In this document: piece after piece, positions 1 to 38,619 of the stretch
Numbering within the stretch: the first letter of the stretch is position 1
Layout: each line of letters starts with the position of its first letter
DNA from: Desulfuromonadales bacterium
GTDB lineage: Bacteria; Desulfobacterota; Desulfuromonadia; Desulfuromonadales; Syntrophotaleaceae
Length of the DNA stretch: 38,619 nt
NCBI GenBank assembly: GCA_030613545.1
Contig: JAUWLU010000006.1
Coordinates: 1-38,619 of the forward strand
Direction: 5' to 3'
Position numbers and translations under genes: made by a program
The notes under the pieces: generated by a model
The model's database searches: none
Seen by the model: the letters and a program-made list of their open reading frames with translations, nothing else
Told to the model about the DNA's origin: nothing

Positions 1-1308
1 CATGAAATCCTGCAGCAGGGGCACACAGGCGTGGGCGAAGAGGTAGCAGCCGTATTCGGCGGTATCGGAGATCACCCGGTTCATTTCGTAGAGCTTCTTG
101 CGGGCGATGGTATTGGCGATCAGCGGCGTTTCGTGCAGCGACTCGTAGTAGGCCGACTCGGGCTCGATACCGGAGGAGACCATGGCTTCGAAGGCCAGTT
201 CGACGCCGGCCTTGACCATGGCCACCATCAGGATGGCCTTGTCGAAGTACTCCTGCTCGGAAATCTCGCCAGCCCCTTCGGTCTGTTCGAAGGCGGTCTT
301 GCCGGTCGCCTCGCGCCAGGTGAGCAGATTGATGTCGTCGTTGGCCCAGTCTTCCATCATGGTGCGGGAGAACTCGCCGGACAGGATGTCGTCCATGTGC
401 TTTTCGAACAGGGGACGCATAAGGTACTTGAGCTCAGCGGCCAGTTCGAAAGCAGCCAGCTTGGCGGGGTTGGAGAGGCGATCCATCATGTTGGTGATGC
501 CGCCGTACTTGAGAGCCTCGGTTATGGTCTCCCAGCCGAACTGAATGAGCTTGACGGCATAGGGGGCGTCGATGCCGTTCTGGGTCATCTTGTCGAAGCA
601 GAGCAGCGCCCCGACCTGCAACATGCCGCAGAGGATGGTCTGCTCGCCCATCAGGTCGGATTTGACCTCGGCGACAAAGGACGATTCGAGGACCCCGGCG
701 CGGTCGCCGCCCTGAGCGGAGCAGAGGGCCTTGGCGATCTCCAGGCCGTCGCCGTTGGGATCGTTTTCGCCATGCACGGCGATCAGGGTCGGCACGCCGA
801 AACCGCGCTTGTACTCTTCGCGCACCTCGGAACCGGGGCACTTGGGCGCGACCATGATGACCGTCAGGTCTTCGCGAATCACGGTGCCTTCCTCGACGAT
901 ATTGAAGCCATGGGCATAGGAGAAGACCGCGCCCTGCTTCATCAGCGGCACCACGGTGTCGACCACGTCGGTATGCTGCTTGTCGGGGGCGAGGTTCATG
1001 ACGATGTCGGCGGTCGGCAGCATCTCTTCGTAGGTGCCGACGGCAAAGCCGTTTTCGGTGGCGTTGAGATAGGACTGGCGCTTCTCTTCGATGGCCCCCT
1101 TACGCAGGGTGTACGAGACGTCGAGGCCGCTGTCGCGCATGTTGAGGCCCTGATTGAGCCCCTGGGCGCCGCAACCGACGATGACGATCTTCTTGCCCTT
1201 GACGTATTCGCAGCCGTTGGTGAATTCAGCGGCATCCATGAAGCGGCAAGTGCCGAGTTCCTGCAGCTGCCGGCGCAGCGGCAGCGAATTGAAGTAGTTC
1301 TGTCCCAT
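1..1308 (-). CDS. ilvC: Ketol-acid reductoisomerase, long (class II) form, C-terminus cut by window edge
   Basis: This enzyme performs the NADPH-dependent isomeroreduction of acetolactate and acetohydroxybutyrate in valine, leucine and isoleucine synthesis. The minus-strand frame is open from ATG 1308 to the window edge (436 codons seen). It aligns by eye along its length with the roughly 490-residue enterobacterial IlvC, including the nucleotide-binding stretch [19 protein letters not shown], then VAPKCPGTEV-like and [11 protein letters not shown] segments. The duplicated C-terminal knotted domain places it in the long class rather than the roughly 330-residue class usual in many bacteria. 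The start is preceded by AAGGAG with 7 nt spacing. It is divergent from ilvY, the arrangement known from enterobacteria, so activation by IlvY with substrate as inducer is expected. About 55 C-terminal residues lie outside the window. The plus-strand 433-aa ORF here is its shadow. Confidence 0.97.
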
Positions 1309-1434
1309 GGCTGTTCTCCTTATGTGAGTTAATCGGGGAAATCTGAGTTTGGTGCACCATACCCGAAATTATCTATTGCGTAAATTGATTTGTTGTGAAT
1401 ATTGTATTGCAATACACGCAACACGGAGCACCTT
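1309..1434. promoter_or_regulatory. ilvC-ilvY divergent control region with IlvY-type operator
   Basis: The 126 bp between the divergent ilvC and ilvY starts contain a perfect 14-bp palindrome, TGTATTGCAATACA, at 1403-1416. It lies about 20 bp upstream of the ilvY start. A second ATTGCG half-site lies near 1374-1380. In enterobacteria IlvY binds tandem sites between these same two genes, so these are the best operator candidates. On the ilvC strand a weak TTCACA-18-TAGATA promoter can be read just downstream of the palindrome. The palindrome is seen directly; its assignment to IlvY is inferred from the gene pair. Confidence 0.7.
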
Positions 1435-2334
1435 ATGGACATCCGTCATCTGGAGACTTTTCTCACCCTGGCCGAACTGCTCCACTTCGGCCGGGCCAGC
1501 CAGGCCTGCAACCTCAGCCCTTCGGCATTGACTCGAACCATCCAGCGCCTTGAAGAAGAACTGGGCCAGCCCCTGTTCATTCGCGACAACCGCCGAGTGG
1601 GCCTGTCGGCGGTCGGCGAACGGTTTCGCGCCTATGCCCGGCGAACGGTGCAGGAATGGCACGCCATGCGCAGCACCCTGCAAAGGGAAGGCGACCTCTC
1701 CGGCAGCCTCTCTATCTATGCCTCAGTGACCGCTGTCTACAGCCTGTTGCCACGACTGCTGGAGGCCTTTCGCAGCGCCTATCGCGAGGTTCAGCTGGAG
1801 TTGCGCACCGGGGTGGCCGAACGGGCCGTGGCTCTGGTGCAGAGCGGCGAGATCGATCTGGCGGTTGCCGCCTTGCCCGACCGTTATCGGGCCCAGCTGC
1901 AGTTTCTGCCCATCATCAACACGCCACTGCTGTTTATCGCACCCCTGCAGAGCGATGCTGCCGAACTGCCTCTGCGCGACGGTATCATCGACCTGTCTCG
2001 AGCTCCGCTGGTGGTGCCGCAACGCGGCCTGTCTCGGCGCCGCCTCGACCAGTGGCTGAAAGAGCGGCGCATCACCCCCAATATCACCTCCGAGGTCTCC
2101 GGCAACGAGGCGCTCATCGCCATGGTCCGTCTCGGCTGCGGTATCGGCATCGTACCGGAGCTGGTTCTGGACCGCAGCCCGTTTCGCGAAGAGGTGCGCA
2201 TTCTCGATACCGCACCGGTCCTCGACCCTTATGTGGTCGGCCTCTGTTCCAGCAAGCGGAATCTGCAGCGGCCGGTGGTGCAGGCCTTCTGGCAACTGGC
2301 CGTGGAGCGCTCGGGGGTCAAGGTCGATTTTTGA
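1435..2334 (+). CDS. ilvY: LysR-family regulator IlvY, activator of ilvC
   Basis: A 299-residue LysR-type regulator. Residues 1-60 form the winged helix-turn-helix (MDIRHLETFLTLAELLHFGR, then SPSALTRTIQRLEEELGQPL). The remainder is the periplasmic-binding-like effector domain. It matches enterobacterial IlvY in the HTH, in the ITVTAxYS-like segment at about residue 100 (SVTAVYSLLPRLLEAFR) and in the GxEALIAMVxLGCGIGIVPE stretch. I chose ATG 1435 over the upstream ORF-track start at 1402 because it gives the standard LysR N-terminus; ACGGAG lies 9 nt upstream. Divergence from ilvC and the shared palindrome support the name. It probably senses acetolactate or acetohydroxybutyrate, as described for the family, and is likely autoregulated because the palindrome lies close to its own start. 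Confidence 0.93.
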   Translation: MDIRHLETFLTLAELLHFGRASQACNLSPSALTRTIQRLEEELGQPLFIRDNRRVGLSAVGERFRAYARRTVQEWHAMRSTLQREGDLSGSLSIYASVTAVYSLLPRLLEAFRSAYREVQLELRTGVAERAVALVQSGEIDLAVAALPDRYRAQLQFLPIINTPLLFIAPLQSDAAELPLRDGIIDLSRAPLVVPQRGLSRRRLDQWLKERRITPNITSEVSGNEALIAMVRLGCGIGIVPELVLDRSPFREEVRILDTAPVLDPYVVGLCSSKRNLQRPVVQAFWQLAVERSGVKVDF

Positions 2335-2415
2335 AAACGGCCTGCGCTCGGCCAGGCACTTTTCTCAGGCTTATCACAATAGCTGCAAAAGCAGAAAAAA
2401 CACGTAAACCCTTTA

Positions 2416-2547
2416 CTCACGCCACGCCGCAACGACGCCACGCAATCAAAATCGTGTAGGTCAGTCCTCATTCCTCGGCATGTAACAAAGAACGGTTCCC
2501 GTTTAACAGACCGGTTTTACGTTGCGTTCGTTGCGGCGTGGCGTGAG
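2416..2547. repeat. Intergenic inverted repeat with perfect 20-bp arms
   Basis: Arms at 2416-2435 (CTCACGCCACGCCGCAACGA) and 2528-2547 are exact reverse complements separated by 92 bp. The sequence just inside the arms also shows partial complementarity (ACGCAA near 2439, TTGCGT near 2522). The repeat lies between ilvY and the convergent kamA-like gene in a 276-bp gene-free stretch. There is no U-tract, so it is not an ordinary terminator. I see no duplicated flanks that would mark an insertion. Nothing else is recognised between 2335 and 2610. Confidence 0.75.
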
Positions 2548-2610
2548 ACAAAAAGTCTGATTGTGGGCCCAGAGCGAAGGTGAAGCTACTCCGGAAACCC
2601 CGTCCCTGAT

Positions 2611-3654
2611 TCATATTTCGTAGTTTGGAAATTGAATGATCTCGCCATCAGCGGTGCGCAGCCGCGCCTTGTCACCAAGTTCCAGCAAGTATTCGGGCAG
2701 CAGCGGAATCTTGCCCCTGCCCCCCGGCGCATCGATGACGTAATGGGGCAGGGCCATGCCGGACAGAGACCCGCGCAGCGTTTGCAAAATCTCCAACCCG
2801 GCCTCGATGCGAGTACGGAAATGACCGGTGCCGCGCACCAGATCCATATGGTGCAGATAGTAGGGCCGCACCCGCAGTTGCAGCAGACCGCGCCACAGGG
2901 TGGCCAGGGTGTCCGCCGAGTCGTTGACCCCGCGCAGCAACACCGTCTGATTGCCGAGCACGATACCGGCATCGGCTAGCCTGGCACAGGCGGCGGCCGC
3001 CTGCGGGGTCAGTTCCCGAGGATGATTGAAGTGGGTGTTGAGATAGAGGGGCGAGAAACGGCGCAGCAACTTGCACAGATTGTCGGTAATGCGCTCCGGC
3101 AGGGTCACCGGCAGCCCGCTGCCGATACGCACCATCTCCACATGGGGGATGGCGACCAGGCGCTGCAGAATCGCTTCCAGCTCGTCGTCCTCAAGAAGCA
3201 GGGGGTCGCCACCGGACAAAAGCACGTCCCGCACCTCGGAGCGGCTGGCGATATAGTCGATACCGGCGGCAAGGTCCGTCTCGCTGACCGTCATGGACGA
3301 ACAACCGAGTTTGCGCTTGCGGGTACAAAACCGGCAGTAGGTGGCGCAATCTCCGCCGGCCAGCAACAGCACCCGATCGGGATAGCGATGCACCACCGCC
3401 GGGGTCGGTGACAGCCGTGCCTCATCGAGAGGATCGGGCGAAGGGGTCGGGTCGGAGAGCTCCCGCACATCGGGGACGCACTGGCGCCAGAGGGGATCGC
3501 CGGGCTCTTCGATGAGATTCAGATAATAAGGGCTGATGCGCATGGGATAGCGGCGGGCCACCTCTCGCAGTGGCGCCGAATCGATGCCGAACCGCTCCGC
3601 CAGTTCGGCGGGATCGACCATGGCCTGCCGCATACTCTGTTGCCAAGCTTGCAT
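2611..3654 (-). CDS. KamA-family radical SAM aminomutase (lysine 2,3-aminomutase or EpmB-like)
   Basis: A 347-residue cytoplasmic radical SAM enzyme of the lysine 2,3-aminomutase family, which shifts an amino group using AdoMet, a [4Fe-4S] cluster and PLP. The cluster motif CATYCRFCTRKRK gives Cys103, Cys107 and Cys110. The PLP lysine is expected at Lys315 in the family stretch DAPGGRGKIPLLPEY. VLLSGGDPLLLEDD and PYYLHHMDLVRGTGHFR are also typical. It is shorter than clostridial LAM (about 415 residues) and lacks that enzyme's C-terminal extension, so its size is closer to EpmB, which modifies elongation factor P. No epmA or efp gene is visible nearby. The enzyme's specificity, free lysine or EF-P lysyl group, cannot be settled from the sequence. 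It lies downstream of the overlapping radical SAM/rhodanese gene set, separated from it by MITE copy A. Confidence 0.85.
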   Translation of the reverse strand: MQAWQQSMRQAMVDPAELAERFGIDSAPLREVARRYPMRISPYYLNLIEEPGDPLWRQCVPDVRELSDPTPSPDPLDEARLSPTPAVVHRYPDRVLLLAGGDCATYCRFCTRKRKLGCSSMTVSETDLAAGIDYIASRSEVRDVLLSGGDPLLLEDDELEAILQRLVAIPHVEMVRIGSGLPVTLPERITDNLCKLLRRFSPLYLNTHFNHPRELTPQAAAACARLADAGIVLGNQTVLLRGVNDSADTLATLWRGLLQLRVRPYYLHHMDLVRGTGHFRTRIEAGLEILQTLRGSLSGMALPHYVIDAPGGRGKIPLLPEYLLELGDKARLRTADGEIIQFPNYEI

Positions 3655-3736
3655 AACGAAATCTGCTCCATGAATCAGAAAGAGCGAAGAGGTACCGCAG
3701 GGAGCGCCATAAAGTCCATCGGCGCTTTAAGAGGCT

Positions 3737-3886
3737 GATGCTTTCGCAAAAACTCATAAGATGGCTAAGCAAAAATTTCGCCCTACAAGGCGTAGTGGTT
3801 TTTCAGGGGTGAAGGCATACATATGGTATGTCGAGGTCCTGAAAAAGCACTGCAACGCAGTAGGGTGGACTTTTTGCGACGCCATC
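3737..3886 (-). repeat. MITE-like palindromic element, copy A (full, reverse orientation)
   Basis: A 150-bp element that begins GATG...TCGCAAAAA and ends TTTTTGCGACGCCATC. Internal arms CCTACAAGGCGTAG...TTTTTCAGG and CCTGAAAAAGCAC...GCAGTAGG fold back around a CATATG centre. It is flanked on both sides by the identical 7-bp sequence AGAGGCT (3730-3736 and 3887-3893), the mark of a target-site duplication. Copies B, D and E carry the same element in the other orientation and C is a fragment. The 3655-3938 interval contains nothing else I can recognise. Confidence 0.93.
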
Positions 3887-3938
3887 AGAGGCTGCCAGAT
3901 TGTAACAAAGCCAGGCCGGCTAGTTCTTGCCTCTGCCG

Positions 3939-5540
3939 CTACCCCTTTTGTGCATCGAAGAAAAACGCATGATCGGAGGTAAATAGCGGCGGAGTGCGGT
4001 TGACGATGGTCCGTATGGCCGACGAGGCAAGCAGCTTTTGCTGGATGAAGCGCCGCGCCTCGCTACGCCGCTGCTGCTCTGCGGCGCCGGTCAGATAAAG
4101 CCCCCGCGCACTCCCCTCACCTTCTGCTTCGACTGCTGCTGTCCGCCCGGCGGCCAATTCCGACTGATGAGGCAGATTCATGATCGCCAGGTTGAGAAAA
4201 CCGATGGCGTCGGCATGCTCTTCAAGAAAGTGCAGGGTCGCACGGCGGTCCTCGTCCGTTTCGTCGGGGACACCGAACATGACGTAAACATAAGTGGCGA
4301 TGCCGGCCCGCTGCAGGGCACGCAGCACCGCCGAGGCCGTCGCGACACGCGTGCCCTTGCCGAGACGGTCAAGAACCGTCTGGGAGCCGCTTTCCAGGCC
4401 GAGCTGCAGCATCCGGCAACCGGCAGCGGCCAAGTGATCGACCAGTTGAGGGTCGGCCAGCGCTGCTTCGAAACGAACGAAGCCGTACCAGGCCAGCCCG
4501 GCCAACTCGTCTCGCCGCGCCGCCAGTGCCTTTAGCACCGGCAATGGCAGGGCATTGTCGGTGAGATGAAAATGTCGCACCCGCCACCGGTGCGCCAGAG
4601 TCAGCAGCAGGTCGGGCACCTCGGCCGGCGCACAACTGCGATAGGGGTGGGTCGGAGCAACCGCTTCAGGACAGAACAGACAGCGTTGCCAGTAACAGCC
4701 CCGCGAGGCGGTCACCGGCAAGACCGGTTCGGGACTCAGATATGCCGCTGGCGTCAGACCGCTGAAGTCCGGTTCAAAGGCCAGGCAGGAGCTTCCTTCG
4801 AGAAAAAAATCGTCACCGGCCTCGCCCTGAGCCAGCTGCAACAAAGCCTCTTCCCCCGGGCCGAACACCAGATGATCGAAGGGAGCCAGGGCGCCAATGG
4901 CCTGTTCCAACACCCCCCGCCAGGAAGTCAGCATGCCACCGCCAGCCACCAGCTTCACGCCGGGCAGGGCGCGGCGTAGCAGTCCCGCCAGCTCGAAAGC
5001 CGGCAAAAGCTGGTGGCGATAGTTGATAGACAGGGCGATAAGGCGAGGCTTGCAGGCCGCAACCGCCGGCAACAGCTCCTCAGCAAAGTAGGCACCAAAC
5101 AGCGTTGAGGCTTCGCCGGCGGCCAGCTGTTGCAGATCGTGCAGAGAGAATTCCGAACGCCCCCCGTGCCGATAGTCGCCGAGGGTCAGGCGCTCGTCGC
5201 CGCTCGTGCCGCGATAAACGCCCAGCGCGGTATTCAGATGCTGAACGGCGCTTTGATAGCGAGCAAAGGAGCGGCAGGCGGCAGGAGAAGCGAGCAGATT
5301 CCAGGACCGCGAAACGTGCTTCAGAGCCCGGTGCTGAGCCGTATTCAAAGGTGCCGGAGCCATCGCGGCCAACCGTTCAGGCTGCAGCAGATAACGGTAG
5401 GCGGCCAGATTGGCGTCGAGAGCCCGGGCCTCTATCCCCTGGCGGCGCAGGTGGCCGAGCAGCACGGCCAGGCCAAGGGGCGGGCTGGCCGGCTTGATCG
5501 CCGGCGGCTGCAGCAACAACACGGACAGGCCTTCAACCAT
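3939..5540 (-). CDS. B12-binding-domain radical SAM protein of unknown substrate
   Basis: A 533-residue protein with an N-terminal cobalamin-binding-like Rossmann half and a radical SAM core. The N-terminus VLLLQPPAIKPASPPLGLAVL and the GGGMLT/FGPGEEALLQL region are typical of B12-binding radical SAM proteins, although no clear DxHxxG cobalamin ligand is seen. The cluster motif is GCYWQRCLFC (Cys282, Cys287, Cys290; CX4CX2C spacing, as in the 'RGCYWxxCxFC' branch). Later motifs LQLGLESGSQTVLDRLGKG and VYVMFGVPDETDED fit the elongator-like SAM domain. Its ATG overlaps the end of the MauE-like gene by 8 nt (ATGGTTGA), so translation is probably coupled. The partners, a rhodanese and a MauE-type redox membrane protein, hint at sulfur chemistry or maturation of a cofactor or peptide. 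That is an inference; the substrate is unknown. Confidence 0.85.
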   Translation of the reverse strand: MVEGLSVLLLQPPAIKPASPPLGLAVLLGHLRRQGIEARALDANLAAYRYLLQPERLAAMAPAPLNTAQHRALKHVSRSWNLLASPAACRSFARYQSAVQHLNTALGVYRGTSGDERLTLGDYRHGGRSEFSLHDLQQLAAGEASTLFGAYFAEELLPAVAACKPRLIALSINYRHQLLPAFELAGLLRRALPGVKLVAGGGMLTSWRGVLEQAIGALAPFDHLVFGPGEEALLQLAQGEAGDDFFLEGSSCLAFEPDFSGLTPAAYLSPEPVLPVTASRGCYWQRCLFCPEAVAPTHPYRSCAPAEVPDLLLTLAHRWRVRHFHLTDNALPLPVLKALAARRDELAGLAWYGFVRFEAALADPQLVDHLAAAGCRMLQLGLESGSQTVLDRLGKGTRVATASAVLRALQRAGIATYVYVMFGVPDETDEDRRATLHFLEEHADAIGFLNLAIMNLPHQSELAAGRTAAVEAEGEGSARGLYLTGAAEQQRRSEARRFIQQKLLASSAIRTIVNRTPPLFTSDHAFFFDAQKG

Positions 5541-5961
5541 TGCGACGGTCGGCGCAGAACCAGGTCACTAGGGCCAGCAGCATGATGCCGGCGTCCCGCA
5601 GCAGGGCCAGCTGAGCGCTGGTATGCCCTTCGCCGCCGGGCCGAAAACAGCCGCAGTCGATATCGAGGCCACGCAGGATAACGGAAAACAGGGCGACTAT
5701 AAACACCCCGTTCATCCCGGCTACCAGCAACACGGCCGGTCGCACCTGAAGCCCGGCCAGCAACAGCAGGCCGGCGGCCAGCTCGACATAAGGCAACAGG
5801 CCAGCGACCAGAAAATTGAGCTGATAGGGCAGCAGCTGATAGTTGGCCACACTACCGGCGAAGGCCACCACATCCAGAGCCTTGACCAGTCCGGCATAAC
5901 AGAAAAGGGCGCCGAGCAGCAGCCGGCTGCCGTGATAGAGCATGCTGCGCAAGCTTGTCAT
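5533..5961 (-). CDS. MauE/DoxX-family four-TM membrane protein
   Basis: A 142-residue integral membrane protein with about four hydrophobic segments and the motif LDIDCGCF between TM3 and TM4, which is characteristic of the MauE/DoxX-like family. MauE acts in maturation of methylamine dehydrogenase, probably in disulfide chemistry, and many relatives have no known role. I prefer ATG 5961 to the upstream in-frame ATG at 6000. The former makes an ATGA overlap with the rhodanese stop codon and gives a short N-terminus before TM1, whereas the upstream start would extend deep into the rhodanese gene. The paired cysteines of the CGC motif could be redox-active. No methylamine dehydrogenase genes are present. 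Confidence 0.82.
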   Translation of the reverse strand: MTSLRSMLYHGSRLLLGALFCYAGLVKALDVVAFAGSVANYQLLPYQLNFLVAGLLPYVELAAGLLLLAGLQVRPAVLLVAGMNGVFIVALFSVILRGLDIDCGCFRPGGEGHTSAQLALLRDAGIMLLALVTWFCADRRNG

Positions 5962-6470
5962 GGCTGCGCCCCCTCTACCGGCAGCCCGGCGTCCCGCCAT
6001 TCGGGAAAGCCGCCTTCAAAGATCCGCACCTGCCGGTAGCCTGCGGCGATCAATCCCTCGGCCAGCACAAAAGAGTCATTGCAGTCGTAACCGCTGCAGT
6101 AAACGATGAGTGGCGTGCTCAAGGGCACCTCAGCCTGCAGAGCGCCCACCCCTGCAACTTCTTCACCCCGGGGCAGGGAACGGGCAGCGGGCAGATGGCC
6201 TTCGGCGAAAGCCGTCCGGCTGCGGGCATCGATGAACAGGGTAGTAGAACCCTGAAGTTCGCGCACCTCGGCCAGTTCCACCGGCAGGGGCAGGGTCGTT
6301 TCAGCCGGTCCGTCGACGGTAGCCGGCACGGCGTTCAGGGTCCGGCCGGACAACACCCGCCAAAGCAGCTGACTGTTGACCGCCAGGCCGACCGCAGCAG
6401 CCAGCAGAGCGATGAGCAGCGCCTGCTGCAAATCGCGCCACAGCTTTCTTTTGTTGAACTCCTTACTCAT
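5958..6470 (-). CDS. Membrane-anchored rhodanese-like protein
   Basis: A 170-residue protein with one N-terminal membrane anchor (LLIALLAAAVGLAVNSQLLW) and a C-terminal rhodanese domain predicted outside the membrane. The domain has FIDARSRTAFAEGHLPAARSLP and the active-site loop VYCSGYDCNDS, whose first Cys would carry the persulfide; a second Cys lies five residues on. It ends EGGFPEWRDAGLPVE, as rhodaneses do. I take ATG 6470 (MSKEFNKRK), which overlaps the slyX stop by 8 nt (ATGAGTAA). The ORF-track start at 6497 would run much further into slyX. The start and stop overlaps on both sides show one transcription unit. It probably moves sulfane sulfur to, or reduces, a periplasmic partner; the acceptor is unknown. 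Confidence 0.85.
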   Translation of the reverse strand: MSKEFNKRKLWRDLQQALLIALLAAAVGLAVNSQLLWRVLSGRTLNAVPATVDGPAETTLPLPVELAEVRELQGSTTLFIDARSRTAFAEGHLPAARSLPRGEEVAGVGALQAEVPLSTPLIVYCSGYDCNDSFVLAEGLIAAGYRQVRIFEGGFPEWRDAGLPVEGAQP

Positions 6471-6654
6471 CGGGAGATTCCGCCAACTCGGGGGCAAAGG
6501 ACTTCACCATCTCCCGCAGGCGGCCGTTATCCTTTTCCAGCCGGGCAATGCGCTGGTTGCATTCGGTGACCACCTCGTTCAGGTCCTCGATGAGACGAGC
6601 CTGATGGGTATAGCGGATTTCAAGTTCAGTCAGACGTTCATCGCATTGCGACAT
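6463..6654 (-). CDS. slyX: SlyX-family small coiled-coil protein
   Basis: A 63-residue, charged, wholly helical protein with heptads typical of SlyX (ERLTELEIRYTHQARLIEDL, NEVVTECNQRIARLEKDN). The molecular function of SlyX is unknown, although the family is widespread in proteobacteria, often near FKBP-type slyD in enterobacteria; slyD is not seen here. The start has GAAGGA about 8 nt upstream. It is the first gene of the overlapping minus-strand set leading into the rhodanese, MauE-like and radical SAM genes. A promoter is expected between it and MITE copy B, but I could not pick out a convincing one. Confidence 0.85.
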   Translation of the reverse strand: MSQCDERLTELEIRYTHQARLIEDLNEVVTECNQRIARLEKDNGRLREMVKSFAPELAESPDE

Positions 6655-6720
6655 GGTCTTTTCCTTCGGCAGAATGTCTATTCATGGGGCTGATTGCAGC
6701 AGTCCTTTTGTTGCAAACTT

Positions 6721-6870
6721 GATGCCGTCGCAAAAAGTCCGTCCTACTGCGTTGCAGTGTTTTTTCAAGACTTCGACATACCATATGTATGCCTTCACCC
6801 CTGAAAAAGCACTACGCCTTGTAGGTCGAAATTTTTACTTAGCCATCTCATGGCTTTTTGCGAACCCATC
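6721..6870 (+). repeat. MITE-like palindromic element, copy B (full, forward)
   Basis: The same 150-bp element as copy A, in the opposite orientation: GATGCCGTCGCAAAAAGTCC at the left and GGCTTTTTGCGAACCCATC at the right. It is flanked directly by AAACTT on both sides (6715-6720 and 6871-6876). It occupies the divergent gap between slyX and the SCO gene. In this copy the short internal reading frame starting MAKQKFRP in other copies is broken after MAK by a TAA codon, which argues that the element is not protein-coding. Confidence 0.93.
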
Positions 6871-6939
6871 AAACTTGGCTGCCATGCTAGCAGAACCGTG
6901 GAGTCCCGGCAACAAGGACAGTCCATCGGCAAGGAGGCT

Positions 6940-6967
6940 TTGCATAATGAACTGTTTTGCGTATAAT
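6940..6967 (+). promoter_or_regulatory. Sigma-70-type promoter of the SCO/caa3 operon
   Basis: TTGCAT, a 16-bp spacer, then a consensus TATAAT at 6962-6967, about 55 bp upstream of the SCO start. It lies downstream of MITE copy B, so the element does not separate promoter and gene. Apart from the element and this promoter I see nothing in 6655-7022. Confidence 0.7.
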
Positions 6968-7022
6968 TTCATGAGTTGATTCATCCGTTTAGCACCCTTC
7001 CGCCCAATCGATCGAGGCCTCG

Positions 7023-7946
7023 ATGATCTGCAACGTCTCATTTGCGCGGCAAACCTTGCTCAAAAACAGCCGCCTGTCCTTGCTGACGCTACTGGCCTTG
7101 GCCGGCCTGCTCTGCCTGCTAGCGACCAGGGCCGGCGCAACTCAGTCAGCCGCTGAATCAGACATGACCGGCACGGCCCCTATGCAGCACCACGGTCAGC
7201 AGACCGAACAACAGGCCCCGCAACACCGGCATGAACATTCAGCACAGGCGATGCCGAACAATCAGGTCGGCATCGATGAGAAGCTCGGCGCTTTCATCCC
7301 CCTTGACCTGACCTTTCGGGATGAAGAGGGCCAGTCGGTGGCCTTGCGCGAACTCATTACCGGCCCAACCATCATCGTCCCCATCTACTACAGCTGTCCC
7401 AACGTCTGCGCTTTTTTGCAGGCCGACCTGGCCCGCAACCTGCCGCTGGTCAAGATGCAGCCGGCGCAGGACTATCGGGTGCTGTCCATCAGTTTCGATG
7501 AGCTCGATACCCCGGCGGCGGCCCGGGCGGCGCGCAAGACCTACCTGACCGCCATGGGCCAACCCTTTCCGGAGCAAGGCTGGCGTTTTCTGACCGGTGA
7601 GGCCGACGCCAGCCGGGCTCTGACCGAAGCGGCCGGCTACCGCTACCTGCGCCAGGGCAATGACTTTCTCCATCCGGTGGTGATCTTCGTCGTCACCGGC
7701 GAGGGCCGCATCGTCCGCTACCTGCACGGCACCCGTATGCTGCCCATGGACCTGACCCTGGCTCTTACCGAGGCCAGCGAGGGGCGCCTCGGCAGTACCA
7801 TCCGCAAGGTGGTGCGCTTCTGCTTCAGCTACGACTCGCAACAAAAGCACTATGTGTTCAACCTGCTGCGCATCGCCGCCACGGTGATCCTGGTCACGGC
7901 CGGCGGTTTTCTGCTGTTTCTGTTTATTTCTGGTCGCAAACGCTGA
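7023..7946 (+). CDS. SCO1/SenC-family copper chaperone for cytochrome oxidase
   Basis: A 307-residue, membrane-tethered thioredoxin-fold protein that delivers copper to, or reduces, the CuA site of cytochrome oxidase subunit II. The copper ligands are Cys125 and Cys129 in YYSCPNVCAF and His217 in NDFLHPVV. Residues 15-35 form a signal or anchor. A second hydrophobic helix closes the protein (VILVTAGGFLLFLFISG), which is unusual for SCO proteins and would pin both ends to the membrane. Residues 54-72 are rich in His and Gln (MQHHGQQTEQQAPQHRHEH), a possible extra metal-binding arm. The start has GAGG upstream. It opens the caa3 operon, 71 bp ahead of subunit I, which fits its role. Confidence 0.93.
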   Translation: MICNVSFARQTLLKNSRLSLLTLLALAGLLCLLATRAGATQSAAESDMTGTAPMQHHGQQTEQQAPQHRHEHSAQAMPNNQVGIDEKLGAFIPLDLTFRDEEGQSVALRELITGPTIIVPIYYSCPNVCAFLQADLARNLPLVKMQPAQDYRVLSISFDELDTPAAARAARKTYLTAMGQPFPEQGWRFLTGEADASRALTEAAGYRYLRQGNDFLHPVVIFVVTGEGRIVRYLHGTRMLPMDLTLALTEASEGRLGSTIRKVVRFCFSYDSQQKHYVFNLLRIAATVILVTAGGFLLFLFISGRKR

Positions 7947-8017
7947 CCCCGCTGCCGACAGGCCCGTGGCCGGGCCTCTATGCAGCCTGTTAACCAAGCA
8001 CGGAAAGCTGTCATCCT

Positions 8018-9631
8018 ATGGCCAAGCAAAATGACCGCGGTTTTCTTCAGGCTTCCGACCGGCAGCCACTGCTCTTCGACTGGATCTTCTCCGTCGACCA
8101 CAAGCGCATCGGCCTGCTCTATCTCTATTCGGTCGGCGCTTTTTTCCTCGCCGGGGTGGCGCTGGGCGTGCTGCTGCGCCTGGAACTCATCGCTCCCGGA
8201 CCGACCATCGCCACGGCTCAGACCTACAACGCCCTCTTTACCCTGCACGGCGTGGTAATGATCTTTCTGTTTATCATCCCCGGCATCCCCGGCGCCTTCG
8301 GCAACCTCATGCTGCCGCTGCAGATCGGCGCCCGGGATGTGGCCTTTCCGCGCCTCAACCTGCTCTCCTGGTGGCTCTATATCCTTGGCGCCTTCATGGC
8401 CCTGACCTCCCTGTTCAGCGGCGGCGGGCCGCCGGATACCGGCTGGACCTTCTACGTGCCCTTCAGTTCCGAAACCCCGACCAACGTCTCGCTGGCCCTG
8501 CTGGCGGTGTTCATCATCGGCTTTTCCTCGATTCTGACCGGGGTCAACTTCGTCACCACGATCCATCGCCTGCGGGCGCCGGGCATGCACTGGGGGCGGC
8601 TGCCGCTCTTCGTCTGGTCCCTCTACGCCACCGCCTGGGTGCAGATTCTCGCCACTCCGGTGCTCGGCATCACCATGGTGCTGCTGATGGTCGAACGGCT
8701 GATCGGCCTCGGCCTGTTCGATCCGGGCCGCGGCGGCGATCCGATCCTCTACCAGCACCTGTTCTGGATCTACTCCCACCCGGCGGTCTACATCATGATA
8801 TTGCCGGCCATGGGGGTGGTGTCGGAGATCATTCCGGTCTTCGCCCGCAAACCGACCTTCGGCTACAAGGCCATCGCCGCATCGAGCGTCGCCATCGCCG
8901 CCGCCGGCTCCCTGGTCTGGGGCCACCACATGTTCGTCAGCGGCATGAGCGACACCGCCATCCTGGTCTTTTCCCTGCTGACCTTTCTGGTCGCCATCCC
9001 GTCGGCGGTCAAGGTCTTCAACTGGGTCGCCACCCTCTACCGTGGCTCCATCTCCCTTGAGCCACCGATGCTCTTTGCCCTGGCCTTCGTCTTCCTCTTT
9101 TCTATCGGCGGCCTGACCGGCCTGATTCTCGGCTCGGCGGCCACCGACGTGCACGTCCACGACACCCACTTCGTAGTCGGCCACTTCCACTACGTCATGT
9201 TCGGGGGCACCGGCTTCGCCTTCTTTGCCGCCCTGCATTACTGGCTGCCGAAGGTTTTCGGCCGAATGTACAATATGAAAGCCGCCACCATCGCCTGGGC
9301 CATCATCTTCGTCGGCTTCAATCTGCTCTATTTCCCGATGATGCTGGTGGGCCTGCACGGCATGCCCCGTCGCTACTACGATTATCTGCCGCAATTCCAA
9401 CAGCTCAATGTGATCGCTACCGCCGGTTCCTGGGTGCTGGCCGCCGGCCTGCTGCTGATGTTCGTCAATCTCTATCGCGGCATGCGGCGCGGCGCGGCAG
9501 CCGGCAGCAACCCCTGGCAGGCCGCGACCCTCGAATGGGTGCTGACCTCACCGCCGCCGGCAGAAAGCTTTTCACAGCCGCCCCAGGTAACCCACGGACC
9601 CTACGATCTGCAACAGGCGGGGAAACCATGA
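8018..9631 (+). CDS. ctaD: caa3-type cytochrome c oxidase subunit I (A2-type haem-copper oxidase)
   Basis: A 537-residue polytopic membrane protein that reduces O2 to water and pumps protons. It carries the haem and CuB ligands in FTLHGVVMIF, YSHPAVYIMILP, WGHHMFVSGM and HDTHFVVGHFHYVMFG. The YSHPAVY sequence replaces the GHPEVY of A1 oxidases: the channel glutamate is absent and Tyr-Ser precede the CuB histidine, which is the signature of the A2 branch (as in Rhodothermus caa3). The cross-linked Tyr is kept. The stop overlaps the subunit III start by ATGA. The gene order D-E-F-C-B with SCO ahead is compact. The 516-aa minus-strand ORF across this gene is a shadow. Confidence 0.97.
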   Translation: MAKQNDRGFLQASDRQPLLFDWIFSVDHKRIGLLYLYSVGAFFLAGVALGVLLRLELIAPGPTIATAQTYNALFTLHGVVMIFLFIIPGIPGAFGNLMLPLQIGARDVAFPRLNLLSWWLYILGAFMALTSLFSGGGPPDTGWTFYVPFSSETPTNVSLALLAVFIIGFSSILTGVNFVTTIHRLRAPGMHWGRLPLFVWSLYATAWVQILATPVLGITMVLLMVERLIGLGLFDPGRGGDPILYQHLFWIYSHPAVYIMILPAMGVVSEIIPVFARKPTFGYKAIAASSVAIAAAGSLVWGHHMFVSGMSDTAILVFSLLTFLVAIPSAVKVFNWVATLYRGSISLEPPMLFALAFVFLFSIGGLTGLILGSAATDVHVHDTHFVVGHFHYVMFGGTGFAFFAALHYWLPKVFGRMYNMKAATIAWAIIFVGFNLLYFPMMLVGLHGMPRRYYDYLPQFQQLNVIATAGSWVLAAGLLLMFVNLYRGMRRGAAAGSNPWQAATLEWVLTSPPPAESFSQPPQVTHGPYDLQQAGKP

Positions 9632-10224
9632 CCATGCAACGGGATGCGACCGCAGCCCGCCTCGGCATGTGGCTGTTTCTGTTTTCGGAACTGCTGCTGT
9701 TTGGCGGTCTGTTTCTACTCTACGCCGTCTACCTGGCCCGCTATCCGGCCGATTTCGTCGCCGGCGGCCGACAGCTCGACCTGCTGCTCGGCACCGGCAA
9801 TACGATACTGCTGATCACCAGCAGCCTGACCGTGGCCCTGGCCCTGAGTGCCTTGCAACAGGGGCGGCGGCGCCTCTGCCTGGGGCTGCTCTGTGCCACC
9901 GTGCTGGCGTCGCTGCTGTTTCTGGTCAACAAGGGCGTCGAATGGCAGGCCAAGTTCGACCACGGCCTCTTTCCCGGCGGCGCCCGGCTGGAAGAGACGG
10001 CGCCGGGACAGAAGGTCTTTTTCGGCCTCTATTTCGTGACCACCGGCCTGCACGGCCTACACGTGCTGATCGGTGCGGCGCTGCTGCTGTGGATTCTCGG
10101 CCTGGTGGGCAGCGGCCGCGTTACCGAACAGGATCCGGTCATGCTGGAAAACGGCGCCCTCTACTGGCACCTGGTCGATTTGATCTGGATCTTCATCTTC
10201 CCCCTGTACTATCTGCTGCTGTAA
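9628..10224 (+). CDS. ctaE: Cytochrome c oxidase subunit III
   Basis: A 198-residue membrane protein with about five TM helices. Typical subunit III features are LGMWLFLFSELLLFGGLFLLY, GLYFVTTGLHGLHVLIGA and the C-terminal YWHLVDLIWIFIFPLYYLL. I use ATG 9628, which makes an ATGA overlap with the end of ctaD and has GGGG upstream, instead of the ORF-track start at 9535 inside ctaD. Subunit III stabilises the proton pump and O2 delivery in subunit I. Five to seven helices are known in this family and this is the short form. Confidence 0.95.
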   Translation: MTMQRDATAARLGMWLFLFSELLLFGGLFLLYAVYLARYPADFVAGGRQLDLLLGTGNTILLITSSLTVALALSALQQGRRRLCLGLLCATVLASLLFLVNKGVEWQAKFDHGLFPGGARLEETAPGQKVFFGLYFVTTGLHGLHVLIGAALLLWILGLVGSGRVTEQDPVMLENGALYWHLVDLIWIFIFPLYYLLL

Positions 10225-10234
10225 CGAGGGATTC

Positions 10235-10519
10235 ATGAACCGATATTCGCATCCGGCTCTCAGTTTTCGCTGTCTGACCACCGTCTGGGCTTTGCTGCTG
10301 GTTCTAACCGGGATAACCGTATTCGTTTCCCGTCTCGATCTCGGCGCCCTCAACATCTGGGCGGCCCTCGGCATCGCCACCTTGAAGGCGAGCCTGGTGG
10401 TCCTCTACTTCATGCACCTGAAACACGAGCCCCGACTGCTCAAGCTCTGTCTGTTCATCGCCCTGTTGACCCTGGCCAGCTTTATCGGCCTGACTTTTTT
10501 CGACGTCCTCTACCGTTGA
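10235..10519 (+). CDS. ctaF: Cytochrome c oxidase subunit IV (prokaryotic small subunit)
   Basis: A 94-residue protein with three TM helices. The middle segment, LGIATLKASLVVLYFMHLKHEP, is the hallmark of the bacterial subunit IV family (cytochrome C oxidase subunit IV/CtaF). GAGGG lies 6 nt before the ATG, and only 10 nt separate it from ctaE. It helps assemble or stabilise the oxidase and holds no cofactor. Confidence 0.92.
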   Translation: MNRYSHPALSFRCLTTVWALLLVLTGITVFVSRLDLGALNIWAALGIATLKASLVVLYFMHLKHEPRLLKLCLFIALLTLASFIGLTFFDVLYR

Positions 10520-10527
10520 GACCGACC

Positions 10528-11460
10528 GTGACCGATCTGCCCTTTACTACCATCGAAGCTGTCGACGCCGTCTTTCTCTACATCTTCGGCATCGCCGCCC
10601 TGCTGCTGGTCGGCATTACCGCGACCATGGTGGTCTTCGTGGTCCGCTACCACCGCCGCCGCCATCCACAGCCGCAGCCGAGCCCCAGTTCCAAGCTCTG
10701 GCTGGAACTGGTCTGGACCCTGATCCCGACCCTGATCGTGCTGAGCATGTTCTGGTACAGCTGGGAGGGTTATCTGAAATTGATCGACGTGCCGCCCGAT
10801 GCGCTCAAGGTGCAGGCCGAGGGCCGCAAGTGGTCCTGGAATTTCAGCTACGAAAACGGTCGCAGCAGCGACCGCCTCTATGTGCCGGTGGGCAGGGCGG
10901 TACGGGTGGCGATCGTATCGCGTGATGTGTTGCACAGCCTCTATATCCCGGCCTTTCGGGTCAAAAAGGACGCCGTGCCCGGCATCACCACCTACGTCTG
11001 GTTCCGGGCCCCGGAAGTGGGCTCCTACGACCTCTTTTGCGCCGAATATTGCGGCGTCAGCCATTCGTCCATGGTCACCACCGTGGAGGCCTTGCCGGAA
11101 GCGCAATTCAGCGCCTGGCTGGAAAAAAGCAAAAAGCCGTCTGCCGCCGGCGGCCCGGCCCTGCTGAGCCGCCACGGCTGCACCGGCTGCCACTCGCTGG
11201 ATGGCAGCCGGCGGGTCGGACCGAGTTTTCTTGGCCTGTTCGGCCGCCAGACGCAGGTGCTGAGCGACGGCCGGGAACGGACCCTGACCGCCAACCAGGA
11301 CTATGTGCGGCGCTCCATCCTGCAGCCCCAGGCCGATCTGGTGCAGGGTTATCCGCCGGTCATGCCCTCCTACCAGGGGCAGATTCCACCGGACGAATTG
11401 CAAACTCTGGTCGATTATCTGTGCAGCGAGCCGTTGTCGGCCGCACCGGCTGGACCATGA
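10528..11460 (+). CDS. ctaC: caa3 oxidase subunit II with CuA centre and fused cytochrome c
   Basis: A protein of about 310 residues that accepts electrons from cytochrome c and passes them to subunit I. Two TM helices (residues about 12-36 and 57-76) are followed by the CuA cupredoxin domain with CAEYCGVSHSSM (Cys171, Cys175, His179, Met182; the upstream ligand is His in LHSLYIP). A C-terminal cytochrome c domain has Cys218-Thr-Gly-Cys221-His222 and an MPSYQG methionine region. The covalently attached haem makes this a caa3 enzyme. The start is uncertain: GTG 10528 has a GAG 7 nt upstream, while TTG 10516 would overlap the ctaF stop and shows no ribosome-binding site. There is no lipobox or cleavable signal beyond TM1. 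Confidence 0.95.
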   Translation: MTDLPFTTIEAVDAVFLYIFGIAALLLVGITATMVVFVVRYHRRRHPQPQPSPSSKLWLELVWTLIPTLIVLSMFWYSWEGYLKLIDVPPDALKVQAEGRKWSWNFSYENGRSSDRLYVPVGRAVRVAIVSRDVLHSLYIPAFRVKKDAVPGITTYVWFRAPEVGSYDLFCAEYCGVSHSSMVTTVEALPEAQFSAWLEKSKKPSAAGGPALLSRHGCTGCHSLDGSRRVGPSFLGLFGRQTQVLSDGRERTLTANQDYVRRSILQPQADLVQGYPPVMPSYQGQIPPDELQTLVDYLCSEPLSAAPAGP

Positions 11461-12248
11461 TAACCAGCCTGCTGCGCATTCGCCTCTGCGGCGCGGTGGC
11501 CGCGGCCGCCCTGACCGGGCTGCTGCTCTGTCCCGGCGCCCACCTGGCCGCTGCCCTGCCTTTGGCCTGCGGCACCTGGCTGCTGGCCGCCTGCGGTACC
11601 ATGCTCAATCAAATCCAGGAGCGACACAGCGATGCCCGCATGATCCGCACCCGCAACCGGCCTTTGGCGGCTGGCCGCCTACGGCCGCCTGCGGTGCTGG
11701 TCGCCGCAACGGTTTCCGGCAGCCTCGGCTTGGTGCTGCTGGCTCTGTGCAACTGGCGCAGCGCTATGGCCGGGGCTGCGGCCTTGCTCTGCTACAACGG
11801 CCTCTACACTCCGCTGAAAAAGCACACCGCGCTGGCCTTGCTGCCTGGCGCTTGCTGCGGCAGCCTGGCCCCCTGCCTCGGCTGGCTGGCCGGCGGCGGC
11901 CGGCCCGGTGACCACCGCATGGTCCTGCTGGGCGGCCTGCTGCTGCTCTGGCAGCTGCCTCATTTCTGGTCGTTCGCCCTGCGCCACTGGGCCGACCTGC
12001 AGCGGGCCGGACTCTTTCCGGACCTGCCCCTGCAGCCGGCTGGCCCCCTGCGCGGGCTGATTTTTCTCTGGACCTTCGCCCTGACTGTCGCTACCCTGCT
12101 ACTGCCGACTCTGGGTGTCCTGCCCCGCTGGCCAACCGCCCTGCTCTGCCTAGTTTTCTGGATCGGGCCGTTGAGGCGATGGTGGTCACTACGAGCGGCC
12201 TCAGCTGCCCCTGAAACCATTACCCCTGCAACAGCCATAGACCTCTAG
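11457..12248 (+). CDS. ctaB: Protohaem IX farnesyltransferase (haem O synthase)
   Basis: A 263-residue UbiA-family prenyltransferase that farnesylates haem B to haem O for the oxidase. The polyprenyl diphosphate motif is present as NQIQERHSDARMIRTRNRPL, and the second motif region is YNGLYTPLKKHT; both match CyoE/CtaB. LLLLWQLPHFWSFALRH is also a family stretch. I use ATG 11457, which overlaps the ctaC stop in ATGA, instead of the long upstream ORF-track extension. It is somewhat shorter than the usual 290 residues, with few residues before TM1. No haem A synthase (ctaA) follows, so the enzyme may carry haem O, or ctaA may lie elsewhere. Confidence 0.93.
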   Translation: MITSLLRIRLCGAVAAAALTGLLLCPGAHLAAALPLACGTWLLAACGTMLNQIQERHSDARMIRTRNRPLAAGRLRPPAVLVAATVSGSLGLVLLALCNWRSAMAGAAALLCYNGLYTPLKKHTALALLPGACCGSLAPCLGWLAGGGRPGDHRMVLLGGLLLLWQLPHFWSFALRHWADLQRAGLFPDLPLQPAGPLRGLIFLWTFALTVATLLLPTLGVLPRWPTALLCLVFWIGPLRRWWSLRAASAAPETITPATAIDL

Positions 12249-12265
12249 CTGAAGAAAAGACACCC

Positions 12266-13096
12266 ATGTTTTCCCGCACCGAAAAGACCCGTCTGTTCGT
12301 CTATCTGACCATTTTCATATTAGTGATGCTGACCGGAACCTGCGGTTTCATGCTTGTCGAACAGCTCTCTCTGGCCGATGCCGCCTATTTCACCATTGTC
12401 ACCATCGCCACCGTCGGCTACGGCGACATCTCACCGGCCACCGCTGCAGGCAAGGGGCTAGCCATCGTCCTGATCATTGCCGGGGTCGGCACCTTCGTCA
12501 GCTTGCTGGCCAATGCCACGGAAATCTTTCTCGACCGGCGCAACAACGAAATCCGCCTGCAAAAACTGCAAATGGTGATCGGACTTTTTTTCAGTGAAGC
12601 GGGGACCGGGCTGATACGTTTCTTTGCGGCGGCAGATTGCCACGGCAACGAACTGGCTCAGATCCTCACCCTGGACAATAACTGGTCCGCCCGCGACTAC
12701 CAACAGGCCCTCAAAGAACTCGAAGGCCATCTTTATAAGGTCGATGTCGAGTGCATCGACCTCGACCGCCTGCGCGCCTTTCTCGGCGAGCAGTCACCTT
12801 TGCTGATACGGCTGCTGGAAAGCCCCTACATACTGGAGCACGAGTCCTTTACCGATCTGCTCATCGCCGTCATGCACCTCAAGGAAGAACTGCAGCACCG
12901 CGAAACCCTCGACGGCCTGCCGGAGAGCGACACCGACCACCTGTGCGGCGACATCCGCCGCGCCTACGCGCAGCTGGTGCGGCAGTGGCTGCTCTACGTA
13001 CAGCAATTGCAACGCAACTACCCGTTCCTCTATTCCCTGGCCCTAAGAACCAACCCCTTCGACAGCGGCGCTTCGGTGGTCATTCAAGCGCCCTGA
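12266..13096 (+). CDS. Two-TM potassium channel with long C-terminal helical domain
   Basis: A 276-residue protein. TM1 (residues about 10-32) and TM2 (about 64-84) flank a pore loop with the K+ selectivity filter TIATVGYGD. The roughly 185-residue cytoplasmic remainder is mostly helical and does not show the GxGxxG Rossmann motif of RCK/TrkA domains, so the ligand, if any, is unknown. It begins 17 nt after ctaB and could be co-transcribed with the oxidase operon, perhaps linking ion balance to respiration (inference). It converges with the release-factor-like gene, with only 5 nt between the stop codons. Confidence 0.88.
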   Translation: MFSRTEKTRLFVYLTIFILVMLTGTCGFMLVEQLSLADAAYFTIVTIATVGYGDISPATAAGKGLAIVLIIAGVGTFVSLLANATEIFLDRRNNEIRLQKLQMVIGLFFSEAGTGLIRFFAAADCHGNELAQILTLDNNWSARDYQQALKELEGHLYKVDVECIDLDRLRAFLGEQSPLLIRLLESPYILEHESFTDLLIAVMHLKEELQHRETLDGLPESDTDHLCGDIRRAYAQLVRQWLLYVQQLQRNYPFLYSLALRTNPFDSGASVVIQAP

Positions 13097-13101
13097 AGGC
13101 A

Positions 13102-13419
13102 TCAGTAGTCCCGATCCTTTCGGCCGCGTTTCAGTTCCGAACGTTGCCGTTTCTGCTGCAGCCGCCGTTCGCGGGCAGCACGACCGGGACGGGTCGCAAT
13201 CCGCCGTGCAGGACGCTGACGCAGTGCCCGTAGCCGCTCTTCGAGGCGCTCCAGAGCCCGATCCAGATTGCGCTGCTGGGAGCGCTCCTCGGTGGCGGTA
13301 ACCATGATCCCGGTCGGCAGATGTTTGATGCGCACCGCCGTCTCGGTCTTGTTCTTTTTCTGACCGCCGGGACCGGAAGCCTTAAAGAAGGTAATAGCTA
13401 GATCGTGTCGTTTCAACAA
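13102..13419 (-). CDS. Small release-factor-like protein with GGQ motif
   Basis: A protein of about 105 residues comprising only the catalytic domain of class I release factors. It has ASGPGGQKKNKTETAVRIKHLPTG, where GGQ is the peptidyl-tRNA hydrolysis motif, followed by a highly basic C-terminal tail (RRLQQKRQRSELKRGRKDRD) suited to ribosome binding. Relatives such as ArfB rescue stalled ribosomes, and the KKNKTETAV variant belongs to a separate stand-alone clade of RF-like proteins. No ATG is suitable. The start is most likely TTG 13419, with AGGAG 8 nt upstream; a second TTG follows directly. The ORF-track start at 13812 would run through the divergent gcvR-like gene and is not credible. 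Confidence 0.83.
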   Translation of the reverse strand: MLKRHDLAITFFKASGPGGQKKNKTETAVRIKHLPTGIMVTATEERSQQRNLDRALERLEERLRALRQRPARRIATRPGRAARERRLQQKRQRSELKRGRKDRDY

Positions 13420-13542
13420 TGTCCTGTCTCCTGCAAAAAGATGGCTTTTTCTGCGATGGTATTTTTCTACCAGGCATGTTAGAAGAATTGCATCGATAAT
13501 GCAAAACATTGCCCCTTCAACCCACCTCAGCAGGAGGCCGCC

Positions 13543-14082
13543 ATGAGCCATTTTGCACTGACCGTCATCGGCCGCGACCATCCGGGCATCGTCGCCCAGG
13601 TCACTGAAACTCTCTACCGCCTCGGCTGTAATATCGCCGATTCGAGCTGCACCATCCTCGGTGGCCAGTTCGCCATGATCCTGATCATCTCCCATCCGCA
13701 ATACGATTCTCTGGAAAGCTTCGGCGAGGCCTTCGATTCCCTGGAAGAGAGCGGCCTGTCGGTCTTTGTCCGGGTCCTGCAGCCCGGCGGCGAAGCTTCG
13801 CCGCAGCTGCACGGTGAATTCTGTCTGATCTCGGTCTACGGCTCGGACAAACCGGGCATCGTCTATCCGGTGGTCAAAGAACTGGGCGACCGGCAGATCA
13901 ATATCACCGACCTCAACACCAAGCTGGTCGGCCCGCCGGAACGCCCGGTCTACGTCATGATGATCGAAGCGATTCTACCCCCCAACATCTCCCTGGAACA
14001 GTTGACCGAAGTGATGGCCGAGCTGAAGGCCAAGCTGCAAGTCGACATTTCGGTGCGGGACATCACCCCGGTGGAGCTGTAA
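13543..14082 (+). CDS. Double ACT-domain protein, GcvR-like
   Basis: A 179-residue cytoplasmic protein of two ACT domains: residues 1-80 (FALTVIGRDHPGIVAQVTETLY) and 90-175 (LISVYGSDKPGIVYPVVKEL). This is the organisation of GcvR, which in E. coli binds GcvA and represses the glycine cleavage operon when glycine is low. No DNA-binding domain is present. The start has AGGAGG at ideal spacing. It runs straight into def, 3 nt apart. In this lineage the partner and ligand are unknown; amino-acid sensing is the safe statement. Confidence 0.85.
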   Translation: MSHFALTVIGRDHPGIVAQVTETLYRLGCNIADSSCTILGGQFAMILIISHPQYDSLESFGEAFDSLEESGLSVFVRVLQPGGEASPQLHGEFCLISVYGSDKPGIVYPVVKELGDRQINITDLNTKLVGPPERPVYVMMIEAILPPNISLEQLTEVMAELKAKLQVDISVRDITPVEL

Positions 14083-14085
14083 GCG

Positions 14086-14589
14086 ATGGCGGTTCGGGAA
14101 ATTCTGTACTACCCCGATGCGCGGCTAAAAACGGCCTGTGCACCGATCGCCAAGCTCGATGAAGAAACCGGTGTCCTGATCCAGGATCTGCTCGACACCA
14201 TGATCGACTCCGGCCACTCGGTCGGAGTGGCGGCGCCGCAAATCGGCGTCTCCCGGCGGGCGGTGGTGGTCGATGTCTCGGGCAGCAAACTCGGGCGGGA
14301 CAACAACCACGGCCAACTGGTGATGATCAATCCGGAAATCCTCGAGCAATCAGGACAGAAGATCATGCGCGAAGGCTGCATGAGCGTTCCCGACTACACC
14401 GGCAACGTGGCCCGGGCCGAGGAAATCCTTGTGCAATTTCTTGATCGCTGCGGCGACCGCCGGGTCATTCGCGCCACCGGCTTCGAAGCAGTGGCCATCC
14501 AGCACGAACTCGACCATCTCGACGGCTTGCTCTTTCTCGACCGGATCTCCAGCCTCAAAACCAATCTGTTCCGCCGCAAAAAACGTTAA
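14086..14589 (+). CDS. def: Peptide deformylase
   Basis: A 167-residue metalloenzyme that removes the N-formyl group from nascent proteins. All three family motifs are present: GVAAPQIG (motif 1, with Pro in place of the usual variable residue), EGCMSVP (motif 2, with Met for the usual Leu; the Cys is a metal ligand) and QHELDHLDG (motif 3, two His ligands and the catalytic Glu). Its ribosome-binding site GGTGGAG lies inside the end of the preceding ACT-domain gene, so the two are co-transcribed. No fmt gene is adjacent, unlike in many genomes. Confidence 0.96.
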   Translation: MAVREILYYPDARLKTACAPIAKLDEETGVLIQDLLDTMIDSGHSVGVAAPQIGVSRRAVVVDVSGSKLGRDNNHGQLVMINPEILEQSGQKIMREGCMSVPDYTGNVARAEEILVQFLDRCGDRRVIRATGFEAVAIQHELDHLDGLLFLDRISSLKTNLFRRKKR

Positions 14590-14693
14590 GGGCCACCGGA
14601 AGCAACTTAGGCGGCCACCTTTTCCTGCTATACTTTTTTTGCGTTTATTGTCTGTTTGATGATGCTCATGCCATGCCCCCCTGGAGCGGCCCC

Positions 14694-16220
14694 ATGAACG
14701 AACCGTCCACTGTTTTGCCATCCAGCGAAAACAACCAAACCCTGATTGACAATGTTCACCCGGCCGGTTGGGAGAATCCGCAACCGGCCCCCCGTTACAA
14801 CCTGGTGGTACTCGGCGGGGGGCCTGCCGGTCTAGTAACGGCCGCCGGTGCAGCCGGCCTCGGTGCCAAGGTGGCTTTGGTAGAGAACGCCCTGCTGGGC
14901 GGTGACTGTCTCAACAACGGCTGTGTCCCCTCCAAAAGCGTGGTTCGCTCCGGCCGGGCGCTGCATAACGCCCGCAATACCGGGCTGCTCGGCGCTCTTG
15001 ACGGAGCGAACCTCCGAGCAAACTTTGCCGGCGTCATGGCGCGCATGGAAAAGATCCGGGCCGGATTGAGCGACCACGACTCGGCGCAGCGGTTCAGCCG
15101 GGAACTCGGGGTCGATGTCTTCTTCGGCCATGGCCGCTTTGCCGGCCCCGACCGGCTGCAGGTCGGCGACAAGATCCTGCGTTTCAAAAAAGCTGCCATC
15201 TGCACTGGCGCCCGGGCCGCTGTTCCACCGCTAGCGGGGCTGGAGGAGAGCGGTTACCTGACCAACGAAACGGTCTTTGCCCTAACCGAGCTACCGGAGC
15301 GGCTGGCGGTGTTCGGAGCCGGCCCCATCGGCTGCGAACTGGCCCAGGCCTTTGCCCGTCTCGGCAGTGAGGTGACCATCTTCGAATACGGCCCCCGGCT
15401 GCTGCCACGGGAAGATCGGGACGCTGCCGAGATCGTACGTAAGGCTTTTACCGCAGAAGGAATCCGTCTCTGTTTCAACGTCCGCACCCAGCATGTCGAG
15501 CGTCGGGGCTCAGAGCGAATCATCACCTATGTAGACGACGGCCACAGTGACACACTGGCCGTCGACCAGATCCTGATCGGCATCGGCCGGGCGCCAAATG
15601 TCGACGGTCTCGACCTGGAAAAAGCCGGCATCGACTACCACCCCAAGTCGGGGATAAAGGTCAATGACCGCCTGCAGACCAGTAATCCGCGCATTTTCGC
15701 CGCCGGAGATGTCTGTTCCCGCTACAAGTTCACCCACACCGCTGACGCCCAGGCGCGGATCGTCATCGCCAACGCTCTGTTCATGGGCAGACAGCGCAAT
15801 TCACGGCTGGTCATTCCCTGGGCGACCTATACCTCTCCCGAGATTGCTCACGTCGGTATGTATGAAAAAGAAGCACGCGACCGCGGTTACCAAGTCACCA
15901 CCCTGACCGTGCCTCTGGACGATACCGACCGGGCCCGGATCGACGGGGAAACGGAAGGGTTTGCCCGGGTCCATCTGAAAAAGGGCAGCGACAAAATCCT
16001 CGGTGCCACAATCGTCGCCCAGCATGCCGGCGAGATGATCGGCGAACTGGCGCTGGCCGTCACCAACGGACTCGGCCTGACGGCCATCGGTCGGACGCTG
16101 CACCCTTACCCGACCCAGGCCGAAGCGATCAAAAAACTGGCCGACGCCTACAACCGTAGCCGCCTGACCCCGGGGCTGAAAAAAGTGCTAGACCTCTGGC
16201 TGCGCTGGCAGCGCCGCTGA
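14694..16220 (+). CDS. FAD-dependent pyridine nucleotide-disulfide oxidoreductase, MerA/Lpd-like
   Basis: A 508-residue flavoprotein of the dihydrolipoamide dehydrogenase/mercuric reductase family. FAD binding is by VVLGGGPAGLVTAAGAA, and the redox-active disulfide is in GGDCLNNGCVPSKS. NAD(P)H binds at VFGAGPIGCELAQAFARLG, and the second FAD segment is IFAAGDVCSRYKFTH. The C-terminal interface motif is LHPYPTQAEAIKKLAD in place of the HPTxxE of true lipoamide dehydrogenases. It lacks the C-terminal vicinal cysteines of MerA, so mercury reduction is not supported. Relatives with this C-terminus are often fused to a TVP38/TMEM64 membrane domain, which is absent here. I choose ATG 14694 (GGAG at 7 nt) over ATG 14673. 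A TATACT -10-like box lies at 14629. The physiological substrate is unknown. Confidence 0.88.
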   Translation: MNEPSTVLPSSENNQTLIDNVHPAGWENPQPAPRYNLVVLGGGPAGLVTAAGAAGLGAKVALVENALLGGDCLNNGCVPSKSVVRSGRALHNARNTGLLGALDGANLRANFAGVMARMEKIRAGLSDHDSAQRFSRELGVDVFFGHGRFAGPDRLQVGDKILRFKKAAICTGARAAVPPLAGLEESGYLTNETVFALTELPERLAVFGAGPIGCELAQAFARLGSEVTIFEYGPRLLPREDRDAAEIVRKAFTAEGIRLCFNVRTQHVERRGSERIITYVDDGHSDTLAVDQILIGIGRAPNVDGLDLEKAGIDYHPKSGIKVNDRLQTSNPRIFAAGDVCSRYKFTHTADAQARIVIANALFMGRQRNSRLVIPWATYTSPEIAHVGMYEKEARDRGYQVTTLTVPLDDTDRARIDGETEGFARVHLKKGSDKILGATIVAQHAGEMIGELALAVTNGLGLTAIGRTLHPYPTQAEAIKKLADAYNRSRLTPGLKKVLDLWLRWQRR

Positions 16221-16252
16221 ATGAGGCCCCGGAAGGGAGCTGAGTATTCGCA

Positions 16253-16681
16253 ATGAAAAAACTGACCCCAGCACAAAAATTGGCCCTGGAGGATGCGGCC
16301 CACCAGGCTTGCCAGCATAGTTACGCTCCCTACAGCACATTTCCGGTCGGGGCGGCGGTGCTGACCGACAGCGGTCGCATCCTGGCCGGTTGTAACGTTG
16401 AAAATGCCTCCCTGGGGCTGACCTGCTGTGCCGAGCGGGTTGCGCTGTTCAATGCCGTCTCCCAGGGGGAGCGACGGATCGTCGCCGTTGCCATCTACAC
16501 TCCGACTGCGGCCCCGACCGCGCCCTGTGGCGCCTGCCGCCAGGTACTGCAGGAGTTCGGCGCCGAGCTAACGGTGATCGCCATCTGCGAGGGCCGTGAA
16601 CGACTGGAGACCTCTCTCGCCTCCCTGCTGCCGGCCCCCTTTGCCCATCCCGGCAACGAAGGTAAGTCCCATGAACCATGA
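16253..16681 (+). CDS. cdd: Cytidine deaminase
   Basis: A 142-residue zinc enzyme that converts cytidine and deoxycytidine to uridine and deoxyuridine. The zinc and catalytic motifs are TCCAERVALF (Cys and catalytic Glu) and PCGACRQVLQEF (two Cys), which is the tetrameric short form. N-terminal YAPYSTFPVGAAV and GCNVENASLGLT are also family segments. Its last 11 nt overlap the start of udp, so both act in one salvage step: the uridine formed here is the substrate of Udp. Confidence 0.96.
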   Translation: MKKLTPAQKLALEDAAHQACQHSYAPYSTFPVGAAVLTDSGRILAGCNVENASLGLTCCAERVALFNAVSQGERRIVAVAIYTPTAAPTAPCGACRQVLQEFGAELTVIAICEGRERLETSLASLLPAPFAHPGNEGKSHEP

Positions 16682-17483
16682 GCCCCTCTACCATATCGGT
16701 TTCGGCCGCCAGGATCTGGGCGACCCTGCCCCGGTCATGGCGCTGCTGTGCGGAGACCCCGAACGCAGCCGCCAGATCGCCGAGCAGACGCCGGGGGTGA
16801 CGCTGCTCAAAACCCTGTCCCGACAGCGTGGTCTTAACAGCTATCTGGTTAACCTGGTAAATGGTCGCCCCCTGCTGATCGCCACCAGCGGCATGGGCGG
16901 ACCGTCGCTGAGCATCGTAGTCAACGAACTCTATCAGGTCGGCATTCGCCAGATTATTCGAGTCGGCACCTGCGGTGCCATCGCTGACAACATAACAACC
17001 GGCAGCGTGGTGATCAGTAAAGCGGCCCTCTGCCGCCAGGGGGCTGCCGAGGATATCGCCCCCCTCGAATATCCGGCGGCAGCCGATCCCTTTCTCACCG
17101 TCGCTCTGGTCGAAGCAGCCCGTACACTCGATGTGCCCTGGCATCTCGGCATCACCGCTTCCGTCGACACGTTCTACGAAGGTCAGGAACGGACCCAATC
17201 GTCAGCCAACCCTCACCTGCTGCGGCGTCTGCAGGGCATCACCGACGAATACCGACGGCTCAACATTTCCAACTACGAAATGGAGGCCGGCACCCTATTC
17301 AAGATGGCTGGGGTCTACGGCTTTGCCGCGGCCTGCATCTGCGCAGTGCTGGCGGATCGCAATCGAAGTGAGAACGTGGAAAGGGCAAAGAAAGAGCAGG
17401 CGGTACAAGGGGCTATTCAAGTGGCCTTGCATGCGGCACTTCACCAGCAGCAGACCGCCGGAACCACATCGGCCAAAGCCTGA
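16671..17483 (+). CDS. udp: Uridine phosphorylase
   Basis: A 270-residue nucleoside phosphorylase (PNP/UDP family) that splits uridine to uracil and ribose-1-phosphate. It matches E. coli Udp across ATSGMGGPSLSIVVNEL, RVGTCGAI (phosphate loop), ASVDTFYEGQER and NYEMEAGTLFKMAG, where Met-Glu binds the ribose. I start at ATG 16671, 11 nt inside cdd, because the ORF-track N-terminus is a read-back into cdd. The stop codon TGA (17481-17483) is formed at the junction with MITE fragment C: the element's first bases GA follow the T of the gene, so the native end may have differed by a few residues. Confidence 0.93.
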   Translation: MNHEPLYHIGFGRQDLGDPAPVMALLCGDPERSRQIAEQTPGVTLLKTLSRQRGLNSYLVNLVNGRPLLIATSGMGGPSLSIVVNELYQVGIRQIIRVGTCGAIADNITTGSVVISKAALCRQGAAEDIAPLEYPAAADPFLTVALVEAARTLDVPWHLGITASVDTFYEGQERTQSSANPHLLRRLQGITDEYRRLNISNYEMEAGTLFKMAGVYGFAAACICAVLADRNRSENVERAKKEQAVQGAIQVALHAALHQQQTAGTTSAKA

Positions 17484-17534
17484 TGCTTTCGCAAAAAGTC
17501 ATGAGATGGCTAAGCAAAAATTTCGACCTACAAG
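17482..17534 (-). repeat. MITE-like element, copy C (truncated fragment)
   Basis: Only the first 53 bp of the reverse-orientation element remain (GATGCTTTCGCAAAAAGTCATGAGATGGCTAAG... to CCTACAAG). The sequence then departs into the 3' end of the diguanylate cyclase gene. It shares the GATGCTTTCGC end variant with copy A. It sits between the convergent udp and cyclase genes and contributes the stop codon of udp. No second flank exists, so no duplication can be tested. Confidence 0.85.
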
Positions 17535-17537
17535 CAG

Positions 17538-19406
17538 TTAGAGATGGGGCTGGTCGTTGGAAGAAGAGGAACCGAAACAGGAGAAAAAGACCGCTTCCGG
17601 TTCCCGGCTGGCAATGATGATCTGGTTTCTGCCTCGAGCCTTGGCTTCGTACAGAGCCTGATCGGCGCGGCGCACCAGATTCTCCGCCGGTTCGCCCGGC
17701 AGATGCTCCGCCACGCCGATGCTCATGGTTATCCGGCCGGCATTCTGTCCTTCAGATCCGAACCGGTGGGCTTCCAGTTCGCCGTTAATCCTTTCGTAGA
17801 TTTCCACGGCCGTCGAATTCTGCCCGCCCGGCAAGATAATGGTGAACTCCTCGCCACCATACCGGCAGGCCACATCCTTGCCCCTGACGCAGGAAAGCAT
17901 GACCCTTCCCAGCGTGGCCAGTACTCGGTCTCCTTCCTGGTGGCCGTAGCGATCGTTGAACGCCTTGAAATTATCCACATCCAGCATCATCAGGGTCAGT
18001 TTTTGACCGAGCCGGTCTACCCCTTCGATCTCGAGATCGATCTGCGTTTCGAAATAGCGACGATTGTAGAGCTCGGTCAGCACATCGGTTACGGCCAACT
18101 CCTTGTGGCGCCGTTCGCTGTGGCTCAGTTCTTCGCGTTCCAGGCGCAGCAGGTTGATCCGGTCGGCCAGGGCAAAAGAGAGCAGAATCGCCTCCAGGGC
18201 GGAGCCGATCTGAAAACTGTGAAAGCTGAAATAGTTGAAGGGCACCCAGCCTTGAAAGGTTAACGCGTAAATCAAGCCGCAGAAACCGTAAAGGGCCCAC
18301 GATAAAACCAGAAACCGTGCCGGGCGATAACCACTTCGCCAACAGGCCCAGGCCGCCGCGATGACCACAAAGGGAACAAGACCTCCGACCACCAAATACC
18401 ACTGGATAAGAAAGGCAATGGGGGCAAAGGGAACCAGCAACAGGGCCGCCACCAAGGCAACCAGAAGCCCTTGAATCACGCGATCCATCCGCGGCGCCCG
18501 CTCCCAGGTCCGCAAAAAAGAACGGGCGAACAACACCATGGCAATCAGACTGACGGCCAGAGCTACTAAACTGAGGCGCAAGACCGTGGTCGGCGGATAG
18601 TCGAAGAGGAATTCGAAGGTCAGCCGGTCGACCCCCAAAAAGTAGGCCCCGATCGCCGCGATGGAAGTCACATACCAGAGATAGCTGTGATCGCGCAGGC
18701 AGAAATAGAGAAACAGGTTATAGAGCAGCAGCGCCAGCAGAATGCCGAAATAGAGACCGAACCAGAGCATCCGCAGAGTCGAGGCTTCGAAATAGCTTTT
18801 GACGGTACAGACCACCGGATGAAGAAAAAAGACACCGTCAGGGCGCAAGCGCAGATAAATCGTCTGTTCGGCGGCGGAGAGTTTTGGCAACCGGGCCAGC
18901 AGCCCCTGATTTTCCGAGAATCTGCCGCCAATGGGGCGGTAAACATCGAAAAAACGGAACGGCACGATCTCCGCTTGGACACCTGCCGCCCCGCCGCTGA
19001 CCAGATAGGCGTCGGCACTGGCAAAAAAGGGCCAGCCGATATCGAGCAGCCAGGAAACTTTACGGGACCAGGCAGAGACGCTACCCGGCAACGGGCAGAG
19101 AGAAAACCTTACCCAATAGGTGGAAGAGCTGACACCGCGATTGACGGTAGAGGAATGGACCGGAGAGAAAGCTGCGTTGAAAGCGGGTTTGGCGACATCG
19201 TCGATGGCCCACTGCCCCTTGGCATCTTCCAGTATTTCCAGATGGGGACCGACCTCGTAACGTTCCGCGCCGTCACCGAGGCGTAGCAGTGACGTCGCTC
19301 CCTCGGCCAGCCCACTGCCTGCGAGAAGGCTGCCAAACAGGCAGCCCCCCATCAGAAACAACCAAAGGCGTGAAATCCTTTGCTCTGTTAGACCTGAGAA
19401 GCTCAT
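17538..19406 (-). CDS. Membrane diguanylate cyclase with 7TMR-DISM sensor
   Basis: A 622-residue sensor that would make cyclic di-GMP. A signal peptide (to about residue 40) precedes a periplasmic 7TMR-DISM extracellular domain (about residues 45-195) and seven TM helices (about 205-400, starting WFGLYFGILLALLLYNLFLYF). A short coiled linker leads to a GGDEF domain (about 440-600). The active site reads RYGGEEF, and an inhibitory I-site RGKD lies five residues ahead of it, so the enzyme is probably active and product-inhibited. DISM domains are thought to bind carbohydrates or other small ligands. The start ATG 19406 follows an AGGGAGG sequence; the ORF-track start at 19421 is a TTG inside that ribosome-binding site. 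Confidence 0.92.
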   Translation of the reverse strand: MSFSGLTEQRISRLWLFLMGGCLFGSLLAGSGLAEGATSLLRLGDGAERYEVGPHLEILEDAKGQWAIDDVAKPAFNAAFSPVHSSTVNRGVSSSTYWVRFSLCPLPGSVSAWSRKVSWLLDIGWPFFASADAYLVSGGAAGVQAEIVPFRFFDVYRPIGGRFSENQGLLARLPKLSAAEQTIYLRLRPDGVFFLHPVVCTVKSYFEASTLRMLWFGLYFGILLALLLYNLFLYFCLRDHSYLWYVTSIAAIGAYFLGVDRLTFEFLFDYPPTTVLRLSLVALAVSLIAMVLFARSFLRTWERAPRMDRVIQGLLVALVAALLLVPFAPIAFLIQWYLVVGGLVPFVVIAAAWACWRSGYRPARFLVLSWALYGFCGLIYALTFQGWVPFNYFSFHSFQIGSALEAILLSFALADRINLLRLEREELSHSERRHKELAVTDVLTELYNRRYFETQIDLEIEGVDRLGQKLTLMMLDVDNFKAFNDRYGHQEGDRVLATLGRVMLSCVRGKDVACRYGGEEFTIILPGGQNSTAVEIYERINGELEAHRFGSEGQNAGRITMSIGVAEHLPGEPAENLVRRADQALYEAKARGRNQIIIASREPEAVFFSCFGSSSSNDQPHL

Positions 19407-19597
19407 CTCCCTCCCTGACAACCTGGCGCAGAATGGAGCTTGTCGGCAGGCAGGAAGTACGGCTCAAGGCCGTTGACCGGTGGAGGTAGCCCGACAGTTG
19501 GCACGATTAGCTTTTCCTTATACCACGACTCAGCTACTTCTTGACAACAAAAAAGTGCCGGCAGCCCCTGGGGACCCTCGAACGCTGTCGTGGCCCC

Positions 19598-19626
19598 TTG
19601 ACAAGCAGGAGGTAAGTGGTTAGATT
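19598..19626 (+). promoter_or_regulatory. Sigma-70-type promoter of the FmdB-like gene
   Basis: A consensus TTGACA, 17-bp spacer and TAGATT, ending 30 bp upstream of the start codon at 19657. The 19407-19656 gap otherwise only separates the divergent cyclase gene, whose own promoter I could not define. Confidence 0.65.
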
Positions 19627-19656
19627 GGCGACGATAAAAAACCTGGAGGTAGCCCC

Positions 19657-19911
19657 ATGCCGATGTACGAGTACCAATGCGAAGAGTGCGGTCTGGTTTT
19701 TGAAACCAGGCAAAAGTTTTCCGACGATCCGCTGACCGAATGCCAAGCCTGTGACGGCCCGGTCAACAAACTGATCTCCCAAACGGCCTTTGCCCTCAAG
19801 GGCAGCGGCTGGTACCAGCAGGGTTATTCAAAGTCCGCCGCCAAGCCGGTCTGCTCGTCCGCAGCAGCTGGCAAGGGTTGCGGCGGCTGCCCAAAAGCGG
19901 CCAACGAATAA
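19657..19911 (+). CDS. FmdB/CxxC_CxxC_SSSS-type small zinc-ribbon protein
   Basis: An 84-residue protein with the FmdB-type zinc ribbon: MPMYEYQCEECGLVFE (Cys8, Cys11) and CQACDG (Cys29, Cys32). The N-terminal MPxYEYxCxxCG is the family signature. A flexible Ser/Ala/Lys linker leads to a second cysteine group near the end (GKGCGGCPK), another possible metal site. The family was first named as a putative regulator of formamidase genes, but its function is unknown. It is monocistronic: it has its own promoter and a strong terminator right after the stop. Confidence 0.87.
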   Translation: MPMYEYQCEECGLVFETRQKFSDDPLTECQACDGPVNKLISQTAFALKGSGWYQQGYSKSAAKPVCSSAAAGKGCGGCPKAANE

Positions 19912-19920
19912 CAGTTATTG

Positions 19921-19950
19921 AAAATCCCCGGCTTATAGCCGGGGATTTTT
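19921..19950 (+). terminator. Rho-independent terminator after the FmdB-like gene
   Basis: Stem AATCCCCGGC / GCCGGGGATT with a TTATA loop followed by a short T run. It closes the FmdB-like transcript 10 nt after its stop codon. Confidence 0.9.
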
Positions 19951-19999
19951 GCGTCCGCCTTACGGACCAAGGTTTGCGCTTTCGCTTCAGGAGAACAGG

Positions 20000-21076
20000 C
20001 TGAACCTCAAAAGACTGATCAGAACCTTACCGGTAATGGCAGGCCTGATGGTATTGGCCGGCTGCGGTCAGCTCGGCTATTATGCCCACTGCACCCTGGG
20101 ACATCTGGCTCTGCTAAACGGCAGAACCCCCATCTCCAAGCTCCTCTCCGATCCTGCCACACCCGACGAACTGGCTGAACAACTGCGAGAATTTTCCCGC
20201 ATCCGAGATTTTGCCAGCACCGAGCTACAGCTTCCCGACAACGGCAGCTACCGAAGCTACAGCGATTTGCAACGTCCCTACGCCACCTGGAACGTGGTCG
20301 CCGCCAAAGAGTTCGCTCTGCAACCGCTGCGCTGGTGCTTTCCCGTCGCCGGCTGCCTCCCCTATCAAGGTTTTTTTGAACGCCAGCGCGCTGAATCCTT
20401 TGCCGCAGAACTGCACCGCCAGGGACATGACACTTATCTTTACGGGGTTTCCGCCTACTCCACCCTGGGCTGGTTCGACGATCCGGTGCTGAACACCTTT
20501 CTGAGCAGATCGCCTGCCGATCGGGCAGGAATCATCTTTCACGAACTGGCCCATCAACAACTATTCCTCCAAAATGACCCGGCTTTCAGCGAAGGCTTTG
20601 CCATGGCCGTTGAACAACTGGGGGTCGAACAATGGCTGGCCCACAACGGTTCTCCTGGGGCGGCAGCCGTTTATCGACAGCAGTTACAGCGGGAAGAGGA
20701 CTTCACCCAACTGCTGGGCAGCCTTCGCCAGCAACTTGCGGATCTCTATCACCAACCCCTGTGCCCCGCTTGCAAGCGGCAGGCAAAAGCCAGACTGCTC
20801 GCATCCTTTATCGCCGATTATGATCGATGGAAAAAAGACCGGGGCAACGATTGCGGTTACGATCGCTGGGTAACAGACCAGCTCAACAACGCCAAACTGG
20901 CTTCGGTCAACACCTATCGCCAATTGGTGCCAAGTTTTCGTGCCCTGTTTGCCCTGCAGGGCAATGATTTTGAGAGGTTTTACCAGGCGGCCAGGCAGAT
21001 CAGCGAGCTGCCGGAAAATGAACGGATCAACCGGTTACAGCGCCTTGAGCAGAACCTCCATAGCACCCCCCTCTGA
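20000..21076 (+). CDS. Predicted aminopeptidase (DUF2265-type), lipoprotein
   Basis: A 358-residue protein of the DUF2265 'predicted aminopeptidase' family. The zinc-protease motif is IIFHELAHQQLF (HExxH), followed by FSEGFAMAVEQLG, whose Glu could be the third ligand. The N-terminus has two positive charges, a hydrophobic stretch and a lipobox (MVLAGC), so it is a predicted lipoprotein. No ATG or GTG gives a complete signal peptide. The only start that does is CTG 20000, with AGGAG 6 nt upstream. TTG 19949 lies inside the previous terminator and ATG 20037 removes the basic n-region. The protein's substrate is unknown. It shows no overlap with its neighbours. Confidence 0.82.
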   Translation: MNLKRLIRTLPVMAGLMVLAGCGQLGYYAHCTLGHLALLNGRTPISKLLSDPATPDELAEQLREFSRIRDFASTELQLPDNGSYRSYSDLQRPYATWNVVAAKEFALQPLRWCFPVAGCLPYQGFFERQRAESFAAELHRQGHDTYLYGVSAYSTLGWFDDPVLNTFLSRSPADRAGIIFHELAHQQLFLQNDPAFSEGFAMAVEQLGVEQWLAHNGSPGAAAVYRQQLQREEDFTQLLGSLRQQLADLYHQPLCPACKRQAKARLLASFIADYDRWKKDRGNDCGYDRWVTDQLNNAKLASVNTYRQLVPSFRALFALQGNDFERFYQAARQISELPENERINRLQRLEQNLHSTPL

Positions 21077-21093
21077 AGACCTGGCTTTCCGGC

Positions 21094-21122
21094 TTTACAG
21101 GACCTGAGCCTTCTCGTATAGT
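21094..21122 (+). promoter_or_regulatory. Sigma-70-type promoter of the GcvH-like gene
   Basis: TTTACA, 17-bp spacer, TATAGT, about 88 bp upstream of the start at 21210. The remaining leader shows nothing else that I recognise. Confidence 0.6.
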
Positions 21123-21209
21123 TTTTTCAGGTCAGCGGACAACAAGACGCAGGCAGCGTTGCGCAGTGCCAAATAAAGTTCTACTTGAAATCAGGTTTTG
21201 GAGGAAAGA

Positions 21210-21593
21210 ATGGAAATACCTGAGGAATTGCTTTATACGGAGAAACACCTCTGGCTGCGGGTGGAAGGAGATACCGCCACCATCGGCGTGACAGAATATC
21301 TGCAGGAAGATTTGGAAGAACTAACGTCTATCGAGCTTCCCGAACCGGGCGATCTGCTGGAACTTGGCAGCCCCATGGCAACAGCCAAGTCGGTGAACAC
21401 GCTGCTTGACCTTTATGCCCCTTTGACCGGGGAGGTCCTGGAGACCAACGACGCCTTGGCGGACTCACCGGAATGGCTGCATCATTCGCCTTATGAAGAC
21501 GGCTGGCTGCTGCGGATCAAAATCGCGGTTTCGGCGGAGCTAGAGGATCTGCTCGAAAGCGACGACTACCAGGACTTCGTCGAAGGAGTTTAG
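21210..21593 (+). CDS. GcvH-like protein without the lipoyl-accepting lysine
   Basis: A 127-residue protein with the fold and length of glycine cleavage H protein (YTEKHLWLRVEGDTATIGVTEYLQ, YAPLTGEVLETNDALADSPE, PYEDGWLLRIK). In H proteins the lipoyl lysine is in ESVKAASDxYAP. Here the aligned stretch is KSVNTLLDLYAP, so the accepting position is Asn63 and the preceding Glu is Lys60. It cannot carry lipoate at the usual place. GGAGG lies 5 nt ahead of ATG 21210; the ORF-track start at 21198 is a TTG within it. No gcvT or gcvP is nearby. It may be a non-catalytic paralogue with a binding or regulatory role (inference). Confidence 0.85.
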   Translation: MEIPEELLYTEKHLWLRVEGDTATIGVTEYLQEDLEELTSIELPEPGDLLELGSPMATAKSVNTLLDLYAPLTGEVLETNDALADSPEWLHHSPYEDGWLLRIKIAVSAELEDLLESDDYQDFVEGV

Positions 21594-21602
21594 AAGCGCC
21601 CC

Positions 21603-22430
21603 TTACCGGGCACCGAAGATGTCACCGCCGCGCTGACCGCTGAGAGACAGCCGATACTGGAAAAAGGCCATAATTTTCAGCTTGTCGTCCGTATAGGCGC
21701 TGGGCAACGCCCCATAGGACGCGCCACGATAGACCGCTGCCACGGCTTCCCGGTCGAGAGTCGGAAAGCCGGAGCTTTCCAAAGGCTTAACGGCTTCAAC
21801 ACTGCCGTCGCGATTAATGATGATCTCCAGCAGGCAAACCCCCTGTTCTCTGCGCTTCGCCGCCTGTGGCGGATAATTCCAGACATTGTAGATATTGCGC
21901 CGAAAGCGATCGAAAAAAGACAATAGAATGTCCTTTTCCGTATCGAGCCAGACAGCATCCCCAGCTTCGACATCCTTGCGATATTTACGCCGCCATTCTT
22001 CTTGATAGCGCGACCGGGTGTTCTGCGCCAGGTTAAGGTCGATGGCGGCGGGATCGGGCAAAGAGGCCGCAGCTGGCGCCTTGGTGGTCGGCGACGGTTG
22101 GCGGGGCTTCGACTGCACCGGCGGTTTGGGAACCGGCAATCGGTCCTCGGGCGCGTCACCCTTGGGAGCAATCTCCTTCGGCACCGTGCGGTTGCTCGGA
22201 CCGAGGCGCTTTGCCGGCGTTTTACGAGGCTCCGGTTGATCCGGTTGAGGCGGCAGATCGAGTTCCCGGTCGCGGTCCTGCGGCGGCCGCACCTCGACGA
22301 CTACCGGCGCCTTCTGCCGCGGGCCGATCAAAGAACGGGCGGGAAGAAAATGCAGCAGCAAAAAGTGCAACAACAGTGAACAGAGAATGAATCCTGCGAG
22401 AATGGCATCATGCCGGCCATGAATGTTCAT
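21603..22430 (-). CDS. TonB-family energy transducer protein
   Basis: A 275-residue protein with TonB layout. One N-terminal TM helix (ILAGFILCSLLLHFLLLHFL) is followed by a long Pro/Lys-rich spacer across the periplasm (about residues 50-125) and a C-terminal TonB/TolA-like domain with GVCLLEIIINRDGSVEAVKPLESSGFPTLDREAVAAV. It would couple the proton-motive force to an outer-membrane transporter or to the envelope. No exbB/exbD or receptor is adjacent. The spacer has lower sequence constraint, as usual. The ribosome-binding site is weak. It ends 9 nt from the convergent GcvH-like gene. Confidence 0.87.
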   Translation of the reverse strand: MNIHGRHDAILAGFILCSLLLHFLLLHFLPARSLIGPRQKAPVVVEVRPPQDRDRELDLPPQPDQPEPRKTPAKRLGPSNRTVPKEIAPKGDAPEDRLPVPKPPVQSKPRQPSPTTKAPAAASLPDPAAIDLNLAQNTRSRYQEEWRRKYRKDVEAGDAVWLDTEKDILLSFFDRFRRNIYNVWNYPPQAAKRREQGVCLLEIIINRDGSVEAVKPLESSGFPTLDREAVAAVYRGASYGALPSAYTDDKLKIMAFFQYRLSLSGQRGGDIFGAR

Positions 22431-22554
22431 TGGGGGTAGCAGGCTCCAGCTATGGTCTTTAGCATAGAAGGCATTATACAGTAAGCTCGGAACAGGATGC
22501 CAGCAATGATTCGTTCGGCCTCGATCAACAGCGGATTAGAGGGGACAAAATAGG

Positions 22555-22583
22555 TTGACCCTCGGTATTCCATAAAGTATAAA
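22555..22583 (+). promoter_or_regulatory. Sigma-70-type promoter of pta
   Basis: TTGACC, 17-bp spacer, TATAAA, ending 49 bp ahead of the pta start. The strong match and an AGGAGG ribosome-binding site suggest high expression. Confidence 0.75.
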
Positions 22584-22632
22584 AGGGACCGCTAACGTAT
22601 ACCCATTCCCTGCTGCCACGAAGGAGGAAGCA

Positions 22633-23634
22633 ATGCATTTAGTAGATCAGATCAAGGCAAAAGCCCGTCAGAGCCTGCAGACGGTCGTACTGCCCGAAGG
22701 CTACGACGACCGCATGATTCAGGCTGCCGGCCCGATCGTAAAAGACAGTCTCGCCAATGTCGTACTGCTGGGCGCGCCCGCTGCCCTGCAGGCCAAAGCT
22801 GCCGAACTTGGTGTTTCCCTCGAGGGCGTCACCCTGCTCGACCCCAAAAGCGCGCCTCAACTCGACGCCTACGCAGACGAACTGGTCGAAATTCGCAAGA
22901 AAAAGGGCCTGTCCCGTGAAGATGCCCTGAAGCTGCTGACCGCCGAGGACAATCTGTTCTTCGGTGCCATGATGGTACGCAAGGGCGATGCAGGCGGCTG
23001 TGTCGCCGGAGCCTATAATACCACCGGCAATGTGCTGCGCGCCGCGTTTCAGGTGATCGGCCCCGCACCCGGCATGAAAACCGTATCGTCCTGCTTTATC
23101 ATGGTAACCAACACCCCCGAATACGGTGAAAATGGCTCCATGTTGTTTGCCGACTGTGCCGTCAACCCCAATCCCGACGCACGCGCCCTGGCTGAAATCG
23201 CCGTCTCCACCGCCCGCAGCTGCAAAAGCTTCCTCGGTGTCGATGCGCGGGTGGCCATGCTGTCCTTCTCCACCAAAGGCAGCGCCAAGCACGAAGACTC
23301 GGATAAGGTCATCGAAGCCCTGGCCATCGCCAAGGAGATGGCACCCGAGCTGCAGATCGACGGCGAACTGCAGGCCGATGCAGCCCTGGTGCCCAAGGTC
23401 GGCGTCAGCAAAGCTCCCGGTTCGACAGTGGCAGGCAAGGCCAACACCCTGGTATTCCCCGACCTGGATGCCGGCAACATCGGCTACAAGCTGGTTCAGC
23501 GCCTGGCCGGTGCCGAAGCCGTCGGCCCCATCATTCAGGGTCTGGGCAAACCGGTCAACGACCTGTCCCGCGGCTGCTCGGTGGACGACATCATCAGCGT
23601 CACCGCCATCACCGCCGTTCAGGCTCAGGGCTGA
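22633..23634 (+). CDS. pta: Phosphate acetyltransferase (short, stand-alone form)
   Basis: A 333-residue enzyme that interconverts acetyl-CoA and acetyl phosphate. It is the catalytic domain only, like the Methanosarcina/Bacillus form, without the DRTGG/P-loop N-terminal half of E. coli Pta. Typical segments are [63 protein letters not shown] and [19 protein letters not shown]. Codons are strongly biased and initiation signals are strong. It works with ackA, which faces it from the other strand. In acetate-oxidising relatives the pair runs towards acetyl-CoA. Confidence 0.96.
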
Positions 23635-23661
23635 TCACAGACCTGAAAGCAATCAAACAAC

Positions 23662-23700
23662 AAAAAAAGGCCGGTGGAGCAATTCCACCGGCCTTTTTTT
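23662..23700. terminator. Bidirectional terminator between pta and ackA
   Basis: A near-perfect hairpin AAAAAAGGCCGGTGGA / TCCACCGGCCTTTTTTT with a short loop. It has an A run on one side and a T run on the other, so it can end both convergent transcripts. Confidence 0.95.
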
Positions 23701-23720
23701 ATGGAACGTTTCGAATCGAC

Positions 23721-24986
23721 TTACTTGCGTTCGTAGTCCTTCGACTTGAAGGTATAGTCGAAGTCCATGTGATCGCAGTAGGTCTTTTCCAGAATACCGA
23801 CCACGTCTTCGGTGAAGACCAGCTCTTCGTCGGTGGGGATAACAAACACCTTGACCGGTGAATCGGGGGTGGAGATTTCCACTTCGGCCTTTTTGGTGCG
23901 GGTCTTGAGGTTCTTTTCCTTGTCGACCTTGACCCCCAGGGCCTCGAGCCCTTCGAGAGCCTGCTGGCGAATTTCGGAACCCATTTCACCGACACCGGCG
24001 GTGAAGACGATGGCGTCGACCTTGCCCAGCACCGCCATGTAGGAACCGATATATTTCTTGATGCGATAGGCTTCGATGTCATTGGCCAGCTGGCAGCGCT
24101 TGTCGCCGGCCTTGATCCCTTCACCGATATCGCGGCGATCGGTGTACTTACCGGTGATGCCGAGCAGACCGGACTTCTTGTTCAGGATGCTGTCCATCTC
24201 CTTGGCGGAGTAGCCCTCACACTCCATCATGAAAGTAGGGATCGCAGGGTCGATATCGCCACAGCGGGTACCCATAACGGCCCCCTCCAGAGGGGTCATT
24301 CCCATGCTGGTATCGACGCAGACACCGCCGCGGATAGCCGCGTGGGAGGCACCGTTACCGATGTGCAGGGTAATGATGTTGCACTCCTTGGGATCCTTGT
24401 CGAGCAGTACGGCGGCCCGCTTGGACACGTAGAGATGGGAGGTGCCGTGGAAACCGTAACGACGCACGCTGTGCTTTTCGTACCACTCGTAAGGCAGCGG
24501 ATAAATAAAGGCTTCTTCGGGCATGCTCTGATGGAAAGCGGTGTCGAAGATCGCAATATGGGGAACGTTGGGCAGCACCTTTTGGGCCGCTTCGATACCC
24601 ATGATGTTGGGCGGATTATGCAGGGGGGCCAGGTGCTGCACGTCCTTGATGCCTTGGAGTACGGCATCGTCGATCATGACCGAGCTGGCAAATTTTTCCC
24701 CGCCGTGAACCACGCGATGGCCGACCGCGGAGATTTCGTCCATGGTCTTGACGACGCCGACTTCCTTGTCGGTCAGGGTCTTGATGATCAGACCGATGGC
24801 AACGGTATGGTCGGGACAGTCATGGGAACTTTTGTAGTCGTCGCGACCGGGCACTTCATGGGAGATAAAGGATTCGCCGATGCCGACCCTTTCAACCACG
24901 CCCTTGGCGATGACTTCCTTTTTGTCCCAGTTGTAAAGCTGGTACTTTACCGATGAGCTGCCACAATTTAGTGCAAGAATATCCAT
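23721..24986 (-). CDS. ackA: Acetate kinase
   Basis: A 421-residue ASKHA-fold kinase that forms acetyl phosphate from acetate and ATP, or the reverse. Family signatures are MDILALNCGSSSVKYQL at the start, GHRVVHGGEKF, FDTAFHQSMPE, YGFHGTSHLYVS, HIGNGAS and VFTAGVGE. ATG 24986 (GAGAAGG upstream) is the start; the 48-residue extension in the ORF track is spurious. It has its own promoter region, because pta is transcribed towards it, which is not the usual ackA-pta operon. Confidence 0.97.
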   Translation of the reverse strand: MDILALNCGSSSVKYQLYNWDKKEVIAKGVVERVGIGESFISHEVPGRDDYKSSHDCPDHTVAIGLIIKTLTDKEVGVVKTMDEISAVGHRVVHGGEKFASSVMIDDAVLQGIKDVQHLAPLHNPPNIMGIEAAQKVLPNVPHIAIFDTAFHQSMPEEAFIYPLPYEWYEKHSVRRYGFHGTSHLYVSKRAAVLLDKDPKECNIITLHIGNGASHAAIRGGVCVDTSMGMTPLEGAVMGTRCGDIDPAIPTFMMECEGYSAKEMDSILNKKSGLLGITGKYTDRRDIGEGIKAGDKRCQLANDIEAYRIKKYIGSYMAVLGKVDAIVFTAGVGEMGSEIRQQALEGLEALGVKVDKEKNLKTRTKKAEVEISTPDSPVKVFVIPTDEELVFTEDVVGILEKTYCDHMDFDYTFKSKDYERK

Positions 24987-25255
24987 AAGCCTTCTCCCTC
25001 GCTTTTTGGTTTGGCAGACCGTCGACAGGCTGCCTAACTCCTGAACAATAAAACGCTTTTTTATAAAAACAGCGCCTTCCTTATCCGATACAAACCTGGA
25101 AATACTAAAGCACAGCCCTGGGAATTGCAAGGGCTTTTATGGAGAGGATCACCAATAGGCTGCTTTAGGGTGGACAAGGAAACTGAAGCTGTTGTATATA
25201 TACCGCAATGGCATCCAGCCATGGATCCTATCTTAAAGAAAAGGAGGTGAATCCC

Positions 25256-25426
25256 TTGGCCTATACCATCACTGACGAATGTATCAACTGTGGTGCCTGC
25301 GACGATTCCTGTCCGCTCGGCGCTATCTCCGAAAAGGGTGATGTCCGCGTTATCGACGCCGATGCTTGCACCGATTGCGGCGCTTGCGTTGACTGCTGTC
25401 CCGTGGACTGCATCAAAGCTCCCTGA
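25256..25426 (+). CDS. 2[4Fe-4S] ferredoxin
   Basis: A 56-residue clostridial-type ferredoxin, a low-potential cytoplasmic electron carrier. It has two complete cluster motifs, [12 protein letters not shown] and [14 protein letters not shown]. Translation starts at TTG 25256, preceded by a perfect AAGGAGGTGA 8 nt upstream; the ORF-track N-terminus from ATG 25208 lies ahead of this site and is rejected. It is monocistronic with its own terminator. A likely partner is a pyruvate- or 2-oxoacid:ferredoxin oxidoreductase encoded elsewhere. Confidence 0.95.
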
Positions 25427-25437
25427 CAACAAAGCGG

Positions 25438-25470
25438 AGAGGAGCGCCACTAAGGCGCTCCTCTCTTCTT
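25438..25470 (+). terminator. Rho-independent terminator after the ferredoxin gene
   Basis: Eleven-bp perfect stem AGAGGAGCGCC / GGCGCTCCTCT with loop ACTAA and a CTTCTTTT tail, 11 nt after the ferredoxin stop and 25 bp before tatA. Confidence 0.9.
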
Positions 25471-25494
25471 TTGCCACGGTCCAAAGAGGAACGC

Positions 25495-25686
25495 ATGGGG
25501 ATCCCCGGCACTTTTGAATTAATCCTGATCCTGGCCGTTGTCGTGCTGATTTTCGGCGGCCGCAAACTGCCCGAAATCGGTGCTGCCCTCGGCAAAGGCA
25601 TTAACAATTTTCGCAAGAGCGTCCAGGGGAAGGACGAAATCGACGTCACCCCGAGCGATCAAAAAGACGATGAGCCCAAACCCTGA
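25495..25686 (+). CDS. tatA: Twin-arginine translocase subunit TatA/TatE
   Basis: A 63-residue protein with the standard TatA plan: a short periplasmic N-terminus, one TM helix ([15 protein letters not shown]), the [14 protein letters not shown] amphipathic helix with its Phe-Gly hinge (FGGRKLPE) and an acidic tail. It forms the pore for folded proteins such as the twin-arginine ActB homologue in this window. ATG 25495 has GAGGAA upstream. tatB and tatC are not present, as is common where tatA stands alone. Confidence 0.93.
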
Positions 25687-25719
25687 CCGGCCACCAAAAC
25701 CGGCAATTCACCAGAAATG

Positions 25720-25751
25720 AAAAAAAGCCGCCCTTCAAGGCGGCTTTTTCA
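25720..25751. terminator. Bidirectional terminator between tatA and the DUF3426 gene
   Basis: Stem AAAAAGCCGCC / GGCGGCTTTTT with loop CTTCAA. The A and T flanks allow it to stop both tatA and the convergent DUF3426 gene. Confidence 0.92.
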
Positions 25752-25775
25752 TTTTTAGTCTGGCGCCGATACCGG

Positions 25776-26948
25776 CTACTTGATGACCGGCTCACTGGCC
25801 TCCACGATCACCTCGTATTCCACCACCTCACCCGGCAGGTCCTTGAACACCAGGGTAAAAGGAATGGCCCTTTGCGGTTCCAGATTGAGATTGGCCAGCA
25901 TTTCGCCAAACTGGTTCTGCATCCGCTCGGCCATGCGCATCATCGGCCAGACGCGAAGCTGCTCCTTGCCCATGGGATTGCCGCAAAAGGCACTCTGCTG
26001 AGCCAGCCGTGCGCCGCTACGATCATAGACGCTACCCTGCACGATGATAGCCGCCCGCGGTTCGGTTGCTTCATTCAGCACCTGTCCCTGAATAATGAAC
26101 AACCGGCCTTCCCGCCGATTGGTTATAAAATACCCAGCCAGTTTTACCGGCTTCAGCCCCTTGCCTTCGGCCGGTGGAGCCGGAATCAGCTGCCAGTCGA
26201 TCAACAGCTTCTGCCAGGAAGCCGTCAACTGCTGACGAGCATGATAGACATAGCCGCCGCCGGCCAGCAACAACAACAGCATCAGCAACCACACCCATCC
26301 CCAGGGAAATTGTTTGCGGCGCTCCGCCGGTGGGCGCGGAGCGGGCAAGGACGCGCGGGACGAAGCTTCGTCAAAAAAGAACTCCTCTTCGGGCAGACCC
26401 GAAACCGCATCGCCGATCGCCGGCCCATCCTCCTCCGCAAGAAGCAGAGAAACCTCCACCGGCGCCTCTTGCGCCGTCGGCTCTGCAGCGTGAGGAGCCT
26501 CGAGCTCCCCGCCAAGAAGGTCCGCGGCAAAAGGCAATTCACCTGCCTGTTCCGGCTCCGGGACTAAAGGGGACGGATCCGAATCATCGGACCAGCCCAA
26601 ATCGTTTTGCTCCTCGGAATCTGTATCGCCCGCCGCGAAAAAGTCGCCGTCATCGTCTGCAAAGGTCGTCTCGCCGAGCGAGAACTCGTCCCCTTCATCG
26701 CCATCGGAGAAAAAATCGGCATTATCGAAGTCCTTGCCGAACTCCTCGGCAAAACCGGACTCGCTCTCCCCACCAAAATCCTTTGCGGTGGCATCAGCGT
26801 TTGTGGGTCCTGACGGAGCGCCGCCCTGGGGCGGAGTGACCATAAAGATGATCTTGCACTTGGTGCACCGCACCTTGGTACCGCCCGGTTTTAGCTTATT
26901 CTGCGGCAGCTTGAAACAGGCCTGGCAATGGGGGCATTGAATCACCAT
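25776..26948 (-). CDS. MJ0042-type zinc-ribbon, DUF3426 single-TM protein
   Basis: A 390-residue protein. Residues 1-35 form an MJ0042-type zinc ribbon (Cys5, Cys8, Cys28, Cys31; CPHC...CTKC). A long acidic, low-complexity region (about 45-215, rich in Asp, Glu and Gly-Asp pairs) leads to one TM helix (WVWLLMLLLLLAGGGYVY) and a roughly 140-residue C-terminal DUF3426 domain, predicted to be outside the cytoplasm. Such proteins are common in delta- and betaproteobacteria and their role is unknown. ATG 26948 is the start; the ORF-track extension covers hpt sequence. It follows hpt by 13 nt, so the two are probably one transcription unit. Confidence 0.86.
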   Translation of the reverse strand: MVIQCPHCQACFKLPQNKLKPGGTKVRCTKCKIIFMVTPPQGGAPSGPTNADATAKDFGGESESGFAEEFGKDFDNADFFSDGDEGDEFSLGETTFADDDGDFFAAGDTDSEEQNDLGWSDDSDPSPLVPEPEQAGELPFAADLLGGELEAPHAAEPTAQEAPVEVSLLLAEEDGPAIGDAVSGLPEEEFFFDEASSRASLPAPRPPAERRKQFPWGWVWLLMLLLLLAGGGYVYHARQQLTASWQKLLIDWQLIPAPPAEGKGLKPVKLAGYFITNRREGRLFIIQGQVLNEATEPRAAIIVQGSVYDRSGARLAQQSAFCGNPMGKEQLRVWPMMRMAERMQNQFGEMLANLNLEPQRAIPFTLVFKDLPGEVVEYEVIVEASEPVIK

Positions 26949-26961
26949 GAAAGAGCCCCCC

Positions 26962-27498
26962 CTAAACCGACCGAGCCGGATCGAACAGATAGATATCGGC
27001 AAGGTTTCGATAGTCTTCCTGATAATCGAGACCATAACCGACGACGAACCCGCTATCGAAACGGATGCCGACATAGTCGGCCTCAAAGGCCGCTTGCCGA
27101 GCATGTCGTTTATCGAGCAACACGCAGGTTTTGAGACTCGCCGGCTGGCGGCCGGCAAGGTGCTGATAGAGCGCTTCCAGCGTATAGCCGCTATCGAGAA
27201 TGTCGTCGACAATCAGCACATGGCGATCGGTAACGGACATTTCCAGATCTTTACGTAATTCCACCAATCCCGTGGTCTGGGTATGGGGGCCGTAACTGGC
27301 CACCCGCACAAAATCAACGTTCACCGGCAGGGAAATAGCCCGTACCAGGTCGGCAAAAAACAGAAACACCCCCTTCAACACACCGACCAACAATAGTTCC
27401 CGGCCCGCATAGTCGCGGCTGATTTCCGCACCGAGGCGCTGAACCTGCCGAGCAATATGCTCCCGGCTGTAAAGTTTTTCCAATCCCTGTGACGGCAT
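26962..27498 (-). CDS. hpt: Hypoxanthine phosphoribosyltransferase
   Basis: A 178-residue type I phosphoribosyltransferase that recycles hypoxanthine (and often guanine) to IMP or GMP. The PRPP loop is VLIVDDILDSGYT. The N-terminal LLLVGVLKGVFLFFADLVR and the C-terminal base-binding DYVGIRFDSGFVVGYGLDYQEDYRNL are diagnostic of Hpt. It has a good upstream promoter on the minus strand and is followed closely by the DUF3426 gene. Confidence 0.96.
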   Translation of the reverse strand: MPSQGLEKLYSREHIARQVQRLGAEISRDYAGRELLLVGVLKGVFLFFADLVRAISLPVNVDFVRVASYGPHTQTTGLVELRKDLEMSVTDRHVLIVDDILDSGYTLEALYQHLAGRQPASLKTCVLLDKRHARQAAFEADYVGIRFDSGFVVGYGLDYQEDYRNLADIYLFDPARSV

Positions 27499-27535
27499 AA
27501 GTCTCCGATATATTGTAAGTCAAAAACGATGTTAT

Positions 27536-27565
27536 TCTATAGCAGATCGCTAAAGAGGGTGTCAA
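27536..27565 (-). promoter_or_regulatory. Sigma-70-type promoter of hpt
   Basis: On the minus strand TTGACA (27560-27565), an 18-bp spacer and TATAGA (27536-27541), about 38 bp upstream of the hpt start codon. Confidence 0.65.
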
Positions 27566-27808
27566 TTTATTCACCAGACACCGGGCCTCTGGCAGTGAAG
27601 CCTTGTTCTATGCTATATAGTTAATGTGCATCCGAAAACTCCGGATGAACACTGGCGAGTTTCTGATTTGGAAACGAGCAATTTTTCGTAAGGTCTAGGA
27701 AAGCAAGGCTGTAGATTGACGCAGAGATTACGGAAAAGGGCCGTTTCCGGACAGAAACTAGTTAATGCAGGTTCGCCAACCTACCCATCTATCGACAGGA
27801 CAGTCACA
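27566..27808 (+). other. Leader of the DUF1573 gene, no recognised element
   Basis: This 243-bp stretch holds two small hairpins: CATCCG/CGGATG around 27629-27647 and AGGTT/AACCT around 27769-27782. There is no U tract and no motif that I can assign to a known riboswitch. It is notably AT-richer than the neighbouring genes and probably contains the promoter and untranslated leader. Confidence 0.4.
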
Positions 27809-28495
27809 ATGATGAGATACCTTCTGCTGTTACTGACAATCCTGGTTTTGCCTAGCACAGTCCTGGCCGCTCCGCGCCTGCAGGCGGAAGCTCCGGCGTT
27901 CAACTTCGGCCGGATTGCAGAAGGCAGCAAAACCGAACACACCTTTCGCTTTCAAAACACCGGCGACGCCCCGCTGATCATCAGTAAGGTTCGCAGTTCC
28001 TGCGGCTGCACGGCGGCCCTGCTGTCCGCCGAGCGACTGGCACCCGGCGAATGGGGTGAATTGAAAACCACTTTTAATTCCAAGGGATTCCAGGGAGCGG
28101 TCAGCAAGACGGTCTATGTCTATTCCAACGATCCCGTTCAACAGAAGACCCGATTTCGCCTGCAGGGAGAGGTGCAAAGGGAACTTCTGGTGATGCCCGG
28201 ACGCCTGAAGTTCAGCGCCAGAAAAGATAAAGCGCCCTTCACAGCAGCCATCAACCTGCGTAACGACGGCACCACGGAGCTTTTCCTCTCTGACCTCAAA
28301 ACCACCAGCAAGGAACTGCAGGCCGAGCTCTCCGCCTCGCGTCTGGCGCCGGGACAAAGTGTACAGATCGCTATCCGCCTGGCCCCCAACACGGACAAGA
28401 GCCGTTTTGCGGGCTATGTGACCCTGCGCACCAGCAGTCCTCGAACGCCTACGGTGCGAATTCCCGTGACTGCCGTTCTGGTCACCGGTAAGTAG
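27809..28495 (+). CDS. DUF1573 periplasmic protein
   Basis: A 228-residue protein with a cleavable signal peptide (MMRYLLLLLTILVLPSTVLAAP). The N-terminal DUF1573 (Ig/ASH-like) domain has FNFGRIAEGSKTEHTFRFQNTGDAPLIISKVRSSCGCTAA, in which CGCT is the conserved cysteine pair. A second related beta-sandwich covers residues 130-228. Such proteins are exported and probably bind other proteins; the function is unknown. The ATG at 27809 has AGGA 8 nt upstream, and a second ATG follows directly. It precedes MITE copy D and the act operon, and may or may not be co-transcribed with the latter. Confidence 0.85.
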   Translation: MMRYLLLLLTILVLPSTVLAAPRLQAEAPAFNFGRIAEGSKTEHTFRFQNTGDAPLIISKVRSSCGCTAALLSAERLAPGEWGELKTTFNSKGFQGAVSKTVYVYSNDPVQQKTRFRLQGEVQRELLVMPGRLKFSARKDKAPFTAAINLRNDGTTELFLSDLKTTSKELQAELSASRLAPGQSVQIAIRLAPNTDKSRFAGYVTLRTSSPRTPTVRIPVTAVLVTGK

Positions 28496-28617
28496 CAGAG
28501 CCGTCCCGACCGGACGTAAGGAGCAAAAAGCGTTGTAAAGCATGGGATTTATGTTTAAATGGCCAAGGAGCCTGCCTGCCCGAGACCGATGATTGCAATG
28601 CACGGCTGCCAATAGTT

Positions 28618-28767
28618 GATGCCGTCGCAAAAAGTCCGTCCTACTGCGTTGCAGTGCTTTTTCAGGACTTCGACATACCATGTGTATGCCTTCACCCCTG
28701 AAAAAGCACTACGCCTTGTAGATCGAACTTTTTGCTTAGCCATCTCATGGCTTTTTGCGAACCCATC
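28618..28767 (+). repeat. MITE-like palindromic element, copy D (full, forward)
   Basis: A 150-bp copy with GATGCCGTCGCAAAAAGTCC and GGCTTTTTGCGAACCCATC ends, flanked by AATAGTT on the left and AATCGTT on the right (6 of 7 identical). It lies 45 bp ahead of the first gene of the act operon, so its hairpin or any outward promoter could influence that operon. The intervals 28496-28617 and 28768-28812 show nothing else recognisable. Confidence 0.93.
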
Positions 28768-28812
28768 AATCGTTGTGCGATCCATTTTTCTCCCACGCCC
28801 CAGGGTACCCGA

Positions 28813-30027
28813 ATGCTACCGGTCATCCAGGAACAACTGTTGCTCATCAAAGCGATGCAGGGCGTTTGCCAGACCCTGCTCTGCCTGTCCCTCGGCTACC
28901 TGGCGGGCGAGGTTCTGCTCACCCTGCCCGGCAAAGCACTCTTTACGCCCAGCGCTCCACAGCCTCCCTCGACCGACACCGCCCAAGGCCCCAAAGTGCT
29001 TACCGGCAGACGCGCCGGCCTGTTGATCGCCCTGATCATGGCCTGCAACCTGCTGCTGATGAAAATCGCCTATCGCGCCGCACTCTTCACCGGCCCCTTC
29101 TGGGGGGGACTGACGGTCCTGTTCATTATCGGCCTGGCCCTCATTCTGACGGCCCGGCAGCACCTCAAGGGCGCTCACCCGGCCGGGCGCCTTTCCCTCG
29201 CTGCGGCGGTGATCGGCGACTTACTGCTGTTGTCGATCTGCTATTTTCTGCTCAACGCCGAAAGCCTGCTACTAACCCCTGAGGCCTGGCCATTTCTCGC
29301 CACCCGGCCACCGTTACTGCTATCCTGGCACGGCACCGTCCGTTTTGCCCAGTTCACCCTGCTGGCTCTGATGCTGGCCGGACTCGACCGACGACGCAAC
29401 CGCCAGGTGCTGATTTTCGGTGCAGCGCTACTCTGGCCGCTCGGTCAGATTCTGGAGTTGCTGCTGGGCCCGGAACTGGCCCGCTCCCCATGGCTCTACC
29501 TGGCGGCAGCCCTGGCCCTGATGACAAGTGCCGCCCTGGCCCTGATGACGACCGGGCCCCTGCTGCAAAAACGGCCGCTGCCTCTAACCCCTCCCCTGGC
29601 CGGTATCATCGTGCTGGCCATGCTCTGGGTGCTGGGAGCTCAAACCGCTCGGGAGAACACCCTCACCGGCGTCGCCCTGGCCGGCCTGCAGCTCCCCCCG
29701 GTGGCAGGCCAGACACCGGCAATCCCGTCCGCACCACAGACTGCAGCAAAGCCGCAAGCGGCACCGGCAATCGACGGCGGCCAACTGTTCCAACAAAAGT
29801 GCAGCGTCTGCCATCGCTTCGACCAACGCCTGGTGGGTCCGCCGCTGAACACCGTGCTCGGAAAATATCGTCCGGATAAAAACAAACTGGCGGGCTTTCT
29901 GCGCAATCCGCAAAAAGTCGATCCAGGCTATCCGACGATGCCCAACCTCAACTTGACGGAGCAGGAAGCCGACGCGGTAGCCGGCTATCTGCTCGATCGC
30001 GAGACTGCTCAACCAGCGCCGCGCTAG
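28813..30027 (+). CDS. Polytopic membrane protein fused to a C-terminal cytochrome c domain
   Basis: A 404-residue protein. Roughly eight hydrophobic helices fill residues 10-300, with a conserved-looking LLSWHGTVRFAQFTLLALML segment containing a His inside a membrane stretch. A Pro/Ala linker (about 305-320) leads to a class I cytochrome c domain: Cys330-Ser-Val-Cys333-His334 and probable axial Met376 in YPTMPNLNL. I do not recognise the membrane part. As the first gene of the act operon it may supply the monohaem cytochrome role filled elsewhere by ActE, anchored by its own helices (inference). ATG 28813 is chosen because the upstream ORF-track start at 28732 lies inside MITE copy D. A 95-nt gap follows before actA. 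Confidence 0.8.
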   Translation: MLPVIQEQLLLIKAMQGVCQTLLCLSLGYLAGEVLLTLPGKALFTPSAPQPPSTDTAQGPKVLTGRRAGLLIALIMACNLLLMKIAYRAALFTGPFWGGLTVLFIIGLALILTARQHLKGAHPAGRLSLAAAVIGDLLLLSICYFLLNAESLLLTPEAWPFLATRPPLLLSWHGTVRFAQFTLLALMLAGLDRRRNRQVLIFGAALLWPLGQILELLLGPELARSPWLYLAAALALMTSAALALMTTGPLLQKRPLPLTPPLAGIIVLAMLWVLGAQTARENTLTGVALAGLQLPPVAGQTPAIPSAPQTAAKPQAAPAIDGGQLFQQKCSVCHRFDQRLVGPPLNTVLGKYRPDKNKLAGFLRNPQKVDPGYPTMPNLNLTEQEADAVAGYLLDRETAQPAPR

Positions 30028-30122
30028 ATGGTTGCAGGGCTTAAGGGGCCGGTCAAACAATTTTGCCGCCGGTTCCCTGGCAAGCTCCTTCAACCTGCGG
30101 CTCGGCCCAAAGAGGCTTCGCA

Positions 30123-30635
30123 ATGCCCAAGTGGTTGCCCCATATCCTGTTATGCGCCTACTTTGGCGGCTTTTTACTGCTCATAGCAGTGCTTGCCTGG
30201 TTCAGGCCCGCAGCGCATCGGGACAACAGTCAGCCCATCGCTTTTCCTCATACGGTGCATGCTGGCCGCCTTGGCCTGGCCTGCAACTTCTGTCACGAAT
30301 CGGTTGCTCACGGCCCGCAAGCCGGCATGCCGGCCGTGGCCAAATGCGTTTCCTGCCATCAGGCGATCGCCACGGAGCGACCGGAAATCCAGAAGCTGCT
30401 GAGCTATCAGAAAAAGGGCGAACCGATCCGCTGGCGACGAATCCACCAGTTACCCGACTTCATCTACTTTTCTCACAAACGCCATGTCAGCAGCGGCCTG
30501 GATTGTAGCGCCTGCCACGGCGCCATCGCAGAGATGAAGGAGGTGCGCCGGGTCCGCTCCCTGCAGATGGGCTGGTGCCTGAGCTGCCATCGCAGCCGTG
30601 GCGCTTCCTTCGACTGCGCCACCTGTCATAAGTGA
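30123..30635 (+). CDS. actA: Pentahaem cytochrome c, ActA-like subunit of alternative complex III
   Basis: A 170-residue protein with one N-terminal membrane anchor (HILLCAYFGGFLLLIAVLAWF) and five CxxCH motifs: CNFCH, CVSCH, CSACH, CLSCH and CATCH. The count and anchor match ActA of alternative complex III, which takes electrons from the iron-sulfur subunit to the terminal acceptor. Extra His residues (FPHTVHAG, FSHKRHVSSG) are likely distal ligands. ATG 30123 has AGAGG upstream. The stop codon TGA is created by the insertion of MITE copy E; before insertion it would have been TAA at the same codon, so the protein is unchanged. Confidence 0.9.
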   Translation: MPKWLPHILLCAYFGGFLLLIAVLAWFRPAAHRDNSQPIAFPHTVHAGRLGLACNFCHESVAHGPQAGMPAVAKCVSCHQAIATERPEIQKLLSYQKKGEPIRWRRIHQLPDFIYFSHKRHVSSGLDCSACHGAIAEMKEVRRVRSLQMGWCLSCHRSRGASFDCATCHK

Positions 30636-30783
30636 TTGCGTCGCAAAAAGTCCGCCCTATTGCGTTGCAGCGCTTTTTCAGGACTTCGACATACCATATG
30701 TATGCCTTCACCCCTGAAAAACCACTACGCCTTGTAGGTCGAAATTTTTGCTTAGCCATCTCATGCCTTTTTGCGAGTCCATC
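30634..30783 (+). repeat. MITE-like palindromic element, copy E (full, forward), inside the act operon
   Basis: A 150-bp copy (GATTGCGTCGCAAAAAGTCC ... TTTTTGCGAGTCCATC) flanked directly by ATAAGT on both sides (30628-30633 and 30784-30789). It sits between actA and actB. Removing it together with one flank restores CAT AAG TAA, then 15 nt, then the actB ATG, a normal tight operon junction. The element is therefore a clear later insertion. Confidence 0.95.
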
Positions 30784-30806
30784 ATAAGTAACGGAGAGAA
30801 CCGAGC

Positions 30807-33605
30807 ATGGATCGACGGCAGTTCCTACAGATGCTCGGCCTGGTTTCCGGAGCCGCAGCACTCTCATCCTGCGGCTCCGATAAGGGCCAGAAGGAGCTCG
30901 TTTCGCTACTGGTGCCCACCGAAGACGGCATCGTTCCCGGAACCGAAGCCTGGCGGCCGTCGACCTGCTGTGAATGCCCGGCCCACTGCGGCCTGCTGAC
31001 CCGCATACGCGAAAACCGCCCGGTCAAACTTGAAGGCAACCCTCGGCACCCTGTCAACCGCGGCGGCCTGTGCCTGCGCGGCCAGGCCTCGCTGTGGCGG
31101 CTGTATCACCCTCAGCGCCTGCAGTCCCCCCTCAAACGGCAAGCCGACGGACGCTTGCAGACCATCCCCTGGTCTCAAGCGTTGGCTGAAATTGCCGAAG
31201 CCCTGCAGCACAGCCGCCGGCAAAGCCGGCAAAATGCCTGGCTGGCCGGTCGCACCAGCGGCACCCTGAATGCCCTTCTCGAAGAGTTCTGCAGCTCCCT
31301 GGGCATCGAACGGCTGGCGGAATTTGAACCCTTTTCCCACGCCGCCCTGAGGCAAAGCTATGGTCTACTCTTTGATCGTGCCGACCTGCCCCGCTATCGC
31401 GGCGATCAAGCCGACCTGCTGATCACCGTCGGTGCCGATTTGCTGGAGACATTCCTCAGCCCCGTCGATTACACGACCCAAGCCAGCGCCCTGGCGGCCG
31501 ATCAAAAACGCCACTGGCTGCACCTGGAGCCGCACTATTCCCTGACCGGCGCCAACGCCGACGACCGATTGGTCCTGACACCCGGCAGCGAAGGGTCGCT
31601 GTTGCTCTGGCTGCTGCAGTCCCTGGCTTCCCAGAGACGTTACCGGGGCCGCTGGCCACAAGCGCTGCAGGATTTGCTTCCCGCCAGCGATCTCGCCGCA
31701 ACGGCCGCCGCCACCGGCTTGCGATCCCAACAACTGCAGCAATTGGCCTCGCGCTTTGCGCGGGCTGAAAAACCGCTGCTGATCGTAGGCGGGGTTGCCA
31801 CCGGCCATCGCAACGGCCAGCCGGTCGCCCTGCTCGGTGCTCTGCTGCAGTGGCTGACCGCCCTGCCCTGGGGCGGCATGGATTTTTCCGCCGGAGAAAA
31901 CTATTCGCGGGTCGGCTCCCTGCTGGACCTGGAAGAATTGAGCCAGCGCCTCGCCGCCGACCGCATCGGCGTGCTGTTCGTCAGTCGCTGCGACCCGGTT
32001 CGCCACAGCCCCGCCGCCCTGGGCTTACAAGGCACCCTGGCCAAGGCGCGGTTGCGGGTCGGTCTGGCGGACCTGGCCGATGACACCACCGACCAGATGG
32101 ATCTGATCCTGCCTCTGGCCCACGGCCTCGAAACCTGGGGCGACACCGAGCCCCGCCGGGGCGTTATCGGCCTGCTACAGCCATTACGAACCCCGCAGCA
32201 GCAAGCCCTGAGCGAGGGCGATCTGCTGCTTAAACTGCTGCGACAGGCCACCGGCAAAAGCCCGGCTGCCGACTGGGAGACCTATCTGCAAAGGAACTGG
32301 CAGAACCGCTTTAGCCGCGTTCAACTGGGCCAGCTGATGGACGATGGCTACCTGACCGAACCCCAGCCGCAGCTCTCCATCCGCCTCGACCTGGCCCGCG
32401 CGGCGAAGGCTCTGCAAGGCCTGCATCTGCAGGCTCCCCTGACCCTGCCGGCAGCGGTCATCGCGCCGTCGATCCGCTCCTTTGACGGCCGCAGCCGCAG
32501 CCTGGAACTGCTCTCGGAGATTCCCGACCCCCTCACCACCATCTCTTACGGCAGCTGGGTTGCCATCGCCCCGCAGACCGCCGCCCGCCTGCGCCTGCAG
32601 GACGGCGACGAGCTGCAGATGAAAACCGCTGCCTGGCAGAGCAAGCAACCGGTTCGCATCCAGCCCGGCCAGGCAGCCAAAGTCCTGACCCTGCCCATGG
32701 ACAGCCTGCCGGCCCCGGCAACAGGCATCGATCCCCTTACCGGCGAGGCGCTGCGCTATTGCGAAGCCCTGCACTTAAAGCCCACCGGGAAGCGCCATCG
32801 CTTGCCGATTCTGGCCGGCTCGCCCTCACAGCAGGGGCGCGGCCTGATTCCCACGCCGGTGCATCGCCAGCAGAAGCATGACCAGCAAAATCACGGCCCC
32901 CGGGCCTCCTTCTATCCGGAGCCGCATTACGAAAACTACCGCTGGGCCATGGCCATCGATCTGCAGCGCTGTATCGGCTGCAGCGCCTGTGTAGCCGCCT
33001 GTTATGTGGAAAACAATGTGCCGGTGGTCGGCGCAGCCGACCATCTGGCCGGACGGGAGATGTCCTGGCTGCGCATCGAACCCTTTTACGATGAACAGGG
33101 GCGGGTCGATTTTCTGCCCATGCTCTGCCAGCACTGCAACTACGCCCCCTGCGAGGCGGTCTGCCCGGTCTATGCCGCCTACCACAATCCCGAGGGGCTC
33201 AATGTGCAGGTCTACAACCGCTGTGTCGGCACCCGCTACTGCAGCAACAACTGCCCCTACAAGGTGCGACGTTTCAACTGGTGGCAGCACAAGCGCACTC
33301 CGCCCCTCGACCTGCTGCGTAACCCCGACCTGCCTCTGCGCAGCAAGGGGATGATGGAAAAATGCACCTTTTGCCTGCAGCGGATTCGCATCGCCAAGGA
33401 TCGCGCCAAGGACCAAAAACGCCTGGTGCAAGACGGCGAAGCAACCCCGGCCTGCGCCCAGAGCTGCCCGGCCGGCGCCATCGCCTTCGGCAACCTGCTC
33501 GATAAAGAGTCGGGAATCTACCGCTTGGTGCACAGCCAGCGCGCTTACCGGGTCCTGGCCGAACTGGGCACCGAACCGGCAGTCCACTATTTGCGCCCCG
33601 AATAA
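30807..33605 (+). CDS. actB: ActB-like subunit: molybdopterin-oxidoreductase-like domain fused to four-cluster ferredoxin domain
   Basis: A 932-residue iron-sulfur subunit of alternative complex III. The N-terminus has a twin-arginine-type signal (MDRRQFLQMLGLVSGAAALSSC). Residues 50-660 are a molybdopterin-oxidoreductase-like domain, and 710-930 a ferredoxin domain. The ferredoxin half has 15 motif cysteines (CIGCSACVAAC, CQHCNYAPCEAVC, CVGTRYCSNNC, CTFC, CAQSC), as expected for three [4Fe-4S] plus one [3Fe-4S]. The N-terminal half also keeps Cys54, Cys57, Cys61 and Cys89 (C-x2-C-x3-C-x27-C), the cluster motif of true molybdoenzymes. Whether Mo binds cannot be told. GGAGAG precedes the ATG. 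It passes electrons from the quinol site in ActC to ActA. Confidence 0.9.
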   Translation: MDRRQFLQMLGLVSGAAALSSCGSDKGQKELVSLLVPTEDGIVPGTEAWRPSTCCECPAHCGLLTRIRENRPVKLEGNPRHPVNRGGLCLRGQASLWRLYHPQRLQSPLKRQADGRLQTIPWSQALAEIAEALQHSRRQSRQNAWLAGRTSGTLNALLEEFCSSLGIERLAEFEPFSHAALRQSYGLLFDRADLPRYRGDQADLLITVGADLLETFLSPVDYTTQASALAADQKRHWLHLEPHYSLTGANADDRLVLTPGSEGSLLLWLLQSLASQRRYRGRWPQALQDLLPASDLAATAAATGLRSQQLQQLASRFARAEKPLLIVGGVATGHRNGQPVALLGALLQWLTALPWGGMDFSAGENYSRVGSLLDLEELSQRLAADRIGVLFVSRCDPVRHSPAALGLQGTLAKARLRVGLADLADDTTDQMDLILPLAHGLETWGDTEPRRGVIGLLQPLRTPQQQALSEGDLLLKLLRQATGKSPAADWETYLQRNWQNRFSRVQLGQLMDDGYLTEPQPQLSIRLDLARAAKALQGLHLQAPLTLPAAVIAPSIRSFDGRSRSLELLSEIPDPLTTISYGSWVAIAPQTAARLRLQDGDELQMKTAAWQSKQPVRIQPGQAAKVLTLPMDSLPAPATGIDPLTGEALRYCEALHLKPTGKRHRLPILAGSPSQQGRGLIPTPVHRQQKHDQQNHGPRASFYPEPHYENYRWAMAIDLQRCIGCSACVAACYVENNVPVVGAADHLAGREMSWLRIEPFYDEQGRVDFLPMLCQHCNYAPCEAVCPVYAAYHNPEGLNVQVYNRCVGTRYCSNNCPYKVRRFNWWQHKRTPPLDLLRNPDLPLRSKGMMEKCTFCLQRIRIAKDRAKDQKRLVQDGEATPACAQSCPAGAIAFGNLLDKESGIYRLVHSQRAYRVLAELGTEPAVHYLRPE

Positions 33606-33650
33606 CCGGACGCAGCCGCCAACGACCTTTATTCACACGACTGAGGGACC

Positions 33651-34943
33651 ATGCAGAATTCAGCTTCCGCTCAGCAGATCGAACAGGACGTTCTCGCGGC
33701 CATGAGCAGGCCGAGTCGCTGCTACCTGGCCTGCATCCTGCTGGCCGGGCTGCTGTTCCTCGGCGGCATGGCCCTGTGGGGCCGGCAGATCGCCCTCGGC
33801 ATGGGCGTGGCCGGCATCAGCCACCCGGTCGGCTGGGGGGTCTACATTACCGACTTTGTCTTCTGGGTCGGCATCGCCCATTCCGGCACCCTGATTTCGG
33901 CGGTGCTCTATATCTTCCGCGCCCGCTTTCGCACCAGCTTCAACCGGGCCGCCGAAGCGATGACCCTCTTCGCCCTGATGGTGGCGGGACTGTTTCCCCT
34001 GATCCACCTCGGCCGCGTCTGGCTCGCCTATTTTCTGTTTCCTTACCCCAACCAGCGCCAGCTGTGGGTCAACTTCCGTTCGCCGCTGGTGTGGGACGTG
34101 TTCGCCGTTTCGACCTACATGCTGGTCAGCCTGGTCTTTTTCTACATCGGCCTGCTCCCCGACCTGGCCATCGTCGCCCGCCGCCGCCCAGGTCCCGTAG
34201 GCAAAATCTATCGCCTGCTGACCCTCGGCTGGGTCGGCAGCTCGCAGCAGTGGCGCCACTATGCCAAGCTCTACTTCCTTCTCGCCGCCTTTGCCACCCC
34301 GCTGGTCGCTTCGGTCCACTCCATCGTCTCCTGGGACTTCGCGGTCAGCATCGTTCCCGGCTGGCATACCACCATCTTTGCCCCCTATTTCGTGGCCGGG
34401 GCAATCCTCTCCGGCACCGCCATGGTCATCACCCTGGTGATCCCCATGCGCCGCCTGCTGCGCCTGGAAGCCTATATCCCCGTCACGCATATCGAAGCGA
34501 TCGCCAAGATTCTGTTGCTGACCTCCTTGATCGTCAGCTTCGCTTATATTGTCGAACAGGGCCTGGCCTTCTACAGCGGCAACCTGTTTGAGATGGAGCA
34601 GTTCCGCTTTCGCGCCCTCGGCGACTACCGGCTGCTGTTCTGGATTATGATCAGCTGCAACTCGCTCCTGCCCATGACCCTGTTCGTCGGCCGCCTGCGG
34701 CGCAACCTGGCCTACCTGTTCGTCCTCTCCCTGCTGGTCAATGTCGGCATGTGGCTGGAGCGGTTCGTCATCGTGGTCACGTCCCTGGCACGGGACTTCG
34801 ACCCCTATGCCTGGGGGAACTACACCCCTTCCCTGACCGAAATCGGCATTACCGCCGGCTCCTTCGGTCTGTTTTTTCTGCTCTTTTTGCTCTTCATCAA
34901 GGTTCTGCCTGTGTTGTCGATCACCGAACTGAAGGAGCGCTGA
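33651..34943 (+). CDS. actC: NrfD-family quinol-binding membrane subunit ActC
   Basis: A 430-residue membrane protein with about ten TM helices of the NrfD/PsrC family, the quinol-oxidising subunit of alternative complex III. Typical segments are GWGVYITDFVFWVGIAHSGTLISAVLY, GWHTTIFAPYFVAGAILSGTAMV and ERFVIVVTSLARDFDPYAWGNYTPS. The His of HSGT and acidic residues in the first helical bundle lie where the quinol site of this family is found. It is followed after 1 nt by actD. Confidence 0.94.
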   Translation: MQNSASAQQIEQDVLAAMSRPSRCYLACILLAGLLFLGGMALWGRQIALGMGVAGISHPVGWGVYITDFVFWVGIAHSGTLISAVLYIFRARFRTSFNRAAEAMTLFALMVAGLFPLIHLGRVWLAYFLFPYPNQRQLWVNFRSPLVWDVFAVSTYMLVSLVFFYIGLLPDLAIVARRRPGPVGKIYRLLTLGWVGSSQQWRHYAKLYFLLAAFATPLVASVHSIVSWDFAVSIVPGWHTTIFAPYFVAGAILSGTAMVITLVIPMRRLLRLEAYIPVTHIEAIAKILLLTSLIVSFAYIVEQGLAFYSGNLFEMEQFRFRALGDYRLLFWIMISCNSLLPMTLFVGRLRRNLAYLFVLSLLVNVGMWLERFVIVVTSLARDFDPYAWGNYTPSLTEIGITAGSFGLFFLLFLLFIKVLPVLSITELKER

Positions 34944-34944
34944 T

Positions 34945-35397
34945 ATGGCCCGGCAGCTTATCTTTGACGATCAACAGACCTTTCTGCAGCAACTGGAACA
35001 ATTGCTGGCCGACGGCATTGCCGGTGAACATCTGGAGGTGCGCACCCCCTACCACCTCAGCGAGGTTGAAGCCTTGCTTGGCCAGCAGCCGAGCAAACTG
35101 CCGTTTTTTGCCCTGGGAGGAGCTCTGGCCGGTTTCGGCGGCGGCTTCCTGCTGGCGGCGCTAACCTCCCTCGACTGGCCTATCATCACCGGTGGCAAAC
35201 CGATCGTGGCGGTGCCGCCCTTTCTGCTTATCGGCTATCTGATGACCATCCTGATCGGATCGCTGGCCTCCTTTGGCGGCTTTCTGCTCTTGGCCAGGCT
35301 GCCCCGAATCGATGCCCTGGTCGAAGAACAGGATTTCGACGCCCATTTTATCATCACCATTGCGGACGAGGTTGCGCCATGCACGACTCCAAGCTGA
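34945..35397 (+). CDS. actD: ActD-like DUF3341 subunit of alternative complex III
   Basis: A 150-residue protein with a cytoplasmic N-terminal half and two TM helices (FFALGGALAGFGGGFLLAAL and FLLIGYLMTILIGSLASFGGF), ending in EEQDFDAHFIITI. The DUF3341 fold and the order after actC identify ActD. It helps hold the membrane subunits together and has no cofactor. AGGAG lies 8 nt before the ATG. Its last 19 nt overlap actF. Confidence 0.92.
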   Translation: MARQLIFDDQQTFLQQLEQLLADGIAGEHLEVRTPYHLSEVEALLGQQPSKLPFFALGGALAGFGGGFLLAALTSLDWPIITGGKPIVAVPPFLLIGYLMTILIGSLASFGGFLLLARLPRIDALVEEQDFDAHFIITIADEVAPCTTPS

Positions 35398-36446
35398 GCG
35401 CCGGCGGCTGCTATAGCCTGCTGCTGATTCTGGCCGCCACCATCGGCCTCATAGAATACGGCGGCCTCATCGATCAGCAAGGATCGTTGCTGATCACCCT
35501 GACCTTCTGGAGTGCCGTCATTCAGGGAGCGGTCGCCGTAGCGGCGCTAACCGCCCTGGTGCGGGCCCAATGGATCGCGTCCTTGCGCCGCGAGCTGCTG
35601 GCCCTCTATCCGCTGCTGTTGCTGTTGGCGCTGCTGTTTGCCCTGCTCTGGCCCCAGCTCGACCTTTTCCCCTGGAGCGACCAGCCAACCATCTGGCTCA
35701 ACCGCCCCTTCTTCATGGGACGCAATCTGACCAGTTTGCTGCTGACCTTCCTTGCCGGCCGACAACTGGCACTGCATAGCACCAGCGGCGCTCCCTTCAA
35801 GGACCGCTACGCCGTGGTCTACCTGCTGACCTTCGTCCTCTCTCAGAGCCTGGTCGGTTTCGACTGGCTCATGTCGGCCGCCTACCCCTGGATCAGCACC
35901 ATGTTCGGCCTCTATTTCTTCACCGAAGCCCTCTATGCCGGCATCGCCGTTGCCGGCCTGGCCATGCTGCTATACTTCCGCCCCCGGCAGCAGATCGCAC
36001 CGAAGCAAACCGCCCGGCATCTGCGGGATGTCGGCCTGCTGCTGTTCGGCTTCAGCATCCTCTGGGCCGGGCTGTTTTTCGCCCAGTTCCTGCTCATCTG
36101 GTACGCTAACCTGCCCGAGGAGGTTCACTTCGTCACCGAACGTCTGGCCAGTTCCCCTGAAAGGGAGCTGTGCTGGCTGTTTCTGCTCGGCCTGTTTCTG
36201 ACCCCCTTTGTCACCCTGCTCGGCAGCGAGGCAAAGGGCGACCTGCGCTTTGTTTCGGCCGTTTCGCTGCTGGTGCTCACCGGTCTCTTCGCCGAGCGAC
36301 TGTTCATTCTGTTGCCGGCCATCCCCCATCATGGCGGCGCCCTGTTGCTTTACAACGGCCTGCTGTTCATCATGCTGCTGCTGGTCCTGCACAGCAGCGA
36401 GCGGCTGCTGCCACAAGCTTCGTCGGAAAGAGACGATACGCCGTAG
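35379..36446 (+). CDS. actF: ActF-like second NrfD-type membrane subunit
   Basis: A 355-residue membrane protein with about ten TM helices, related to ActC and forming the second NrfD-type subunit (ActF). The stretch QLALHSTSGAPFKDRYAVVYLLTFVLSQSLVGFDWLMS and FAQFLLIWYANLPEEVHFV are typical. It starts inside actD and ends the operon. No actE gene (monohaem lipoprotein) lies between actD and actF, where it often stands. The terminator is not obvious; a GC-rich inverted repeat follows 48 bp later. Confidence 0.9.
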   Translation: MHDSKLSAGGCYSLLLILAATIGLIEYGGLIDQQGSLLITLTFWSAVIQGAVAVAALTALVRAQWIASLRRELLALYPLLLLLALLFALLWPQLDLFPWSDQPTIWLNRPFFMGRNLTSLLLTFLAGRQLALHSTSGAPFKDRYAVVYLLTFVLSQSLVGFDWLMSAAYPWISTMFGLYFFTEALYAGIAVAGLAMLLYFRPRQQIAPKQTARHLRDVGLLLFGFSILWAGLFFAQFLLIWYANLPEEVHFVTERLASSPERELCWLFLLGLFLTPFVTLLGSEAKGDLRFVSAVSLLVLTGLFAERLFILLPAIPHHGGALLLYNGLLFIMLLLVLHSSERLLPQASSERDDTP

Positions 36447-36493
36447 CATGCTGGCCACTGCAGTCTAATACCGGTCCACGACAAGCCATACCT

Positions 36494-36636
36494 CACGCGG
36501 AGCCGCGGGGAACGCGGAGCAACCATGATGATTGTCTTCATTGCAATTGACAAACCGCACATATGCCCGAGCTGTTACGGAATACCTGTGAGGTGATTTT
36601 TCACAGATTGCCGCCGCGTCTCCGCGGCTCCGCGTG
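36494..36636. repeat. GC-rich inverted repeat downstream of actF
   Basis: Arms CACGCGGAGCCGCGG (36494-36508) and CCGCGGCTCCGCGTG (36622-36636) are exact reverse complements 113 bp apart. The interval between actF and the tRNA gene (245 bp) also holds two copies of ATTGCAATT (36541-36549 and 36651-36659). Together they look like a dispersed intergenic repeat; no function is assigned. Confidence 0.65.
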
Positions 36637-36691
36637 CCGGCCAATTATCCATTGCAATTCCGCCGCGAATGGGTTATACCATCAGGTCCAA

Positions 36692-36768
<77 letters not shown>

Positions 36769-36777
36769 AGTAAAATC

Positions 36778-36808
36778 AAAGGGTTGCGGAATCTCCGCAA
36801 CCCTTTTT
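36778..36808 (+). terminator. Rho-independent terminator after tRNA-Arg
   Basis: Stem AAAGGGTTGCGGA / TCCGCAACCCTTT with loop ATC and a T run, starting 9 nt after the CCA end. Confidence 0.93.
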
Positions 36809-37049
36809 CTTTCTGTTATGTTGTTGTGACGAACTTGTGTCACCTCCTCGCCGAAACCGGACCCTCTGCTACCCCTGGGCTCTCATCCCGAATCTTTTCC
36901 ATCTTCTGCCGCGCGCCGGCCCGACACCCCTCGGTACGATCATGCGCCAGCCATACCGTCGCCTTTAACCGCCGCCAGCTGGTCCGGCCACCTGTTTCAG
37001 AATCACTACAAGTCCATCGCTCGCCAGGAAGCCCCCCACCTCTGTGCTT
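36809..37049. other. Gene-free stretch, nothing recognised
   Basis: About 240 bp between the tRNA terminator and the TTCGAC array. The ORF-track reading frames here on both strands have no recognisable domain or convincing ribosome-binding site. A small imperfect inverted repeat, TGTGAC...GTCAC, occurs near 36825-36841. Confidence 0.4.
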
Positions 37050-37184
37050 TTCGACATATAGATTGTTTTTAAAACATTTTTCGACAAAAACAACTGGAAT
37101 TCGACCAGCCATCGCGCTAGAATGGCATTCGACACAGATTCCAAAAAATCATAGCTTTTCGACCCCCATGAATCGGTTTTCGAC
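37050..37184 (+). promoter_or_regulatory. Array of six same-strand TTCGAC repeats upstream of fic
   Basis: TTCGAC begins at 37050, 37080, 37100, 37128, 37158 and 37179. The steps are 30, 20, 28, 30 and 21 bp, close to whole turns of the DNA helix, and four of the six are preceded by extra T (TTTTCGAC). The array ends 2 bp before the fic start codon and all copies point the same way. It is a candidate binding array for a regulator or a set of iteron-like sites. The repeats are seen directly; the role is inferred. Confidence 0.7.
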
Positions 37185-37186
37185 TT

Positions 37187-38619
37187 ATGAAGCTTGAGAT
37201 TTTTGACGTCCGCCTGATCCAGGACAGCCTTGTGCCTAACGGCTGCCGCCCTGCCGGCTGGACTGCACTGGGCGCGGCCCTTGCAGTTGATGCGCCGCTG
37301 CGACACTTGTCCTGCATCGCTGACCGGCACATCCGTGGCAGCCGCAGAACCGAGGGCGATTGGCAGGTTTTCGACAAGCGCTACTGGCCGGGGGAGACCT
37401 TTTCCGATCATCTCACCTTTGCGCTGCGTCACGAACCCATTGACCTGCTGTTCCTGATACGCATCCTGAAAGCGGTTCCAGCCTCTACTATCGAAGACTA
37501 TGTCCGAAGGGCGCCTACCGGTCAGCCGAACCGCCGGATCTGGTTTCTTTTTGAGCACCTCACGGGACAGCAGCTCGATCTTCCCGACGCTGAACAGGTG
37601 GCGGCGATTGACCTTCTCGATCCGGAGGATTACGTCACCGGCAAGTCACACCTCTCGAAGCGTCACCGCGTACGCAACAACCTGGTTGGCGTGGCGGGTT
37701 ATTGTCCCGTTATCCGCCGGACCATCCGACTAAAAGAGCTCATGTCCGCCGGCCTCCAAGATCAGGCAAGACAGACGGTGGGCCGAACCGGGGGCCATCT
37801 GCTGTCCCGGGCAGCGAGTTTTCTGCTGTTGGCTGACAGCCGGGCGAGTTTTGCGATTGAGGGGGAGCGCCCGCCGCGCTCGCGCCTTGAGCGATGGGGG
37901 CGGGCCATCATGCAGGCGGGCAGACATCCGCTCTCCCTCGACGAGATTCTGCGCCTGCACGGCATTCTGATCGAAGATACGCGCTTTATCCGTGCCGGGC
38001 TCAGGAAAGACGGCGTCTTCGTTGGCGAGCGGGACCACATCGGAGACCCACTGCCGGAATTCATCGGCGCACGACCGGAGGACCTAGTGGACCTCATGCG
38101 TTCCCTGATCGAAGCCAACGCTCGGATGCGCTCTGACGGACTTGATCCGGTTCTGCAGGCTGCGGCCATCGCTTTCGGGTTCGTCTATATCCATCCCTTT
38201 CAGGACGGCAACGGCCGCGTTCACCGCTGTCTTATCCATCATGTGCTCGCCGAGCGGGGCTTTACGCCGCCTGGCATGGTTTTCCCCGTGTCGGCCGTCA
38301 TGCTGGACCGGATCGGCACCTACCGCAAAGCCCTGCAAAACCACTCGGCACCGCTCATGCCATTTATTGATTGGCGACCTGCCCCGGACCGAAATGTTGT
38401 GGTGATAAACGAAACGGTGGATCTTTACCGATACCTTGATTGCACGGAAGCCGCCGAGTTTCTCTATGCCTGTGTTCAGCGCACGGTGGAGCAGGACCTG
38501 CCGCGCGAAATCGACTATTTGCAGCGGCATGATGAGGCCCTGCGCCGGATCATGGCCACAGTCGAGATGCCGGATAGCCTGGCCGGAGACCTGATGATCC
38601 TGATTCGCCAGAACAACGG
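37187..38619 (+). CDS. Fic-domain AMP-transferase-like protein, C-terminus cut by window edge
   Basis: An open frame of 477 codons from ATG 37187 to the edge, missing from the ORF track because it has no stop here. The Fic catalytic motif is HPFQDGNGRVHR, with catalytic His336; such proteins usually transfer AMP from ATP to Ser, Thr or Tyr hydroxyls of a target. An inhibitory helix motif SFAIEG (Ser221, Glu225, Gly226) precedes the Fic core, so it is a class II, self-inhibited protein. Residues 1-200 form an N-terminal domain I do not recognise beyond its frequent pairing with Fic. After the core comes a helical C-terminal region. An in-frame TGA at 37169 fixes the start, which has no visible Shine-Dalgarno and may be leaderless. 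The target is unknown. Confidence 0.88.
   Translation, partial: MKLEIFDVRLIQDSLVPNGCRPAGWTALGAALAVDAPLRHLSCIADRHIRGSRRTEGDWQVFDKRYWPGETFSDHLTFALRHEPIDLLFLIRILKAVPASTIEDYVRRAPTGQPNRRIWFLFEHLTGQQLDLPDAEQVAAIDLLDPEDYVTGKSHLSKRHRVRNNLVGVAGYCPVIRRTIRLKELMSAGLQDQARQTVGRTGGHLLSRAASFLLLADSRASFAIEGERPPRSRLERWGRAIMQAGRHPLSLDEILRLHGILIEDTRFIRAGLRKDGVFVGERDHIGDPLPEFIGARPEDLVDLMRSLIEANARMRSDGLDPVLQAAAIAFGFVYIHPFQDGNGRVHRCLIHHVLAERGFTPPGMVFPVSAVMLDRIGTYRKALQNHSAPLMPFIDWRPAPDRNVVVINETVDLYRYLDCTEAAEFLYACVQRTVEQDLPREIDYLQRHDEALRRIMATVEMPDSLAGDLMILIRQNN

Follow-up and report, generated by a model that had tools for sequence, protein, structure and literature searches.

In molybdoenzymes of the CISM superfamily, the [4Fe-4S] cluster FS0 bridges the Mo site and the last of the ferredoxin-subunit clusters. 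When ActB, a subunit of alternative complex III (ACIII), originated, both Mo/W-bisPGD and clusters were lost (Wells et al. 2023; PMC10100899), and the B1 domain of Rhodothermus marinus ActB is cofactor-free (PMC5928083). FeS1 is the point of entry for electrons in the R. marinus ACIII, and the haems are their exit; in the solved complexes, FeS1 additionally leads to FeS2-4, a side wire that stops close to the protein surface, without an established role or known acceptor (PMC5928083). The four solved ActB proteins, from R. marinus (6f0k), Flavobacterium johnsoniae (6btm), Roseiflexus (6lod) and Chloroflexus (8k9e), resemble the protein described here in their fused B1-B2 architecture, in the 15 ligands of FeS1-4 and in their partners A, C, D and F, but all four lack each of the FS0 cysteines, which our protein, a member of the sister clade, retains as CCCC. 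For iron oxidisers, Kato et al. 2015 (PMC4643136) reported that ActB1, in an ACIII-Qrc clade, has 'the [4Fe-4S] binding motif (CX2CX3CX27C)'. The ligand spacing in these split ActB1 proteins of Fe-oxidising Betaproteobacteria and Zetaproteobacteria (PMC4643136; M. ferrooxydans SPV1_03948, PMC3179512) is identical to that of our ActB, although the iron oxidisers encode it in two genes (actB1 and actB2) and the Desulfuromonadales genome studied here in one fused protein. Hence, the fifth site is already known in kind, and the statement of an earlier note on this DNA that known ActB proteins carry four clusters only holds for the solved structures (PMC5928083) but not for the family (PMC4643136). 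The Act complex of Pelobacter carbinolicus (PMC3543383) is likewise encoded by a Desulfuromonadales act set, in which ActA is pentahaem and the monohaem ActE spans the membrane eight times; the FS0 motif is not discussed in the available part of that account.

The locus lies in a stretch of 38,619 nucleotides (the window) and is, judged by its genes, a complete ACIII gene set in the order ActE, A, B, C, D, F, with a predicted menaquinol:cytochrome c oxidoreductase as its product. All genes are on the plus strand. The actE-like gene (28810..30027) encodes several hydrophobic segments, recognised by eye, and a C-terminal monohaem cytochrome c (CSVCH; PF00034 over its cut-off), much like the eight-TM ActE of P. 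carbinolicus (PMC3543383); we preferred its ATG at 28810 to the mechanically assigned TTG at 28732 because the latter falls within a dispersed repeat. The adjoining actA (30063..30635, with a possible alternative ATG at 30123) encodes a pentahaem cytochrome c with five CxxCH motifs and an N-terminal membrane helix. ActA, C, D and F all find solved ACIII subunits as their best matches: 6f0k_A, the R. marinus ActA, for ActA (E 5.3e-37); 6f0k_C for the NrfD-type quinol subunit ActC (33651..34943; E 1.2e-131); and 6btm_F (E 4.8e-18) and 6f0k_F (E 3.1e-17) for the short NrfD-like ActF (35379..36446). ActD (34945..35397) also matches PF11821 over its cut-off, with 98 bits. Compared with the 24 functional positions listed for R. 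marinus ActC in PMC8076601 and PMC5928083, our ActC keeps 23, including His139, Ser164, Asp169 and Asp253 of the quinol site.

We also considered, and rejected, an assignment of the operon to the Qrc complex of sulfate reducers. QrcABCD likewise combines a multihaem cytochrome with a MopB-like, a four-cluster and an NrfD subunit, and several QrcB-like proteins carry the FS0 cysteines; however, Qrc forms a separate branch of the tree, and the scores of our proteins fall far below the curated cut-offs (QrcA 95.9 against 180 bits, QrcB 144.1 against 440, QrcC 200.8 against 400). QrcB has been described as cofactor-free. Most of the QrcB-like loci that we fetched (L169-L178) keep all four FS0 cysteines, with three in L169 (SCCC) and none in L172.

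The actB gene (30807..33605) encodes 932 amino acids, in which a MopB-like half (B1) is fused to a four-cluster ferredoxin half (B2), with matches to PF04879, PF00384, PF12838 and PF13247 and an N-terminal Tat-type RR signal (MDRRQFLQML) recognised by eye. Its top PDB matches are the chains of all four solved ActB proteins (E 1.5e-103 to 4e-86). Translation places cysteines at positions 22, 54, 55, 57, 61, 89, 162, 395, 652, 722, 725, 728, 732, 774, 777, 782, 786, 806, 812, 816, 853, 856, 883 and 887, of which the 15 from C722 to C887 (32970..33467, plus strand) align with the solved proteins as predicted ligands of three [4Fe-4S] clusters and one [3Fe-4S] cluster, the FeS1-4 of ACIII. The predicted FS0 ligands Cys54 (codon at 30966), Cys57 (30975), Cys61 (30987) and Cys89 (31071) form an exact CX2CX3CX27C and are followed by Arg91 (30966..31073, plus strand), so that the earlier reading of 15 ferredoxin-half cysteines plus four in an FS0 layout is borne out. 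Across an alignment of our ActB with ten homologues of 49-86% identity, the 15 ferredoxin-half cysteines are invariant in all 11 sequences, as are C54, C57, C61, C89 and Arg91, the 'CxRG' residue, while the neighbouring Cys55 varies.

We found the four N-terminal cysteines to be more than a chance pattern, because the Pfam model Molybdop_Fe4S4 (PF04879) matches residues 48-101 from end to end with 47.4 bits (E 1.9e-12), far over its curated cut-off of 22.7 bits. When residues 44-148 were searched alone, the best PDB matches were FS0-bearing formate dehydrogenases with the cysteines aligned (best E 1.5e-11). Taken together, ActB encodes an FS0-type site, and a fifth Fe-S cluster is likely. An AlphaFold2 model of ActB, built from the 11-sequence alignment only, was poor, with a mean pLDDT of 56 and values of about 30 at residues 46-99, which contain FS0, and in the four-cluster domain; a Foldseek search with this model put ActB chains of ACIII at the top, yet at low TM-scores and high rmsd, and so adds little.

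Upon sampling homologues from the order, the phylum (Desulfobacterota) and the Acidobacteriota, we rejected the possibility that only this protein has the motif. Among 135 aligned MopB-type N-termini, which include some molybdoenzymes for comparison, all four FS0 cysteines occur in 115 and none in 20, with no partial case. The homologue alignment that the earlier note had proposed as a check thus shows the motif to be invariant in the Desulfuromonadales clade of our ActB and to occur in the majority of ActB relatives, fused or split, from Desulfobacterota and Acidobacteriota. The FS0-less set comprises the solved Rhodothermus, Chloroflexus, Roseiflexus and Flavobacterium ActB proteins together with Acidobacteriota and Desulfobacterota relatives. 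Such an all-or-none pattern fits the prediction of a bound cluster. One could instead suppose that Cys54, Cys57, Cys61 and Cys89 carry no Fe-S cluster and form disulfides or bind another metal, as the periplasmic location of ActB would allow for disulfides. We consider this very unlikely: a disulfide pair would not explain why the four residues are retained or lost jointly, the spacing and local sequence are those of the FS0 profile from end to end, and a Tat-type RR signal suits the export of a folded, cofactor-loaded protein.

The presence of an FS0 motif within a MopB fold is a feature that our ActB shares with most members of the CISM molybdoenzymes (ArrA, PsrA, NapA, Fdh), and the earlier note had allowed for a retained cofactor site. 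Comparison with ArrA and formate dehydrogenase-like proteins does not support this part of the note. Unlike in the CISM molybdoenzymes, the position that aligns with the Mo-ligand cysteine, Ser177 in our protein (codon 31335..31337, plus strand), varies in this clade, being S, N, A or C among close relatives of 49-86% identity, and the nucleotide-binding signatures of our ActB are degenerate, with PGTD changed to PGSE and DPR to EPH. Split relatives and QrcB-like proteins have more of these signatures left (e.g., PRLSLT..PGTE), yet there too Glu replaces Asp. By sequence, then, both the Mo-ligand position and the nucleotide-binding signatures are degenerate, and we rejected an identity as a CISM molybdoenzyme on the Mo/W ligand and bisPGD signatures, even though the FS0 ligands are present. 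This makes it extremely unlikely that ActB remains catalytically active as a molybdo- or tungstoenzyme on a substrate of its own, tied to ACIII subunits. The retained MopB fold with a region like the beta-barrel domain IV would suit such an enzyme, as would Ser177, serine being the Mo ligand in DMSO reductases; however, the variability at position 177 and the altered signatures speak against it, the annotated neighbours whose families we searched include no molybdoenzyme chaperone, and the remaining operon is that of an ACIII.

We built an ACIII tree from which the four cysteine columns had been removed (57 rows, 44 with all four cysteines and 13 with none; the solved ActB sequences were taken from HMMER alignments and are partial). 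Our ActB falls within a clade of 18 FS0-bearing ActB rows (support 100/100). Its sister clade (100/97; 17 rows) unites all of the FS0-less rows with four Acidobacteriota rows that bear FS0, and the more basal ACIII-like and split proteins are all FS0-bearing. As both the basal proteins and the clade of our ActB carry FS0, the motif is most simply ancestral, and we conclude that FS0 most likely is an ancestral feature that was lost in the textbook complexes. All bootstraps gave two changes of FS0 state, and a single loss was not rejected (AU p 0.26). FS0 would thus have been lost one or two times: two independent losses look likely, and one loss is compatible with the data. The tree also suggests that Mo disappeared from the MopB domain of ActB earlier than the FS0 cluster did. 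The earlier note had seen in this protein a possible evolutionary intermediate that links complex III to Psr/Qrc-like enzymes, a view that survives insofar as an ancestral feature was kept that canonical ActB proteins lost, FS0 being the more widespread and basal state in the tree. It does not survive as a special intermediate position, because FS0 is borne by a large part of the ACIII family, in which our ActB is nothing unusual, and its whole operon is that of an ACIII.

The reading that we favour, and regard as probable, is an ACIII whose ActB retains FS0, the N-terminal [4Fe-4S] cluster inherited from a molybdoenzyme, no longer has a Mo/W-bisPGD site and would use FS0 to extend the FeS2-FeS4 wire. 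Menaquinol would be oxidised at ActC, and ActB would take up the electrons at the [3Fe-4S] cluster FeS1 and pass them through the ActA and ActE haems to periplasmic cytochromes. The side wire from FeS2 to FeS4 would most likely be one step longer, from FeS4 to FS0, and the extended wire could store electrons or, at the B1 domain, exchange them with a partner in the periplasm. The sequences show the motif and its conservation, the operon, the tree and the loss of Mo-site residues, from which we infer the occupancy of the cluster, the function of FS0 and, by analogy with CISM enzymes, its place after FeS4; FS0 would be an extra station of the side wire because in those enzymes it links the last ferredoxin cluster to the Mo site. 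Canonical ACIII functions without FS0, indicating that the function of FS0 may be dispensable.

The main rival to an electron-carrying FS0 is a bound cluster with a purely structural role, which would staple the N-terminal domain of B1 to the core without taking part in electron flow. Fold and function persist without FS0 in canonical ActB and in some QrcB proteins, FeS2-4 are themselves without a proven role, and some FS0-bearing relatives have lost the Arg of CxRG while keeping all four cysteines (L096, CAVAH; L115, CAMGQ), all of which would be compatible with a mere staple. The strict conservation of Arg91 in the clade of our ActB and the joint loss of the four ligands in one part of the tree, on the other hand, suggest more than that, and we hold a structural-only FS0 to be rather unlikely. 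With the role of FeS2-4 an open question (PMC5928083), the FS0-bearing and FS0-less sister sets offer a direct natural comparison.

Besides the pattern of FS0 retention and loss, the missing coupling residues in the clade of our ActB deserve the attention of specialists. A set of four residues has been proposed to link the oxidation of quinol with proton pumping (PMC5928083), and ActD Glu122 and ActF Tyr284 of R. marinus belong to it. Our ActD has Leu for Glu122 and our ActF has Gly for Tyr284, and in every Desulfuromonadales relative examined ActD position 122 is Leu or Ile and ActF position 284 is Gly. The Glu is kept in ActD of two Acidobacteriota (L017, L018). Many positions of the proton half-channel are changed in ActF, and those of ActC are kept. 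A clade without ActD Glu122 and ActF Tyr284 provides a natural test of their proposed coupling role.

Presence or absence of FS0 is further associated with the gene neighbourhood. Upon searching stretches of about 20 kb centred on ActB with phmmer, we found a haem-copper oxidase gene near all FS0-less ActB genes (21 of 21, at a distance of 4.4-6.5 kb) and within the stretch of 3 of the 39 FS0-bearing ones. Fisher's test gives p 2.5e-13, but the rows sampled amount to essentially one independent contrast on the tree, and we rejected this value as an independent test. The FS0-less ActB of F. johnsoniae, which is part of an aa3 supercomplex (PMC5928083), points in the same direction, while two FS0-bearing Acidobacteriota members of the clade of our ActB have an oxidase gene nearby, indicating that FS0 and an adjacent oxidase can coexist. 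One may speculate that FS0 marks a functional division of ACIII, in which FS0-bearing complexes exchange electrons with a periplasmic partner other than an oxidase through the FeS1-FeS4-FS0 wire as a second port, in either direction and possibly by bifurcation with the haem wire, while FS0 was lost in lineages whose ACIII became tied to oxygen reductases, and the Desulfuromonadales clade in addition has an altered proton-coupling apparatus that lacks ActD Glu122 and ActF Tyr284; as a whole, we regard this scheme as unlikely.

Several Acidobacteriota genomes encode both kinds of ActB, and in these the copy without FS0 lies beside a haem-copper oxidase gene and the FS0-bearing copy has none in its stretch (loci L218 and L240 in genome G428, L241 and L246 in G537, L244 and L245 in G563, and L247 and L250 in G573). 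The only PF00115 (COX1) match in the genome of our ActB lies at 8105-9436 of the window, 21 kb from actB. A cluster at 7023-12248 (plus strand) encodes SCO1-like, COX1, COX3, COX4_pro and COX2 proteins and a UbiA-type prenyltransferase, and its COX2 has a C-terminal haem c motif (GCTGCH) and is caa3-like.

The dispersed repeat, about 145-157 nt long, occurs in the window at 28612-28768 (plus) and 30628-30784 (plus), two copies within the operon that share 91% identity and precede actE and actB, respectively, and at two sites found via a 19-nt core, 3810-3828 (minus) and 6779-6797 (plus). A comparison with Rfam gave no match. The genome holds at least 40 copies at 93% identity or more, several of them at contig ends, and the repeat is also present in the genus and in some relatives; its minus strand has a strong predicted fold (-55.6 kcal/mol, z -5.4). 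Elsewhere in the window, 14673-16220 (plus strand) encodes a pyridine nucleotide-disulphide oxidoreductase resembling dihydrolipoamide dehydrogenase, and in P. carbinolicus, too, a dihydrolipoamide dehydrogenase has been noted close to the act operon (PMC3543383).
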